The notes under the pieces were generated by a model. That model was not told the origin of the DNA and made no database searches. It worked only from the letters and a program-made list of their open reading frames with translations. A program made the position numbers and the translations under genes. Below, piece after piece: positions 1 through 64,000 of a stretch of DNA of 64,000 nt (position 1 is its first letter; every line of letters begins with the position of its first letter). Origin of the DNA: Massilia sp. 9096 (GTDB taxonomy: Bacteria; Pseudomonadota; Gammaproteobacteria; Burkholderiales; Burkholderiaceae_D); assembly GCF_000745265.1 (NCBI RefSeq), contig NZ_JQNN01000001.1, positions 434,001 to 498,000 of the forward strand, in the 5' to 3' direction.

Positions 1-1
1 G

Positions 2-1546
2 GCCTGGGCCGTGAGCCGCGACCCGGCCTGGCTGCGGACGCTGCACCACCAGCTGCGCAGCTGGCTCGACCAGTGCCCGCCCTTGACCGGCCCCAACTGG
101 ACCAGCTCGCTGGAACTGGGCATCCGCCTGATCAACTGGGCGCTGGTGTGGCAACTGATCGGCGGCGACGATGCGCACAAGGGCAGCGGCCTGTTCAGTG
201 GCGACGACGGCCAGCGCCTGCGCGCCGACTGGCTCGACTCGATCCACGCCCATTGCAGCGCGATCGCGCGCCACCTGTCGCGCCATTCGTCGGCCAACAA
301 CCACCTGATCGGCGAACTGGCCGGGCTGTACGTCGGCGCCTCGATCTGGCCATGCTGGAAGGCGTCCGGCGCCTGGCTGGAGCAGGCGCGGCGCGAACTC
401 GAACACGAAGCCCAGGCCCAGTTCTCGCGCGACGGCGTCAACCGCGAACAGGCGTTTGCCTACCACATCTTTTCCTGCGAATTCCTGTTCGTGGCCGGCC
501 TGGTCGGGCAAGCCTGCGGGCAGCCGTTCTCGCGCAGCTACTGGACCAGCCCGCAGCGCGCGCTGCGCTTCCTGCGTTCGGTGCGCGACGTCGGCGGCAA
601 CGTGCCGATGGTCGGCGACGCCGACGACGGCATCGTGTTCCGCCTCGACGCGTCCGGCTCGGACCGCGCCGCCCAGCTGCTGGCGCTGGGCGACGCGGTG
701 CTGCGCCGGATCGAGCCGCAGCACCCGGGCGTGCGCTGGCTGCTGCATGCGCTGCCGGGCCGGCGCCCCGAGGCCGATCCGCACGAGTCGGACACCGGCT
801 GGGCCTTCCCCGACGGCGGCTACCTGCTGTTCGGCGCCCATTTCGACGAGCCCGAGGAAATCAAGGGCATGGTCGATTGCGGCCCGCTCGGCTATCTCGG
901 CATCGCGGCGCACGCGCACGCGGACGCGCTGGCGCTCACGCTGTCGGTCGCCGGCGAGCCGTGCCTGGTCGATCCCGGCACCTATTCTTACTGGCAAGAA
1001 CACAAGTGGCGCGATTACTTCCGCGGCACCTCGGCGCACAACACGGTGCGCATCGACGGCCTCGACCAGTCGGTGCCCGGCGGACGCTTCATGTGGCTGA
1101 GGAAGGCCCGGGCAGCGATCGAGCGCATGCCGCAATCGCCGCAGGAATTCGATTTCCGCGGCTCGCACGATGGCTACATGCGCCTGGCCGATCCGGTGCG
1201 CCACCTGCGCAGCGTGCGCTTCGACGCCGCCACCTCGACGCTGACCGTGCGCGATGAGGTTGCAGCCAAGAAACCGCACCAGGTCGAGCTGTTCTGGCAT
1301 TTCGCGCCCGAGCTGTCGGTACGCCTGGACAGCGCCGGCCTGCACGTGCGCGGCAAGCGCTTCGCGCTGCAGATGCACGTGCAGGGCCATGATCTCAAGC
1401 TGGAACTGGTGCGCGCCAACGAAAATCCGCCGCTCGGCTGGTTCTCGCGGCGCTATGAAAGCCGCCAGCCGTGCGACGTTTTGAAGGTCAGCGCCGTATC
1501 GTCCGCCGTCCCAGTCGAGTGCAGGATTACAATAGCGATTATTTAA
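2..1546 (+). CDS. heparinase II/III family protein, 5' end cut by window edge
   Basis: C-terminal part of a heparinase II/III-type polysaccharide lyase, probably periplasmic or secreted, acting on acidic polysaccharide. The frame is open to the first base, and the text just after the first possible start (GTG at 11) already looks like the middle of the alpha-helical toroid domain, so the true start lies upstream. The C-terminal beta domain is clear: AHAHADALALTLSV followed by EPCLVDPGTYSY, a WRDYFRGTSAHNTV stretch, and a late FWHFAPE. These His/Tyr-rich blocks are typical of the family. It precedes wecB and other nucleotide-sugar genes, which fits a lyase that trims or recycles the exopolysaccharide made here. 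The substrate cannot be read from sequence. Confidence 0.85.
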   Translation, partial: AWAVSRDPAWLRTLHHQLRSWLDQCPPLTGPNWTSSLELGIRLINWALVWQLIGGDDAHKGSGLFSGDDGQRLRADWLDSIHAHCSAIARHLSRHSSANNHLIGELAGLYVGASIWPCWKASGAWLEQARRELEHEAQAQFSRDGVNREQAFAYHIFSCEFLFVAGLVGQACGQPFSRSYWTSPQRALRFLRSVRDVGGNVPMVGDADDGIVFRLDASGSDRAAQLLALGDAVLRRIEPQHPGVRWLLHALPGRRPEADPHESDTGWAFPDGGYLLFGAHFDEPEEIKGMVDCGPLGYLGIAAHAHADALALTLSVAGEPCLVDPGTYSYWQEHKWRDYFRGTSAHNTVRIDGLDQSVPGGRFMWLRKARAAIERMPQSPQEFDFRGSHDGYMRLADPVRHLRSVRFDAATSTLTVRDEVAAKKPHQVELFWHFAPELSVRLDSAGLHVRGKRFALQMHVQGHDLKLELVRANENPPLGWFSRRYESRQPCDVLKVSAVSSAVPVECRITIAII

Positions 1547-1565
1547 TGAAAACATTGCAAAAAAT

Positions 1566-1671
1566 CCTGCTGCGCGTTTCACTGTCGTGCGGGGGCGCCG
1601 AGCCCTGCGATGCGCGCTGTACCTCCGTACAGCTGCGCTTCCCGGCCAACATTGCCGCCGCTCGCGACGGT
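1566..1671 (+). repeat. dispersed intergenic repeat with hairpin, copy A
   Basis: Lies between the heparinase-like gene and wecB. Its core (1604-1671) aligns by hand at 58 of 69 columns with the minus strand of 62533-62601. A 13-base block, CCTGCTGCGCGTT, sits upstream in both copies. The core holds a perfect 7-bp stem GCTGTAC/GTACAGC (1616-1622 with 1627-1633); copy B has GCCGTAC/GTACGGC, a compensated base pair. Function unknown. Confidence 0.75.
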
Positions 1672-1711
1672 GTTGCAAGGTCTTTAATAATTACTAGGGA
1701 TTGTTTTTAAT

Positions 1712-2821
1712 ATGCTGATTTACCTCGTCGCGGGCGCCCGCCCCAACTTCATGAAGATCGCACCGATCGTCCGTGCCCTTCAGGACCAGCAGGCGCTTTC
1801 CTTCAAGATCATCCACACCGGCCAGCACTACGACCGCGAGATGAACGACGTGTTTTTCGAAGAGCTCGGCATCCCGCAGCCGGACGTGTTCATGGCCGCC
1901 GGCGGCGGCAGCCACGCCCAGCAGACTGCCAAGATCATGATCGGCTTCGAGGAACTGTGCATCAAGGAGCGCCCGGACGCGGTGCTGGTGGTGGGCGACG
2001 TGAATTCGACGCTGGCCTGCTCGATCGTCGCCAAGAAGCTGAACATCCCGGTCGCCCACGTCGAGGCCGGCCTGCGTTCGGGCGACATGGCGATGCCCGA
2101 AGAAATCAACCGCCTGGTCACCGACAGCATCTCGGACTGGTTCTTCGTGACCGAACCGGCGGCGCTCGAGCACCTGCGCCGCGAAGGCAAGGACGAGAAG
2201 GCGATCCACTACGTCGGCCACGTGATGGTCGACAACGTGCTGTACCAGGCCGACAAGCTCGGCCATACCGACACCTCCGGCTTCGAGACCTCGGCCTGGA
2301 AACGCGCGCGCCAGGATGCCGGCGAGCGCTACGGCGTCGTCACGCTGCATCGCCCGAGCAACGTCGACGATGCCGCCAGCTTCGCCCGCATCGCCGGCGC
2401 CCTGAAGGAAATCGCCACCGAGCTGCCGCTGATCTTCCCGGTGCACCCGCGCACGCGCGCGAACCTGGAAAAGTTCGGCATCGACCTGGGCCCGAACATC
2501 ACGCTGGCCGGGCCGCAAGCCTACATGGCCTTCCTGAACCTGTGGAAGGACGCCGCGGTGGCGCTGACCGACAGCGGCGGCCTGCAGGAGGAAACCACGG
2601 CGCTGGGCGTGCCGTGCGTGACGATCCGCGAGAACACCGAGCGCCCGGTGACGGTGGATGAAGGTTCGAATGTGCTGGCCGGCACCGATCCGGCCGTGAT
2701 CGTGCAGGAAGCGCGCAAGATCCTGCGCGGCGAAGGCAAGCAGGGGCGCCGTCCGCATCTGTGGGACGGCCAGGCGGCGCAGCGCATCGTCGCGGTATTG
2801 GCGAAGGAGCTGGCCAGGTAA
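1712..2821 (+). CDS. wecB: UDP-N-acetylglucosamine 2-epimerase (non-hydrolysing)
   Basis: Converts UDP-GlcNAc to UDP-ManNAc in the cytoplasm for surface polysaccharide synthesis. The 369-residue length matches the family. Visible landmarks are the N-terminal ARPNFMKIAP nucleotide-fold strand, D96 in VVGDVNST, E118 in HVEAGLRSGD, the PEEINR block around 129-134, LHRPSNVD, and a late DSGGLQEE followed by the GVPCVTIRENTERP loop. These correspond to catalytic and UDP-binding positions of E. coli WecB. The ATG follows a TAGGGA Shine-Dalgarno-like stretch. It is separated from the upstream lyase gene by the repeat at 1566-1671 and followed 27 bp later by a WecG/TagA glycosyltransferase, a natural user of ManNAc-type donors. 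Confidence 0.95.
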   Translation: MLIYLVAGARPNFMKIAPIVRALQDQQALSFKIIHTGQHYDREMNDVFFEELGIPQPDVFMAAGGGSHAQQTAKIMIGFEELCIKERPDAVLVVGDVNSTLACSIVAKKLNIPVAHVEAGLRSGDMAMPEEINRLVTDSISDWFFVTEPAALEHLRREGKDEKAIHYVGHVMVDNVLYQADKLGHTDTSGFETSAWKRARQDAGERYGVVTLHRPSNVDDAASFARIAGALKEIATELPLIFPVHPRTRANLEKFGIDLGPNITLAGPQAYMAFLNLWKDAAVALTDSGGLQEETTALGVPCVTIRENTERPVTVDEGSNVLAGTDPAVIVQEARKILRGEGKQGRRPHLWDGQAAQRIVAVLAKELAR

Positions 2822-2848
2822 CGGAGCTGTAACCCGAGGGGGTTAACA

Positions 2849-3589
2849 ATGAGCGAGCGGATTACATTGATGGGATGCGCCATCGACAACCTGTCGATGG
2901 AAGAGACCTTGCAAACCGTCGAGGGCTGCATCCGGACAGGACAGCCCCATCAGCATGTGGTGGTCAACGTGGACAAGCTGGTCAAGGCCAGCCGCGATCC
3001 CGAGCTGCGTCGGATCATCAACGGCTGCGCCCTGGTCAACGTCGACGGCATGCCGGTCGTGTGGGCTTCGCGCCTGCTCGGCAGGCCGCTCAAGGAAAGG
3101 GTCGCCGGCGTCGACCTGTTCGAGGCGCTGATGCGACGCGCGGGCGAGAAGGGCTGGCGCGTGTTCCTGCTCGGCGCCCGCGAGGAAGTGGTGAGCCAGG
3201 TGGCCGCGACCTACGCGCGCAAGTATCCGCGCCTGGTGCTGGCCGGCTGGCGCAACGGCTACTGGAGGGGCGAGGCGGAGGAAGCGCAGGTGGTCGAACA
3301 GATCCGCGACGCCCGCCCCGACCTGTTGTTCGTGGCGATCAGCTCGCCCAAGAAAGAGCAGTTCCTCGGGCGGTATCAAGCCGAGATGAAGGTCCCGTTC
3401 GCGATGGGCGTGGGCGGCACCTTCGACGTGGCGATCGGGCGCGTCAAGCGCGCGCCCATGTGGATGCAGAAGTCGGGGCTGGAATGGTTCTACCGGTTCC
3501 TGCAGGAGCCGCGGCGGATGTTCCGGCGCTACTTTATAGAAGACATGGCCTTCTTTTGGTTGTTCATCAAAGAGGCCGCCCGGCGTTAG
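2849..3589 (+). CDS. WecG/TagA/CpsF family glycosyltransferase
   Basis: Glycosyltransferase of the GT26 family, which typically transfers ManNAc or ManNAcA from a UDP donor to an undecaprenyl-linked acceptor at the inner face of the membrane. The 246-residue length is normal. Family blocks include VVNVDKLVKASRDPELRRII near the N terminus, NVDGMPVVWASRLLG, the GVDLFEAL and VFLLGARE strand, ISSPKKEQF, and MGVGGTFDVAIGRVKRAP near the C terminus. It begins 27 bp after wecB, so the two probably form one transcript that makes and uses an N-acetylmannosamine donor. Whether the sugar is ManNAc, glucose or another hexose cannot be told. Confidence 0.92.
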   Translation: MSERITLMGCAIDNLSMEETLQTVEGCIRTGQPHQHVVVNVDKLVKASRDPELRRIINGCALVNVDGMPVVWASRLLGRPLKERVAGVDLFEALMRRAGEKGWRVFLLGAREEVVSQVAATYARKYPRLVLAGWRNGYWRGEAEEAQVVEQIRDARPDLLFVAISSPKKEQFLGRYQAEMKVPFAMGVGGTFDVAIGRVKRAPMWMQKSGLEWFYRFLQEPRRMFRRYFIEDMAFFWLFIKEAARR

Positions 3590-3697
3590 AACCGGGCAGG
3601 CAGGACAGGGATGTGGCGGTTACGCCAGACAAGTGTCTAAGAAGAATGCGCTGGCCGTAAGGCATGGCGCCAACCCTTAACGATAGAAAGATACGAG

Positions 3698-4696
3698 ATG
3701 AAGATTCTGGTTACTGGCGGCATGGGTTACATCGGTTCCCACACGGTCGTGGAACTGCAAAACGCGGGCCACGAGGTCCTTGCGTACGACAACCTGTCCA
3801 ACGCCAACCGTTCGGTGCAGGAACGCGTACAGAAGATCACCGGCAAATCCTTCGAATTCGTGGAAGGCGACATTCGCGACCGCGCGGCCATGGAAGCCGT
3901 GTTCGCTGCCCACAAGATCGATGCGGTGATCCACTTCGCCGGCCTGAAGGCCGTCGGCGAATCGGTCGCGCAGCCGCTGCGCTACTACGACAACAACGTC
4001 TATGGCAGCGTGGCGCTGTTCGAGACGATGGCCAAGTTCGGCTGCAAGACGCTGGTGTTCTCGTCGTCCGCCACGGTCTACGGCGATCCGGCCTCGGTGC
4101 CGATCAAGGAAGACTTCCCGCTGTCGGCCACCAATCCGTATGGCCGCAGCAAGCTGATGATCGAAGACATCCTGCGCGACCTGATCAAGGCCGAGCCAGA
4201 CTGGCGCATCGCCCTGCTGCGCTACTTCAACCCGGTCGGCGCGCACGACAGCGGCCTGATCGGCGAGGAGCCGAACGGCATCCCCAACAACCTGGTGCCT
4301 TACATCGCCCAGGTCGCCAACGGCCAGCGCGAAAAGCTGTCCGTGTTCGGCGGCGACTACCCGACCCCGGACGGCACCGGCATGCGCGACTACATCCACG
4401 TGGTCGACCTGGCCATCGGCCACGTCAAGACGCTCGACAAGCTGGCGACCGGCCCTGGCCTGGTGACCTACAACCTCGGCACCGGCAACGGCAATTCCGT
4501 GCTCGAAATGATCCACGCGTTCGAGAAAGCCAGCGGGAAACCGATTCCGTACCAGATCGTCGACCGCCGCCCGGGCGACATCGCCAAATGCTACGCCGAC
4601 CCGACCCGCGCCCGAGAGGAACTCGGTTGGACCGCACAGCGTGATATCGCGCAAATGTGTGCTGATTCCTGGCGCTACCAGACTACCGCAAAATAA
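3698..4696 (+). CDS. galE: UDP-glucose 4-epimerase
   Basis: Short-chain dehydrogenase/reductase enzyme interconverting UDP-glucose and UDP-galactose with bound NAD. The Rossmann glycine motif is GGMGYIG (residues 7-13). The catalytic triad is readable as S124 in [10 protein letters not shown]148 and K152 in NPYGRSK. Later blocks, [17 protein letters not shown] and [15 protein letters not shown], are diagnostic of GalE rather than other NDP-sugar epimerases. The length of 332 is slightly short of the usual 338. It sits 108 bp after the glycosyltransferase and 17 bp before a sugar-phosphate nucleotidyltransferase, so it supplies galactose donors to the polysaccharide pathway. Confidence 0.96.
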
Positions 4697-4713
4697 ACTT
4701 CGAGGATAAAACG

Positions 4714-5862
4714 ATGAAAGCAATGATTCTTGCAGCAGGCAAAGGGACGCGCGTTCGTCCACTCACCTACGACCTGCCGAAACCCATGATCCCGGTGCTG
4801 GGCAAGCCGGTCATGGCTTACCTGATCGAGCACCTGCGCAAGCATGGCGTGACCGAAATCATGGTCAACGTCGCGCACCTGCATGAAAAGATCGAGGAAT
4901 ACTTCGGCGAGGGCGAGCAGTTCGGCGTCCAGATCGGCTATTCGTTCGAAGGCTACACCAAGGAAGACGGCGAAGTCGTGGCGGTGCCGATCGGTTCGGC
5001 CGGCGGCATGAAGAAGATCCAGGAGTTCGGCGGCTTTTTCGACGACACCACCATCGTCCTGTGCGGCGACGCGCTGATCGACCTCGACCTGAAAGCCGCG
5101 CTGCTCGAGCACCGCCGCAAGGGCGCGATGGCCACCGTCATCACCAAGGAAGTGCCGTGGGACAAAGTGTCGAGCTATGGCGTGGTCGTCACCGACGCCG
5201 ATGGCCGCATCAGCCAGTTCCAGGAAAAGCCGAAGCAGGAAGAAGCAAAATCCAACTTCATCAGCACCGGCATCTACATTTTCGAGCCGGAAGTCATCGA
5301 CCTCATCCCGTCGGGCGTCGAGTTCGACATCGGTTCGCAATTGTTCCCGCTGCTGGCCGAAAAGGGCATGCCGTTCTACGCCCAGGGCCGCCCGTTCAAC
5401 TGGCTCGACATCGGCAGCGTCAGTGATTACTGGGAAGTGTTGCAAAACGTCCTCACCGGCGAAGTCAACCACATGGACGTGCCGGGCATCCAGATCGAAC
5501 CGGGCCTGTGGACCGGCCTGAACACCAGCATCGACTGGAATGGCACCACGATCAAGGGCCCGGTCTACATCGGTTCCGGCGTCAAGATCGAGGCTGGCAC
5601 GACCATCATCGGACCGACATGGATCGGCCATGGCAGCCATATCTGCGAAGGCGCGGAAGTCGTCCGCAGCGTGCTTTTCGAGTACACTCGCGTATTGAAC
5701 GATGTTACCTTGCATGAAATGATCGTGTTCAAAGACTACAGCATCGATCGCGGTGGGGAGATGAAGCATTCGTCCGAATACAGTTCCGACGAATGGCTCA
5801 ATGCCCGCGATCGCCGCCGCAGCCGCCGCAAGGAAGTCGACGAAGAGACCCTCACCACCTAA
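4714..5862 (+). CDS. sugar-phosphate nucleotidyltransferase with C-terminal beta-helix
   Basis: Member of the NTP-transferase family that activates a sugar 1-phosphate. The N terminus carries the pyrophosphorylase signature [13 protein letters not shown] followed by PKPM, and GGMKKIQE and [10 protein letters not shown] mark the nucleotide-binding half. From about residue 255 there are hexapeptide-type repeats ([24 protein letters not shown]) forming a left-handed beta-helix, as in bacterial and eukaryotic GDP-mannose pyrophosphorylases and GlmU-like proteins. The basic tail [10 protein letters not shown] after about residue 365 is unusual. Sugar specificity (mannose or glucose) is uncertain; a different mannose-1-phosphate guanylyltransferase lies directly downstream, so a glucose or other donor is possible. 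Confidence 0.85.
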
Positions 5863-5889
5863 TTACAAATAAAGCAAGAAAGCCAACGC

Positions 5890-7308
5890 ATGAAGATCTA
5901 TCCAGTCATCCTCTCCGGCGGCGCCGGGACCCGTCTGTGGCCTCTGTCGCGGGCAGTCATGCCCAAGCAGTTGCTGCCTTTGGTCACCGACAAGACCATG
6001 CTGCAGGAAACCGCGCTGCGCGTGCACGGTTGGCCGGGGTTGATGGCGCCATTAGTGGTGTGCGGCAACGAGCACCGCTTCATGGTCGCCGAGCAGATGC
6101 GCGAAGTCGGCATCACCCCGCAGAGCATCCTGCTCGAGCCGATCGGCCGCAACACCGCCCCGGCCGTGACGGCGGCGGCGCAGCACCTGCTGGCCCAGGA
6201 TCCGGACGCGATCATGCTGGTGTTGCCGGCTGACCACGTGATCGAGAAGAACGACGCATTCCGCCAGGCCGTCGAGCGCGCCACCAGGCTGGTGCAGGAG
6301 GGCGCCCTGGCGACCTTCGGCATCGTCCCGGGCGCGCCCGAAACCGGCTATGGCTACATCCGCCGCGGCGAACCGCTGCCGGGCTGCGACGACTGCTACA
6401 AGCTCGAGCGTTTCGTCGAGAAGCCGGACCGCAACACCGCCGAAGGCTTCGTCGCCGATGGCGGCTACTACTGGAACAGCGGCATGTTCATGTTCCGCGC
6501 CGACCGCTTCCTGGCCGAGATCGAAAAGCATGCGCCGGCCATCGCCCAGGCTGCGGAAAACGCAATGCAGAACGCTTACCGCGACCTGGACTTCTGCCGC
6601 CTGGACGAAAAGGCGTTCACCGCCTGCCCGTCGGACTCGATCGACTACGCGGTCATGGAACACACCCGTGACGGCGTCGTGGTGGCGAGCGACATCGGCT
6701 GGAGCGACGTCGGTTCCTGGACCGCGCTGGCCGACGTCCAGCAAAAAGATGCCAACGGCAACTCGCTGCGCGGCGACGTCTACCTCGACAACACCAGCAA
6801 CACGCTGGTGCGTGCCGAGAGCCGCATCGTCGCCGTGGTCGGCATGAAGGACGTGGTCGTGGTCGAGACCCCGGACGCGGTGCTGGTCGCGCACAAGGAC
6901 GAGGTCCAGCGCGTCAAGAACGTGGTCGAGCACCTGAAAGGCAAGGAGCGCACCGAGCACCTGCACCACACCAAGGTCTACCGCCCGTGGGGTTCCTACG
7001 AGGGCATCGACCATGGCGACCGCTTCCAGGTCAAGCGCATCACGGTCAAGCCGGGCGAAAAGCTCAGCCTGCAGATGCACCACCACCGCGCCGAGCACTG
7101 GATCGTGGTGTCGGGCACCGCGCGCGTGACCTGCGGCGACAAGGTGATGCTGCTGGCCGAGAACGAGTCGACCTACATCCCGCTGGGCACCACGCACCGC
7201 CTGGAAAACCCGGGCAAGCTGCCGCTGCACCTGATCGAAGTGCAGTCGGGCAGCTACCTCGGCGAGGACGACATCGTCCGCTTCGAGGACGTGTACCAGC
7301 GCGCATAA
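5890..7308 (+). CDS. manC: mannose-1-phosphate guanylyltransferase / mannose-6-phosphate isomerase
   Basis: Bifunctional type II enzyme (ManC/CpsB/AlgA family) making GDP-mannose. The guanylyltransferase domain fills about residues 1-340, with LSGGAGTRLWPLSR at 7-20, PKQLLPL, and the central FVEKPDR block. The C-terminal cupin isomerase domain follows (RPWGSYE, VKRITVKPGEKLSLQMHHHRAEHWIVVSGTA, ENESTYIPLGTTHRLEN), with the HHHRAEHW metal ligands intact. The 472-residue length is typical. It is 27 bp downstream of the previous nucleotidyltransferase and is the last gene before a strong terminator, so it probably ends the polysaccharide transcript. Confidence 0.95.
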   Translation: MKIYPVILSGGAGTRLWPLSRAVMPKQLLPLVTDKTMLQETALRVHGWPGLMAPLVVCGNEHRFMVAEQMREVGITPQSILLEPIGRNTAPAVTAAAQHLLAQDPDAIMLVLPADHVIEKNDAFRQAVERATRLVQEGALATFGIVPGAPETGYGYIRRGEPLPGCDDCYKLERFVEKPDRNTAEGFVADGGYYWNSGMFMFRADRFLAEIEKHAPAIAQAAENAMQNAYRDLDFCRLDEKAFTACPSDSIDYAVMEHTRDGVVVASDIGWSDVGSWTALADVQQKDANGNSLRGDVYLDNTSNTLVRAESRIVAVVGMKDVVVVETPDAVLVAHKDEVQRVKNVVEHLKGKERTEHLHHTKVYRPWGSYEGIDHGDRFQVKRITVKPGEKLSLQMHHHRAEHWIVVSGTARVTCGDKVMLLAENESTYIPLGTTHRLENPGKLPLHLIEVQSGSYLGEDDIVRFEDVYQRA

Positions 7309-7328
7309 GCGCAATCCAGTTGGTTCGA

Positions 7329-7362
7329 GGCCAGGCGGTGGCGACACCGGCCTGGCCTTTTT
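7329..7362 (+). terminator. rho-independent terminator after manC
   Basis: An 8-bp stem GGCCAGGC/GCCTGGCC (7329-7336 with 7350-7357) is extended by GGTG/CACC around a GCGA tetraloop with one bulged G, then five T residues. It closes the polysaccharide gene cluster. Confidence 0.85.
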
Positions 7363-7476
7363 CATGGCGCAGCCGGGTTTCTCCAGCGTCTTTTCCCAGG
7401 TCTACCGTGCGTGCGCGCCCTCGCACGCGGCGTGACAATGCACCGTCAAACCCCATCCGGGGTATCGGGGCATACC

Positions 7477-8308
7477 ATGAAGACGATCATTGCGGCAGCC
7501 GGCCTGGCCACGGCGCTGGCGCTGGGCGCCAACACGGCGTCGGCGCAGGCCGACCATCTCGGCGTCGACGTCAGCGGCGGCTCGCGCCTGCTCGACGCCA
7601 GCCGCGCAGCCCAGCTCGGACGCTGGCTGGGCGCCGGCGACATCAAGCTCAGCAATGTGTACACGCTGCGTCCGGGCGACACTGCGCCCGGTTTCCACCA
7701 GGCGGCCGACGGCAACGGCGCGACCTTCACGCTGCTGGAGGTGACCAATCCGGCCGGCCGGACTTACCTGGTGGGCGGCTACAATCCGCAAAGCTGGAGC
7801 GCCGGCGGGACCTGGAACGAGACGCCGCGCGATTACCAGCGCACCGCCTTCCTGTTCAATATGACGGCGCCCGCCGTGTACCGCCAGACCCTCTCCGACT
7901 ACGTGTTGCCGAGCCAGGGTTTGCGCCAGACCTTCAACGACCTCAATTTGGGGCCGGAGTTCGGCTCCGGTCCCGACCTGTTCGTCAATAACTTGCTCGA
8001 TGGCGCGGTGTCCTGGCAGCTCAGCTACGGCAATCCGGCGGAGGAGGGCTTGAGCATCGTCGATCGCACGCGGCGGCGAAATCGTGCGCGTGGACGGGAT
8101 GGAAGTGTTTGCGATCTCGCCGGTGCCCGAGCCGGGTGCGGTGGCGATGCTGCTGGCCGGCGCCGCCGTGCTCCTCGCGCGGCGCGCATGCGCGCGAGGG
8201 CGCACACGCACACGCACGTGCACGCGAGGATCTGAGCCTGGCGCAGTGGCCGCGGTCGAGGTCCGTGGCATGATGGCCGGGAGCCCATCCGCCCACCGAC
8301 TGCGATGA
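7477..8308 (+). pseudogene. TLDc-domain PEP-CTERM protein, frameshifted before its sorting signal
   Basis: The start at 7477 gives a clean signal peptide (MKTIIAAAGLATALALG, cleavage near ASAQA). The mature part has TLDc-like blocks: GFHQAADGNGATFTLLEV, YLVGGYNPQSWSAGGTW and RTAFLFNM. The reading frame loses register at about 8068-8072. The original frame runs on as Arg-rich text to a stop at 8235, while the next frame resumes a sensible sequence (GGEIVRVDGMEVFAIS) and carries the PEP-CTERM signal VPEPGAVAMLLAGAAVLLARR, ending at 8308. One extra base explains it. As read, the protein could not be anchored by exosortase. A sequencing or assembly error is possible. The tail after the RR is also longer than normal. 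Confidence 0.75.
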
Positions 8309-9369
8309 CCGTGACCTCTTGCCTGCGCCGCGCCCTGGCGGCTGCGCTGCTCGGCGCATTGCTGATTGCAAGCCCGGCCCGGGCGCAGCTGGCCGGCGCC
8401 GGGCGCCTGCAGCCGCAGCAGCTGGCCATCGTCGTCAACGACGCCGAGCCGAACAGCGTCGCCATCGGCGCCTATTACCGCGAGCGGCGCGGCATCCCCT
8501 CGGCCAACGTGGTGCACGTGCGCATCCCCGGCAAGCCGCACGGGCTGAGCGCGGCGCGCTTCCAGGCGCTCAAGGCGCAGATCGACGCCCGTCTCGATCC
8601 CGCGGTCCAGGCCGTGCTGATGGTCTGGACCGCGCCCTACAAGGTGGAATGCAACTCGATCACCGGCGCCTACAGCCTCGGCTTCGATGCGCAGCAATGC
8701 GTCCGCACCTGCGCGCCCGGCCGGCCCAGCCCCTATTTCAATTCGGCATCACAACGCCCGTTCACCGATCTGCACGTGCGCCTCTCGATGCTGTTGCCGA
8801 CCGAATCGGTGGAACAGGCGAAAGCGCTGATCGACCGCGGCGCCGGCGCCGGCTTTCGCCTCGTTCCCGCCAGCGCGTATTACCTGGCGACGTCGGACAC
8901 GGCGCGCAATGCGCGCGCGCCGTTCTTCCCGCCGCCGGGACGCATCGACGCGCGTGCGCTGACCGTGCGCCAGCTGCATGCCGACGTGCTCGACGACGCG
9001 CACGACATCATCGTCTACCAGACCGGCATGGCTGAAGTCGCCAAACTCGACACCCTCGGCTTCCTGGCGGGCGCGCTGGCCGACCATCTAACCTCGCTCG
9101 GCGGCGACCTGCTCGGCAACCAGCAGATGAGCAGCCTGCGCTGGCTGGAGGCGGGCGCTACCGCCAGCTACGGCACCGTCAGCGAACCGTGCAACCACTG
9201 GCAGAAGTTCCCGAATCCGACGGTGTTGCTCAGTCACTATGTCCGCGGCAACAGCGCGATCGAAGCCTACTGGAAGAGCGTGGCCTGGCCGGCACAGGGT
9301 CTGTTCATCGGCGAACCGCTGGCGGCGCCCTATGCCGCACCGGCCGCCGTGCACAGTGCCCGGCGCTGA
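8305..9369 (+). CDS. TIGR03790 family exported protein
   Basis: 354-residue exported protein. The N terminus (LRRALAAALLGALLIASPARAQ) is a signal peptide. The following text, QLAIVVNDAEPNSVAIGAYYRERRGIPSANVVHVRIP in several blocks, is the hallmark of TIGR03790, an uncharacterised family found largely in organisms with PEP-CTERM/exosortase systems. Further blocks are the Cys-containing APYKVECNSITGAYSLGF and a late YGTVSEPCNHWQKFPNP. The ATG overlaps the TGA that ends the shifted frame of the preceding PEP-CTERM gene, consistent with translational coupling in an intact ancestor. Biochemical function is unknown; the location suggests surface-matrix biology. Confidence 0.85.
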   Translation: MTVTSCLRRALAAALLGALLIASPARAQLAGAGRLQPQQLAIVVNDAEPNSVAIGAYYRERRGIPSANVVHVRIPGKPHGLSAARFQALKAQIDARLDPAVQAVLMVWTAPYKVECNSITGAYSLGFDAQQCVRTCAPGRPSPYFNSASQRPFTDLHVRLSMLLPTESVEQAKALIDRGAGAGFRLVPASAYYLATSDTARNARAPFFPPPGRIDARALTVRQLHADVLDDAHDIIVYQTGMAEVAKLDTLGFLAGALADHLTSLGGDLLGNQQMSSLRWLEAGATASYGTVSEPCNHWQKFPNPTVLLSHYVRGNSAIEAYWKSVAWPAQGLFIGEPLAAPYAAPAAVHSARR

Positions 9370-9396
9370 TCGACGGCGCATGCGATGCCACAAGCA

Positions 9397-9414
9397 TTAG
9401 TCCATCTGGACTAA
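9397..9414. promoter_or_regulatory. perfect 18-bp palindrome upstream of nuclease gene
   Basis: TTAGTCCA-TC-TGGACTAA has 8-bp arms that match perfectly. It lies 91 bp before the exeM-like start and 28 bp after the previous stop. No T-tract follows, so it is not a terminator. It looks like a dimeric regulator's operator; the regulator is unknown. Confidence 0.55.
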
Positions 9415-9504
9415 CGGGTGGTCATGATGTTGTCAATATAGGCAATTAATATTCGTCCGTTAAGTGTTTTCTCGACAACTCCGCTCTTCACCCCAGGACA
9501 CTAC

Positions 9505-12500
9505 ATGAAACATCGCGTTGCCATCCATTCTCCAGGGCGCCTGACCGTGCTCGCCGCCTTGATCGGAGGCCTGAGCGCCGGCCTGGGCGCGCCGGCGTTC
9601 GCCGACCCGACCGTTCCCGTCGTCATCAGCCAGGTGTACGGCGGCGGCGGCAACAGCGGCGCGCAGTACAAGAACGATTTCATCGAGCTGCACAACCGCG
9701 GCACGACGGCGATCGACCTGAGCACCTGGAGTGTGCAATACGCTTCGTCGGCCGGTACCAGCTGGCAGCTGACCAAGCTGAGCGGCATCCTGCAGCCGGG
9801 CCACTATTACCTGGTCCAGGAAGCGGCCGGCAGCGGCGGCACGGCCGCGCTGCCGCAACCCGACGCGAGCGGCAGCCTGGCCCTGAGCGGCACCAGCGGC
9901 AAGGTCGCGCTGGTCAACAACGCGAGTGCGCTGAGCGGCGCCAACCCGACGTCGGCGTCGCTGGTCGACCTGGTCGGCTTCGGCAGCGCCGCCACAGGCT
10001 ACGAAGGCAGCGGCCCGACCGCGACCCTGAGCAACACCACCGCCGCGATCCGCGCCAATGGCGGCTGCACCGACACCGACGACAACGCCGCCGACTTCGC
10101 GACCGGCGCGCCGATCCCGCGCAACAGCGCCAGCGCCGCCAAGTCCTGCGGCACGACCACGACCGACGCCGCCATCGTCACGAACTGCCCGGCCAGCGTG
10201 TCCGGCACCCAGGGCAGCGCGATCATGGGCCTGCTCCAGGCCAGCGACGCCGACAGCATCGTCAGCAGCGCCTCGATCGTCAGCGGCGCGCGCGCCGGCA
10301 TCGCGCTCGGCCCGTTCACCCCGGCCGCAGGCAAGGGCGGCACCGCCTCGGTCCAGCTGCAGGTCGACGGCAGCCTGGCCGCGGGCAGCTACCCGGTCGG
10401 CATCACGTTCACCAACGACACCAGCCAAAGCGCCAGCTGCACCGTGACGGTCCAGATCGCAGGCAGCGTGACGATTCCGCAGATCCAGGGTTCCGGCCCG
10501 ACCAGCCCCTACGCCAACACCGTGCAAAGCACGCGCGGGGTGCTGACCGCCAAGGTCGGCAGCGGCTTCTTCATCCAAGACCCGAAAGGCGACGGCGACC
10601 CGACCACCTCGGACGGCATCTTCGTGTTCGGCGCCAGCACCGACGCCCAGCCGGGCGAAATGGTCGAAGTCACCGGCACCGTCACCGAATACACTCCGAC
10701 CGGCGCCGCGCGTTCGTACACGGAGTTGGGCAACGTGACCAAAGTCACCCGTCTGGGCGGCAGCTACACGATCGCCCCGACCAACATCGAACTGCCTTAC
10801 CCCGACCTGGGCCGCGTCGAAGGCATGCTGGTGCACATCACCACGCCGCTGACCGTGAGCGGCAACGGCTACCTGGGCGACCGCGGCGAACTGGTGCTGT
10901 CGAACGGGCGCCTGGAGCAGCCGTCCAACCGCTATGCGCCGAGCTCGCCTGAAGCCAAGGCCTTGAGCGCCGCCAACGCCAGCAACATGATCGTGCTGGA
11001 CGACGGCATCTTCACCACGCCGAACCCGATTCCGTACATCGGCCAGGACGGCACCGTGCGCTCCGGCGACACCGTGACCGACCTGACCGGCGTGGTCGAC
11101 TTCGGCGCCGCCGGCGGCCTGAACCCGTCGTTCAAGCTGCAGCCGACCCAGGCGCCGAGCTTCTCGCGCACCAATCCGCGTCCGCCGGCGGTGCAGGGCA
11201 CGCCGGGCAACCTGCGCGTGGTCAGCGCCAACATCGAAAACTTCTTCACCACCTTCACCGACGGCACCAACTACCTGGGCCAGACCGGCCAGGGCTGCAG
11301 CCTGGGCAGCTCGGTGAGCAAGAGCAACTGCCGCGGCGCCGACAACCTCAAGGAATTCCAGCGCCAGAGCACCAAGCTGGTGGCCGACCTGAAGGGCCTG
11401 GACGCCGACGTCGCCGCCCTGATGGAAGTCCAGAACAACGGCGACATCACGCTGTCCTACATCGTCGACCAGCTCAACACCGCCTACGGCAGCAAGGTCT
11501 ACAACTACGTCGCCAACGTGCCGGTCACCGGCACCGACGCGATCCGCGTGGCGATGATCTACAAGCCGGCAATGGTCACCCCTGTCGGCGCGCCGATCAC
11601 CGACGGCGACAGCGTCAACAATCGTCCGCCGCTGGCCCAGACCTTCAAGCTCAACAGCAATGGCGCCAAGTTCACGCTGGTCGCCAATCACCTGAAGTCG
11701 AAAGGCAGCTGCGGCAGCGCCGGCGCCGGCAACAGCGACAGCGGCGACGGCCAGGGCTGCTGGACCGGCACTCGTGTGCTGCAGGCGCAGCGCTTGCTGA
11801 ACTACCTGGTGCCGCAGATCAAGCAAGCCTCGGGCGACGACCGCATCCTGCTGGTCGGCGACATGAACGCCTACGGCCACGAAGATCCGATCGCGACCCT
11901 CACCTCGAACGGCTTCGTCAACGAAGTCGAGCGCTTCAAGCGTCCGGAAGGTACGCCGTACTCGTACGTGTTCGCCGGCCTGAGCGGCTACCTCGACCAC
12001 GCGCTGGCCTCGACCGCGCTGGACGGCCAGGTCGCCGGCATCCTCGAGTGGCACATCAACGCGGACGAGCCGGATGCGCTGGGCTACGACCTGAATACCG
12101 GCCTGAGCCAGGACCTGTACCAGGCCAACCAGTTCCGTGAGTCGGACCACGATCCGCTGGTGATCGGCCTGAACCTGGCGCCGGCCTTCGTGGATGTGAC
12201 CGGCGGCGTGAAGATCGCGCAGACGGCGCCGGTCCCAAACCGCATCACCGGCAAATACAGCGCCACCGTGACGTTCACCAACACGAGCGGCGCGGCCCTG
12301 AGCGGTCCGCTGCAGTTCCGTCTCGACGGCTTGACCGCCGGCGTGACCTTGGATAACGCCAGCGGCAGCCAGAATGGCGCACCGTACATCACACTGCCGT
12401 CCGGTTCGCTTGCCGTCGGCGCCAGCGCGACCGTCACCACCACGTTCTCGAACCCGGCGAAAACCGCCATTACCTACAAGCCGGCGCTGATCCAGGGCGC

Positions 12501-12507
12501 GTTTTAA
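9505..12507 (+). CDS. ExeM/NucH-like extracellular endonuclease with lamin-tail domain
   Basis: 1000-residue secreted nuclease. A signal peptide (to about residue 33, GAPAFADPT) is followed by a lamin-tail domain (VVISQVYGGGGNSGAQYKNDFIELHN, then STWSVQYAS and GHYYLVQEA). A middle region has OB-like/YhcR-type blocks (GSGFFIQDP, VEVTGTVTEY). From about residue 568 comes the endonuclease/exonuclease/phosphatase domain: VVSANIENFF, VAALMEVQNNG, LVANHLKSKGSC, LLVGDMNAYGHEDP, LDHALAS and SDHDPLVIGLNL, with the catalytic Asn/Glu/Asp/His positions intact. A beta-rich tail ends the protein without a PEP-CTERM signal. In Shewanella and Aeromonas relatives such enzymes degrade extracellular DNA and limit biofilm. 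It is followed 21 bp later by a PEP-CTERM gene. Confidence 0.9.
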   Translation: MKHRVAIHSPGRLTVLAALIGGLSAGLGAPAFADPTVPVVISQVYGGGGNSGAQYKNDFIELHNRGTTAIDLSTWSVQYASSAGTSWQLTKLSGILQPGHYYLVQEAAGSGGTAALPQPDASGSLALSGTSGKVALVNNASALSGANPTSASLVDLVGFGSAATGYEGSGPTATLSNTTAAIRANGGCTDTDDNAADFATGAPIPRNSASAAKSCGTTTTDAAIVTNCPASVSGTQGSAIMGLLQASDADSIVSSASIVSGARAGIALGPFTPAAGKGGTASVQLQVDGSLAAGSYPVGITFTNDTSQSASCTVTVQIAGSVTIPQIQGSGPTSPYANTVQSTRGVLTAKVGSGFFIQDPKGDGDPTTSDGIFVFGASTDAQPGEMVEVTGTVTEYTPTGAARSYTELGNVTKVTRLGGSYTIAPTNIELPYPDLGRVEGMLVHITTPLTVSGNGYLGDRGELVLSNGRLEQPSNRYAPSSPEAKALSAANASNMIVLDDGIFTTPNPIPYIGQDGTVRSGDTVTDLTGVVDFGAAGGLNPSFKLQPTQAPSFSRTNPRPPAVQGTPGNLRVVSANIENFFTTFTDGTNYLGQTGQGCSLGSSVSKSNCRGADNLKEFQRQSTKLVADLKGLDADVAALMEVQNNGDITLSYIVDQLNTAYGSKVYNYVANVPVTGTDAIRVAMIYKPAMVTPVGAPITDGDSVNNRPPLAQTFKLNSNGAKFTLVANHLKSKGSCGSAGAGNSDSGDGQGCWTGTRVLQAQRLLNYLVPQIKQASGDDRILLVGDMNAYGHEDPIATLTSNGFVNEVERFKRPEGTPYSYVFAGLSGYLDHALASTALDGQVAGILEWHINADEPDALGYDLNTGLSQDLYQANQFRESDHDPLVIGLNLAPAFVDVTGGVKIAQTAPVPNRITGKYSATVTFTNTSGAALSGPLQFRLDGLTAGVTLDNASGSQNGAPYITLPSGSLAVGASATVTTTFSNPAKTAITYKPALIQGAF

Positions 12508-12528
12508 GTCTCAAGAAAAGGAAACGTC

Positions 12529-13116
12529 ATGAACCTCAAGAAAATCCTGTCGCGCTCGCTGCTGGCCCTGGCGCTGAGCGCCTGCGGCGCGGCCTTCGCC
12601 GGCCCGACCTACCACGTCGCGATCGACACCACGACGCTGAATAGCAGCACCGCCTTCCTCGACCTTGGCCTGGCCAATTTCGGCGACTCGGCGCCGGTCA
12701 CGGCGACCCTGAGCCACTTCAGCGGCGCCTTCGGCGAGTACAGCGAGCTCGGCAACGGCGCCAGCGGTTCGGTGGCGCAAGGCGACTCGGTGGTGCTGCA
12801 CACTAACGGCAGCGGCTTCAGCGACCTGTTCCAGAGCATCCTGCTGGGCGGCCTGTTCAACTTCGACGTCAGCTTCGACACCAGCGGCGCGGGCAAACCT
12901 TCGACCTTCGTCGGCCTGCTCTATCGCGGCGACTTGAGCGACAGCCTGTTCGAGATCACCCTGGCCCCGGGTGAGGCCGACATCGTCTCGCCCGCCAATG
13001 CCTACGCCAGCGTCGGCCCGGCCGCCGTCTCCGCCGTCCCCGAGCCGTCGACCCTGCTGAGCATGGCCACCGGCCTTGGCCTGCTGGGCTTCGGCCTGCG
13101 CCGCCGCACCCGCTGA
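12529..13116 (+). CDS. NF038129-type PEP-CTERM protein
   Basis: 195-residue exported surface protein. The signal peptide is MNLKKILSRSLLALALSACGAAFA. The C terminus has a textbook PEP-CTERM sorting signal: VPEPSTLLSMATGLGLLGFGLRRRTR, i.e. the VPEP motif, a hydrophobic segment and a basic end, which exosortase would recognise. The middle (YHVAIDTTTLNSSTAFLDLGL, FDVSFDTSGAGKPSTFVGLLYRGD) resembles the family named NF038129 in NCBI annotation; this is from memory. A run of acidic beta-strand-rich sequence suggests a small beta-sandwich. It starts 21 bp after the nuclease gene with an AAAAGGA Shine-Dalgarno and ends before a terminator, so the two are probably one operon. Confidence 0.85.
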   Translation: MNLKKILSRSLLALALSACGAAFAGPTYHVAIDTTTLNSSTAFLDLGLANFGDSAPVTATLSHFSGAFGEYSELGNGASGSVAQGDSVVLHTNGSGFSDLFQSILLGGLFNFDVSFDTSGAGKPSTFVGLLYRGDLSDSLFEITLAPGEADIVSPANAYASVGPAAVSAVPEPSTLLSMATGLGLLGFGLRRRTR

Positions 13117-13141
13117 TCCGCCACGCAGCGCAGCACCCACG

Positions 13142-13174
13142 ACCATCTGTCCCTGCCGGGGCAGATGGTTTTTT
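13142..13174 (+). terminator. rho-independent terminator after PEP-CTERM gene
   Basis: Stem ACCATCTG/CAGATGGT (13142-13149 with 13162-13169), extended by CCC/GGG, then six T residues. It ends the nuclease/PEP-CTERM unit. Confidence 0.85.
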
Positions 13175-13387
13175 GTATCCTTTCCGCCACGCATCCTTAA
13201 CCGGATTGCATCATCCCCCGTCGGCCCGCGCGCCGCATGTCCCTAGGGTTCGAGCCGAATTCGCATTTATTCGGGAAAGCTCTGAATCTGCACATCAAAT
13301 CATATTGTTCAGCGCCTCGGACTCGGTGCATATTACAATCCGCCTGCCGTAAAGATATGCTGTAGAGATAAGCCATCCAGGAACGCC

Positions 13388-14113
13388 ATGGCCGCACACA
13401 TCCTCGTGCTCGATCCCGACTCCGCCGTTCGTCAACTGCTGGAACTGAACCTGACGCGCGCCGGCTACCAGGCCGCCGCCTGCCGCGACGCCGAAAGCGC
13501 GCTGGCGCTGCTGGCTCAGGACCGGCTGCCCGACATGCTGCTGCTCGAATGGGACTTGCCGGGCCAGCCGGGCGAGGCGCTGATCCGCCGCCTGCGCGCG
13601 CAGGCGCGCACGCGCGAGCTGCCGATCATCATGGTCTCGAACCGCAGCGACGAGCACGACATCATCCTGGCGCTCGAATCCGGCGCCGACGACTATCTGA
13701 CCAAGCCGTTCAATCCGCGTGCGCTGCTGGCGCGCATCCACGCGGTGCTGCGCCGGCGCATCCCGCACGTGGCCAGCGACACCGTGCAGATGGCCGGCCT
13801 GCGCCTCGACCCGGGCACCCAGCGCGTGATCGCCGGTACGCGCCAGGTGGCGCTGGGGCCGGTCGAGTTTCGCCTGCTGAACTTCCTGATGCACCATCCG
13901 GAACGGGTGCATACGCGCTCGCAGCTGCTCGACAAGGTATGGGGCCGTCACGCCGTGCTCGACGAACGCACGGTCGACACCCACGTCGGCCGCCTGCGCA
14001 ACGCGCTGCAGCCGAGCGGCCACCAGGAACACATCGAGACCGTGCGCGGTACCGGCTACCGCTTCGTGACGCGCCACGCGCGCCTGGCGCTCGACTGGAG
14101 CCACGCGTTCTAG
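13388..14113 (+). CDS. PhoB-like winged-helix regulator lacking the phospho-acceptor Asp
   Basis: OmpR/PhoB-type DNA-binding regulator of 241 residues. The receiver domain covers about 1-120 and the winged-helix domain about 135-230 (GPVEFRLLNFLMHHPERVHTRSQLLDKVWG, RTVDTHVGRLRNAL, IETVRGTGYRF). The receiver aligns easily with E. coli PhoB, but the phosphorylated Asp is Glu here (E54 in LLLEWDLPG against LILLDWMLPG). One of the two acidic-pocket residues is Pro (D9-P10 against E9-D10), and the switch Thr is Ser84. K106 is kept. This suggests a phosphorylation-independent or constitutively active-like receiver. No histidine kinase is adjacent; an epsA-like gene starts 2 bp after the stop. Confidence 0.9.
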   Translation: MAAHILVLDPDSAVRQLLELNLTRAGYQAAACRDAESALALLAQDRLPDMLLLEWDLPGQPGEALIRRLRAQARTRELPIIMVSNRSDEHDIILALESGADDYLTKPFNPRALLARIHAVLRRRIPHVASDTVQMAGLRLDPGTQRVIAGTRQVALGPVEFRLLNFLMHHPERVHTRSQLLDKVWGRHAVLDERTVDTHVGRLRNALQPSGHQEHIETVRGTGYRFVTRHARLALDWSHAF

Positions 14114-14114
14114 C

Positions 14115-14879
14115 GTGGAACCGGTCGTCATCCTCAGCCGGCAGGAACAGGAATACCTGCTGCGCGTGATCGAGGCGGGCGTGCGCGCGGCGGGCCTGCA
14201 CGGTTTTTTCCTGTGGACCCAGGGCCAGCTGCAGGCGCTGTTGCCGCACCAGGTGCTGGTCGCGATGCAGTTCGCGCCGGGCGGCAACCTGCAGCGCCTC
14301 GAGTGCGTGCACGGGACGGTGCTCGACGCCGCCGCGCTGGCGCTGCTCACCGATGCGCGTGACGGCTTGGCGCCGCGCCTGGCGCGTCATTGCCTGCAGG
14401 GCGGGCGCTTGCCGGCGCTGGGCGACTTCGGCGGCGCAGCGCAGCCAGGGCTGGAGCCTTTCCGCGCCGAGCTGGGCCGCGCCGGCTTCGACAACCTGCT
14501 GGTGCACGGCACCGGCCAGACCGCCGGCGGGGCCAGCGTATTCGCGTTGTTCGGGCTGCCGCAGCGGCCGAGTGCGCGCCATGCCTATTTCCTGGAACTG
14601 CTGGTCCCGCACCTTCATCTGGCGCTGATGCGCCTGCCGTCGCCAGGCGCCGGCGCGGCGGCGCCGGCACGGCCGCTGAGCACGCGCGAAGCCGAGATCA
14701 TGGGCTGGCTGCGCGAGGGCAAGAGCAACGACGAGATGGGGCAGATCCTCGGCATCAGTGCGTTGACGGTGAAGAACCACCTGCAGCGCATCTATCGCTT
14801 GCTCGGGGTCAGCAACCGCGCGCATGCGCTGGCGCGCTGCATCGAATTGCGGCTGCTCGAGGGGTGGGCCGCCGGATGA
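14115..14879 (+). CDS. epsA: EpsA-type LuxR family regulator (PEP-CTERM/exopolysaccharide associated)
   Basis: 254-residue regulator with an N-terminal EpsA-type sensory region (QEQEYLLRVIEAGVRAAGLHGFFLWTQGQLQALLPH) and a C-terminal LuxR helix-turn-helix at about 190-250 (LSTREAEIMGWLREGKSNDEMGQILGISALTVKNHLQRIYRLLGVSNR, in blocks). The N-terminal pattern matches TIGR03020, regulators found beside XrtB/PEP-CTERM exopolysaccharide clusters in betaproteobacteria. The likely start is GTG at 14115, one base after the TAG of the preceding regulator, implying translational coupling. The two regulators probably control the adjoining polysaccharide, PEP-CTERM or secretion genes; targets are inferred from location only. 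Confidence 0.88.
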   Translation: MEPVVILSRQEQEYLLRVIEAGVRAAGLHGFFLWTQGQLQALLPHQVLVAMQFAPGGNLQRLECVHGTVLDAAALALLTDARDGLAPRLARHCLQGGRLPALGDFGGAAQPGLEPFRAELGRAGFDNLLVHGTGQTAGGASVFALFGLPQRPSARHAYFLELLVPHLHLALMRLPSPGAGAAAPARPLSTREAEIMGWLREGKSNDEMGQILGISALTVKNHLQRIYRLLGVSNRAHALARCIELRLLEGWAAG

Positions 14880-14888
14880 GGCGGGGGA

Positions 14889-15176
14889 TTAGTACTGCGG
14901 CGTAGCGGCTTGCTGCATGGCCTGGTAACGGAAGGTCTCGGCGTTGCCATCGATGATGCGCAAGCCCTTGCAACCGTCGGCGGCGCAGTCCGGCCGCGGC
15001 ATGTTGGCCGCAGCGACCTGGGTGGCCATGTAGGTGGCGGCAGCCGGCTGGGGGGCAGGATCGGCTGCGGCCGTCGAGGCGCCTGGCATGGCGATCTGGA
15101 CGTTGTCGCCGCCGCAGGCGCCGAGCAGGACGGCGAGGCTGAGGCTGGCAAGAATCGGAAGGCGATGAAGTTTCAT
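14889..15176 (-). CDS. small hypothetical lipoprotein
   Basis: 95-residue protein with a lipoprotein signal: MKLHRLPILASLSLAVLLGAC, with C21 as the expected lipidation site and GGD after it. D24 at +4 is not a clean inner-membrane retention signal, so outer-membrane placement is likely. The mature part is Ala/Pro-rich and then contains a Cys pair in MPRPDCAADGCKGLRIIDG, which could form a disulfide or bind metal. It converges with epsA, ending 9 bp from that stop. No recognisable family. Confidence 0.75.
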   Translation of the reverse strand: MKLHRLPILASLSLAVLLGACGGDNVQIAMPGASTAAADPAPQPAAATYMATQVAAANMPRPDCAADGCKGLRIIDGNAETFRYQAMQQAATPQY

Positions 15177-15496
15177 GGACTGGCGACTGAAGAAATGGAT
15201 GAGCTATTCTAACTACGAATCCTTTCCTATGGTCAATTATTTTGATGTACTGTTCGTTAACAGCGATGTTCAACAAGTTTTAGTCGAAATTAGCTGAACT
15301 TGACCAACGATGGTGCAGGGAAATATCTCCATGGAAATGCTCGGCATTGGCAGCAGCGTCGCGGTAAAGCGACGTCTTGTGGTGACCAGTTCACGCAGGC
15401 CTCGATAAGATTTCACACAGCAAAGGGGCTTGTGCCAGGCGATGCGAAGCGTGCGAGGACGCTTGACGCTGAGGCCAAGCCCCGCGATGATGGCTC
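15177..15496. other. gene-free 320-bp region with stem-loops
   Basis: No convincing gene. The left part is AT-rich compared with its surroundings and probably holds the promoters of the divergent lipoprotein genes. The right part contains a CGTCGC/GCGACG hairpin near 15355-15373 and a nested stem structure at 15425-15483, described separately. Confidence 0.6.
15425..15483 (+). promoter_or_regulatory. nested stem-loop in the leader of a lipoprotein gene
   Basis: Outer arms GGGGCTTG (15425-15432) and CAAGCCCC (15476-15483) pair perfectly. An inner stem AAGCGT/ACGCTT (15447-15452 with 15459-15464) closes a 6-nt loop, and GCC/GGC can extend the outer helix. It ends 13 nt before the ATG at 15497. 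It may be an RNA leader controlling translation; no known riboswitch class was recognised. Confidence 0.45.
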
Positions 15497-15952
15497 ATGC
15501 AAAAAATTGTTTTCTTATTATTGACCGCGCTGTCATGCGCTGCGCTGACGGCATGCGCCGCCCATCCCGATCCGGCCGGCGCCGCGCCTACCGCAGCTGC
15601 CGCACCAGCGGCGCAAACGCGGCCGGCAGTGGCCGGGCAGGTCGGCGACACCCTGGCGCGCATCCACGCCCTGGTCGGCGTCCCGTCCTGCAGCGCAGAT
15701 GCGCAATGCAAGACCCTGGCGCTCGGGGCGCGGCCCTGCGGCGGACCCGAGGGCTACCTGGCGTACTCCACCGCGCGTACGCCCGAGGCCGAGCTGCACG
15801 CGCTGGGCGGCGCTTATGAGGGCGAACGGCGTGCGGCCAACAGCCGCGCGGGCATGGTTTCGACTTGCCTGTTCCGGCCCGATCCCGGCGCGGTGTGCCG
15901 TGCCGGGGTCTGCGCGCTGGATGCGGGGCCGGGGGCGCCGGTCGCACGCTAG
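15497..15952 (+). CDS. hypothetical lipoprotein with conserved-looking cysteines
   Basis: 151-residue predicted lipoprotein: MQKIVFLLLTALSCAALTAC gives a lipobox ending at C20. A low-complexity Ala/Pro/Thr linker runs to about residue 45, and a Cys-rich globular part follows (VPSCSADAQCKTLALGARPCGGPEGYLAYS, then STCLFRPDPGAVCRAGVC). Five cysteines after the linker suggest a disulfide-stabilised periplasmic domain. No function can be assigned. The start is preceded by a stem-loop rather than a clear Shine-Dalgarno sequence. It lies between the epsA region and the secretion-like cluster but has no obvious tie to either. Confidence 0.78.
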   Translation: MQKIVFLLLTALSCAALTACAAHPDPAGAAPTAAAAPAAQTRPAVAGQVGDTLARIHALVGVPSCSADAQCKTLALGARPCGGPEGYLAYSTARTPEAELHALGGAYEGERRAANSRAGMVSTCLFRPDPGAVCRAGVCALDAGPGAPVAR

Positions 15953-16111
15953 CCGAGACTGGTCGCGGCGCTGTCACATTCATCTGGCATGCTGACGGCG
16001 CCCATGAGGGGAATACGACAGTCCTGGGCGGCGTGCATAAAAAAATTGTCGCCGCAACAAGCGCATGGTAGCCTTTCGGCAAGGGTTTTTATAGAACATC
16101 AAGGAGTGGGG

Positions 16112-16555
16112 ATGTCTTTCGTGTTGAATCGCGGCGCCGCCGGGCGCGTGCGCCGGGCGGGCTTCACGCTGCTCGAACTGCTGGTCGTCATCGTCATCAT
16201 CGGCCTGCTGGCGGCGTATGTCGGGCCCAAGTATTTCTCGCAGCTCGGCAAGTCCGAAGTGACAGTCACGCGCGCCCAGATCGAAGCCTTCGAAAAGTCG
16301 CTCGACACCTTCCGCCTCGACGTCGGCCGTTATCCGACCACCGAAGAGGGCCTGAACGCGCTGATGACCGCGCCGCCGGCCGTGGCCGCCAAGTGGAGCG
16401 GTCCCTACCTGAAAAAGGGCGTGCCGCTCGACCCCTGGGGCCACGCCTACCAGTACCGCGCACCGGGCACGAAAGGCGACTACGAGATCGTTTCGCTCGG
16501 CAAGGACGGCCAGCCGGGCGGCAGCGGCGAGGCCGCCGACATCAGCTCGCAATAA
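16112..16555 (+). CDS. gspG: type II secretion major pseudopilin GspG
   Basis: Major pseudopilin of a type II secretion-like system. The ATG at 16112 is chosen because AAGGAG sits at 16101-16106 and gives a short basic leader. Cleavage is expected at G17-F18 (RRAG|FTLLELLVVIVIIGLLAAYV), with Glu at +5 (E22). The C-terminal half has classic GspG features: SLDTFRLDVGRYPTTEEGLNALMTAP, DPWGHAYQYRAPG and DYEIVSLGKDG, including calcium-loop-type residues. At 147 residues the length is normal. It opens a run of ten further plus-strand genes ending at 26158 and is 69 bp upstream of gspF. Confidence 0.94.
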   Translation: MSFVLNRGAAGRVRRAGFTLLELLVVIVIIGLLAAYVGPKYFSQLGKSEVTVTRAQIEAFEKSLDTFRLDVGRYPTTEEGLNALMTAPPAVAAKWSGPYLKKGVPLDPWGHAYQYRAPGTKGDYEIVSLGKDGQPGGSGEAADISSQ

Positions 16556-16624
16556 CACGCATACGCGCCGCCGGCCCACCGTCCCTTCACCAGCCCCTTC
16601 TCCTTTTCCGGTCCGACTCCCGCC

Positions 16625-17812
16625 ATGCAGTTCGCGGTACGCACACTCGCCCCCGACATGACCATCGCCAGCCTTGTGGTCGACGCGCCCAGCGAGGCCG
16701 CCGCGCGCCGCCTGGTCGAGGCGCGCGGGCTCTACGTCAGCGCGGTCGAACCAGCGCGCGGTCCGCTGCTGGGCGCGCGCCGCGCCGGCAAGCTGTCGCT
16801 GGTGCTGTTCAGCCAGGAGCTGCTGGCGCTGCTCACGGCCGGCCTGGGCATCGTCGAGGGCCTGGAAGCACTGCTCGAGAAAGAAGGCAGCGCCGGCACG
16901 CGCGCGGTGCTGGACAGCCTGCTCGCAAGCCTGCGCGAGGGCAAGCGCTTTTCCAGCGCACTGGCCGAGCAGCCGGCGCTGTTCCCGCCGCTGTACGTCG
17001 GCATCGTGCGCGCGGCCGAAGGCACCAGCGACCTGCCGCGCGCACTGGAACGCTATATCGAATACCAGCAGCGCATCGATATCGTGCGCGCCAAGGTGGT
17101 CAGCGCCTCCATTTATCCGGCGATCCTGCTGCTGGTCGGTGGCGGCGTCAGCCTGTTCCTGATGACCTACGTCGTGCCGCGCTTCGCCGAGGTTTACCAG
17201 GGCGCCGGGCGCGAGTTGCCCGCGCTGTCGCGCCTGATGCTCGACTGGGGCCAGTTCGCAGCCGCCCATACCGGGCCGCTGCTGCTGGCGATCCTGTCCG
17301 CGCTGGCGCTGGCGACCTGGAGCGTACGGCGCGCCCTCGAGCGCGGCGGCGTCACGCGCCTGCTGGGACGCCTGCCGGGCATCGGCGAACGCGCGCGCAT
17401 CTATGAACTGTCGCGCCTGTACCTGACGCTCGGCATGCTCAGCGAGGGCGGCATCACCATCGTCTCGGCCATCGGCACCGTGCAGGCCATGGTCTCGCCC
17501 GGCATGGCGCAGGGTTTGCAGGCAGCGCGCGCGGCGATCGAGTCGGGCCGCCCGCTGTCCGATGCGTTCGACGCCAATGGCCTGACCACGCCGATCTCGC
17601 TGCGCATGCTGCGCGTGGGCGAGCGCACCGGCGAGATGGGCACGATGCTGACGCGCTCGGCCGCGTTCTACGACGGCGAGATCGGGCGCTGGATCGACCG
17701 CTTCACGCGCACCTTCGAGCCGCTGCTGATGGCGGCCATCGGCCTGGTGGTCGGCGCCATCGTGGTGCTGCTCTACATGCCGATTTTCGACCTGGCCGGA
17801 GACATGTCATGA
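16625..17812 (+). CDS. gspF: type II secretion inner-membrane platform protein GspF
   Basis: Polytopic inner-membrane platform protein linking the ATPase to pseudopilus assembly. The 395-residue length is normal. Two tandem GspF domains are visible (about 65-190 and 270-390), each with the family pattern: FSQELLALLTAGLGIVEGLEAL in the first and SRLYLTLGMLSEGGITIVSAI in the second. Transmembrane segments lie near 160-180 (IYPAILLLVGGGVSLFLMTYV), 215-240 and 365-390. The stop overlaps the ATG of gspE by 4 bp, showing tight coupling. The N-terminal domain MQFAVRTLAPDMTIASLVVDAPS is the usual cytoplasmic GspF start. Confidence 0.94.
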   Translation: MQFAVRTLAPDMTIASLVVDAPSEAAARRLVEARGLYVSAVEPARGPLLGARRAGKLSLVLFSQELLALLTAGLGIVEGLEALLEKEGSAGTRAVLDSLLASLREGKRFSSALAEQPALFPPLYVGIVRAAEGTSDLPRALERYIEYQQRIDIVRAKVVSASIYPAILLLVGGGVSLFLMTYVVPRFAEVYQGAGRELPALSRLMLDWGQFAAAHTGPLLLAILSALALATWSVRRALERGGVTRLLGRLPGIGERARIYELSRLYLTLGMLSEGGITIVSAIGTVQAMVSPGMAQGLQAARAAIESGRPLSDAFDANGLTTPISLRMLRVGERTGEMGTMLTRSAAFYDGEIGRWIDRFTRTFEPLLMAAIGLVVGAIVVLLYMPIFDLAGDMS

Positions 17813-19512
17813 ACGCGCCGCTCGACGCCGAGCTGCTCGCCCGCGCGCGCGCGCAAAGCCGCCAGACGCGCCGCGCGCTGGTCGAGGAGCTGCAAGGCTT
17901 GTCCGGGCTGGACGCGCGCGAGGTCGCGCGCCAGCTGGCCGAGCTGTTCGGCCTGAGCGTCATGGAAACCCCGGAGATGTTCGGCCAGCAGCCGGCGTTC
18001 GATCGCCTGCCGCTGGCCCAGGCGCTGGCGCGCCAGTGCGTGCTGCTGCGCGACCGCTCCGGCGATCCGGGCAGCGGCCAGGTCACCGGCGTGATCGCCG
18101 ACCCGTTCGACCTCGACCTGCAGACCTGGCTGCAAGCGCAGGCCGGCTGCACGCCATCGAACCCGCTGCACCTGCGCCTGGCTTTGCCGTCCGACATCCT
18201 GGCCTACCTCGGCAAACAGGAAGAGTCGGCGCGCGCGGTCGACACGCTGGTCAAGGAAGGCGAGGGCGCATCGAGCCGGCGCGAGGGCAGGACGGCGTCG
18301 GTGCTGTCGTTCGCCAGCGTGTCTGAAGCGGCCAGCCCGGCGGTCAAGCTGGTCAACTCGACGCTGTACGATGCCTTGAAAGCCGGGGCGTCGGACATCC
18401 ACCTGGAAAGCACCGCGGGCGGCCTGGCCGTCAAGTACCGCGTCGACGGCGTGCTCGATCACGCCGCCTCGGTCGGCGGCATCGAGCTGGCCGAGCACAT
18501 CGTCTCGCGCCTGAAGGTGCTGGCCGAACTCGACATCGCCGAGCGCCGTATCCCGCAGGACGGCAGCTTCCGGGTCGAGTCCGGCGGACGCGAGATCGAT
18601 TTGCGCGTGTCGATCATGCCCAGCATCCACGGCGAGGACGCCGTCATCCGTATCCTCGACAAGCGCGCCATGATCGAAGCCTACGGCGCGCTCACGCTGG
18701 AAGCGCTGGGCTTCGACGCGCCTTCGCTTTCCACCCTGCGCATGCTTGCTAAGGAAGCCTACGGGATGCTGCTGGTGACCGGCCCGACCGGCTCGGGCAA
18801 GACCACGACGCTGTACGCGGCCCTGACCGAGATCCACAACGGCCGCGAAAAGATCATCACCATCGAGGACCCGGTCGAATACCAGCTGCCCGGCATCCTG
18901 CAGATCCCGGTCAACGAAAAGAAGGGACTGACCTTCGCCAAGGGTTTGCGTTCGATCCTGCGCCACGACCCCGACAAGATCATGGTCGGCGAGATCCGTG
19001 ACCGCGAGACCGCCGAGATCGCGGTGCAGTCGGCGCTGACCGGCCACCTGGTCCTGACCACGGTCCACGCCAACAACGTGTTCGACGTGTTCGGTCGTTT
19101 CACCCACATGGGCATCGATCCATACGCTTTCGTGTCGGCGCTGAACGGCATCTGGGCCCAGCGCCTGATCCGCATGAATTGCCCGCGCTGCGCCGTGCAG
19201 TACGTGCCGGGCGAGGCGGAGCTGGCGTCGGTGCACCTGACCTTCGACGACGTGCACGGCTACCGCTTCATGCGCGGCCTGGGTTGCGGCGATTGCCGCG
19301 GCACCGGTTACAAGGGCCGCCGCTCGATCGCCGAGATCCTGACGCTGAACGACGAGATCCGCGAGCTGATCGTCGACAAGCAGCCGATCCGCCGCATCAA
19401 GGCCGCGGCCGCCGCCAACGGCACGCGCAGCCTGCGCCTGGCCGCGCTCGACCTGGTCGCGCGCGGCGCCACCACGATCGAAGAAATCCGTCGGGTGACC
19501 CTGCATGCTTGA
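17809..19512 (+). CDS. gspE: type II secretion/pilus assembly ATPase GspE
   Basis: Cytoplasmic hexameric ATPase that powers pseudopilus polymerisation. Of 567 residues, about 1-130 form a GspE N1-like region and the rest the catalytic domain. The Walker A motif GPTGSGKT is at 325-332, the Asp box/Walker B region follows (RHDPDKIMVGEIRDRETAEIAVQSALTGH), and the His box is LTTVHANN. A zinc-finger tetracysteine is present, CPRC at 458-461 and CGDC about 30 residues later, as in GspE, PilB and MshE assembly ATPases but not PilT retraction ATPases. It overlaps gspF by 4 bp and the following PilM-like gene by 8 bp. Confidence 0.95.
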   Translation: MNAPLDAELLARARAQSRQTRRALVEELQGLSGLDAREVARQLAELFGLSVMETPEMFGQQPAFDRLPLAQALARQCVLLRDRSGDPGSGQVTGVIADPFDLDLQTWLQAQAGCTPSNPLHLRLALPSDILAYLGKQEESARAVDTLVKEGEGASSRREGRTASVLSFASVSEAASPAVKLVNSTLYDALKAGASDIHLESTAGGLAVKYRVDGVLDHAASVGGIELAEHIVSRLKVLAELDIAERRIPQDGSFRVESGGREIDLRVSIMPSIHGEDAVIRILDKRAMIEAYGALTLEALGFDAPSLSTLRMLAKEAYGMLLVTGPTGSGKTTTLYAALTEIHNGREKIITIEDPVEYQLPGILQIPVNEKKGLTFAKGLRSILRHDPDKIMVGEIRDRETAEIAVQSALTGHLVLTTVHANNVFDVFGRFTHMGIDPYAFVSALNGIWAQRLIRMNCPRCAVQYVPGEAELASVHLTFDDVHGYRFMRGLGCGDCRGTGYKGRRSIAEILTLNDEIRELIVDKQPIRRIKAAAAANGTRSLRLAALDLVARGATTIEEIRRVTLHA

Positions 19513-20344
19513 TTTCCTCGCACCCTCCGTTTTCGGGCCCTGGACCGGGCACGCGTTGCGGGTCGGCGTCGCGCCCGATGCGCTGGCGCTGCTGCGCACC
19601 AGCATCTGGCCGCACGAGCGCACGCTGCTGCTGGGCGACGTGCGTTTCGATGCGGCCGGCGGCCCGGCCGCGATGGGGGCGGCGCTGGAAAAACTCCTGG
19701 GCGAGCAGCGCACGCGCGGCTGGCCGCTGACGCTGGTGCTGGCCGACGAGCTGGTGCGCCTGTGGCAAGTCACGCCGCCGGAAAACGGCACGCACCTGGC
19801 CGACCTGCACGGCGCCGCCGCGCTGCGCTTCCAGGCGCTGTTCGGCGCCGGCGCGGCCGACTGGCAGATCCAGGCCGACTGGAGCGCGACCCGGCCCTTC
19901 CTGGCGGCGGCGCTGCCGCGTGCGCTGCTGGGCTGCCTGCTCGAAGCGGCGCGTGCGCGGCGCTGCCGCGTGGTCGAGGTCGTGCCGCAATTCGTCGCCG
20001 CGCTGAACCAGAGCCGCAACGAGCGCCGCCCCGGGGCCTGGTTCGGCCTGGTGCATGGCGGCGTGCTGAGCCTGGCCGCGTTCGACGGCAAGCTGCTGGC
20101 CGCGGTGCGCACCGCGCCGATCCCGCCGGGCGCCGACCGCGACTGGCTCGAGGGCCACGTCGCGCGCGAGGCGCTGCGCGTCGGGCTGGGACGGCCGGAA
20201 CGGCTGCAGGTGCGCGGTCCGGCCCCCAGGAGCTGGGCGAGCAGCGCCGGGCGCCTGAAGTTCGCCTGCACCCTGTTCGACGACAAGCTCGAGCCGTTGT
20301 GGCCGGACGTGGCGCGCCTGGCGCTCAGTGGAAGCCGCGCATGA
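19505..20344 (+). CDS. PilM/GspL-like cytoplasmic assembly protein
   Basis: 279-residue protein between gspE and a PilN-like gene. Position, size and lack of membrane segments fit the actin-like cytoplasmic protein PilM or the cytoplasmic half of GspL. The sequence is divergent: the N-terminal strand pair (LRVGVAPDALALLRTSIWPHERTLLLGDVRF), a late strand block (PGAWFGLVHGGVLSLAAFDGKLLAAVRT) and RRCRVVEVVPQFVAALNQ fit the fold loosely, and I do not see canonical ATP-binding signatures. It overlaps gspE by 8 bp, so its expression is coupled. Assignment rests mainly on context. Confidence 0.75.
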   Translation: MLDFLAPSVFGPWTGHALRVGVAPDALALLRTSIWPHERTLLLGDVRFDAAGGPAAMGAALEKLLGEQRTRGWPLTLVLADELVRLWQVTPPENGTHLADLHGAAALRFQALFGAGAADWQIQADWSATRPFLAAALPRALLGCLLEAARARRCRVVEVVPQFVAALNQSRNERRPGAWFGLVHGGVLSLAAFDGKLLAAVRTAPIPPGADRDWLEGHVAREALRVGLGRPERLQVRGPAPRSWASSAGRLKFACTLFDDKLEPLWPDVARLALSGSRA

Positions 20345-20357
20345 ACGGGAGCCGGCC

Positions 20358-20912
20358 ATGAGAAAGGTGCGCATCGATTTCGCCCCGCCCAGCCTGGGGC
20401 GGGCGCTGTTTCGCGGACCGCGTCCCGCGCTGATGCTGCTGTGCGCGGCGTTGGCGCTGACGCCGCTGCTGGCCTCGAACATCGCCCAGTACCGCCGCCT
20501 GCTGCGCGAGCAGGAGGCCGCGCAGGCGCAGGCCCTGGCCGTGGCCGCGCGCGCGCAGGCGGCCACGCGCGCGCCGGCGCCCGCGCGCGCGCCCGTGCCC
20601 CCGGCCCAGGCGGACGCCGTCAACGCCGCGGTGCTGCAGCTGAACCTGCCCTGGCGCGCGCTGCACGACACCGTGCAATCGGCCACCCCCAGCGCGATCG
20701 CGTTGCTGGCCCTGGAACCGGACGCCAGGCGGCGCAGCCTGCGCATCACCGCCGAGGCGAAAAGCAGCGACGACATGATCGGCTACGTCGAGCAGCTGCG
20801 CCGGCAGGACTGGTTCGACGCGGTCGCACTGGTGCGCCACGAGATCAACGAGCAGGACCCGAACCGGCCGATCCGCTTCCAGATCGACGCCGCCTGGAGG
20901 GCTGCGCCATGA
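20358..20912 (+). CDS. PilN-like inner-membrane assembly protein
   Basis: 184-residue bitopic protein. The start at 20358 follows a GGGAG sequence. A short cytoplasmic head with Phe/Arg-rich text (RKVRIDFAPPSLGRALFRGPRP) precedes one transmembrane segment (about 25-43, ALMLLCAALALTPLLASNIA). Next come an Ala/Gln-rich coiled-coil-like stretch and a periplasmic domain with PWRALHDTVQSATPSAIALLALEPDARRRSLRITAEAKS in blocks, the ferredoxin-like pattern of PilN and the GspL C-terminal half. It overlaps the next gene by 4 bp (ATGA). With the preceding PilM-like protein it would form the split equivalent of GspL. Confidence 0.78.
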   Translation: MRKVRIDFAPPSLGRALFRGPRPALMLLCAALALTPLLASNIAQYRRLLREQEAAQAQALAVAARAQAATRAPAPARAPVPPAQADAVNAAVLQLNLPWRALHDTVQSATPSAIALLALEPDARRRSLRITAEAKSSDDMIGYVEQLRRQDWFDAVALVRHEINEQDPNRPIRFQIDAAWRAAP

Positions 20913-21535
20913 GCAATCCGAACCTCGGTGCGCTGGCGGCGCGCGCGCTGCTGCGCCTGCGCCTGGCGCTGCTGCGCGCCAATCCGCTGACCCTGGCGGC
21001 CGCCTTCCTGCTGCTGGCGGTGGCGGGTGGGGCGTGCTGGACCTCGTATGCGGTGGGCGCGCTGCAGGCCCGGCGCGCGGCCCAGAACGCACAGGCGGCG
21101 CGGGCGCCTCGGGCAACGCCTCCGGGCGTGGCCGCGCTGCCTGCGTCCGCACCGGTACCCGAACAGGACAACCTGGCCGCGTTCTACGGCGCGCTGGGTG
21201 AGCGCCGCCATGCCGAGCGGCAGGTCAAGACCCTGTTCGACCTGGCCGCGAAAAGCGGCCTGAGCCTGGCGCAGGGCGAATACAAGAGCGCCTACGACCG
21301 CAACGCCCACGTCTGGACCTATCAGGTGAATTTGCCGGTCAAGGGCAGCTACGCGGCGATCTGGCAGTTCGCATTCGGCGCCCTGCGTGCTATTCCGTTC
21401 GCTTCGCTGGACGACATCGGTTTTCGCCGGGATGCCATCGGCGACCCGCAGGTCGAAGCGCGCCTGCGCCTGACGCTGTATCTGTCCGAACTGCCTGCCG
21501 CGCGGCCGGACCGCCTGGCCGGAGGTGCGCCATGA
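20909..21535 (+). CDS. PilO/GspM-like inner-membrane assembly protein
   Basis: 208-residue bitopic protein starting at the ATG in an ATGA overlap with the PilN-like gene. One transmembrane segment (about 27-45, LTLAAAFLLLAVAGGACW) is followed by an Ala/Arg-rich linker. The periplasmic domain contains DNLAAFYGALGERRHAERQVKTLFDLAAKSGLSLAQGEYK and then VNLPVKGSYAAIWQFAFGAL, typical of PilO/GspM-type ferredoxin-like domains. It would pair with the PilN-like protein in the inner-membrane alignment complex. Overlap with the next gene is 4 bp. Sequence similarity alone would be weak; the order M-N-O-P is the stronger evidence. Confidence 0.75.
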   Translation: MSNPNLGALAARALLRLRLALLRANPLTLAAAFLLLAVAGGACWTSYAVGALQARRAAQNAQAARAPRATPPGVAALPASAPVPEQDNLAAFYGALGERRHAERQVKTLFDLAAKSGLSLAQGEYKSAYDRNAHVWTYQVNLPVKGSYAAIWQFAFGALRAIPFASLDDIGFRRDAIGDPQVEARLRLTLYLSELPAARPDRLAGGAP

Positions 21536-22179
21536 AGCCGCGCCACCTCTTGCTGGGCGCTGCGCTGCTCGGCGCCGCCGCGCTGGTGGCCTTCGGCGAC
21601 CGCACGCCGTCCGGCGATGTCGCGGAAGCGGTCGAGCGCCCGGCTGCGCGCACGCCGGCATCGGCGCCCGCCGTGGGGCCTGGCGCGGAGGCTGCCGGTG
21701 CGCGCGCGACGGCGGTGCTGGTGCCGACGGCCTCGCGCCCGGCGCCGGCACGCCGCACCGCCCCGGGCGAGGCGCCCGCAGCGCCCGCAGCCAACGGACA
21801 AGCGATCCTCGCGCTGGTGCCGCGCGAATCGCTGATCGGGGACAGCGACACGCAATTCGCCCAAGCCGAGAATGGCGCTGGCGGTCAGGGCGATCCGTTC
21901 GGCCGGCATGACTGGACGCCGCCGCCGCCACCACCCGGGCCCGCGGCGGCGCCGCCACCGCCATCGGCGCCGCCGCTGCCGTTCACCTTCATCGGCAAAT
22001 CCGTCGCGGACGGCGCCTGGGAGGTGTACCTGACGCGCGGCGAGCGCACCTACGTCGTGCACGACAAGGAGACGATCGACGGCACCTACCGCGTCGACGC
22101 GATCGCCCCGCCGGTCATGACCCTGACCTACCTGCCGCTGAAGCAGATTCAGCAGCTCAATATTGGAGTATTCGATTGA
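21532..22179 (+). CDS. PilP/GspC-like periplasmic linker protein
   Basis: 215-residue protein with an N-terminal hydrophobic anchor (about 5-21), a long Ala/Pro-rich linker with a [15 protein letters not shown] stretch, and a small C-terminal beta domain from about residue 148 ([45 protein letters not shown] in blocks). That domain resembles the homology region shared by PilP and GspC, which contacts the secretin from the inner membrane. Similar proteins in Burkholderiales are, from memory, labelled 'secretion system X translation initiation factor', a misleading name. It overlaps both neighbours by 4 bp and directly precedes the secretin. Confidence 0.75.
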
Positions 22180-24275
22180 TCGTTCGTGCATCGACCGCGC
22201 CGCGGGCCCTGACACTGGCCCTGACGCTGCTGCTGACCGGCTGCGCGGCGGAACACGCCTACCGCGAGGGCAACGAGCTGCTGGCCCAGGACAGGCCCGA
22301 GGCCGGGCTGGTCAAGTACCAGGAAGCGCTGGCCGCCGACCCCGCCAACGTCGTGTACAAGGCGGCCTACCTGCGCGCCCGCGACGGCGCCACCAACCGC
22401 CTGCTGACCCAGGCCGACCGCGAGCTGGCCGAGAACAAGGGCGACCTGGCGCTGCAGGACTACAAGCGCGTGCTGGCGCTCGACCCGGGCAACGACCGCG
22501 CGCGCGCCGGCCTGTACGGGGTCGATGCCGACCGCCGCCAGGCCGCCATGCTCGAGGAAGCGCGCGCCGCGGCCGAACGCAAGGAGTTCGACACCGCGCG
22601 CCAGAAGCTCGGCGCGATCCTGACCGAGCGCCCGACCTACGAGCCGGCGCGCCGGCTGCTGGCCGAGGTCAACGAAAAAGCCGGCGCCTCCTCGGCCACG
22701 GCGGCCCTGAGCGATGCCTTCCGCACCCCGATCAGCCTGGAATTTCGCGATGCGCCCTTGAAGCAGGTGTTCGAGGTCATCTCGCGCCATGCCGGCCTGA
22801 ACTTCCTGTTCGACAAGGACGTCAAGACCGACCAGCGCACCTCGATCTTCCTGAAGAACAGCACGGTCGAAGCGGCGGTCTACTACCTCCTGATGACCAA
22901 CCAGCTCGATCGCCAGGTCATGGACGGCAACACGATCCTGATCTACCCGAACCTGCCGGTCAAGCACAGCGAATACCGCGACATGACGGTCAAGACCTTC
23001 TATCTCGCCAACGCCGAGGCCAAGAACGTCGCCAATACCCTCAAGACGATCCTCAAGTCGCGCGACGTGGTGGTCGACGAAAAGCTCAACCTGCTGATCC
23101 TGCGCGACAGCCCGGAAGCGGTGCGCCTGGCCAGCCAGCTGATCGCGCTGCAGGACGTGGCCGAGCCCGAGGTGGTGCTGGACGTCGAGGTGCTCGAGGT
23201 CCAGCGCAACCGCCTGCTCGACCTGGGCGTCGACTGGCCGACCTCCCTGAGCTTCGCGCCGCTCACCACCGGCGCCGGCGCCGCGCTGACGATCGACGAC
23301 CTGCGCCACCTGAACGCCGCCACGATCGGCGTGACCGGCGTGAAGGGCGCGATCACCGCCAGCAAGACCGACGGCGACTCGAACCTGCTGGCGGCGCCGC
23401 GCATCCGCGTGCGCAACCACGAGAAGGCCAAGGTCGTCATCGGCGACAAGCTGCCGACCATCACCACCACCATCTCGTCGGGCGTGGGCGGCTTCGCGTC
23501 GGAGTCGGTCAACTACGTCGACGTCGGCCTGAAGCTCGACGTCGAGCCGACCATCTACCTGAACAACGAGGTCGGCATCCGCATCTCGCTGGAAGTGAGC
23601 AACCTGGTCGACACCATCACCACCAGCACCGGCACCACCGCGTACCGGATCGGCACGCGTTCGGCCAGCACCATGCTGCAGCTGAAGGATGGCGAAAACC
23701 AGGTGCTGGCCGGCCTGATCCAGAACGAAGACAGGAGCGCCGGCACCCATCTGCCCGGCCTGGGCGACGTGCCGGTGCTGGGCCGCCTGTTCGGCAGCAG
23801 CCAGGACACGCGCAACAAGACCGAGGTCGTGCTGTCGATCACGCCGCACCTGGTGCGCAACATCCAGCGGCCGGCGGCGGCGACGTCCGAGTTCAGCGCC
23901 GGCACCGAGGTCGGCTTCCGGCGCCGTCCGGACAGCGTCGTGCGCGCACCCGTGCGCGCGGCGGGGACGCCGCAGCCCGCGGCCTTGCCGGCGCCGCTGC
24001 CGCCATCCCAGGCGCCGCTGCCGCTCCAGCGAGCGCCGGCCGGCGTGCCCGGTGCGCCGCTATCGGGCGCACCCGTCGGACCAGGCATGACGGTAACGCC
24101 GGTCCCGCCGCCCGCACCGATGATGGTGCCGGCCACCAGCGTCAACACCAGCGGCACGCCACCCGCGGCGGCGCCCTCGGTGCCGGCCACTTCGCTGCCG
24201 AGCACGCCGGAAGTGCAGGTCAATCCGCTGCCCGCGCCGGCGCCGCCCGACCGCCGCGAGAACAACTGGCCATGA
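22176..24275 (+). CDS. secretin lipoprotein with N-terminal TPR-like region
   Basis: 699-residue outer-membrane secretin. TTG at 22176 is chosen as start because GGAG lies 7 nt upstream and the protein then begins with a lipoprotein signal ([12 protein letters not shown]23). Residues about 25-165 look like TPR helices ([44 protein letters not shown]). N-domains follow ([51 protein letters not shown]). The secretin core at about 330-570 has [44 protein letters not shown] and [12 protein letters not shown] Pro-rich tail of about 120 residues ends it. Being a lipoprotein, it may not need a separate pilotin. Confidence 0.92.
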
Positions 24276-24799
24276 ACACGCACGGCGCAGCGGCAAGGAT
24301 CGTGCGGCCGATGATGTGGCCGATGATGCAACGGCGCGGCGGCTTCACGCTGATCGAGCTGCTGGTCACGCTCGCCATCCTCGCGCTGCTCGGCACGGTG
24401 GTGGCGCCGGTGGCCCAGGTGACGATCCAGCGCCGCCACGAGGGGGAGCTGCGCACGGCGCTGCGCGAGATCCGCAGCGCCATCGACGCCTACAAGAAAG
24501 CCAGCGACGAGGGCCGCATCGCCAAGGCCGTCGGCGCGACCGGCTATCCGGTCAAACTGGAGCTGCTGGTCGAGGGCGCGGTCGACCTGCGCAGCCCGAA
24601 AAAGGCCAAGATCTACTTCCTGCGCCGCCTGCCGCGCGACCCGTTCAACGCCGACCCCGGACTGAGCGACGCCCAGACCTGGGCCAAGCGCAGCTACGCC
24701 AGCGAGGCCGAGGAGCCCAAGGAGGGCGACGACGTGTACGACGTGATGTCGGCCTCGAACCGGGTCGGCCTGAACGGCATCCCCTACAAACGCTGGTGA
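24272..24799 (+). CDS. type II secretion-like pseudopilin (first of three)
   Basis: 175-residue pseudopilin overlapping the secretin stop by 4 bp. The leader is unusually long and Met-rich ([11 protein letters not shown]), with cleavage expected at G24-F25 ([20 protein letters not shown]) and Glu at +5 (E29). The N-terminal helix continues with a charged stretch ([29 protein letters not shown]). The globular part contains [29 protein letters not shown] and a C-terminal NGIPYKRW. That ending is shared with the next pseudopilin, which suggests similar folding or packing. Probably GspG- or GspH-like; exact class uncertain. Confidence 0.88.
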
Positions 24800-24806
24800 G
24801 GACCGC

Positions 24807-25244
24807 ATGAACGACCGGGCGGCGCGGCCGCGGCTTCCCCCCCTCGCGCGTGCGCGTGCGCGTGCAGGCAGGCGCGCGCGCAAGGGCTTCACGCTGATCG
24901 AGCTGCTGGTGGTGCTGGGCATCGTCGCGCTGCTGCTGACGCTGGCGGTGCCGCGCTTCTTCCCCAGCATCGACGGCGCCAGGGAAACCATCCTGGCCGA
25001 GAACCTGCGCAACACGCGCGCCGTGATCGACCAGTTCCATGCCGACACCGGACGCTATCCGGAATCGCTGGACCAGCTGGTCGAAAAGAAATACCTGCCG
25101 TCCCTGCCGTTCGACCCGGTGCTCGATTCCGCCACCGGCTGGACGATCGTGGCGCCCGAGGATCCATCCAGGGGCGGCGTCTACGACCTGCACAGCGCCG
25201 CGCCGGGCAAGGGCCGCAACGGCACGCCGTATACCGAATGGTGA
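24807..25244 (+). CDS. type II secretion-like pseudopilin (second of three)
   Basis: 145-residue pseudopilin starting 7 bp after the previous stop. A 27-residue Arg-rich leader ends at the prepilin peptidase site G27-F28 ([23 protein letters not shown]), with E32 at +5. The mature part has ENLRNTRAVIDQFHADTGRYPESLDQLVEKKYLPSLPFDPVLD in blocks, the usual GspG-type helix plus loop, and ends in NGTPYTEW. The short C-terminal beta region and DPVLDSATGW are like minor GspG relatives. It overlaps the third pseudopilin by 7 bp. Confidence 0.88.
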   Translation: MNDRAARPRLPPLARARARAGRRARKGFTLIELLVVLGIVALLLTLAVPRFFPSIDGARETILAENLRNTRAVIDQFHADTGRYPESLDQLVEKKYLPSLPFDPVLDSATGWTIVAPEDPSRGGVYDLHSAAPGKGRNGTPYTEW

Positions 25245-26158
25245 GCAGACCAGGCCGTGAAAGCGGGTTCACTTACCTCGGCCTGATCGTGACGGTGGCG
25301 ATCATCGGCCTGGTCGGCGCCGCCACGCTGAAGGTCGACGCGCTGCTGCGCCGCGCTGCCGCCGAGCAGGAGCTGCTGGAGATCGGCGCCGCCTTCAGCG
25401 ACGCGCTGCGCAGCTACGCCGACGCCACCCCGCGCGGCCAGCCGCAGCTGCCGCCGGCGTCGCTGCAGGACCTGTTGAAGGACCCGCGCTACCCCGGCGT
25501 GCGGCGTCACCTGCGCAAGATCTTCGTCGATCCGATGACGGGCAAGGCGCAGTGGGGCATCGTGTATGCCAACAATCCGAACGGAACGGGCGGGGGCGCT
25601 GGCGGCGGCACCACCGGCGGCAATGGCTGGGGCAGCGGGGCGGGCGGCAGCGGCGTGCTGGCGGTCTACAGCCTGTCGCAGGCCAGGCCGCTGAAGGTGG
25701 CGAACTTCGACGCGCGCTTCCAGAACTTCGAGAACAAGGAACACATCGCCGACTGGAAGTTCGCCGCGAGCGGGCAGGCGCTGGCGCAGCCGGGGCAGCG
25801 GCTGGCCGGGCAAACGGCGCCGGGCCAGGCGGCGCCGGGCCAAGCGCCGGCGTCGCTGTTCGCGCCGCTGTCGGGGCAGGGCGCCGGCCAGCCGGCGCAG
25901 CAGGGGCAGCCGGGGGTGGCCGATCCGCCATCGCTGTTTCGCAATGCGCCGCCGCTCCCGCAGCCGCAGCCGCAGCCGCAGCCGCAGCCGCAGCCGCAGC
26001 CGCAGCCGCAGCCCCAGCGGCAGCAGCCGCCGCAGATCAGCCAGACGCCCGGCGATCCGGCGCGGCAAACGCCGCCCGAGCCGCAGGGCGCGAACGCCGC
26101 ACCGGACAGCCAGGAGAGTGCGCACGAACCGCCGGCGACGGACAGCGACAGCAATTAG
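25238..26158 (+). CDS. pseudopilin-like protein without Glu5 and with a Pro-Gln repeat tail
   Basis: 306-residue protein. A 10-residue leader gives a prepilin site G10-F11 (SG|FTYLGLIVTVAIIGLVGAA), but the +5 residue is Gly (G15) instead of the conserved Glu, the state typical of tip pseudopilins such as GspK. The globular part (residues about 30-170) includes FSDALRSYADATPRGQPQLPPASLQDLLKDPRYPGVRRHLRKIFVDPMTGKAQWG in blocks, followed by a Gly-rich loop. From about residue 185 the protein is low-complexity Gln/Pro/Ala, including ten Pro-Gln units encoded by a CCGCAG microsatellite. It is the last gene of the cluster; the tail may reach through the secretin or be mutable. Confidence 0.85.
   Translation: MVSRPGRESGFTYLGLIVTVAIIGLVGAATLKVDALLRRAAAEQELLEIGAAFSDALRSYADATPRGQPQLPPASLQDLLKDPRYPGVRRHLRKIFVDPMTGKAQWGIVYANNPNGTGGGAGGGTTGGNGWGSGAGGSGVLAVYSLSQARPLKVANFDARFQNFENKEHIADWKFAASGQALAQPGQRLAGQTAPGQAAPGQAPASLFAPLSGQGAGQPAQQGQPGVADPPSLFRNAPPLPQPQPQPQPQPQPQPQPQPQRQQPPQISQTPGDPARQTPPEPQGANAAPDSQESAHEPPATDSDSN
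25958..26011 (+). repeat. CCGCAG hexanucleotide microsatellite (9 copies)
   Basis: Nine perfect tandem CCGCAG units, followed by one CCCCAG variant, encode ten Pro-Gln pairs in the tail of the third pseudopilin. Units are a multiple of three, so copy-number change alters tail length without frameshift. Confidence 0.95.
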
Positions 26159-26189
26159 TTAGGCGCCGGCGCTGGCGAGCAGGGCCGCG

Positions 26190-26220
26190 GCGGGCGCCGG
26201 CGTGACTTGCCGGCGCCCGC
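26190..26220. terminator. strong inverted repeat between convergent genes
   Basis: A 12-bp perfect stem GCGGGCGCCGGC/GCCGGCGCCCGC (26190-26201 with 26209-26220) has a 7-nt loop. It lies between the end of the pseudopilin operon and the convergent murJ stop. There is no T-tract, so termination is likely but not certain. Confidence 0.55.
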
Positions 26221-26224
26221 ACGT

Positions 26225-27772
26225 TCATTTGGCGCGGCGCATGAAGTCGCGCGGACGGAAGCCCAGTGCGAACAACACGGCAAAGTAGGCGACGGCGCTG
26301 GCGCCGATGATCAGGAACAGGGCGCCGATGCGCAGCAGCGCGTGCGCGCGCAGCGCGGCCCAGTCGAGCTGCGCCTGGCTGAACCAGGACACGGCGCCCA
26401 TCACGGCGACGGCTGCCACCACTTTCAGGAAGAACGCCAGCCAGCCGGCGTGCGGCACGTAGATGCGGCGCCGGCGCAGGCCGGTGAACAGGAAGGCCGC
26501 GTTGATGCACGCGCCCAGGCCGATCGACAGCGCCAGGCCGGCCACGCCCAGCACCGGTACGAACACCCGGTTCATGAGCTGGGTGGCGGCCAGCACGCCG
26601 ATCGCGATCTTGACCGGGGTACGGATGTCCTGGCGCGCATAAAAGGCAGGCGCCAGGATCTTGATCAGGATGATGCCGAGCAGGCCGGCTGCGTAGGCCA
26701 TCAGCGGCGCGGTGGCCGCGGCCACGTTGGCCGGGTCGAATTTGCCGTAATTGAACAGGGTGGCGATCAGCGGGCGCGACAGGGTGGCCAGGCCGACCGC
26801 GGACGGCAGCGCCAGCAGGAAAGTCAGGCGCAGGCCCCAATCGAGCAGGGCCGAGTATTCGAGCGGGTCGCCGTCGGCGTTGGCTTTGGATAGGCTCGGC
26901 AGCAGGATGGTGCCGAGCGCCACGCCCAGCATGCCGGTCGGGAATTCCATCAGGCGGTCGGCGTACTGCAGCACCGAGACCGCGCCGGCGCCCAGGTGCG
27001 ACGCGATATTGGTGTTGATCAGCAGGCTGATCTGGGCAGCCGAGACCGCGAACACGGCCGGCCCCATCTTCTTGAGGATGCGCCGCACGCCCGGATCGTG
27101 CAGGCCGGCGAGCGGATTGAACGACAGGCGCGGCAGCATGCCGAGCTTCTTGAGCGCCGGGATCTGCAAGCCGACCTGCAGCACGCCGCCGACCATCACC
27201 GCCACCGCCATCGAATAGATCGGCACGTCGAAATACTTGACCATGAACAGCGAAAAGAAGATCGACGACAGATTCCACAGCACCGGGGTGAAGGCCGGGA
27301 TCTTGAATTCGCGCCAGGTATTGAGCACCGCGCCGGCCAGCACCACGAACGACATGCACAAGATGTAAGGGAACATCAGGCGCGTCATGACCACGCCGGC
27401 GTCGAACGCCTTGCCGGCTTTCAGGCCGCTGGCGATCGCATACAGGATCCAGGGGGCGCCGATGATGCCGAGCACGCTGACCACCAGCGTGGCCCACACC
27501 AGCGTGTTGGCGACGTGGTCGATCAGGGTCTTGGTGGCGGCTTCGCCCTGCTGGGTCTTGTACTCGGCCAGGATCGGCACGAAGGCTTGCGAGAACGCGC
27601 CTTCGCCGAACAGGCGGCGCAGCAGGTTGGGCAGGCGGAAGGCGATGGCGAACGCGTCGGAATAGGCGTCGGCGCCGAAAGCGCGCGCATACAGGCTTTC
27701 GCGCAGCAGGCCGGTGATACGGGACAGCAGCGTCATGCCGGAAATGGCTGCCAGGGTGCGGAGTAGGTTCAT
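26225..27772 (-). CDS. murJ: lipid II flippase MurJ
   Basis: Polytopic inner-membrane MATE-like/MOP protein that flips lipid II for peptidoglycan synthesis. The 515-residue length and about 14 hydrophobic segments fit. The N terminus is diagnostic: MNLLRTLAAISGMTLLSRITGLLRESLYARAFGADAYSDAFAIAFRLPNLLRRLFGEGAFSQAFVPILAEY, in blocks, with the conserved Arg residues of the central cavity. Later blocks include ALGTILLPSLSKANADGD and KILAPAFYARQDIRTPVKIA. It converges with the pseudopilin operon and is separated from rpsT by a divergent promoter region, an arrangement common in betaproteobacteria. Confidence 0.97.
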   Translation of the reverse strand: MNLLRTLAAISGMTLLSRITGLLRESLYARAFGADAYSDAFAIAFRLPNLLRRLFGEGAFSQAFVPILAEYKTQQGEAATKTLIDHVANTLVWATLVVSVLGIIGAPWILYAIASGLKAGKAFDAGVVMTRLMFPYILCMSFVVLAGAVLNTWREFKIPAFTPVLWNLSSIFFSLFMVKYFDVPIYSMAVAVMVGGVLQVGLQIPALKKLGMLPRLSFNPLAGLHDPGVRRILKKMGPAVFAVSAAQISLLINTNIASHLGAGAVSVLQYADRLMEFPTGMLGVALGTILLPSLSKANADGDPLEYSALLDWGLRLTFLLALPSAVGLATLSRPLIATLFNYGKFDPANVAAATAPLMAYAAGLLGIILIKILAPAFYARQDIRTPVKIAIGVLAATQLMNRVFVPVLGVAGLALSIGLGACINAAFLFTGLRRRRIYVPHAGWLAFFLKVVAAVAVMGAVSWFSQAQLDWAALRAHALLRIGALFLIIGASAVAYFAVLFALGFRPRDFMRRAK

Positions 27773-27862
27773 AGCCCGCGATTATAGCTGTGCTTGCTGT
27801 TGTATAAACCTGTTCCGCAATCCTTTTCCCGAGTGCGGAGGCGACGATGGATCAATTCGGAA

Positions 27863-27891
27863 TTGCTCTGCGATGAAACCTTCGCTATAAT
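27863..27891 (+). promoter_or_regulatory. sigma-70 type promoter of rpsT
   Basis: TTGCTC (27863-27868), a 17-bp spacer and a perfect TATAAT (27886-27891) lie 114 bp upstream of the rpsT start codon, leaving a leader of about 105 nt. Confidence 0.65.
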
Positions 27892-28005
27892 CGAGGGCTG
27901 TATTGAATTCTGTTGGCAGACACGCATCGTTTGACAGGCGCCATCGGGCCGGTTTGACAGACGCTCATGTTTGCAGACGCAACTTGACCACGATTAGGAA
28001 ATTCC

Positions 28006-28272
28006 ATGGCAAATACCGCACAAGCACGCAAGCGCGCTCGTCAAGCAGTTAAACAAAACGCCCACAACTCGGCTCAGCGCTCGACCCTGCGCACCGCGAT
28101 CAAGGCTGTCAAGAAGGCCATCCAGGCTGGCGACAAGGCCGCTGCGACCACCATCTTCCAGCAGTCCGTGTCGACCATCGACAGCATCGCTGACAAGAAA
28201 ATCATCCACAAGAACAAAGCAGCGCGCCACAAGAGCCGCCTGGCTGCCGCGATCAAAGGCCTGTCGGCCTAA
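28006..28272 (+). CDS. rpsT: 30S ribosomal protein S20
   Basis: Primary 16S rRNA-binding protein of the small subunit, 88 residues, strongly basic. The sequence [21 protein letters not shown] with [15 protein letters not shown] and the C-terminal [25 protein letters not shown] is an unmistakable S20 pattern. AGGAAA lies 7-12 nt before the ATG. It stands alone with its own promoter and a UUCG-loop terminator downstream. In E. coli, S20 is autoregulated through its leader; the leader here is long enough but no specific element is visible. Confidence 0.98.
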
Positions 28273-28334
28273 CAGCTTCGACCGGCGCGGCCTGCTTCGC
28301 CAGGCCGGCGCGGCTTCGATCGCTGGATGAATGA

Positions 28335-28364
28335 CCCGCCCGACTTCGGTCCGGCGGGTTTTTT
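28335..28364 (+). terminator. rho-independent terminator after rpsT
   Basis: CCCGCC/GGCGGG (28335-28340 with 28353-28358) plus GAC/GTC closing a TTCG tetraloop, followed by six T residues. Confidence 0.88.
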
Positions 28365-28403
28365 CGTTGGCGCCGCATGTTGCGCCGATAACCTTGCGCG
28401 CAT

Positions 28404-28429
28404 AAAAAAAGGCAGGCTCGCGCCCGCCT
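28404..28429 (-). terminator. rho-independent terminator of the small Lys/Ala-rich gene
   Basis: On the minus strand, AGGCGGGC/GCCTGCCT (one G-T pair) closes a GCGA tetraloop, followed by seven T residues (28410-28404). It lies just after the stop at 28453. Confidence 0.85.
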
Positions 28430-28452
28430 CCGATGCCTGTGCGGCAAAAGGC

Positions 28453-28671
28453 TTACTTGCCGGTGCTGGCGTCGCTCGAACCGGCGTCCGCAGCCGCGGC
28501 TTTCTTGGCTTTCTTGTGCTTTTTCGACGACGATTTCTTGGCCGGCGCCGAGCCGGTGTCGGTGCTGGCGGCAGCAGTCGGGGTCGACGAGCTGGCCGGC
28601 GCGGCTTGCGTAGCGGCGAAAGCGGAAACGGCGAACAGGGAAGCAACCAGACCAGCGATGAGTTTGGACAT
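28453..28671 (-). CDS. small exported Ala/Lys-rich protein
   Basis: 72-residue protein. The start at 28671 is preceded by an AAGGAAC Shine-Dalgarno on the minus strand. A signal peptide (MSKLIAGLVASLFAVSAFAATQA) precedes a low-complexity mature part with Ser/Thr/Ala and then a Lys/Ser cluster (KKSSSKKHKKAKKA). After cleavage it would be a small, very basic periplasmic or secreted peptide that could bind nucleic acid or acidic polymers; that is inference. Its own terminators flank it on both sides, so it is probably an independent transcript. Similar small proteins are common in this family, without known function. Confidence 0.75.
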   Translation of the reverse strand: MSKLIAGLVASLFAVSAFAATQAAPASSSTPTAAASTDTGSAPAKKSSSKKHKKAKKAAAADAGSSDASTGK

Positions 28672-28685
28672 TTCAGTTCCTTTTC

Positions 28686-28711
28686 GAAAAAGTGATCCAC
28701 AAAGGTGGATC
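28686..28711 (-). terminator. rho-independent terminator of the pseudouridine synthase gene
   Basis: Perfect 7-bp stem GATCCAC/GTGGATC (28694-28700 with 28705-28711) with a 4-nt loop, followed on the minus strand by five T residues. Confidence 0.75.
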
Positions 28712-28732
28712 TGGTCGCTTAACGGCCGACAT

Positions 28733-29311
28733 TCAGTTGCGGTTGACACCTGCGGCTTTGACCGCATCGGCCGGCACTTCGCTCCATTCGCCCGGCATCA
28801 GCGGATGCGTGGCGAGCGAAAACGGGCCGATGCTCGAGCGCACCAGGCGCAGCGTCGGCAGGCCGACCGCGGCCGTCATGCGCCGCACCTGGCGGTTCTT
28901 TCCTTCTTCGAGCGTGACCGCGATCCAGCTGGTCGGCTTGTCCTGGCGCGCCCGGATCGGCGGATTGCGCGGCCACAACCATTCCGGCTCGGCGATCCGT
29001 ACTGCGCGGCAGGGCTTGGTGACGAAGTCGCCCAGGTCGATCGGGGCCTGCAGGCGCGCCAGCGCGGCCGGGTCGGCGACGCCGTCGACCTGCACCAGGT
29101 AAGTCTTGGCTTCCTTGTGGTCCGGATGGGCGATCTTGTGCTGCAGGCGGCCATCGTCGGTCAGCAGCATCAGGCCTTCGCTGTCGGCGTCGAGGCGGCC
29201 GGCCGGATACACGTTGGAAATGTCGATATAGTCGGCGAGCGTCTCGCGCCCGTCTTCGCGCGAAAACTGGCACAGCACCTGGAACGGCTTATTGAATAAG
29301 ATGAGGGACAT
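28733..29311 (-). CDS. RsuA/RluE-family rRNA pseudouridine synthase
   Basis: 192-residue pseudouridine synthase acting on rRNA. The catalytic Asp is D41 in the family motif GRLDADSEGLMLLTDDG (38-54). Other blocks are LFNKPFQVLCQFSRED at the N terminus, HPDHKEAKTYLVQVDG, and the C-terminal EEGKNRQVRRMTAAVGLPTLRLVRSSIGPF, which contributes to the RNA-binding cleft. It lacks the S4-like domain of RsuA and RluB and matches RluE in size, so 23S rRNA (E. coli U2457) is the probable target. It is monocistronic with its own terminator. Confidence 0.9.
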   Translation of the reverse strand: MSLILFNKPFQVLCQFSREDGRETLADYIDISNVYPAGRLDADSEGLMLLTDDGRLQHKIAHPDHKEAKTYLVQVDGVADPAALARLQAPIDLGDFVTKPCRAVRIAEPEWLWPRNPPIRARQDKPTSWIAVTLEEGKNRQVRRMTAAVGLPTLRLVRSSIGPFSLATHPLMPGEWSEVPADAVKAAGVNRN

Positions 29312-29510
29312 GCGGAATGAGAGACATGGAGCTTGATTTGGGAGCAGAATAGCGAGTCATGCAACGTTGACGACTGCGCTACAATCGAGTGCCTCTAATA
29401 AAAGACCGGCAAAGCGCTCATTGTAAGCGCATCGACTACGCATCGAGCAAGATCTCGACCGACCGCCGGCCCGCATTGCGTCCCGCATTGCTTCCATTTC
29501 GGAGAACACG

Positions 29511-30764
<1,254 letters not shown>

Positions 30765-30786
30765 CCGCGGCCATTGCCTGCGCCTA

Positions 30787-30815
30787 AGTCCTGTCCGGCC
30801 GGACAGGGCTTTTCT
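30787..30815 (+). terminator. rho-independent terminator after icd
   Basis: CCTGTCCGG/CCGGACAGG forms a near-perfect palindromic stem (30790-30807), extended by AGT/GCT and followed by TTTTCTTTTT. Confidence 0.82.
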
Positions 30816-30859
30816 TTTTACGGTCTCTATTTATATAGCATGGACAGGGGAGGGCAACC

Positions 30860-31141
30860 ATGAGCGACACGCCGACGCAAAACGGAGCGAACCGATACGA
30901 TAGGGTGGGGCGGCTGATCTATGGCATACAGCGCTTCGGCGGAGCTGAAGGCTTGCGTGGACTCAAGAGCGATCCGGGCGTCGCGCCCGACACTGCGAAA
31001 CGCGCCGCCGTGCTGGCGGATCGCTACGATGCCTTGATGGCGCGTTTCCAGCTCGACATCGACGCGGTCGGCGCGGACGAAGTCCAGTCCTTGCTGCGGG
31101 ATGCGGCCGGACTGTTCGGAGAGAGTGGTGCCGAGGGCTGA
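30860..31141 (+). CDS. small hypothetical protein
   Basis: 93-residue cytoplasmic-looking protein with a good start: GGGGAGGG lies 10-17 nt before the ATG. No signal peptide or membrane segment is seen. The first 40 residues are polar (NRYDRVGRLIYGIQRFGGAEGLRG), and the rest is predicted helical with an acidic, amphipathic pattern (AAVLADRYDALMARFQLDIDAVGADEVQSLLRDAAGLFG). No family recognised. It stands between the icd terminator and the terminator of the convergent cold-shock gene, so it may be transcribed on its own. Confidence 0.7.
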   Translation: MSDTPTQNGANRYDRVGRLIYGIQRFGGAEGLRGLKSDPGVAPDTAKRAAVLADRYDALMARFQLDIDAVGADEVQSLLRDAAGLFGESGAEG

Positions 31142-31165
31142 CTCGGCGCAGAACGATGCGCCAAT

Positions 31166-31191
31166 AAAAAAAAGCCCCGCCGAAGCGGGGC
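31166..31191 (-). terminator. terminator of the cold-shock gene, possibly bidirectional
   Basis: GCCCCGC/GCGGGGC (31174-31180 with 31185-31191) with a 4-nt loop. On the minus strand it is followed by eight T residues, serving the cold-shock gene; on the plus strand a weaker CTTT follows. Confidence 0.85.
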
Positions 31192-31213
31192 CTTTGGCTT
31201 CCGAGGGGTTACT

Positions 31214-31417
31214 TTATGCGCCCACGATGTTGGAAGCTTGCTTGCCTTTAGGGCCTTGCGTGACTTCGAATTGGACTTTTTGACCTTCTTTGAGGGTCTT
31301 AAAGCCGTTCATGTTGATTGCGGAGAAGTGTGCGAACAAATCCTCGCCGCCATCATCTGGGGTGATGAAGCCAAAACCTTTGGAATCATTGAACCACTTA
31401 ACGGTACCTGTTGCCAT
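31214..31417 (-). CDS. cspA: cold-shock protein, CspA family
   Basis: 67-residue single-domain RNA/ssDNA-binding protein. The start is set at 31417 to give the standard [34 protein letters not shown] beginning (in blocks), with RNP1 KGFGFI and an RNP2-like DLFAHF; Trp8, Phe15 and Phe17 of the nucleic-acid face are present. The C terminus [23 protein letters not shown] is typical. An upstream in-frame extension is rejected because it has no family similarity. A leader of about 80 nt or more precedes it, common in cold-inducible genes. Confidence 0.97.
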
Positions 31418-31740
31418 AAAATAACTTTCGATTAAAAACAAATCACACGAGCCATAAAAGCAAGAAGCTTCTTGCCCCCTCCTCAGCCTGCTCACTTCTT
31501 ATCAACAAGTACATAAGTCCCTGTCAATAGATGCATTGTTGGTGCAATAATCTTCCAAGTCAAGCGCTTTTGAGAGGGTGTTGTAAAAACTTCCACTATC
31601 GTTCGGAAAACCTACCCTTGATTTTCCCAATCGGACCGCCATCTGCGCTTCAATCGGAAAACGCGTAAGATGAAAAGCAATTGGAATTACCCTGATTGTT
31701 AACGTACGCACGAACGACGAAAGCATTTTAGAATACCCTT

Positions 31741-32043
31741 ATGGCAACCAAGCACGATACGGAACAGCTGCTGGAGCGGCAGACAGTCAAACCACCTCCT
31801 CTGTACCAGGTGGCGTTGCTCAATGACGACTACACGCCCATGGAGTTCGTAGTCGCCATTATCCAGGAGTACTTCAACAAGGATCGCGAAACGGCTACAC
31901 AGATCATGCTTTCCGTACACCGTCATGGCAAAGGCGTGTGCGGCGTGTTTTCCAAAGATATAGCGTGTACCAAAGTGGAGTTTGTATTAACGCATGCGCG
32001 CAAGGCAGGCCACCCCCTGCAGTGCGTGATGGAGGAAGTATGA
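31741..32043 (+). CDS. clpS: ATP-dependent Clp protease adaptor ClpS
   Basis: Adaptor that delivers N-degron substrates to ClpA. 100 residues, with the unstructured N-terminal extension (about 1-22) and the ClpS core: [78 protein letters not shown], in blocks. The residues of the N-end pocket ([10 protein letters not shown] and H in VHRHGKG) are present. Its TGA overlaps the ATG of clpA (ATGA), the conserved clpSA arrangement, so both are translated together. Confidence 0.97.
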
Positions 32044-34340
32044 TTGCGCAGGAATTAGAAGTATCTCTACACATGGCCTTTGTCGAAGCGCGGCAGGCTC
32101 GGCACGAGTTCATCACGGTCGAACACCTGCTGTTGGCGCTGCTCGACAATCCGTCGGCCGCTGAAGTCCTGCGTGCGTGCGCGGTCAATATCGAAGACCT
32201 GCGTAAGACCTTGACGAATTTCATCGGCGACAACACCCCGACGGTGCCAGGCACCGGCGAGGTCGACACCCAACCGACGCTGGGCTTCCAGCGCGTGATC
32301 CAGCGAGCGATCATGCACGTGCAGTCCGCGTCCAACGGCAAGAAGGAAGTGACCGGCGCCAACGTGCTGGTCGCGATCTTCGGCGAGAAGGACTCGCACG
32401 CCGTCTACTACCTGCACCAGCAGGGCGTGACCCGTCTCGACGTGGTCAATTTCATCTCGCACGGCGTGCGCAAGGACCAGCAGATCGACAGCCAGAAGGC
32501 GTCGGAAGGCGTGGAAGAGGCGCAGGTCGAAGGCCAGGCCAAGGAAAGCCCGCTTGATCAGTTCACCACGAACCTGAACAAGTCGGCTGCCGATGGCCGC
32601 ATCGATCCGCTGATCGGCCGCGAGGAAGAAGTCGACCGCGTGATCCAGATCCTGTGCCGCCGCCGCAAGAACAACCCGCTGCTGGTGGGCGAAGCCGGCG
32701 TCGGCAAGACCGCGATCGCGGAAGGCCTGGCATGGCGCATCGTCCAGGAAGACGTGCCCGACATCCTGCAGAACGCCGTCGTGTTCTCGCTGGACATGGG
32801 CGCGCTGCTGGCCGGCACCAAGTACCGCGGCGACTTCGAGCAGCGCCTGAAGGCCGTCCTCAAGCAGCTCAAGGACACCCCGAACGGCATCCTGTTCATC
32901 GACGAGATCCACACGATCATCGGCGCCGGTTCGGCCTCGGGCGGTACGCTCGACGCCTCGAACCTGCTGAAACCGGCCCTGGCCAACGGCCAGCTCAAGT
33001 GCATCGGCGCGACCACGTTCACGGAATTCCGTGGCGTGTTCGAGAAGGACCATGCATTGAGCCGCCGCTTCCAGAAGGTCGACGTGAACGAGCCTTCGGT
33101 CGAGCAGACCGTGCAGATCCTGCGTGGCCTGAAGTCGCGCTTCGAAGAGCACCACGGCGTGAAGTATTCGTCGTCGGCGCTCTCCACCGCGGCCGAACTG
33201 GCGGCACGCTTCATCAACGACCGTCATCTGCCTGACAAGGCGATCGACGTGATCGACGAAGCGGGCGCGGCCCAGCGCATCCTGCCCAAGTCGAAGCAGA
33301 AGAAAACCATCGGCAAGACCGAGATCGAGGACATCATCGCCAAGATCGCGCGGATTCCACCGCAATCGGTCAACCAGGACGATCGCAGCAAGCTGCAGAC
33401 CATCGACCGCGACCTGCGCAACGTCGTGTTCGGGCAAGACCCGGCCATCGACGCGCTGTCGTCCGCGATCAAGATGGCCCGCGCCGGCCTGGGCAAGCAA
33501 GACAAGCCGATCGGTTCGTTCCTGTTCTCCGGTCCGACCGGCGTCGGCAAGACCGAGGTGGCCAAGCAACTGGCCTTCATCCTCGGCATCGAGCTGGTGC
33601 GCTTCGACATGTCCGAGTACATGGAACGCCATGCGGTGTCGCGCCTGATCGGTGCGCCTCCGGGCTACGTCGGCTTCGACCAGGGCGGCCTGCTGACCGA
33701 GGCCATCACCAAGAAGCCGCATGCGGTGCTGCTGCTGGACGAGATTGAAAAAGCCCACCCGGACATTTTCAACATCCTGCTGCAGGTGATGGACCATGGC
33801 ACGCTGACCGACAACAACGGCCGCAAGGCGGATTTCCGCAACGTGATCATCATCATGACCACCAACGCGGGCGCCGAAAGCCTGACCAAGCGTTCGGTCG
33901 GCTTCGTGGATTCGAAGGCGGCAGGCGACGAGATGGCCGACATCAAGCGCATGTTCACGCCGGAGTTCCGCAACCGCCTGGATGCGATCATCAGCTTCCG
34001 TGCGCTGGACGAGGACATCATCCTGCGCGTCGTGGACAAGTTCCTGATGCAGCTGGAAGAGCAGCTGCACGAGAAGAAGGTCGATGCCATCTTCACCGAG
34101 AAGCTGCGCAAGTTCCTGGGCCAGAAAGGCTTCGATCCGCTCATGGGCGCGCGTCCGATGTCCCGCCTGATCCAGGACATGATCCGCAAGGCGCTGGCCG
34201 ACGAACTGCTGTTCGGCCGCCTGGTCAGCGGCGGCCGCGTGACGGTAGACCTGAACGACAAGGACGAAGTGTTCCTCGAGTTCCAGGAAGGCGACGTCCC
34301 GCCGCCGCCGGAGCCGGTCGAAACGGTCGAAATCGAGTAA
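32040..34340 (+). CDS. clpA: ATP-dependent Clp protease ATP-binding subunit ClpA
   Basis: Hexameric AAA+ unfoldase partner of ClpP. The ATG at 32040 overlaps the clpS stop and gives 766 residues, close to E. coli ClpA (758). The N domain (about 1-145) starts [36 protein letters not shown], in blocks. The first AAA module has Walker A GEAGVGKT at about 217-224 and Walker B ILFIDEIH; the second has [10 protein letters not shown] and [15 protein letters not shown]. The C-terminal region around [26 protein letters not shown] text carries sensor-2. A run of eight T after a CCCCGC/GCGGGG stem terminates the operon. Confidence 0.97.
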
Positions 34341-34377
34341 GCATCCCATGCGCCGGCTTGTCGGCCATGATCGAAAA

Positions 34378-34402
34378 CCCCGCCTCGTGCGGGGTTTTTT
34401 TT
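34378..34402 (+). terminator. rho-independent terminator after clpA
   Basis: CCCCGC/GCGGGG (34378-34383 with 34389-34394), 5-nt loop, followed by eight T residues. Confidence 0.88.
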
Positions 34403-34519
34403 CGTCCGAACCATGCGCCGGGCGCCATGGAATACGTCAATGCCAAGACGCGGGTGTTCATGAGGTTGTCATGGTGCAACCCTATACTCATCAATATTCA
34501 CAGCAACCGCTGCCATCCC

Positions 34520-36193
34520 ATGCGCATCCCGCAACTCCAGACCGGCACCAAAATCCTCGGCGCCTTCGCCCTCGTCTCGGCCGCGATCGTGATCATGTCG
34601 ATCGTCTCGCTTTGGCGCATGCAGAGCGCCGATGCCGTCACGAGCGACCTGGTCAACAACAAGCTGGCGCGCCAGCAACTCACCTCCGAGCTGCTGGGCT
34701 TGGTACGGCTGAACGGCGTGCGCGCCATATCGATCGCGCGCAGCGACAGCCTGGAGGCCGGCGACTACTTCCAGGGCCAGCTGGCGCAGGGGGAAAAAGA
34801 AGCCGCCGCGCTCGAGTCGCGTCTCGGCAAGCTGGCGACGAGCGCGGGCGAACACGCGCTGGTCGAGCGTGTCAACCTGGACAAGGTGGCCTACCTCAAG
34901 GTGCGCCAGCAGGTTTTCCAGGCCAAGGACCTCGGCAAGACACAAGATGTCTAACAGATGACGGCGAACCAGCTGGCCAGGTCCTTCGATGCCTACACGG
35001 GTTCGCTGGACAAGCTGCTGGCGGCGCAAACGCGTCAGGCCCAGGCGATGGCCAGCGCGTCGAGCGGCGCGTTCGCGCTCAGCCGTGTGCTGTTGCTGGC
35101 GCTTGGCGGCGCAGCGCTGCTGGCCGGCGGCGCGACCGGCTGGCTGCTCACGCGCAGCATCGTGACCCCGCTGCAGCATGCGGTCGCGCTGGCCGAACGT
35201 GTCGCCGCGGGTGACCTCAGCACCACCATCGCGCATGCACGCGGGGACGAGATCGGCAGGCTGTTCGACGCGCTCAACCATATGACCGGCGGCGTGTCCG
35301 CCACGGTGGTGCGGGTGCTGGACAGCGCGCGTCTGATCGATGGCGCATCGGCCGAGATCGCGGCCGGCAACCGCGACCTGTCGGAACGTACCGAGCGCCA
35401 GGCAGGCAGCCTGAATGCGACCGTGCAGTCGATGGTCGAGTTGACCGAGGCGGTGCAGAAGAACCACCTGAACGCCCACGACGCCAACATGCTTGCGCTG
35501 GCCGCCTCCGACGTGGCGCAGGCGGGCGCGAATGCGGTCGCACACATGGTCGAGCGCATGGACATGATCCGTTTGTCCGCCGCCAAGATTGCCGATATCA
35601 CGACGATGATCGACGGGATCGCGTTCCAGACCAATATCCTCGCCTTGAACGCGGCGGTTGAAGCGGCCCGTGCCGGCGCGGAAGGTCGCGGCTTTGCGGT
35701 GGTGGCGAATGAAGTGAGGAATCTCGCCCAGCATTCGGCATCGGCTGCCAGGCAGATCAAGACGCTGATCGGGGAGTCGCTGGGCGCCATCGAATCCGGC
35801 GCCGACATTGCCGGTGCGGCGGGCAGCACCATGCGCCAGATCCTCGAGCGCGTGCGTCAGGTGGCAGACTTGCTGGCGGCAATCGATGCGGCCAGCGCGG
35901 GACAGGCGCAAGGCATTGCCCAGGTGCGCCGCGTGATCGCCGAGATGGACCAGGCGACCCAGCAGAACGCCGCCATGGTCGAACAGGCCGCCGCTGCTGC
36001 CGAATCGATGCGTTCCCAGGCCGAACAGTTGACCGAAGTGGTCGGCACGTTCCGAGTCAACGCCGATGGGGCGCATGCCGCGTTCTTGCCGCCCGACGAG
36101 CTTGGGGCGGACTGGGAAGGGCATGAGCACGACGCCACCGCTTCGAGTCCGCCGGCGCGCAAGCTGGCGCAGGCGGTGCCTGCCCACGCCTGA
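34520..36193 (+). pseudogene. methyl-accepting chemotaxis protein interrupted by an in-frame stop
   Basis: One reading frame encodes a full Tar/Tsr-like chemoreceptor, broken by TAA at 34952-34954. The first half (from ATG 34520) has a transmembrane segment (TKILGAFALVSAAIVIMSIVSLWRM, in blocks) and a four-helix sensor region up to GKTQDV. The same frame resumes with [22 protein letters not shown], a second transmembrane segment, a HAMP domain ([24 protein letters not shown]) and the signalling hairpin [23 protein letters not shown], with flanking methylation helices. An ATG at 34958 could restart a sensorless protein. A single base change (for example from CAA or GAA) suffices. It may be a recent pseudogene, a sequencing error or a split receptor. 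Confidence 0.8.
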
Positions 36194-36205
36194 GCCGCCG
36201 CGCGG

Positions 36206-37411
36206 CTAGATCGCGGCCAGAGCGCGCGCCAGGTCGGCACGCTGGTCGTCGACGTGCTCGATGCCGACCGAGAGCCGGATCAGGCCGTCGCCGATGCCCA
36301 GGCGCGCGCGCTGCTCGGGCGGGATGGTCGCGTGCGTCATGATGGCCGGGTGCTCGATCAGGCTTTCGACCCCGCCCAGGCTTTCGGCCAGCGTGAAGAT
36401 CGCGCAGGCTTCCAGGAAGCGGCGTGCGCCGGCAATGTCCGTGTCGAGGTCGATCGAGACGATGCCGCCGTAGCCGTGCATCTGGCGCCGCGCCAGCTCG
36501 TGCTGCGGATGCGAGGCCAGCCCGGGGTAGACCACGCGCGCGACCTTGACCTGCTCTTCCAGCCACTGCGCCAGCGCCAAAGCGTTCTGGTTGCTGCGCT
36601 CGACGCGCAGCGCCAGCGTCTTGATCCCACGCAGCACCAGGAAGCTGTCGAACGGTCCCTGGATTGCGCCGACCGCGTTCTGGATGAAGCCGAGGCGCTC
36701 GCCCAGGCTCTGGTGGTGCGCTTGTTTGCCGACCACGGCCACGCCGCCGATCACGTCCGAGTGGCCGTTCATGTACTTGGTGGTCGAGTGCACGACGATG
36801 TCGATGCCCAGTTCCAGCGGACGCTGGTTGATCGGGCTGGCGAAGGTATTGTCGCACACCGAGAGGATGCCGCGCTCGCGGCACAACTGGCCGATGGCGC
36901 GCAAGTCGGCCAGTTTGAGCATCGGGTTGGTCGGGGTCTCGACCCAGACCAGCCTGGTCTCGGGACGCGCCGCCGCGGCCAGCGCCTGCGGGTCGGCCAG
37001 GTCGACGTAGCTGAATTCGTGGCCGGCGCTGTGGCGGCGCACGCGCTCGAACAAGCGATAGGTGCCGCCGTACATGTCGTCGCCGGCGACGACGTGCGAA
37101 CCGGCCGGCAGCAGCTCGAGCACGGCCGAGATCGCGGCCAGGCCGGAGGCGAAGGCGAAGGCGGCGCCGCCGCTTTCGATGTCGGCCACGCAGCGCTCCA
37201 GCGCCCAGCGCGTCGGGTTGTGCGAGCGCCCATAGTCCAGGCCCTTGTGCACGCCCGGGCTGTCCTGGACAAAGGTCGAGGTCGCGTAGATCGGCGGCAT
37301 TACCGCGCCGGTGCTGGGATCGGGCGCCTGGCCGCCATGGATCACGCGGGTGGCGAGCCGGCGCTTGCCGGCCTGGTCGGAATCGTCGCTGTGGTTCACT
37401 TGATCGCTCAC
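36206..37411 (-). CDS. trans-sulfuration PLP enzyme (cystathionine gamma-lyase or gamma-synthase type)
   Basis: 401-residue Cys/Met-metabolism PLP enzyme. Key blocks: YATSTFVQDSPGVHKGLDYGRSHNPTRWALE, with the Tyr/Arg that bind the cofactor phosphate; ASGLAAISAVLELLPAGSHVVAGDDMYGGTYRLFE; VWVETPTNPMLKLADL; SVCDNTFASPINQRPLELG; and HSTTKYMNGHSDV, containing the Schiff-base Lys. Its start overlaps the stop of the cystathionine beta-synthase gene by 4 bp, so the pair should convert homocysteine to cysteine (reverse transsulfuration). By context cystathionine gamma-lyase is most likely; family members often have gamma-synthase activity as well. Confidence 0.9.
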   Translation of the reverse strand: MSDQVNHSDDSDQAGKRRLATRVIHGGQAPDPSTGAVMPPIYATSTFVQDSPGVHKGLDYGRSHNPTRWALERCVADIESGGAAFAFASGLAAISAVLELLPAGSHVVAGDDMYGGTYRLFERVRRHSAGHEFSYVDLADPQALAAAARPETRLVWVETPTNPMLKLADLRAIGQLCRERGILSVCDNTFASPINQRPLELGIDIVVHSTTKYMNGHSDVIGGVAVVGKQAHHQSLGERLGFIQNAVGAIQGPFDSFLVLRGIKTLALRVERSNQNALALAQWLEEQVKVARVVYPGLASHPQHELARRQMHGYGGIVSIDLDTDIAGARRFLEACAIFTLAESLGGVESLIEHPAIMTHATIPPEQRARLGIGDGLIRLSVGIEHVDDQRADLARALAAI

Positions 37412-38832
37412 GTCAGTGTCCTGCGCAGGTGGTTGAGAAGGTCGAAGCGGGTGATCAGCCCGTAGAAATGGTCGCCGTCGGCGATGACGGCGGTCAAGCC
37501 GCGGTCGAGGATGTCGCGCAGCTCGCGCATGCGCGCGCCCGGGCGCAGGGTTTTCAGCTCGGTGGTCATGGTCGCCGACACCGGGGTCTGGAAGCGCTCG
37601 CCGCCGTTATCAAATGAGCTGGCGACGTGCAGCAGCAGGTCCGACTCGTCGATCAGGCCGACCAGCTTGCCCGCGTCGATCACCGGCAGCTGGGCCAGAT
37701 CGGCGCTCCTCATGCGGTTGAAGGCGGTGAGCAGGGTGTCGGACGGCGTCACGGTGACGACTTCGCCGTCGTCGAAGCGGCGCCCGATCAGGTCGCGCAG
37801 GTCGCCCAGCCGGGGCCGGTGCACCAAGCCCTGGTCGACCATCCAGCCGTCGCTGTAGACCTTGGTGAGATAACGGGTGCCGGTGTCGCACACGAAGCTG
37901 ACCACGCGTTTCGGCCTGGCTTGCGCGCGGCAGTAGCGCAACGCGGCGGCCAGCAGCGTACCGGTCGAGGAGCCGGCCAGGATGCCTTCCTGGCGCAGCA
38001 GTTCGCGCGCGGTATTGAAGCTTTCCTCGTCGTCGATCGAGTACGCCGTTCTGACGCGCGACAGGTCGGCGATGGCCGGGATGAAGTCTTCGCCGATGCC
38101 TTCCACCGCCCACGAGCCGGACACCTCGTTCAGTTTCCCAGTGTTGATATAGTCGGCCAGGATCGAGCCCTGCGGGTCGGCCAGCACGAATTCCAGGCCA
38201 GGCGCCACCTGCGCGAAATAGCGCGAGAGGCCGGTCAGCGTGCCGGACGAGCCGACCCCGACGACGATGGCGTCGACCTGGTGCCCCATCTGCGCCCAGA
38301 TCTCGGGGCCGGTGGTGGTCTCGTGCGTGCGCGGGTTGTCGGGGTTGTTGAACTGGTCGGCGAACCAGGCGCCGGGAATGTCGCGCGCGATGCGCGCCGC
38401 CATGTCCTGGTAGTACTCGGGATGGCCCTTGCCGACGTCCGAGCGGGTCAGGTGGATCTCGGCGCCGAGCGCCTTGAGGTGCAGGATTTTTTCGGAGGCC
38501 ATCTTGTCGGGCACGACCAGCACCACGCGGTAGCCCTTGATGCGCGCGACCAGGGCCAGGCCCAGGCCGGTGTTACCGGCGGTGGCCTCGACCACCGTGC
38601 CGCCGGGCTGCAGGCGGCCGTCGCTTTCGGCCGCTTCGATCATGGCGCGGCCGATGCGGTCCTTGATGGAGCCGCCGGGATTCTGGGATTCGAGCTTGAG
38701 GAACAGCTGGCAGGGGCCGGTGTCGATGCGGGTGACTTCGACCAGCGGGGTGTTGCCGATCAGCGAAAACAGCGCAGCGGACGACGAGGACGGAACTGAA
38801 GCGGGAATTGAAGCCGTTTGGGCAGCTTGCAT
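37408..38832 (-). CDS. cbs: cystathionine beta-synthase
   Basis: 474-residue fold-type II PLP enzyme condensing serine and homocysteine. The PLP lysine is K57 in NPGGSIKDRIGRAM; other family blocks are EATAGNTGLGLALVARIKGYR, VVGVGSSGTLTGLSRY and AGSSTGTLLAA. A catalytic domain of about 330 residues is followed by a C-terminal pair of CBS domains (DGEVVTVTPSDTLLTAFNRMRSADLAQLPVID and PVSATMTTELKTLRPGARMRELRDIL, in blocks), as in the yeast and human enzymes but without a heme region. It is the first gene of a two-gene minus-strand operon. An inverted repeat lies just upstream. Confidence 0.93.
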   Translation of the reverse strand: MQAAQTASIPASVPSSSSAALFSLIGNTPLVEVTRIDTGPCQLFLKLESQNPGGSIKDRIGRAMIEAAESDGRLQPGGTVVEATAGNTGLGLALVARIKGYRVVLVVPDKMASEKILHLKALGAEIHLTRSDVGKGHPEYYQDMAARIARDIPGAWFADQFNNPDNPRTHETTTGPEIWAQMGHQVDAIVVGVGSSGTLTGLSRYFAQVAPGLEFVLADPQGSILADYINTGKLNEVSGSWAVEGIGEDFIPAIADLSRVRTAYSIDDEESFNTARELLRQEGILAGSSTGTLLAAALRYCRAQARPKRVVSFVCDTGTRYLTKVYSDGWMVDQGLVHRPRLGDLRDLIGRRFDDGEVVTVTPSDTLLTAFNRMRSADLAQLPVIDAGKLVGLIDESDLLLHVASSFDNGGERFQTPVSATMTTELKTLRPGARMRELRDILDRGLTAVIADGDHFYGLITRFDLLNHLRRTLT

Positions 38833-38854
38833 GGTGCCTCCGATAACAGGACGT

Positions 38855-38880
38855 GCCGTATGAACAATGCATGATACGGC
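38855..38880. promoter_or_regulatory. inverted repeat upstream of cbs, possible operator
   Basis: GCCGTAT (38855-38861) and ATACGGC (38874-38880) form 7-bp arms around 12 bp, 22 bp upstream of the cbs start. No regulator is identified. Confidence 0.4.
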
Positions 38881-38911
38881 GATTCGGATCCACTTGCTTT
38901 GGCATGCCGCA

Positions 38912-38945
38912 AAGCCGGCACAGCGGTAATGTGCTGTGCCGGCTT
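38912..38945 (-). terminator. 13-bp inverted repeat after the royal-jelly family gene
   Basis: AAGCCGGCACAGC and GCTGTGCCGGCTT (38912-38924 with 38933-38945) pair perfectly around an 8-nt loop, downstream of the minus-strand stop at 38979. Only three T residues follow, so efficiency is uncertain. Confidence 0.6.
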
Positions 38946-38978
38946 GGACCGCGCGCGGTCAGGAGCGTTGAAAGCGCA

Positions 38979-40127
38979 TCACTCGGCCGGCTTGAATTTC
39001 CACAGCTGCGTCGGCAGCGACGGCGGCGCATCCTTCTTGAAGAAGGCGGAATCCTGGATGTGCGAGGTGGTCACGTAGATCGTACCGTCCGGGCCCTGGC
39101 CGAAGGTGTCCGGCCAGCGCAGGCGCGCATCCTGGACCACGGTGCGCAGGGCGCCCGACGGTCCCTGCGACAGGTCGCGTACCGAGACCGCATTGGTTTC
39201 CGGCGACGTCACGTACAGCAGGTTGCCGTTGCCTTTCGTCGCCTTGTCGCCGATCCAGAAGCCATCCGAGATGCCGACCTCGCCGAACGGCTGGACGTCG
39301 CCCGCCACGTCCTGGCCGGCGAAACCCTTGGACTCCAGGGCCGAGGCCTGGATGCGGTACAGCTTGTGGCCGGTCAGCGGCTTCCAGTACAGCCAGCCAT
39401 CCGGCGCGAGGGCGATGCTGTCGGCGGAGAACTGGACCTTGCGCCCGTCCGGATAGTGCAGCTCCTTGCCGTCGGTGTGCACCTGCACGCCTTTCTCGAT
39501 CTGGGTCGACGAATGGCCGTCGAGCACGCGCTTGGCCTTGCCGCTGGCCAGTTCGAGCACCACCAGGGCGCCGCGCTGGCCGGAATCGGTCATGAAGGCG
39601 AACTTGCCGTCACTCGAGAAGCGCACGTCGTTCAGGTAGGAACCGGGAATCGCGACCGACTGGTCGAACGCGTACACCTTGGCCACTTTATTGGTCGCGA
39701 GGTCGATCCGGACCAGCTTCGGCCCGCCCGGCACCAGGGCCTGGGTGGCCGGCGCGGCCGGATCGAGCACCCACACGCTGCCGTGACCGTCCGCCACCAC
39801 GCTCTGCACGCAGACGAAGTGGTCGGCCGGGCTGATCTCGTCGCCGGAAGCGTTGCGCCAGGCGTTCCAGCCGGCGTCGGGGTAGGGCTTGATCGAACCG
39901 TCCTTCATGACTTCGGCCACCGAGACCGGCGCGTCCTCGGTCCAGCGCGGGAAGTTGACGAAGATGCGGCCGGTTTCGCTCACGGTGACGCCGGTCACCT
40001 GGTGCCCGAACTTGGCGACCTGCTGCAGTGCCGGAGCGGCCGCTGCGGCCGAGGCGGGCAGGGCGGCCGTCATGCCGGCGCCCAGGCCGGCCAATGCGAA
40101 GGCGGCGATTACGGATTTAAGTTTCAT
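38979..40127 (-). CDS. exported major royal jelly/yellow family protein
   Basis: 382-residue exported protein starting at 40127 behind a GGAGG Shine-Dalgarno. The signal peptide is MKLKSVIAAFALAGLGAGMTAALPASA. The mature part is a beta-propeller of the MRJP/yellow type: QVTGVTVSETGRIFVNFPRWTEDAPVSVAEVMKDGSIKPYPD, a Cys-containing HFVCVQSVVADGHGSVWVLDPA, LNDVRFSSDGKFAFMTDSGQRGALVVLEL, and a final RWPDTFGQGPDGTIYVTTSHIQDS (all in blocks). Bacterial members are often labelled L-dopachrome tautomerase-related or SMP-30-like; their substrates are unknown. It lies between cbs and prpR without obvious link to either. Confidence 0.88.
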   Translation of the reverse strand: MKLKSVIAAFALAGLGAGMTAALPASAAAAAPALQQVAKFGHQVTGVTVSETGRIFVNFPRWTEDAPVSVAEVMKDGSIKPYPDAGWNAWRNASGDEISPADHFVCVQSVVADGHGSVWVLDPAAPATQALVPGGPKLVRIDLATNKVAKVYAFDQSVAIPGSYLNDVRFSSDGKFAFMTDSGQRGALVVLELASGKAKRVLDGHSSTQIEKGVQVHTDGKELHYPDGRKVQFSADSIALAPDGWLYWKPLTGHKLYRIQASALESKGFAGQDVAGDVQPFGEVGISDGFWIGDKATKGNGNLLYVTSPETNAVSVRDLSQGPSGALRTVVQDARLRWPDTFGQGPDGTIYVTTSHIQDSAFFKKDAPPSLPTQLWKFKPAE

Positions 40128-40234
40128 TATTATTTCCTCCCATAAAAATGCGACACGTGGTCTTGTCGAATTAATATTATGGTTGGGATCGCAATCCGGC
40201 TGGCGCACGCTAACCGTCCAGCCGGACCCGGCCT

Positions 40235-41863
<1,629 letters not shown>

Positions 41864-41909
41864 GTTTCAAGTGTAGTGCATTCCAGCCGCGCCATGTTTC
41901 AAGTGAAAC
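41864..41909. promoter_or_regulatory. probable PrpR-type operator: half-site plus perfect palindrome
   Basis: GTTTCAAGTG at 41864-41873 abuts the prpR start codon. A perfect palindrome GTTTCA-AG-TGAAAC lies at 41896-41909. The two left arms are 32 bp apart, about three helical turns. The same GTTTC/GAAAC words recur upstream of prpB. Confidence 0.6.
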
Positions 41910-42040
41910 GCTCGCGGGCTTTCCGGGAAGCTGACAAAACAGTGCCCGCCGTAAGAATCGGGTAAGCGGACCGCCGTAGGATCACCTCAGCCTGTCAATA
42001 AAGGCACTACTAAAAATCACGAGAATGATTGGAGACAAAA

Positions 42041-42397
42041 GTGGAACAAGATCTCGTTCAACGGGTCAAAAGCGACCCGAATTACCATAAGCTCGTCACG
42101 ACGCGCTCGCGCTACGGCTGGACCCTGGCCGTGCTGGTGCTGATCGCCTACTACGGCTTCACCCTGCTGAACGCCTTCGCCAAGTCCTTCATGGGCTCGC
42201 GTGTCGGCGAAGGCGCCATGTCCTGGGGCATTCCGCTGGGCCTGTTCGTGATCGTGTTCACGGTCGCCGTCACCGCCATCTACGTGCGCCGCGCCAACCG
42301 CGAATTCGACGCCCTGACCGAAGCGATCCAGCGCAACGCCGGCGCCGCCACCACCACCACCGCCACCGGCGCCGTCAAGCAGGAGAAAGCCGCATGA
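42041..42397 (+). CDS. DUF485 membrane protein
   Basis: 118-residue inner-membrane protein with two transmembrane helices (about 28-50, [22 protein letters not shown]; about 65-90, [22 protein letters not shown]). DUF485 proteins (YjcH) are encoded beside the acetate/propionate symporter ActP. GTG at 42041 is preferred because GGAG sits 6-9 nt upstream; the TTG at 42029 would place that Shine-Dalgarno inside the gene. The C terminus is a Thr/Ala-rich tail. It overlaps actP by 4 bp. A role in ActP function or stability is presumed from the conserved pairing only. Confidence 0.9.
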
Positions 42398-44055
42398 AGA
42401 ACCTGCTGCGCACCTGCTCCGCCCTGGCCCTGACGGCCGCCGCCGGCGCCGCCCTGGCCGCGCCCGACGTCGGCCAGACGGTCAAGCAAGCCACCAACTA
42501 CACCGCGATCATCATGTTCGCGGTGTTCGTCGTGCTGACCCTGTTCATCACCAAGTGGGCCGCCGCGCGCACCCGCTCGGCATCGGACTTCTACACCGCC
42601 GGCGGCGGCATCACCGGTTTCCAGAACGGCCTGGCGATCGCCGGCGACTTCATGTCGGCCGCATCCTTCCTGGGCATCTCGGCATCGGTGTTCGCCAACG
42701 GCTTCGACGGCCTGATCTACGCGATCGGCTTCCTGGTCGGCTGGCCGATCCTGACCTTCCTGATGGCCGAGCGCCTGCGCAACCTGGGCCGCTTTACCTT
42801 CGCCGACGTGGCCGCCTACCGCTTCGCCCAGAAGCCGGTGCGCAGCTTCGCCGCCGCCGGCACCCTGGTCACCGTGCTGTTCTACCTGATCGCGCAGATG
42901 GTCGGCGCCGGCCAGCTGATCAAGCTGCTGTTCGGCCTGGACTACTGGATCGCGGTCGTCATCGTCGGCGTGCTGATGATGGTGTACGTGCTGTTCGGCG
43001 GCATGACCGCCACCACCTGGGTGCAGATCATCAAGGCCGTGATGCTGCTGGCCGGCACGAGCTACATGGCGTTTGCGGTCCTGTCGCTGTACCACTTCAG
43101 CCCGAACGAACTGTTCGCCAAGGCCGTTGAAGTACACAGCAAGCACGAGGCGATCATGGGCCCGGGCACCTTCATCAAGGACCCGATCTCCGGCATCTCC
43201 TTCGGCATGGCGCTGATGTTCGGCACCGCCGGCCTGCCGCACATCCTGATGCGCTTCTTCACCGTTCCAAGCGCCAAGGAAGCGCGCAAGTCGGTGCTGT
43301 GGGCGACCACCTGGATCGGCTACTTCTACATCCTGGTGTTCGTGATCGGCTTCGGCGCGATCGTGCTGGTCGGCACCAACCCGGCCTTCCTGGACGCCGA
43401 CGGCAAACTGCTGGGCGGCGGCAACATGGCGGCCGTGCACCTGGCCAAGGCCGTGGGCGGCAACGTCTTCCTCGGCTTCATCTCGGCCGTGGCCTTCGCC
43501 ACCATCCTGGCAGTCGTGGCCGGCCTGACCCTGTCCGGCGCCTCGGCGGTGTCGCACGACATCTACTCGGTCGTCATGAAGCGGGGCCAGCCGGCCCCGG
43601 GCAGCGAACTGCGCGTCTCCAAGATCACGACGATGGTGCTCGGCCTGGTCGCCGTGTTACTGGGCATCGTGTTCGAGAAAGTCAACGTCGCCTTCATGGT
43701 GTCGCTGGCCTTCGCGATCGCGGCCTCGGCCAACTTCCCGGTGCTGTTCCTGTCCCTGCTGTGGAGCAAGTGCACGACCCGCGGCGCGACCATCGGCGGC
43801 TTCCTCGGCCTGGTCACGGCGCTGGGCCTGACCATCGTCTCGAAGTCGGTGTGGGTCGACGTGTTCCACAACAAGGATGCGATCTTCCCGTACACCTCGC
43901 CGGCGCTGTTCTCGATGATCGTCGGCTTCGTGGGCGTGTGGCTGTTCTCGATCACCGACAAGAGCCCGCGCGCGGCCATCGACAAGGCCGGCTTCGAGGC
44001 GCAGGAAGTGCGTTCGGAAACCGGTATCGGTGCTTCGGGCGCGACCGCGCACTAA
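42394..44055 (+). CDS. actP: cation/acetate (propionate) symporter ActP
   Basis: 553-residue sodium:solute symporter family permease with a cleavable signal ([18 protein letters not shown]) and about 13 transmembrane helices. Family blocks: [100 protein letters not shown] and [16 protein letters not shown], all in blocks. E. coli ActP takes up acetate and glycolate; the setting between prpR and prpB suggests propionate here. A strong terminator follows, so prpB needs its own promoter. Confidence 0.93.
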
Positions 44056-44072
44056 TCGATAAGCCATCTGAA

Positions 44073-44110
44073 ACCGTCGTCCCGGCCCATGCCGGCACGA
44101 CGGTTTTTTT
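44073..44110 (+). terminator. rho-independent terminator after actP
   Basis: ACCGTCGT/ACGACGGT (44073-44080 with 44097-44104) plus an inner CCGGC/GCCGG helix, followed by seven T residues. Confidence 0.85.
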
Positions 44111-44131
44111 ACGTCCTAGCTTCTCTTTGCT

Positions 44132-44177
44132 GTTTCGCTGTGCCGTTTCGGTGTTCCAGTTTGAAACATCGTGAAAC
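44132..44177 (+). promoter_or_regulatory. probable PrpR upstream activating sites for prpB
   Basis: Two GTTTCG words (44132-44137, 44145-44150) face two TGAAAC words (44162-44167, 44172-44177). The last is 75 bp upstream of the sigma-54 promoter, a normal enhancer distance. Confidence 0.6.
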
Positions 44178-44252
44178 GCTGCCACGCTCGCCTTGCTTGC
44201 CGCGTGCGCCCAAGTCCTTGAAAATCCAGCCTGTCGTGCCGTCGCGGCGATT

Positions 44253-44268
44253 GGCACGGTCCTTGCAA
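44253..44268 (+). promoter_or_regulatory. sigma-54 promoter of the prp operon
   Basis: TGGCACGGTCCTTGCA matches the -24/-12 consensus TGGCACG-N4-TTGC exactly, with GG and GC ten bases apart. It lies 44 bp before the prpB ATG and downstream of the PrpR-like sites. Confidence 0.88.
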
Positions 44269-44311
44269 ATACTGGGTGGTCATCCACGAATGCATCGAGA
44301 AAGGCAAGACC

Positions 44312-45202
44312 ATGAGCCAACCATCCGCAGGCGCCCGATTCCGCCTGGCCGTGCAGGAAGAGCACCCGCTGCAAGTCGTGGGCGCGATCAACGCCAACCA
44401 CGCGCTGCTGGCCAAGCGCGCCGGCTACCGCGCCATCTACCTGTCGGGTGGGGGCGTCGCGGCCGGGTCGCTGGGCCTGCCCGACCTGGGCATTTCCGGC
44501 CTGGAAGACGTGCTGATCGACGTGCGCCGCATCACCGACGTGTGCGACCTGCCGCTGCTGGTCGACGTCGACACCGGCTTCGGCGCCTCGGCCTTCAACG
44601 TCGCGCGCACCGTGCGCTCGCTGGCCAAGGCCGGCGCCGCCGCCTGCCACATCGAAGACCAGGTCGGCGCCAAGCGCTGCGGCCACCGCCCGGGCAAGGA
44701 AATCGTCAGCCAGGGCGAGATGGTCGACCGCATCAAGGCCGCGGCTGATGCGCGCCTCGACGACGACTTCGTGATCATGGCGCGCACCGACGCGCTGGCG
44801 GTCGAAGGCCTGGACAAGGCGGTCGAGCGCGCGGTGGCCTGCGTCGAAGCCGGCGCCGACATGATCTTCCCGGAAGCGATCACCAGCCTGGAGATGTACA
44901 AGCGCTTCAAGGAAGCGGTCAAGGTGCCGATCCTGGCCAACATCACCGAGTTCGGCGCGACGCCGTTGTTCACGGTGGACGAGCTGCGCGGCGCCGACGT
45001 CGACATCGTGCTGTACCCGCTGTCGGCCTTCCGCGCGATGAACAAGGCGGCCGAGAACGTCTACACCGCGATCCGCCGCGACGGCACCCAGCAGAACGTG
45101 GTCGACACCATGCAGACGCGCGCCGAACTCTACGACCGCATCGACTATCACAGCTTCGAGCAGAAGCTCGACGCGCTGTTCGCCCAGAACAAGACGAAAT
45201 AA
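44312..45202 (+). CDS. prpB: methylisocitrate lyase
   Basis: Cleaves 2-methylisocitrate to pyruvate and succinate, the last step of the methylcitrate cycle. The start at 44312 ([11 protein letters not shown]) yields 296 residues, the usual PrpB length, and has GAGAAAGG upstream. Isocitrate lyase superfamily features: [23 protein letters not shown], the metal-binding [26 protein letters not shown] carrying the catalytic-loop Cys, [20 protein letters not shown], and [20 protein letters not shown] (in blocks). First gene of the sigma-54 controlled operon. Confidence 0.97.
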
Positions 45203-45221
45203 GCCAACGAGGAGACACGAC

Positions 45222-46385
45222 ATGAGCGAAACCAACAAGACCGAAGCCGCCACGTTCAAACCGAAGAAATCGGTCGCGCTGTCCGGCGTCGCCGCCGGCA
45301 ATACCGCGCTGTGCTCGGTGGGCCGCTCCGGCAACGACCTGCATTACCGCGGCTACGACATCCTGGATGTGGCCACCAACAGCGAGTTCGAGGAGATCGC
45401 CTACCTGCTGGTGCACGGCAAGCTCCCCAACGACGGCGAACTGCGCGGCTACAAGGCCAAGCTGAAGTCCTTGCGCGGCCTGCCGCAGGCGGTCAAGGCG
45501 GCGCTGGAAACGCTGCCGGCCGGCGCCCACCCGATGGACGTGATGCGCACCGGCGCCTCGGTCCTGGGCTGCGTGCTGCCCGAGAAGGACGACCACAACG
45601 TCGCCGGCGCGCGCGACGTGGCCGATCGCCTGATGGCCTCGTTCGGCTCGATGCTGCTGTACTGGTACCACTACAGCCACAACGGCAAGCGCATCGACGT
45701 CGAGACCGACGACGACTCGATCGGCGGCCATTTCCTGCACCTGCTGCATGGCTTCAAGCCGCCCGAGGCCTGGGTCAAGGCGATGCATACCTCGCTGATC
45801 CTGTACGCCGAGCACGAGTTCAACGCCTCGACCTTCACCGCGCGCGTGATCGCCGGCACCGGCGCCGACATCCACTCGGCGATCACCGGCGCGATCGGCG
45901 CGTTGCGCGGCCCGAAGCACGGCGGCGCCAACGAAGTCGCGCTGGACATCCAGAAACGCTACGAAAACGCCGACGAAGCCGAGGCCGACATCCGTGCGCG
46001 CGTGGCCAACAAGGAAGTGGTGATCGGCTTCGGCCACCCGGTCTACACCATCTCGGATCCGCGCAACAAGGTAATCAAGGAAGTGGCGCGCTCGCTGTCG
46101 CAGCAGGGTGGATCGATGAAGATGTTCGACATCGCCGAGCGCCTGGAATCGGTCATGTGGGAAGTCAAGAAGATGTTCCCGAACCTGGACTGGTTCTCGG
46201 CCGTGTCGTACCACATGATGGGCGTGCCGACGGCGATGTTCACGCCGCTGTTCGTCATCGCGCGCACCTCGGGCTGGTCGGCCCACGTGATCGAGCAGCG
46301 TATCGACAACAAGATCATCCGTCCGAGCGCCAACTACGTCGGCCCGGAAGACCTGCAGTTCGTGCCGCTTGCCGAGCGTAAATAA
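45222..46385 (+). CDS. prpC: 2-methylcitrate synthase
   Basis: Condenses propionyl-CoA with oxaloacetate. 387 residues, 19 bp after prpB with AGGAGA upstream. Citrate synthase-fold blocks: [94 protein letters not shown] with the two catalytic His residues, [15 protein letters not shown], and a late [15 protein letters not shown]. The GNTALCSVG start and HEFNAS block are more PrpC-like than GltA-like. Substrate preference also follows from the operon. Confidence 0.96.
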
Positions 46386-46389
46386 GCCG

Positions 46390-46926
46390 ATGGACAGCGG
46401 CGCCATCGACGTCCGCCGGCTCGGCCCCGCCGACGTGGCCCAGTACCGCAGCCTGCGCCTGGCCAGCCTGCGCGAGCATCCGTATGCCCACGGCCCGGAC
46501 TATCGCGAGGCGATGGCGCAGGACGAGGCCTGGCATGCCAGGCGCCTGGCCAGGCAGGATTACACCTGGTTCGGCGCGTTCGACAATGCGCTCGAGGCCC
46601 CATCCTTGGTCGGCGCGATCTGCCTGCGCGCCAAGGAAGGCAGCCGCCTGCACCACACGGCCAGCCTGAACAGCCTGATGGTCGCAAGCAGTCACCAGCG
46701 CGCAGGCATCGGCCGCCTGCTGGTCGCGCACCTGATCGAGCACGCGCGCGGGTGCGCGCACCTGCGCCGCCTGACGCTCTCGCTCATCGACGGCAACGCA
46801 CCGGCCCTGCGCCTGTACGAGCGCGCCGGCTTCACCCAGTTCGGCTTCGAGCCGGACGCCATCTTCCACGAGGGCGGGTACCGCGCGCAGCGCCACCTGC
46901 ACCTCTCATTGATTGCACCTGAATGA
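46390..46926 (+). CDS. GNAT family acetyltransferase inside the prp operon
   Basis: 178-residue GCN5-related N-acetyltransferase. The acyl-CoA binding region is readable: LNSLMVASSHQRAGIGRLLVAHLIEHAR, with the Q/RxxGxG/A loop in HQRAGIGR, then a late LRLYERAGFTQFG motif. Start ATG 46390 is only 4 bp after the prpC stop, and acnD follows 15 bp later, so it is co-transcribed with the methylcitrate genes. It is not a standard methylcitrate-cycle enzyme. It might acylate a pathway enzyme or detoxify a propionate-derived metabolite; both ideas are inference from position. Confidence 0.88.
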   Translation: MDSGAIDVRRLGPADVAQYRSLRLASLREHPYAHGPDYREAMAQDEAWHARRLARQDYTWFGAFDNALEAPSLVGAICLRAKEGSRLHHTASLNSLMVASSHQRAGIGRLLVAHLIEHARGCAHLRRLTLSLIDGNAPALRLYERAGFTQFGFEPDAIFHEGGYRAQRHLHLSLIAPE

Positions 46927-46941
46927 CCGCATCGAATTAAT

Positions 46942-49542
46942 ATGAATTCCCAATATCGCAAGCCCCTGCACGGCACCAATCTGCACTACTTCGACGCGCG
47001 TGCCGCGGTCGAGGCCATCCAGGTCGGGACCTGGGATGGCCTGCCGTACACCTCGCGTGTGCTGGCCGAAAACCTGGTGCGCCGCTGCGAGCCGGCCGCG
47101 CTCGTCCCGTCGCTCAGGCAAATCATCGAGCGCAAGCGCGACCTCGACTTTCCCTGGTTCCCCGCGCGCGTGGTGTGCCACGACATCCTCGGCCAGACCG
47201 CGCTGGTCGACCTGGCCGGCCTGCGCGACGCCATCGCGCTGCAAGGGGGCGACCCGCGCCTGGTCAACCCGGTGGTGCCGACCCAGCTGGTGGTCGACCA
47301 CTCGCTGGCGGTCGAATGCGGCGGCTTCGATCCGGACGCGTTCGAGAAGAACCGCGCGATCGAGGACCGCCGCAACGAAGACCGCTTCGACTTCATCAAC
47401 TGGACCAAGCTGGCGTTTCAAAACGTCGACGTGATCCCGCCGGGGAACGGCATCCTGCACCAGATTAACCTGGAGCGCATGAGCCCCGTCGTGCAGGTCA
47501 AGGATGGCGTGGCTTTCCCGGACACGCTGGTCGGCACCGACTCGCACACGCCGATGGTCGATGCGCTGGGCGTGATCGCGATCGGCGTCGGCGGCCTGGA
47601 AGCGGAGAGCGTGATGCTGGGCCGCGCTTCCTACATGCGCCTGCCGGACATCGTCGGCGTCGAGCTGACCGGCAGGCCGCAGGAAGGCATCAGCGCCACC
47701 GACATCGTGCTGGCGCTGACCGAGTTCCTGCGCAAGTCGAAAGTGGTGTCCGCCTACCTCGAGTTCCATGGCGAAGGCGCAAGCAACCTGACGCTGGGCG
47801 ACCGCGCCACCATCTCGAACATGGCCCCGGAATACGGCGCCACCGCGGCCATGTTCGCCATCGACGAGCAGACCATCAAGTACCTCAAGCTCACCGGGCG
47901 CGACGACGATCTCGTCAAGCTGGTCGAGAGCTATGCGAAGGAAACCGGGCTGTGGGCCGACACGCTCGAGAACGCGCAGTACGAGCGCAGCTTGCGCTTC
48001 GACCTGTCGAGCGTGGTGCGCAACATCGCCGGCCCGTCCAATCCGCACAGGCGCGTGCCGACGTCCGAGCTGGCGGCCCAGGGCATCGCCGGCACGGTCG
48101 AGAACGAGCCGGGCAGGATGCCGGACGGCGCCGTGATCATCGCCGCCATCACCAGCTGCACCAACACCAACAACCCGCGCAACATGATCGCCGCGGGCCT
48201 GCTGGCGCGCAACGCCAACCGGGCCGGCCTGCTGCGCAAACCCTGGGTGAAGTCGTCGCTGGCGCCGGGGTCCAAGGCGGTGGCGCTGTACCTGGAAGCG
48301 GCGGGCCTGCTGCCGGAGCTGGAACAGCTGGGCTTCGGCATCGTCGCCTTTGCCTGCACGACCTGCAACGGCATGTCGGGCGCGCTCGACCCCGTGATCC
48401 AGCAGGAGATCGTCGAACGCGATTTGTATGCGACCGCGGTCCTGTCCGGCAACCGCAACTTCGACGGCCGCATCCATCCGTACGCCAAGCAAGCCTTCCT
48501 GGCCTCGCCGGCGCTGGTGGTGGCGTATGCGATCGCCGGCACGATCCGCTTCGACATCGAGAAGGACGTGCTGGGCACCGACGCCAATGGTAAGGAGATC
48601 CGCCTGGCCGACCTGTGGCCGAGCGACGCCGAGATCGACGCCGTGGTCGAGCAATCGGTCAAGCCGCAGCAGTTCCGCAACGTGTACGACGTGATGTTCG
48701 CGCGCCAGGAAAGCGCCGCCACGGAAGTCAGCCCGCTGTACGACTGGCGTCCCATGAGCACCTACATCCGCCGTCCGCCTTACTGGGAGGGCGCGCTGGC
48801 CGGCGAACGGTCGCTCGAGGGCATGCGGCCGCTCGCGGTCCTGGGCGACAACATCACCACCGACCATTTGTCGCCATCCAACGCCATCATGTTGGACTCG
48901 GCCGCCGGTGAATACCTGCATAAGATGGGCTTGCCGGAAGAGGACTTCAATTCCTACGCGACCCACCGCGGCGACCACCTGACCGCCCAGCGCGCGACCT
49001 TCGCCAACCCGACGCTGAAGAACGAGATGGTGCGCGACATCGCCGGCGCCGTCAAAGCCGGGTCTTTGGCGCGCATCGAGCCGGAAGGGAGAATCACGCG
49101 CATGTGGGAAGCGATCGAGACCTACATGGAGCGCAAGCAGCCCTTGATCGTGATCGCCGGCGCCGACTACGGCCAGGGTTCCTCGCGCGACTGGGCCGCC
49201 AAGGGGGTGCGCCTGGCCGGGGTCGAGGCCATCGTCGCCGAAGGCTTCGAGCGCATCCACAGGACCAACCTGGTCGGCATGGGCGTGCTGCCGCTCGAAT
49301 TCCAGCCGGGCGTGACGCGCCTCATGCTGGCCATCGACGGCAGCGAGACCTTCGACGTGGTGGGCGAGCGCACGCCGCGCGCGACGCTGACGCTGCGCAT
49401 TCACCGCAAGAGCGGCGAAACCGTCGAGGTGCCGGTCACCTGCCGCCTCGACACCGCCGAGGAGGTGTCGATCTACGAGGCCGGCGGCGTGCTGCAGCGC
49501 TTCGCGCAGGACTTCCTGGCGACCACCAAGGTCGCGGCATAA
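46942..49542 (+). CDS. acnD: Fe/S-dependent 2-methylcitrate dehydratase AcnD
   Basis: 866-residue aconitase-family enzyme converting 2-methylcitrate to 2-methyl-trans-aconitate, which PrpF then isomerises. The 4Fe-4S ligands are C406 (ITSCTNTNNPRN) and C472, C475 (ACTTCNGMSG). Other aconitase blocks: DLVGTDSHTPMVDALGVIAIGVGGLEAESVMLGRASYMRLPDIVGVELTG, GDNITTDHLSPSNAI and the substrate-binding YGQGSSRDWAAKG, all in blocks. The N terminus (YRKPLHGTNLHYFDARAAVEAI) is the AcnD type. Pairing with prpF and the absence of prpD support this assignment over AcnA. Confidence 0.95.
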   Translation: MNSQYRKPLHGTNLHYFDARAAVEAIQVGTWDGLPYTSRVLAENLVRRCEPAALVPSLRQIIERKRDLDFPWFPARVVCHDILGQTALVDLAGLRDAIALQGGDPRLVNPVVPTQLVVDHSLAVECGGFDPDAFEKNRAIEDRRNEDRFDFINWTKLAFQNVDVIPPGNGILHQINLERMSPVVQVKDGVAFPDTLVGTDSHTPMVDALGVIAIGVGGLEAESVMLGRASYMRLPDIVGVELTGRPQEGISATDIVLALTEFLRKSKVVSAYLEFHGEGASNLTLGDRATISNMAPEYGATAAMFAIDEQTIKYLKLTGRDDDLVKLVESYAKETGLWADTLENAQYERSLRFDLSSVVRNIAGPSNPHRRVPTSELAAQGIAGTVENEPGRMPDGAVIIAAITSCTNTNNPRNMIAAGLLARNANRAGLLRKPWVKSSLAPGSKAVALYLEAAGLLPELEQLGFGIVAFACTTCNGMSGALDPVIQQEIVERDLYATAVLSGNRNFDGRIHPYAKQAFLASPALVVAYAIAGTIRFDIEKDVLGTDANGKEIRLADLWPSDAEIDAVVEQSVKPQQFRNVYDVMFARQESAATEVSPLYDWRPMSTYIRRPPYWEGALAGERSLEGMRPLAVLGDNITTDHLSPSNAIMLDSAAGEYLHKMGLPEEDFNSYATHRGDHLTAQRATFANPTLKNEMVRDIAGAVKAGSLARIEPEGRITRMWEAIETYMERKQPLIVIAGADYGQGSSRDWAAKGVRLAGVEAIVAEGFERIHRTNLVGMGVLPLEFQPGVTRLMLAIDGSETFDVVGERTPRATLTLRIHRKSGETVEVPVTCRLDTAEEVSIYEAGGVLQRFAQDFLATTKVAA

Positions 49543-49551
49543 GGAAACGAC

Positions 49552-50745
49552 ATGGCCTATACCCCACAAATCAAGATTCCCGCCACCTACATGCGCGGCG
49601 GCACCAGCAAGGGCGTGTTCTTCCGCCTGCAGGACCTGCCCGAAGCCGCGCAGGTGCCCGGCGCCGCGCGCGACCAACTGTTGATGCGCGTGATCGGCAG
49701 CCCCGACCCCTACGGCAAGCAGATCGACGGCATGGGCGGCGCCACTTCCAGCACCAGCAAGACCGTCATCGCGGCCAGGAGCACGCGTCCCGGCCACGAC
49801 GTCGACTACCTGTTCGGCCAGGTCTCGATCGACAAGGCCTTCGTCGACTGGAGCGGCAACTGCGGCAACCTGTCGGCGGCGATCGGCCCGTTCGCGATCG
49901 CCAGCGGCTTCATCGACCCTGCGCGCATCCCAACCAACGGCACGGTCACGGTGACGATCTGGCAGGCCAATATCGGCAAGACCATCGTCGCCCACGTGCC
50001 GATCGCGAACGGCGAGGTGCAGGAGACGGGCGACTTCGAACTCGACGGCGTGACCTTCCCGGCGGCCGAGGTCCAGCTCGAATTCATGGACCCGGCGGCG
50101 GAAGCCGAAGGCGAGGGCGGCGGCGCGATGTTCCCGACCGGGAACCTGGTCGACGCGCTGGAAGTGCCGGGCGTCGGCACGCTCGAGGCCACGCTGATCA
50201 ATGCCGGCATCCCGACCATCTTCGTCAACGCCGCCGACATCGGCTACAGCGGCGCCGAACTGCAGGACGCGATCAATGGCGACCCGAGGGCGCTGGCGAT
50301 GTTCGAGACGATCCGGGCCTATGGCGCGATGCGCATGGGATTGATCGAGCACGTGGAGGAAGCCGCGCGCCGCCAGCACACGCCCAAGGTGGCCTTCGTG
50401 GCCCCGCCGGCCGGGTACACGTCGTCGAGCGGCAAGCAGGTGCAAGCCGAAGACATCGACCTGCTGGTGCGCGCGCTCTCGATGGGCAAGCTGCACCACG
50501 CGATGATGGGCACGGCCGCGGTCGCGATCGGCACCGCCGCGGCGATTCCCGGCACCCTGGTCAGCCTGGCCGCGGGCGGGCGCGCGCACGAAGCCGTGCG
50601 CTTCGGCCACCCGTCCGGCACCTTGCGCGTCGGCGCCGAAGCGAAACAGGAGGGCGGCGACTGGATCGTCACCAAGGCGGTGATGAGCCGAAGCGCCCGC
50701 GTGCTGATGGAAGGCTGGGTGCGCGTTCCCGGGGATACGTTCTGA
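49552..50745 (+). CDS. prpF: 2-methylaconitate cis-trans isomerase PrpF
   Basis: 397-residue enzyme of the diaminopimelate epimerase-like fold that isomerises the AcnD product so aconitase can hydrate it. Characteristic blocks: IPATYMRGGTSKGVFFRLQDLPE near the N terminus, GSPDPYGKQIDGMGGATSSTSKTVI, DWSGNCGNLSAAIGPFAI with the conserved Cys of the active site, and GHPSGTLRVGAEAK. It starts 9 bp after acnD with AAGGAAA upstream. Last gene of the operon; a long terminator hairpin follows. Confidence 0.96.
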   Translation: MAYTPQIKIPATYMRGGTSKGVFFRLQDLPEAAQVPGAARDQLLMRVIGSPDPYGKQIDGMGGATSSTSKTVIAARSTRPGHDVDYLFGQVSIDKAFVDWSGNCGNLSAAIGPFAIASGFIDPARIPTNGTVTVTIWQANIGKTIVAHVPIANGEVQETGDFELDGVTFPAAEVQLEFMDPAAEAEGEGGGAMFPTGNLVDALEVPGVGTLEATLINAGIPTIFVNAADIGYSGAELQDAINGDPRALAMFETIRAYGAMRMGLIEHVEEAARRQHTPKVAFVAPPAGYTSSSGKQVQAEDIDLLVRALSMGKLHHAMMGTAAVAIGTAAAIPGTLVSLAAGGRAHEAVRFGHPSGTLRVGAEAKQEGGDWIVTKAVMSRSARVLMEGWVRVPGDTF

Positions 50746-50778
50746 ATCGACACGAGTGAGCTGGCGTCAAAGCGCAGG

Positions 50779-50826
50779 AAAGGGCAATGGATGTTGCATA
50801 AAGGCATCATCCGTTGCCCTTTTTTT
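50779..50826 (+). terminator. rho-independent terminator after prpF
   Basis: A long stem pairs AAAGGGCAATGGATG (50779-50793) with CATCCGTTGCCCTTT (50808-50822; one T-G pair), closing a 14-nt loop and running into T residues to 50826. Confidence 0.88.
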
Positions 50827-50914
50827 GTTGTTCAGTTAATGTCCTGACAGATGTCGGTTATCATCCTGGCCACACCGAGCGGCCCGGGTACGCGGGCCTC
50901 AGCATGGAACTGGG

Positions 50915-53779
50915 ATGGATCGTGTAACGAGCAAACCGGCCGTCGTGGCCGAGGCGTTGGCGTTGATCGCAGCGCCGGCATGCGCCTGCGATGCGCAGGG
51001 CGTGGTGTGGTCGGCGAATGCCGCCATGCGGGAGCTGGTCGGGGCCGAAATCGAAGGGCGCAACCTGGCCGCGCTGTTCCACGTGCCGGCCGTGGCCGCC
51101 TCCGAGATGCGCCTGGCGCTGGCTGGAGAGCGGCACTGGAGCGGCCTGCTTGCCGGCGGCGCCGACATGCCCGAGGCGCGTGCGGTCGAGGTGCACGCGC
51201 GCCCGTTGCCGCTCGCGGCCGGCGGCGCCGGCGCCACCTTCGTGTTCTCCGAGATGAGGGCGCCGGCCGAGGTCCAGGCCGGCCTGAGCGCGCGCCTGCT
51301 GGAACAGGCCACGGTGCTCGAGCATGCGCCGGTCGGCATCGTCGTCTCGCTGCCGCACCTGATCAAGTCGTGCAATCCGCGCATGGCCGGGATGCTCGGC
51401 TACACGGTCGAGCAGCTGGTCGACAGCGATCCGGCCGACGTCTTCATGACCCCGGCGGCTTACATGGGATTCGTCGAGGAGGCGGTCGCCGTGCTGACCA
51501 CCGGCGCCCTGTTCGAGAAAGCCGAGATCCAGCTGCGCCGGCGCGACGGCAGTGCGCTCTGGTGCCGCATCCGCGCCAAGGCGGTCGACATGCGCTCGCG
51601 CCAGGCCGGCACGGTCTGGATCGTCGAAGACGTCAGCGAGGCGCGCCAGGCGCTGATCGAGAACCGCGCGATCATGACCAATGCCGCGATCGCCATCATC
51701 TTCACGCGCGATCGTGTGATCACCCGCTGCAACGGCAGCTTCACCGAAATGTTCGGCTACGCCGGCGACGAGGCGATCGGCATGTCCACGCGCGCGCTCT
51801 ACCCGAGCACGGACGACTTCGACAGGCTGGGCACGCACGCGTATGGCGTGCTGGGGCAGGGCACGCCGGTGCACGTCGAACTGGACGCGGTGCGGCGCGA
51901 CGGCACCCGCTTCTGGGCCAAGCTGATCGGTTACGCGGTCAATCCGCACGACCCTGGCCAGGGGACGATCTGGATGATCGAGGACCGCACGCGCCAGAAG
52001 CGCGACGAGCAAGCGCTGCGCAACGCGCTGCTGGAAAACCGCGCCATCCTCGACAACGCCGTGCTCGGCATCGCCGTGGTCGAGGACGGGCGCACGCTGC
52101 ACTGCAACCGCAAGATGGAAGCGCTGTTCGGCTACGACGCCGGCCACGTCGACGGGGTCAAGGTGCGTGCCCTGTATCCGGACGACGCCACCTGGATGGC
52201 GGCGCGCGCGCAGAGCCGGCGCGACTTCGAGGCCGGACGCGTGCACATGGCCGAGCACCAGATGGTGCGCGCCGACGGCACCCGTTTCTGGGCGCGCCTG
52301 TTCGGACGGCCGTTCGACCTGGCCGAGCATGGCGGGCGCAGCGTCTGGCTGATCGACGACGTCACCGCCCAGCGCGAAGCCGCCGACGCCTTGCGCCAGG
52401 CGCGCGACGAGCTCGAAGTGCGGGTCGGCGAGCGCACCGCCGAGCTGCAGGCCGAGATCGTCGAGCGGCGCCAGGCCGAGGCGCGCGTGCACCACATGGC
52501 CTACCATGACGCGCTGACCGGGCTGCCCAATCGCGCGCTGCTGTCCGAGCGGCTCGATCGCGCACTGCTGGCGGCGCGCCACGACGGCCGCAAACTGGCG
52601 CTGCTGTTCATCGACCTGGACCGCTTCAAGACCATCAACGATTCGCTCGGCCACCCGGCCGGCGACTACCTGCTCAAGGAAGTCGCCGCCCGCCTGGGCC
52701 GCGTGGTGCGCGCGACCGACACCGTGGCGCGCCTGGGCGGCGACGAATTCGTGGTGCTGGTGCCGGGCGTGCGCGCGCTCGACGATTGCGGCGTGGTCGG
52801 CGACAAGATCATCGAGGCGCTCGCCGACCCGGTCGAATTCGAGGGCCGCAGCCTGCACATCTCGCCCTCGATCGGCATCTGCCTGTACCCGGACGATGGC
52901 GAGGACGTGGCCAGCCTGATGCGCAAGGCCGACGCCGCGATGTACCAGGCCAAGGCGGCCGGCCGCAACAATTATCAGTTCTATGCCGAGCGCGAGAACG
53001 TCGCCGCCGAACGCCATTTCGAGCTCGAGACGCGCCTGCGCGGGGCCTTGGCCCGCGACGAATTCGAACTGTTCTTCCAGCCGATCGTGGCCACCGGCGA
53101 TTGCCGCGTGCGCGGCCTGGAAGTGCTGCTGCGCTGGCGCGGTCCGAACGGCGTGCTGGTCGCACCGGACGACTTCATCCCGATCCTGGAAGAGAACGGC
53201 CTGATCGTGCAGGTGGGGGAGTGGGTGATCCGTGCGGCCTGCGAACAGGCGCTGGCCTGGCGCCGCGCCGGCTTGCCGCCGGTGCCGCTGGCGATCAACC
53301 TGTCGGCGCGCCAGTTCATGCACCGCGGCCTGCCGCTGGCGGTGCGCAGCATCGTCGACGAGACCGGCATCGATCCGGGCCAGCTCGAATTCGAGATCAC
53401 CGAGACCGCGCTGATGCAGCACGGCGGCCACACGCTCGAGACGCTGGGCCAGATCAACGCCATGGGCATCCGCCTGTCGATCGACGATTTCGGCACCGGC
53501 TACTCGAGCCTGGCCTACCTGAAGCGCTTCCCGGTCCACAAGATCAAGATCGACCGCGCCTTCGTGCGCGAGCTCGAGGCCAGCAGCGAAGACCAGGCGA
53601 TCGTCGCGGCGATCATGGCGCTGGCCGGCAGCCTCGGGCTGTCGGTGGTGGCCGAGGGCGTCGAGACCGAAGGCCAGCTGGCGCTGCTGCGCCATCATGG
53701 CTGCGAGTATGCGCAGGGCTACCTGTTCGCGCGGCCGGTGCCGGCGGCGCAGGTGCCGGCGCTGCTGGCGCCGGCCTAG
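50915..53779 (+). CDS. multi-PAS GGDEF-EAL cyclic-di-GMP protein
   Basis: 954-residue soluble signalling protein without membrane segments. About four PAS domains fill residues 8-490 (for example VVEDGRTLHCNRKMEALFGYDAGHVDGVKV before a PAC region, FLAR-like VRADGTRFWARLFGRPFDL). A short coiled coil (LEVRVGERTAELQAEIVERRQAEARVHHMAYHDALTGLPNRALL) leads into the GGDEF domain, with GGDEF intact at about 608-612. The EAL domain begins near 715; its signature is EVLLRW (about 736), and Asn (AINLSARQF), Glu (FEITETAL), IDDFGTGYSSLAYL and VAEGVETEGQ are conserved. It may both make and degrade c-di-GMP. Ligands of the PAS domains are unknown. Confidence 0.93.
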   Translation: MDRVTSKPAVVAEALALIAAPACACDAQGVVWSANAAMRELVGAEIEGRNLAALFHVPAVAASEMRLALAGERHWSGLLAGGADMPEARAVEVHARPLPLAAGGAGATFVFSEMRAPAEVQAGLSARLLEQATVLEHAPVGIVVSLPHLIKSCNPRMAGMLGYTVEQLVDSDPADVFMTPAAYMGFVEEAVAVLTTGALFEKAEIQLRRRDGSALWCRIRAKAVDMRSRQAGTVWIVEDVSEARQALIENRAIMTNAAIAIIFTRDRVITRCNGSFTEMFGYAGDEAIGMSTRALYPSTDDFDRLGTHAYGVLGQGTPVHVELDAVRRDGTRFWAKLIGYAVNPHDPGQGTIWMIEDRTRQKRDEQALRNALLENRAILDNAVLGIAVVEDGRTLHCNRKMEALFGYDAGHVDGVKVRALYPDDATWMAARAQSRRDFEAGRVHMAEHQMVRADGTRFWARLFGRPFDLAEHGGRSVWLIDDVTAQREAADALRQARDELEVRVGERTAELQAEIVERRQAEARVHHMAYHDALTGLPNRALLSERLDRALLAARHDGRKLALLFIDLDRFKTINDSLGHPAGDYLLKEVAARLGRVVRATDTVARLGGDEFVVLVPGVRALDDCGVVGDKIIEALADPVEFEGRSLHISPSIGICLYPDDGEDVASLMRKADAAMYQAKAAGRNNYQFYAERENVAAERHFELETRLRGALARDEFELFFQPIVATGDCRVRGLEVLLRWRGPNGVLVAPDDFIPILEENGLIVQVGEWVIRAACEQALAWRRAGLPPVPLAINLSARQFMHRGLPLAVRSIVDETGIDPGQLEFEITETALMQHGGHTLETLGQINAMGIRLSIDDFGTGYSSLAYLKRFPVHKIKIDRAFVRELEASSEDQAIVAAIMALAGSLGLSVVAEGVETEGQLALLRHHGCEYAQGYLFARPVPAAQVPALLAPA

Positions 53780-53782
53780 GGG

Positions 53783-54547
53783 TCACTCGATGGTCGCGAT
53801 GACCGGGGTGTGATCGGACGGCTGCTCCCACTTGCGCGGTTCGCGGTCGATGGTGCAGGCGGTGCAGCGCGCGGCCAGCGCCTTTGAGAGCAGGATGTGG
53901 TCGATGCGCAGGCCGCGGTTGCGGCGGAACGCCATCTGGCGGTAGTCCCACCAGCTGTACTGTTTTTCCGGCTGCTCGAACAGGCGGAAGGCGTCGCTCA
54001 GGCCCAGGCCCAGCAGGGCGCGCAGCGCCTCGCGCTCCGGGTCCGAGCAGTGGATCTGGCCGGCCCACTCGGCCGGGTCGTGCACGTCGCGGTCGTCGGG
54101 CGCGATGTTGTAGTCGCCCAGGATCGCGAACTGCGCGTGCGCCGCCATCTCTTCCTTGACCCAGGTGCGCAGCGCGTCCAGCCAGGCCATCTTGTAGACG
54201 AACTTGTCGGAGTCGAGCGCCTGGCCGTTCACGACATAGGCGCAGATCACGCGCACGCCCTGCACGGTGGCGGCGATCAGGCGCTGCTGCTCGTCCGGGA
54301 AGTGCGGGTTGTTGCGCACCACGTCGGTCAGTTCATGCCTGGACAGGATCGCCACGCCGTTGTAGGTCTTCTGGCCGGTGAACGCGACCTGGTAGCCGGC
54401 CGCGTTGATCTCGTCGACCGGGAATTTGTCGTCGGTGAGCTTGGTCTCCTGGATGCAGAGCACGTCGACCGGGTTGGTTTGGAGCCACTGCAGCAGGTGC
54501 GGCAGGCGCACTTTGAGGGAGTTGACGTTCCAGGTTGCTATCTTCAT
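53783..54547 (-). CDS. xth: exodeoxyribonuclease III
   Basis: 254-residue AP endonuclease/3'-5' exonuclease of base-excision repair. Endonuclease/exonuclease/phosphatase landmarks: MKIATWNVNSLKVRLPHLLQWL with N7, the metal Glu E34 in CIQETKLTD, AILGDYNIAPDDRDVHDP with catalytic Asp/Asn, LRIDHILLSKAL, and the terminal SDHTPVIATI with the catalytic His. It converges with the GGDEF-EAL gene with a 3-bp gap and no visible terminator, so the transcripts probably overlap. The ATG start at 54547 gives a standard N terminus. Confidence 0.96.
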   Translation of the reverse strand: MKIATWNVNSLKVRLPHLLQWLQTNPVDVLCIQETKLTDDKFPVDEINAAGYQVAFTGQKTYNGVAILSRHELTDVVRNNPHFPDEQQRLIAATVQGVRVICAYVVNGQALDSDKFVYKMAWLDALRTWVKEEMAAHAQFAILGDYNIAPDDRDVHDPAEWAGQIHCSDPEREALRALLGLGLSDAFRLFEQPEKQYSWWDYRQMAFRRNRGLRIDHILLSKALAARCTACTIDREPRKWEQPSDHTPVIATIE

Positions 54548-54981
54548 GTTGTGTAGTCTCTTTCAGGTCGTGCGGCCCGCTTGCGGGCGCCGCGCATGAT
54601 ACCAGCTTGCTCGACGCCCGCCGGCCGGCACGGCGGCTCCGGCCGGCAGCACACTCCATGTGGCGGCTTCTCAAGGCTGCGCCTGTTAACGGTGCAACAC
54701 CCGGTGCACGATTGCCACTATTTGCGCGAATTACAACGAAATTGGCGTAGAATTATTGCTCGGTGGTTAGATTGCATGTGTGGGTGTGGTCAAGCGGTCC
54801 GAACTGTGACATGATGTAACAATGCCGGCAAGTAATGAGGCGTGTCAGTATCGTTTGCTGCCGCAAGAGAAAAATTGCAGTAAGCCAACGTACCTTGTAG
54901 TATTGGCATAAGACAAGCCAAGTATCCGTAAGCACCCAACCGTGCTTGTTAGGTAACGATCAGCTTTATAAAAGGACAGCA
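54548..54981. other. gene-free 434-bp region
   Basis: No convincing gene. It is AT-richer than its surroundings and should contain the xth promoter (minus) and the promoter of the downstream small gene (plus). A possible -35/-10 pair lies at 54875-54903, and a 6-bp AAGCAC/GTGCTT hairpin at 54930-54947. No tRNA fold was found. Confidence 0.5.
54875..54903 (+). promoter_or_regulatory. possible sigma-70 promoter of the small gene at 54982
   Basis: TTGCAG, a 17-bp spacer and TAGTAT give a moderate match to the consensus about 80 bp upstream of the start codon. Confidence 0.35.
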
Positions 54982-55326
54982 ATGCGCCAAGCATTCGAAG
55001 CATGGGCCCAACGCGATGGCCATATTGTCCGGCGCCGCGAGGACAAGCCGGAAGAGTATCTGGTATATGAAACCCAGCGCCGCTGGTTGATCTGGCAAGC
55101 TGCGCTGACCCATGGCCAGAAGCCGGCCGACGCAGTGCAGAAAGCCGGCCCGGCCGCCGAGCCGCAAAAGATGCTGGCCGACGAGGCCGCGGTGCGCAAC
55201 AGCGTGCTCAATGAAGTGCTGGACGCATTCAGCGAGCTCGACGACAACGCCGGCGTGGAAGGCATCGTCAAGGTCATCCAGAACCTCAAGAAAAAGACCC
55301 GCCCACAGGTCGAAGAGAAAGTCTGA
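54982..55326 (+). CDS. small conserved-looking hypothetical protein
   Basis: 114-residue soluble protein with an AAAGGA Shine-Dalgarno 6-11 nt before the ATG. The N-terminal half is aromatic and charged (MRQAFEAWAQRDGHIVRRREDKPEEYLVYETQRRWLIWQAALTHG, in blocks). The second half is helical and acidic and ends KKKTRPQVEEKV. The text with RRWLIWQAAL resembles short phage or plasmid proteins, but there are no other phage genes here. A DUF1653-like gene follows after 13 bp, so the two may be co-transcribed. Function unknown. Confidence 0.75.
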   Translation: MRQAFEAWAQRDGHIVRRREDKPEEYLVYETQRRWLIWQAALTHGQKPADAVQKAGPAAEPQKMLADEAAVRNSVLNEVLDAFSELDDNAGVEGIVKVIQNLKKKTRPQVEEKV

Positions 55327-55339
55327 CGCGTCGCCGCCG

Positions 55340-55555
55340 ATGCGTTATCGCCACTACAAGGGCGGCATCTACGACCTGGTCTGCGAAGCCGAGCTGGAAG
55401 CGGACCACGCGCCCGTGATCGTGTATCGCGGGCCGGACGGACGGACCTGGGTTCGCCCGAAGGCCGCGTTTTTCGAAACGGTCGAGGTCGACGGCGCGCA
55501 GGTCGCGCGCTTTGCTCTCCTCGATACGCCGGCCGATGCATCCGCAGCGCCCTGA
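55340..55555 (+). CDS. DUF1653 family protein
   Basis: 71-residue protein starting MRYRHYKGGIYDLVCEAELEADHAPVIVYRGPDGRTWVRPKAAFFETVEVDG (in blocks). The HYKGGIYD opening, the YRGPDG turn and WVRPKAAFFE are the DUF1653 signature, a small beta-barrel-like domain of unknown role. It follows the previous small gene by 13 bp. Confidence 0.85.
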   Translation: MRYRHYKGGIYDLVCEAELEADHAPVIVYRGPDGRTWVRPKAAFFETVEVDGAQVARFALLDTPADASAAP

Positions 55556-55614
55556 GCGCTCATGTCTTTCCGAATGCTGCCGTAAACAGCCAGACATGCA
55601 TTCCGGATGACGCC

Positions 55615-56112
55615 ATGTCCCATCGATTTTTCCCTCGCGCCTGCGCGCACGCGTGCGCGCCTGCATTGTTCGCTGCACTGGCCGCTGCCCTGGCCGGCTG
55701 CGCCAGCATGGGCGAGCTCCCGACCCAGCAACTCGAACTCCACGCCATCCTCGATCACCGCGAAGTCGCCGGCGTCGGCTGCGTGCTGGCCAACAGCGCC
55801 GGACGCTGGTTCGTGGTGGCGCCGGGCCGCATCACGGTGCAGCGCAGCCGCGATCCTTTGACGGTCGATTGCGCGCGCGACGGCGCCAGCGCGGTCGAAG
55901 TCGCGCCGGCGCGCGCCACCGGCCTCATCGACGGGGACAAGCTGATCGGCAAGCTGGTCGTCAAGGCCGGCCTGGATGGCTACGTCAGCCGCTTCGACGG
56001 CGCCGGCGTCGCGTATCCCAACGTGCTGACCGTGCTGCTGCGTCCGGCCAGGCCGCAGTCCCGGGAGCAGGCGGCGCAGGCGGATGCGGACCAGGGCAAC
56101 GTGATGTTCTGA
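55615..56112 (+). CDS. hypothetical lipoprotein
   Basis: 165-residue predicted lipoprotein. The N terminus is Arg/Cys/Ala-rich, with the lipobox LAGC placing the lipidated Cys at 29. After GCASMGELPTQQLELHAILDHREVAGVGCVLANSAGRWFVVAPGRITVQRS (in blocks), the mature part looks like a small beta-rich domain with a single internal Cys pair (VGCVLA and TVDCARDG). It may be an outer-membrane lipoprotein. It shares its 3' end with the convergent next gene, 0 bp apart. No family recognised. Confidence 0.75.
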   Translation: MSHRFFPRACAHACAPALFAALAAALAGCASMGELPTQQLELHAILDHREVAGVGCVLANSAGRWFVVAPGRITVQRSRDPLTVDCARDGASAVEVAPARATGLIDGDKLIGKLVVKAGLDGYVSRFDGAGVAYPNVLTVLLRPARPQSREQAAQADADQGNVMF

Positions 56113-56727
56113 TCAGCCGCCGGCAGGAACGATTTCCACTTCCAGTTTGTCGACGACGGTCTTCACCAGCCGGCTCCTGGGGAGGGCATTGCCCTTGTCG
56201 ATTTCGCCGCGCGCCCAGCCCGTGAAAAGCGTTTGCATCGCCGCATCGACGGCTTTCCCGTCCGGACGCATGATCGTCAGCACTCTCACGGCAGGCTGCT
56301 TGCGGTAGTTCGTGTGCAGCACGGCCAGCGCAACCACGGCGCCGCCGCGGCCTTGCGTGATCACGGCCGCTTCCTGGCTGGCGTTGTGGGCTTCGGCGCC
56401 GGAATAGAAATATTCGCCATGGTCCAGCGCGACCTCCGGTCCGGGAATGCCGAGCAGGTGCGGCACGTAGTCGCCCAGCAGTTTGCTGTCGTCGGAGACG
56501 GCGCCCGGCGGCGAGCCGGCGGTGGGACCGAAAGGATTGGCCTGCTTGCCCAGTGCCTGCTTGAGGTGGACCGCCACGGCGTCGCGCGTGCCGTCGTAAT
56601 GCCATTGCAGGTCGCTTGCCGGGTGAGCGCGGCTGCCGAACGCGCCGTCAGGGGCGGCGCCGGCGGCGGCCCCGGCCAGCAGGGCTGCCAGCGTCGCCGG
56701 CACGAGCATTGCAAGTTTCATGGACAT
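56113..56727 (-). CDS. hypothetical exported protein
   Basis: 204-residue protein with a signal peptide (MKLAMLVPATLAALLAGAAAGAAPDG). The mature part begins with SRAHPASDLQWHYDGTRDAVAVHLKQALGKQ and contains DYVPHLLGIPGPEVALDHGEYFYSGAEAHNASQEAAVITQ and RGGAVVALAVLHTNYRKQPAVRVLTIMRP (in blocks), suggesting a globular alpha/beta domain. No cysteine in the mature part and no known motif. It converges exactly with the preceding lipoprotein gene; the gene beyond it is pepA on the same strand, but 113 bp separate them. Function unknown. Confidence 0.75.
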   Translation of the reverse strand: MSMKLAMLVPATLAALLAGAAAGAAPDGAFGSRAHPASDLQWHYDGTRDAVAVHLKQALGKQANPFGPTAGSPPGAVSDDSKLLGDYVPHLLGIPGPEVALDHGEYFYSGAEAHNASQEAAVITQGRGGAVVALAVLHTNYRKQPAVRVLTIMRPDGKAVDAAMQTLFTGWARGEIDKGNALPRSRLVKTVVDKLEVEIVPAGG

Positions 56728-56840
56728 CTCCAGGGCGGAAATCGTTCAGGAATTATATTGAACGACGACCCGCGCGCGCAGGCTGCGCCACGAAAAACGG
56801 ACGCCGCAGCGTCCGTTCGATCATGCCTCGCGCCAGCCGC

Positions 56841-58355
56841 TCATACGCGGTTGAGCAGGAAGGTGGTCAGCAGCGGCACCGGACGGCCGGTCGCGCCCTT
56901 GGCCGCGCCCGACTTCCAGGCGGTGCCGGCGATGTCCAGGTGCGCCCACGCGTAGTTGCGCGTGAAGTTTTCCAGGAACGCCGCGGCGGTGCAGGAAGCG
57001 CCGCCCGGGCTGCCGATGTTGGCCAGGTCGGCGAAGTTCGACTTCAGCTGCTCGTTGTACAGCTCGCCGATCGGCAGGCGCCAGGCGGTGTCGCCGGCCT
57101 GGCGGCCGGCATCCATCAGCTCCTCGGCCAGCGCGTTGTGCTGGTCGTCATGGCGCGTGAACAGGCCGGAGTTGTGGTGGCCCAGGGCCACGATGCAGGC
57201 GCCGGTCAGCGTCGCGATGTCGACCACGGCGGCCGGCTTGAAGCGCTCGGCGTAGGTCAGGGCGTCGGCCAGCACCAGGCGGCCTTCGGCGTCGGTGTTG
57301 AGGATCTCGATGGTGGTGCCGTTCATCGCGGTGACGATGTCGCCCGGCTTGGTGGCGCGGCCCGACGGCATGTTTTCGCAGGCGGCGACGATGCCGATCA
57401 CGTTCAGCTTGATGTTCATCTCGCCGATCGCGCGGAAGGTGCCCAGCACCGAGCCGGCGCCGCACATGTCGTACTTCATCTCGTCCATGCCGGGACCCGG
57501 CTTGATCGAAATGCCGCCGCTGTCGAAGGTGATGCCCTTGCCGACCAGGACGGTCGGTGCGTCGCCCTTTTTGCCGCCCATGTGCTTGAGGACGATGAAC
57601 TTCGGCGGCTCCTCGCTGCCGCGGGTGACCGACAGGAAGCTGCCCATCTTGAGCGCCTCGAGCTGCTTGCGGTCCAGGATCTCGACGTCGAAGTTGTAGT
57701 CCTCGGCCAGCTTGCGCGCGGTATTGGCGAGATAAGTCGGGGTGCAGACGTTCGGCGACAGGTTGCCCAGTTCCTTGGTCAGGTTCATGCCGTTGGCGAT
57801 CGCAATCGATTGCGCCAGCACGGTTTTCAGGTGCGCGCCGTTCGCACCGGCTGCCGGCACGGCGATGGTCAGCTTGCGCACGCCGGCAATCGCCGGATCC
57901 TTCTTGCTCTTTTGCGCGTCGGTGCGGAATTCGGCTTCGTTGGCGGCGATGACCATCGCGCGGATCGCCCAGTTCAGGTCGCGGCCTTTCACATTCTCCA
58001 GCGGGAATGCGATAATGCCATCCTGCGCGCCCAGCGTGGCGAAGGTTTTCAGGGCAGCGCCGACGGCGCCCGTAAAGCTTTTCTCGCCGATCGCACCGAC
58101 CGCGTCGTCCGCGCCCATGCCGACCAGCAGGACGCGCGCGGCGGTCACGCCGGCCACGCCGCGCAGCAGCAGGGTGGAACCGGTCTTACCGGAGATGTCG
58201 CCCGACTTGACGGCCGCGCTGATGTCGCCGTTCAGGTCGAGGGCTTTGGCTGCCTCCGACAATTTCTTGTTCTCGAACACGGCCACCGCCACGCAGCCGG
58301 ACTTGGCTGCGGTCAGCGTGTTTTTTGTGTCGAATGCTTTTATGCTAAAGTCCAT
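56841..58355 (-). CDS. pepA: leucyl aminopeptidase
   Basis: 504-residue M17 cytosolic aminopeptidase, hexameric, with two metal ions. The signature [20 protein letters not shown] carries metal and catalytic residues, and [39 protein letters not shown] (in blocks) holds the catalytic Lys/Asp/Glu. The N-terminal domain is the usual variable macro-like half. In E. coli PepA also binds DNA (Xer recombination, carAB control); that role cannot be judged here. It is divergent from lptF, an arrangement common in proteobacteria. Confidence 0.97.
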
Positions 58356-58405
58356 TTTGTTCTCCGTGTGTGCTTGACTGCCTAACCTGCAATTATAACT
58401 AGCGA

Positions 58406-59554
58406 ATGATTTTCCGACGCGCCCTACAGCGTGAATTGGCCAGCGTGGCCGGCGCCACCTTCACCATCCTGTTTTCGATCCTCGTGACCTGGACCCTGAT
58501 TTCGATCCTGGGGCGGGCCGCGGGCGGCAAGGTCGCATCGAGCGACGTGCTGGCCCTGATCGGTTTCGCGGTGCTGAATTATCTGCCAACCATCCTCGTC
58601 CTCACCAGTTTTATTTCGGTGCTGGCCGTGGTCACGCGCAGCTACCGCGATTCCGAAATGGTCGTCTGGTTTGCCTCCGGCCAGTCGCTGAGCCGCTGGG
58701 TCCGCCCGGTGATGGTGTTCGGCCTGCCGATCGCGGCGGTGGTCGCGGTGCTGTCGCTGGTGGCGGTGCCCTGGGCCCAGCTCAAGAGCAACGAATTCAC
58801 CGAGCGCTTCGAAAAGCGCGAAGACCTCAAGCGCGTGGCGCCCGGCCAGTTCCGTGAATCGGCCGCGACCAACCGCGTGTTCTTCGTCGAAAGCGCCGGC
58901 GGCCACACCAACACCATCGTGCAGAACGTGTTCGTCAACACGGTCGACAATGGCGTGGCCACCACCGTGGTCGCCAAGCAGGGCCAGATCGAGCCGGACG
59001 GCAAGGGTGGCCAGTACCTGGTGCTGCGCAACGGCCGGCGCTACCAGGGTACGCCGGGCAAGGCCGATTTCCAGGCGATGGAGTTCGAGCGTTACCGCAT
59101 GCGCGTCGGCAGCGCTGGTCCGGTGCTGGGCGATTCCGGCGTCACCGGCTTGTCGACCGCGGCGCTAGTGGCCATGCCGCACAACCGCTACGGCGACGCC
59201 GAGCTGCAATACCGCGTGACCGCGCCGATCATGTGCGTGGTGCTGATGCTGCTGGCGATCCCGCTCGGCTTCGCCAACCCGCGCGCGGGCGCGGCCGCCA
59301 ACCTGATCCTGGCGGTGCTGATCTTCTTTACCTACCTGAACCTGACCAAGGTGGCCGAGAACGCGGTCAAGCAGGGCAAGCTGCACCTGGCCATGTCCTG
59401 GTGGCCGCTGCACCTGCTGGTGCTCCTGATCGTGGCGGGCCTGTTCGCCTGGCGCTTGAACGTGCACAGCCGCTGGCATCCGAGCATGCTGGCCAATGCC
59501 TGGAAACGCCGCCGCCTGCTGCAAAGCGGCGCCGCGCCGGAGGGCCGCGCATGA
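58406..59554 (+). CDS. lptF: LPS export ABC transporter permease LptF
   Basis: Inner-membrane permease of the LptB2FG complex that extracts lipopolysaccharide and passes it to LptC. The 382 residues contain three N-terminal and three C-terminal transmembrane helices around a periplasmic beta-jellyroll domain. Family blocks: [36 protein letters not shown] (in blocks), [35 protein letters not shown] (the coupling helix, with the ASG-like element), and [43 protein letters not shown]. Overlaps lptG by 4 bp. Confidence 0.96.
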
Positions 59555-60735
59555 AGACCCTGCAGCGCTACTTCTTCGTCAGCATCACCCAGGCCGTGGC
59601 CTTCGCGCTGGTCGGCCTGATCGGCCTGATCGCCTTCATGGACCTGACCCAGGAGCTGCCGTCGGTCGGCAAGGGCGGCTACCTGCTGCAGCATGCGATG
59701 CTGTACGTGCTGCTGCTGTTGCCGGGCCATATCTACGAGGTGATGCCGGTGGCCGCGCTGTTCGGCACCATCTACACGATGGCGCAGTTCGCCCAGAGCT
59801 CGGAATTCACGATCATGCGCGCGTCCTCGATGTCGACCCAGATGGCGGCCTGGATGCTGGCCAAGATCGCGGTGGTGTTCGTGGTGATCACCTTCATCTT
59901 CGGCGAGCTGGTCACGCCGCGCACCGCGCCGCTGGCCGAGCGCGTGCGCCTGTCCGCGCGCGGTGCGACCGTGTCGGCCGAATTCCGCTCGGGGATGTGG
60001 ACCAAGGACGTGGTCCATGCCGGCGGCCTGAAGAGCGCCGTCACCGGCTCGCGCTTCTTCAACGCTCGCCAGATCCAGCCGGACGGCTCGCTGCGCGACG
60101 TCCACATCTACGAGTTCGACAACAGCATGCGCATGCGCTCGCTGCTCACTGCGGCCAGCGCCAACTTCATGGGCAACGGCGTCTGGCGCCTGCAGGACGT
60201 GACCGAGAACGTATTTTCCAACAGCCGCGTGCTGCCCGAGCCGGGCGCGCCGGTGCCGAGCGGGCAGACCGTCCAGAGCACCTTCGGCCTCGATACGGCG
60301 GCGGTCGCGACGCGCAAGCTGCCGTCGTTCGACCTGACCTCGGAAATCACCCCGAAGATCCTGTCGGTCTCGCGTTCCGACCCGGAACGCATGTCGGCCA
60401 ACGAGCTGGCGGTCTACACGCGCCACCTGGCCGAGAACCGCCAGGAGACCGAGCGCTTCAAGATCGCCTTCTGGAAGAAGCTGATCGCACCGCTGTCGAT
60501 CTTCGTGATGATGGCGATCGCGCTGCCGTTCGGCTACCTGCAGACGCGCAGCGGCGGCGTCAGTCTCAAGATCTTCATCGGCATCATGATCGGCGTGAGC
60601 TTCATGCTGATCGACTCGCTTTTTTCTCATATCGGCCTGCTGTCGACCTGGCCGGCTTTCCTCACGGCCGCCGCGCCCAGCCTGCTGTTCCTGCTGCTGG
60701 CGATTGCGGCGCTGCGATGGGTGGAGCGTCACTGA
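59551..60735 (+). CDS. lptG: LPS export ABC transporter permease LptG
   Basis: Second permease of LptB2FG, 394 residues, starting at the ATGA overlap with lptF. Family features: [82 protein letters not shown], the coupling helix with MRASSMS, and LIAPLSIFVMMAIALPFGYLQTRSGGVSLKIFIGIMIGVSFMLIDSLFSHIGLL (all in blocks), matching the C-terminal transmembrane domain. With lptF it forms a standard two-gene unit; a CbiX-type chelatase follows closely. Confidence 0.96.
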   Translation: MKTLQRYFFVSITQAVAFALVGLIGLIAFMDLTQELPSVGKGGYLLQHAMLYVLLLLPGHIYEVMPVAALFGTIYTMAQFAQSSEFTIMRASSMSTQMAAWMLAKIAVVFVVITFIFGELVTPRTAPLAERVRLSARGATVSAEFRSGMWTKDVVHAGGLKSAVTGSRFFNARQIQPDGSLRDVHIYEFDNSMRMRSLLTAASANFMGNGVWRLQDVTENVFSNSRVLPEPGAPVPSGQTVQSTFGLDTAAVATRKLPSFDLTSEITPKILSVSRSDPERMSANELAVYTRHLAENRQETERFKIAFWKKLIAPLSIFVMMAIALPFGYLQTRSGGVSLKIFIGIMIGVSFMLIDSLFSHIGLLSTWPAFLTAAAPSLLFLLLAIAALRWVERH

Positions 60736-60746
60736 TGGAGGTATCG

Positions 60747-61124
60747 ATGGACAAGGCCCTGATTTTGTTCGCGCATGGCGCGCGCGCGCCCGGCTGGGCG
60801 GCGCCGTTCCAGCGCCTGCGCGAGCTGACCGCGGCGCGCCGCCCGGACGTGACGGTGTCGCTGGCGTTCCTGGAGCTGATGACGCCCAGCCTGCCGGACG
60901 AAGTGGCCGGCCTGGTCGCGCGCGGCGTGCGCGAGGTGACCGTGGTGCCGGTGTTCCTGGGGCAGGGCGGGCATCTGCTGCGCGACCTGCCGCAACTGCT
61001 CGAAGGCTTGCACACCGCCTACCCCGGGGTCGCGTTTACGACCGTGGCGGCGGTCGGCGAAGACCCGGGCGTGCTGGCGGCGATGGCCGAATACTGCCTG
61101 TCCGCGCTCGGCGCCACGGTTTAG
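60747..61124 (+). CDS. cbiX: single-domain CbiX/SirB-type chelatase
   Basis: 125-residue small chelatase inserting Fe2+ or Co2+ into sirohydrochlorin. The start at 60747 is chosen over 60735 because GGAG is 6-10 nt upstream, giving MDKALILFAHGARAPGWAAPF. H10 of the HGxR motif and H76 in GQGGHLLRDL are the metal-binding histidines of the CbiX family. Single-domain CbiX-short proteins dimerise to form the active site. It starts 11 bp after lptG but functionally matches cobA and cysN on the opposite strand (siroheme for sulfite and nitrite reductases). Confidence 0.88.
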   Translation: MDKALILFAHGARAPGWAAPFQRLRELTAARRPDVTVSLAFLELMTPSLPDEVAGLVARGVREVTVVPVFLGQGGHLLRDLPQLLEGLHTAYPGVAFTTVAAVGEDPGVLAAMAEYCLSALGATV

Positions 61125-61227
61125 CACGGGGTAACGTCAAGCGGCGACGCATCCTTGCGCCGCATCATGTCGGTAGCCGGTAGCCGCCGTTTGACAGTCT
61201 CGGCAGCAACGCCGACACTGCCCCGTC

Positions 61228-61713
61228 ATGTCTTCCCCACTCAAATTCAAGGTCTGGTTCGACGCCGCCGCGCGCGCGTTCGGTGGGCGGCTGCGGCGCT
61301 CAATCTGGTTGCCGCGGCGGCTGGTCGAGCTGCGCTGCGCACATCGCCTGGACCGCATGGGTGCGCGCCTGCAACGCATGCGCACGCGCATCGACGCGAT
61401 GTCGGCGCATCTCGACGGCGGCGCGCCGGACCGCCCCGCATGGGATGACCGGTCCGATGGCGCACCGGTCGGCGCAACGCGGCGCCTGCCGGCCGAGCGC
61501 GAAGGCAACCTGCGGCGCATGCTGGCCGGCCTGCGTGAGGAAATCGCGACCATGCGGCGCGAGCTGGCGCGCTGGCATCTGCAGGAATGCGGCGGACGCA
61601 CCGGCGCACGCCTTGGGCAGGCCCTGGAACGGGTGAACGGGATCGCGGTCGCCACCAGCAGCGCCGCGCTGGCGCTGGAAGCCAGGCTGGCCGCGCACGC
61701 TGCGGCCGATTGA
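61228..61713 (+). CDS. hypothetical Arg-rich protein
   Basis: 161-residue cytoplasmic-looking protein with a weak initiation signal. Arg/Ala-rich, no cysteine-rich or membrane segment, predicted helical at 85-120 (LRRMLAGLREEIATMRRELARWHLQ), which could form a coiled coil. The N-terminal third is basic. No family recognised. It lies between the chelatase gene and the convergent cobA, 19 bp from that stop. Composition is typical of the GC-rich genome, so it could be a chance open frame; the consistent helix pattern favours a real gene. Confidence 0.5.
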   Translation: MSSPLKFKVWFDAAARAFGGRLRRSIWLPRRLVELRCAHRLDRMGARLQRMRTRIDAMSAHLDGGAPDRPAWDDRSDGAPVGATRRLPAEREGNLRRMLAGLREEIATMRRELARWHLQECGGRTGARLGQALERVNGIAVATSSAALALEARLAAHAAAD

Positions 61714-61731
61714 TCTAATCGCGCAGGGGGT

Positions 61732-62481
61732 TCAAGCGTCGCGCGCCGCATCGTCCGGCTGGTGTTCGCGCCGCGACAGCGCCTCGCCGATCATCACCAG
61801 CACCGGGCCGCCCGCCGCATCGGGGCCCGCATCGAGTCCCTGGGCCAGGTCGGCCAGCGTCAGGCGCAGCACGCGCTCGTCCGGGCGGCTGCAGTTTTCC
61901 ACCGCGATCACCGGCAGGCCGGGACGGCGTCCCTGAGCCAGCAGGCGCTCGGCGGTGGCGGCGGCTTCGCGCCCGCCCATGTACTGCACCATGGTGTCGG
62001 TTTCCGGCAGGGCAGGGTGCTCGGGATGGTCCGGCGCTGTGCTGGAGGTGAAAAAGGCGACGCTGCGCGCCACGCCGCGCTTGGTCAGCGGCTGTTTGGT
62101 CGCGGCGGCGGCGGCCACCGCGGTGGTGATGCCGGGGACGACCTCGACCTCGATGCCTTCAAGCTCGAGCGCGCGTAATTCCTCGTCGGCGCGCCCGAAC
62201 AGCATCGGATCGCCGCCTTTCAAACGCACGATGCGTTGGTACTTGCGCGCACACTCGACCAGCTGCTCGTTGATGACCGCCTGTGCGGTCGAGCGCTGGC
62301 CGGAGCGTTTGCCGACCGAGATCTTGTCGGCGTGCTCGCACAGGGCGAGCATCTCGGGCGTCACCAGCGCGTCGTACAGCACCACGTCGGCCTGCGCCAA
62401 CAGGCGTGCGCCACGCACGGTGATCAGGTCAGCTGCGCCGGGACCGGCTCCAACCAAGTACACTTTTCCCAGCCCAGCCAT
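61732..62481 (-). CDS. cobA: uroporphyrinogen-III C-methyltransferase
   Basis: SAM-dependent enzyme converting uroporphyrinogen III to precorrin-2 for siroheme (and possibly cobalamin). Start at 62481 is set by an AGAGGG Shine-Dalgarno and the family N terminus GKVYLVGAGPGAADLITVRG. Other blocks: ADVVLYDALVTPEMLALCEHA, VGKRSGQRSTAQAVINEQLVECARKYQRIVRLKGGDPMLFGRADEEL, VVPGITTAVAAAAATKQPLTKRG, and TDTMVQYMGGREAAATAERLL (in blocks). At 249 residues it is a stand-alone enzyme, not the fused CysG. It follows cysN by 158 bp containing copy B of the intergenic repeat. Confidence 0.95.
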   Translation of the reverse strand: MAGLGKVYLVGAGPGAADLITVRGARLLAQADVVLYDALVTPEMLALCEHADKISVGKRSGQRSTAQAVINEQLVECARKYQRIVRLKGGDPMLFGRADEELRALELEGIEVEVVPGITTAVAAAAATKQPLTKRGVARSVAFFTSSTAPDHPEHPALPETDTMVQYMGGREAAATAERLLAQGRRPGLPVIAVENCSRPDERVLRLTLADLAQGLDAGPDAAGGPVLVMIGEALSRREHQPDDAARDA

Positions 62482-62532
62482 ATTCCCTCTTGTTTTCGTT
62501 TGCACACACGCGACGTCTCGGGGCATCGAGAA

Positions 62533-62624
62533 ACCGTCGCGAGCGGCCGCAGATTTGGCCGAGAAGCGCAGCCGTACTTAGGGTACGGCGAGCATCGCAG
62601 GCCGAAGCTGCAACGCGCAGCAGG
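62533..62624 (-). repeat. dispersed intergenic repeat with hairpin, copy B
   Basis: Between cysN and cobA on the minus strand, in the same orientation relative to the downstream gene as copy A is to wecB. The core (62533-62601) matches 1604-1671 at 58 of 69 columns, and the outer block at 62612-62624 matches exactly. The hairpin GCCGTAC/GTACGGC (62583-62589 with 62571-62577) shows one compensated pair relative to copy A. Confidence 0.75.
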
Positions 62625-62639
62625 TTTATCGAGCCCCCA

Positions 62640-63998
62640 TCAGAGACGTATCATACCGGCGGCAACAGTCTGGTGGGTGATTTCATCGATCAGGATGAAT
62701 GCCCCCGTCGCACGGATCGCTTCATACGCATCCGCCGCCAGCGGCTGCTGCACCGTCAGCTCGATGCGCGCGATGTCGTTCAGCTTCAGGCCGGCGGCCG
62801 GATTGTCCGGCGTGCTGCGCTGCTGGGTGTTGACGTCGAGGATGCTCTGCACCGCCTTGACCTTGGCCATGGTCGACCGCGTGCCGTGCTTGATCCAGTA
62901 CTTGCGGCGCACGTCGAGCGGCTCGTCGGCCATCCAGCAGACGTCGGCCTGCACCTGCTTGAGCAGCGTCGCCGGTTGCTCCGCGCCCGCCAGCACGTCA
63001 CCGCGCGAGACGTCGACGTATTCGTTCAGCAGCAGCGTGATCGACTGTCCGGACACGGCGCTTTGCAGCTCGCCATCGAACGTATGGATCGCCTTGACGG
63101 TCGCCTCGACGCCGGACGGCTGCACCACCAGCTTGTCGCCGACCGATACCTTGCCCGACTCGATCCGCCCCATGTAGCCGCGGAAGTCGTTGGCCTCGTG
63201 GCCGTTGTGGCGCGCCACCAGCTGCACCGGAAAGCGGAACGGGGCGGTGTGCGCCTCGTCATACACCGAGATGCCTTCCAGCAGTTCGATCAGGGTCGGG
63301 CCTTCGTACCACGGCATGTTGTCGCCGCGCTCGACGACGTTGTCGCCGGCCAGCGCCGACAGCGGGATCGCGGTGATGTCGGTCAAGCCCAGGCTGCCGG
63401 CGAACTCGGTGTAGGCCGCGACGATGCGGTCGTACACGCTGCGGTCGTAGTTCACCAGGTCCATCTTGTTGACGGCGACGATCACGTGCTCGATCTGCAG
63501 CAGCTTGGCGATGGTCGAGTGGCGCTTGGTCTGCACCAGCAGTTCCACGGAACCGTCGCCGCTGTCTCCATCATTCAGCTTCACTTTCGACACGTCGACC
63601 AGGATGATGACCGCGTCGGCGGTCGAGGCGCCGGTCACCATGTTGCGGGTGTACTGCTCGTGCCCCGGCGTATCGGCGATGATGAACTTGCGCTTCGGCG
63701 TGGCGAAATAGCGGTAGGCGACGTCGATGGTGATGCCTTGCTCGCGCTCGGCTTCCAGGCCGTCGGTCAGCAGCGACAGGTCGATGGTGTCGCCGACGGT
63801 GCGCTTGTGCTTCGAGCGCGAGACGGCGGCCAGCTGGTCGGCGAAGATGCCTTTGCTGTCGAACAGCAGGCGGCCGATCAGCGTGCTCTTGCCGTCGTCG
63901 ACGGAGCCGGCGGTGATGAAGCGCAGCAGCGAGGCTTGCCCCGACTGGTCGGCGGCGTGGTTCAACTCGGTTTTATGTTCAGCGGTAGCGGCGTTCAT
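62640..63998 (-). CDS. cysN: sulfate adenylyltransferase subunit 1 (GTPase)
   Basis: GTPase subunit of ATP sulfurylase, driving sulfate activation to APS with CysD. 452 residues; the ATG is 2 bp from the right edge, so the gene appears complete. EF-Tu-like GTPase motifs: GSVDDGKST at 31-39 (P-loop), DTPGHEQYTRNM (G3), NKMDL (G4), followed by beta-barrel domains 2 and 3. The family-specific block LLFDSKGIFADQLAAVSRSKHKRTVGDTIDLSLLTDGLEAEREQGITIDVAYRYF, in blocks, is clear. CysC is not fused. CysD is expected just beyond the right edge. Confidence 0.96.
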   Translation of the reverse strand: MNAATAEHKTELNHAADQSGQASLLRFITAGSVDDGKSTLIGRLLFDSKGIFADQLAAVSRSKHKRTVGDTIDLSLLTDGLEAEREQGITIDVAYRYFATPKRKFIIADTPGHEQYTRNMVTGASTADAVIILVDVSKVKLNDGDSGDGSVELLVQTKRHSTIAKLLQIEHVIVAVNKMDLVNYDRSVYDRIVAAYTEFAGSLGLTDITAIPLSALAGDNVVERGDNMPWYEGPTLIELLEGISVYDEAHTAPFRFPVQLVARHNGHEANDFRGYMGRIESGKVSVGDKLVVQPSGVEATVKAIHTFDGELQSAVSGQSITLLLNEYVDVSRGDVLAGAEQPATLLKQVQADVCWMADEPLDVRRKYWIKHGTRSTMAKVKAVQSILDVNTQQRSTPDNPAAGLKLNDIARIELTVQQPLAADAYEAIRATGAFILIDEITHQTVAAGMIRL

Positions 63999-64000
63999 CA

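Follow-up and report, generated by a model that had tools for sequence, protein, structure and literature searches.

A large REP-like family of long palindromes at gene ends in beta-proteobacteria, most likely non-autonomous mobile DNA

REPs are palindromes of 20-40 bp that, in the available part of the source, are placed mostly downstream of ORFs and near the 3' end of the upstream ORF (PMC3733652). For TnpA-REP/RAYT, the available text of a second source gives strand-specific recognition of single strands and, in E. coli, a need for mismatches in the stem (PMC8266576). These are the nearest known systems to an element that occurs twice in the window, a stretch of 64,000 nucleotides from Massilia sp. 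9096 (contig NZ_JQNN01000001.1, forward-strand positions 434,001 to 498,000; Table 1). A preliminary description, made from the letters alone, had reported a dispersed repeat with a covarying hairpin, and both copies are present as placed: its hand count of 58 matches in a 69-column core equals that of BLAST within the window (69 columns, 58 matches, 84.06% identity, E 2.4e-15), and the compensated pair is real, with GCTGTAC/GTACAGC in copy 1 and GCCGTAC/GTACGGC in copy 2. The boundaries given at that time hold for the cores but not for the whole elements, whose outer stem lies beyond them. Each copy has a stop codon upstream and a gene downstream and is oriented with transcription, also as described. 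Copy 1 is preceded by an ORF whose weak heparinase-like match falls below the cut-off and is followed by wecB (TIGR00236); copy 2 lies between cysN (TIGR02034) and cobA (TIGR01469). The flanks of the two copies are unlike each other, which contradicts a local duplication. Most likely, the element represents a new, large REP-like family of non-autonomous mobile DNA that is not described in the literature found; a literature search, subscription papers and supplements aside, returned no description of it, and exact motif strings matched only unrelated work.

Table 1. Features of the two element copies, in window positions.
Feature	Position	Strand	Basis
Copy 1, whole element	1545..1687	+	covariance model, G000:C1:435545-435687, 80.5 bits, E 2.6e-15
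Copy 1 core, span of the preliminary description	1566..1671	+	69 columns aligned with copy 2 at 84% identity; alignment
TAA, stop codon of the ORF before copy 1, at the element foot	1544..1546	+	sequence and gene calls
Copy 1, insert of ~15 nt, GGGGGCGCCGAG type, left arm	1588..1602	+	alignment of own copies
Copy 1, apical hairpin GCTGTAC-CTCC-GTACAGC	1616..1633	+	sequence; pair counts
Copy 2, whole element	62517..62642	-	covariance model, G000:C1:496517-496642, 131.9 bits, E 9.4e-28
Copy 2 core	62533..62624	-	sequence, BLAST, alignment
Stop codon TGA of cysN, immediately 5' of the copy 2 outer stem	62640..62642	-	sequence, gene calls, profile match
Copy 2, apical hairpin GCCGTAC-CCTAA-GTACGGC	62571..62589	-	sequence; pair counts

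Anatomy, copy number and distribution

The element is a single long imperfect palindrome, or hairpin, of ~125 bp. Its outer stem of ~16 bp, in which one position is usually unpaired, leads inwards to an internal loop of conserved sequence (CTRCTGCGCG / CGCTCGCKACGG). A variable middle stem separates this loop from another conserved one (TGCGATGCTC / TGCGCTTCTC), whose strands are near-direct repeats of each other, and the GYYGTAC hairpin is innermost. Inserts of ~13-15 nt occur in some aligned copies at either of two places; that of copy 1 is shared with three other aligned copies of the same genome (L028, L031 and L057). In sets of 93 and 60 copies, the outer arms pair at 0.66-0.92 as far as offset 11, except for the unpaired position (0.40-0.47). 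The values for the two sets are 0.71 and 0.67 at offset 12 and 0.35 and 0.48 at offset 13, with near-background pairing thereafter, and the ends of the element are therefore sharp. Since the scan pattern behind the set of 60 demanded the second loop and the hairpin, the conservation of these two parts is there by construction, and the first loop alone is independent evidence of conservation.

Several approaches locate further copies in the 5.7-Mb genome of Massilia sp. 9096, as the preliminary description had proposed to look for. With copy 2 as the query, BLAST scored 40 places of 92 candidates, and a hairpin pattern was found at 34 places as against none for the reversed control pattern. A covariance model, likewise suggested earlier, was built from 42 own copies (126 model positions) and gives 68 matches at E up to 1, of which 53 are full-length (E 2.6e-15 or better) and one is 110 nt long; the remainder comprise weak matches, shadows on the reverse strand and decayed forms of short length. 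Among the full-length matches copy 2 ranks 15th (131.9 bits) and copy 1, with a degenerate outer stem and one internal insert of ~15 nt, has the lowest score (80.5 bits). Several copies decay through inner deletions at short direct repeats: parts of the middle are missing and, by eye, several joints fall at internal repeats of GCTCGC or CTGCGCGT. At one own locus (L012:1264-1622), a copy from position 1497 starts 3 nt past the 5' end of a tRNA gene, the second of two, which is on the opposite strand.

The element has a patchy spread over many beta-proteobacteria, at dozens of sites per genome and with patchy copy number. Matches are present in 33 of 61 genomes (own and 60 relatives), namely in 30 of 37 at the genus level, with 0 to at least 57 matches each, and, weakly, in 3 of 24 from other families; seven members of the genus (G002, G004, G011, G015, G016, G026 and G030) have none under strict filters. 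Across the order, at least 55 of 399 Burkholderiales genomes and at least 32 of 158 genera are matched at E up to 1e-6, a lower bound because of strict filters and the scoring of eight candidates per genome. The exact core pattern occurs in at least 120 stretches of GTDB genomes; the 80 matches listed, all of whose loci are recovered by the covariance model (80/80), include Massilia, Janthinobacterium, Herbaspirillum, Ralstonia, Zoogloea, Uliginosibacterium, Chromobacterium and Solimonas, the last a gamma-proteobacterium. Two copies stand in direct tandem, spacer absent, in Solimonas marina (L129:3043-3296). With one copy as the query, BLAST returned no match in plasmids and phages. The viral contig IMGVR_UViG_3300042934_000269 (L484) carries an exact element core at 2503-2541, and this may be host DNA.

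Copies at dozens of sites bear out the earlier preference for a dispersed mobile or structural element. A gene-specific riboswitch is rejected: the neighbouring genes are unrelated, and Rfam gives no matches at the gathering score in the window and none over the element in seven loci at E up to 1.

Docking at stop codons, filled and empty sites

Whether copies are always intergenic and always sense-oriented had been raised at the outset. By the calls of a simple gene finder trained on the window, as distinct from curated annotation, no predicted gene overlaps any of the 42 own copies, of which 19 lie in sense-sense, 12 in antisense-antisense, 7 in convergent and 4 in divergent contexts. The orientation is biased and not constant: sense and antisense copies in tandem contexts number 19:12 in the own genome and 96:36 in a larger set of 228. 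This set, 173 copies from fetched genome loci (mostly of the own genus, some of Janthinobacterium and other Burkholderiales) and 55 from the GTDB scan, was limited to distinct copies whose core ends could be recognised and that had 250 nt or more of flanking sequence, those failing the motif or length filter having been dropped. Genes were called on both sides of 198 of the 228 copies (96 sense-sense, 36 antisense-antisense, 48 convergent and 18 divergent).

The copies dock at stop codons at the 3' ends of genes. Where the upstream gene is in sense (153 copies), its stop codon precedes the conserved CC, at which the outer stem has its foot, by 9-22 nt in 114 copies and by exactly 14-15 nt in 58; for antisense genes on the right, a stop codon at 9-22 nt is seen in 13 of 94. 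A rough null of uniform placement in the gap would expect 28.6 sense copies in this range, as against 103 of 133 observed. At L002, at L025 and in G012 at cysN, the predicted gene end is the TAA within the element's own ATAAACC. Such docking is unusual for a REP-like element, and with docking this sharp, the way in which a small mobile DNA chooses its target can be tested directly. Protein ends reading ITGRFG precede three copies with differing cores (L137, L158 and L168, two from Massilia and one from Herbaspirillum); this gene end, presumably that of pstB, is a recurrent site across genera.

Filled and empty sites reveal dispersal by insertion. For the cysN-cobA site, searched in 62 genomes, 3 of the 30 loci read hold the element (own genome, G033 and G012), in 3 a different palindrome occupies the same position and 24 have neither; the cysN copies of the own genome and G033 look like the same copy. 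The other palindrome, ~100 nt long with ends of the TTCCCGCG-AGGCGGGAA type, was read at L249, L251 and L258 (G034, G067 and G024), so that palindromic elements of unrelated kinds seem to be drawn to this gene end. The wecB site is filled in the own genome, and the element is absent from all 29 other loci read; it is the sole site with a possible duplication (TTTAAT), and over 210 copies no direct-repeat diagonal stands out as a consistent target-site duplication would. Three sites in one region were compared among 11 Janthinobacterium genomes, counting distinct sequences. The element occupies site A in 4 of 11 cases and site B in 3 of 10 (empty CATTAA|GGA.., filled CATTAA|element), and site C (n=11) holds an antisense copy in four cases, a sense copy behind the stop codon of the other gene in two and remnants or no copy in five, with flank identities of about 90-97% between filled and empty sites. 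When 41 own copies were compared with G033 and G012, seven had a same-site copy, often with a different stem and core, and one of the seven also in the opposite orientation. Insertion into a pre-existing hairpin is rejected for the cysN-cobA, wecB and Janthinobacterium B sites, where by eye the empty sequence holds no such hairpin, and is possible at Janthinobacterium site A and the L031 site, where some element-free sequences are GC-rich and partly palindromic.

The outer arms change largely independently of the core. Within three genomes (40, 27 and 22 copies), mean arm identity is 0.58-0.63 across bins of core identity, for example 0.63 at a core identity of at least 95% (8 pairs) and 0.58 at 70-80% (549 pairs); as it hardly tracks core identity, the arms are thus not simply carried along. 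Within one lineage, as among the Janthinobacterium copies, a weak arm consensus is seen, and fast compensated drift under a pairing constraint is therefore enough to explain the arms. The idea that arms are always rebuilt at insertion was rejected: the arm identities are suggestive of it, but the Janthinobacterium consensus fits fast compensated drift equally well.

Covariation and the folding strand

Covariation in the 42 own copies is above shuffled and slid controls: 86.5% of cells are paired as against 70.4% in shuffles, 277 cells are doubly changed as against 99.4, and only 29.5-41.0% of cells pair on sliding by 1-3 columns. The G-U pair is nearly absent (23 of about 1308 paired cells). 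Among 138 copies without large inserts, divided into two sets, A-C mismatches on the read strand outnumber G-U in the middle stem (57 vs 13 and 48 vs 5), in the hairpin (10 vs 1 and 4 vs 1) and in the outer stem (63 vs 27 and 47 vs 23), with the asymmetry reversed in a few columns. The 228 copies contain 462 A-C, 210 G-U and 639 other mismatches on the read strand, counts that, like the folding energies below, are not independent events as the copies share ancestry; counted by column, the asymmetry is weaker (21 to 10). It is present in every orientation class counted, with A-C:G-U ratios of 322:150 where the left gene is in sense, 48:25 for tandem antisense, 105:54 for convergent and 40:8 for divergent copies. 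Since A-C mismatches read as G-T in the complement, wobble seems to be tolerated on the bottom strand, the complement of the read strand, whichever direction transcription takes.

Predicted folding energies lean the same way. The bottom strand is the more stable by a mean of 5.8 kcal/mol and in 186 of 228 copies, as against 1.8 kcal/mol and 149 of 228 with shuffled letters, and with DNA folding parameters its advantage is 5.2 kcal/mol (shuffled 1.7); part of the difference is composition. The advantage is found in only 24 of the 36 tandem antisense copies, and the strands of the two window copies differ by only about 1 kcal/mol. The scarcity of G-U and the asymmetries of mismatch and energy towards the bottom strand fit a DNA hairpin better than RNA; in particular, A-C exceeding G-U on the read strand is an indication that its complement folds as DNA. 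The view that the covariation argues for an RNA is consequently not upheld, with G-U at 23 of ~1308 cells and A-C in excess in each orientation class, and the compensating arms resemble a trace of change guided by structure in DNA rather than RNA. By covariation alone the element would have been classed as RNA, which serves as a warning. Attenuation or processing is possible for individual sense copies.

Competing explanations and relation to known systems

The explanation that we consider probable is a family of non-autonomous REP/MITE-like mobile DNA elements, moved by some enzyme as the folded bottom strand and inserted at stop codons. Such an enzyme would act on the single strand complementary to the read strand, that is, the one that shows G-T where the read strand has A-C mismatches and whose loops are rich in purines; it would recognise both conserved loops and insert the element at or beside a stop codon without a consistent target duplication. 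The arms would need mainly to pair and so could drift fast with compensating changes, and any influence on host mRNA (3'-end protection, polarity) would be a secondary matter. That an enzyme moves the element, which strand is transferred and whether the host benefits are points of inference, and the excess of sense copies at stop codons is also compatible with selection for an mRNA function. A bolder reading than compensated drift, and one that we hold to be doubtful, is that the folded bottom strand is moved directly behind translation stops and that the outer arms of ~10 bp are rewritten at or after insertion by hairpin-templated copying. If true, such rewriting would keep core copies alike while making arms site-specific yet complementary.

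An RNA element of 3' UTRs that protects mRNA ends, sets operon polarity or ends transcription, with mobility accounting only for its spread, would agree with the stop codon at the stem foot in 114 of 153 sense copies and the 96:36 bias in tandem contexts, and runs of at least five T in the 8 nt after the right arm are also more frequent (15/173 and 4/55) than in the background (2/173 and 0/55). This reading is rather unlikely, given that 36 of 132 tandem copies are antisense, that G-U is nearly absent and that the asymmetry points to the antisense strand, sense copies included; the T tract is moreover absent from 209 of 228 copies, and an intrinsic terminator was rejected as its T run is found in only 19 of 228. 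A structural DNA site for a nucleoid protein, gyrase or a replication-related factor, spread long ago, immobile now and kept by selection at gene ends, is very improbable: its internal loops are conserved from Massilia to Solimonas, but seven genus members are without a match under strict filters, Janthinobacterium genomes with flank identities of about 90-97% differ in filled and empty sites, and syntenic sites hold different or, once, inverted copies.

An element of known REPIN/REP type, moved by a RAYT (a Y1 tyrosine transposase) since lost from the own genome, is improbable as well. The bottom strand does carry G[TC]AG and GT[AC]G near the two core feet, common but not invariant; Y1_Tnp profile matches, putative RAYTs, are found in 60 of 62 genus genomes; and REPs likewise lie near ORF 3' ends in the available part of the source (PMC3733652). 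Against it, Y1_Tnp, the sole transposase family searched, has no match in the own genome with its 53 copies, while the seven element-free congeners named above have 1-4 each; none of the eight Y1_Tnp loci read holds the element (best match E 0.37); the tags are in direct and not in inverted order; and the length is 125 bp as against 20-40. Near the Y1_Tnp gene of G011, two very weak adjacent model matches (L480:2971-3157) are probably due to chance. By eye, no transposase was recognised beside the copies in the 25 largest groups of 841 predicted neighbouring proteins.

Among known systems, attC sites of integrons are imperfect palindromes used as the folded bottom strand. The element would resemble them in both respects and differs in being dispersed and at stop codons, and the letters of the attC core sites (R boxes) were not seen by eye at its ends. 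With bacterial MITEs and the enterobacterial RU elements, in the available text, it shares a size of the 100-170 bp class, intergenic location and high copy number (PMC2759123); it differs in that its ends preserve their pairing better than their sequence, with arms that pair but differ between copies, in the lack of a consistent target-site duplication over 210 copies and in that no parent insertion sequence was seen beside the element loci read. The Burkholderiales-1 motif comes from the same order and is a candidate structured sequence of doubtful nature; the element could be the same thing, as compared by description only with the available part of a source that bears no Rfam accession (PMC2864571). 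From the GTAG REPs and TnpA-REP (RAYT), the element is set apart by ~125 bp as against 20-40 bp, by two conserved internal loops, by outer arms that change between copies with compensation and by the absence of a Y1_Tnp match in its own genome, and from REPINs, which are two REPs in inverted order, by tags in the same orientation on one strand. Preferred as mobile DNA, it would add to the REP-like elements a large family across many beta-proteobacterial genera, with 53 copies in a Y1-transposase-free genome. What it has in common with GTAG REPs, on the available parts of the two sources, is that palindromes are dispersed, for the most part behind coding regions, with mismatches in the stem and probably a strand-specific fold as DNA; a GTAG-like tag is common in the element but not invariant (PMC3733652, PMC8266576).
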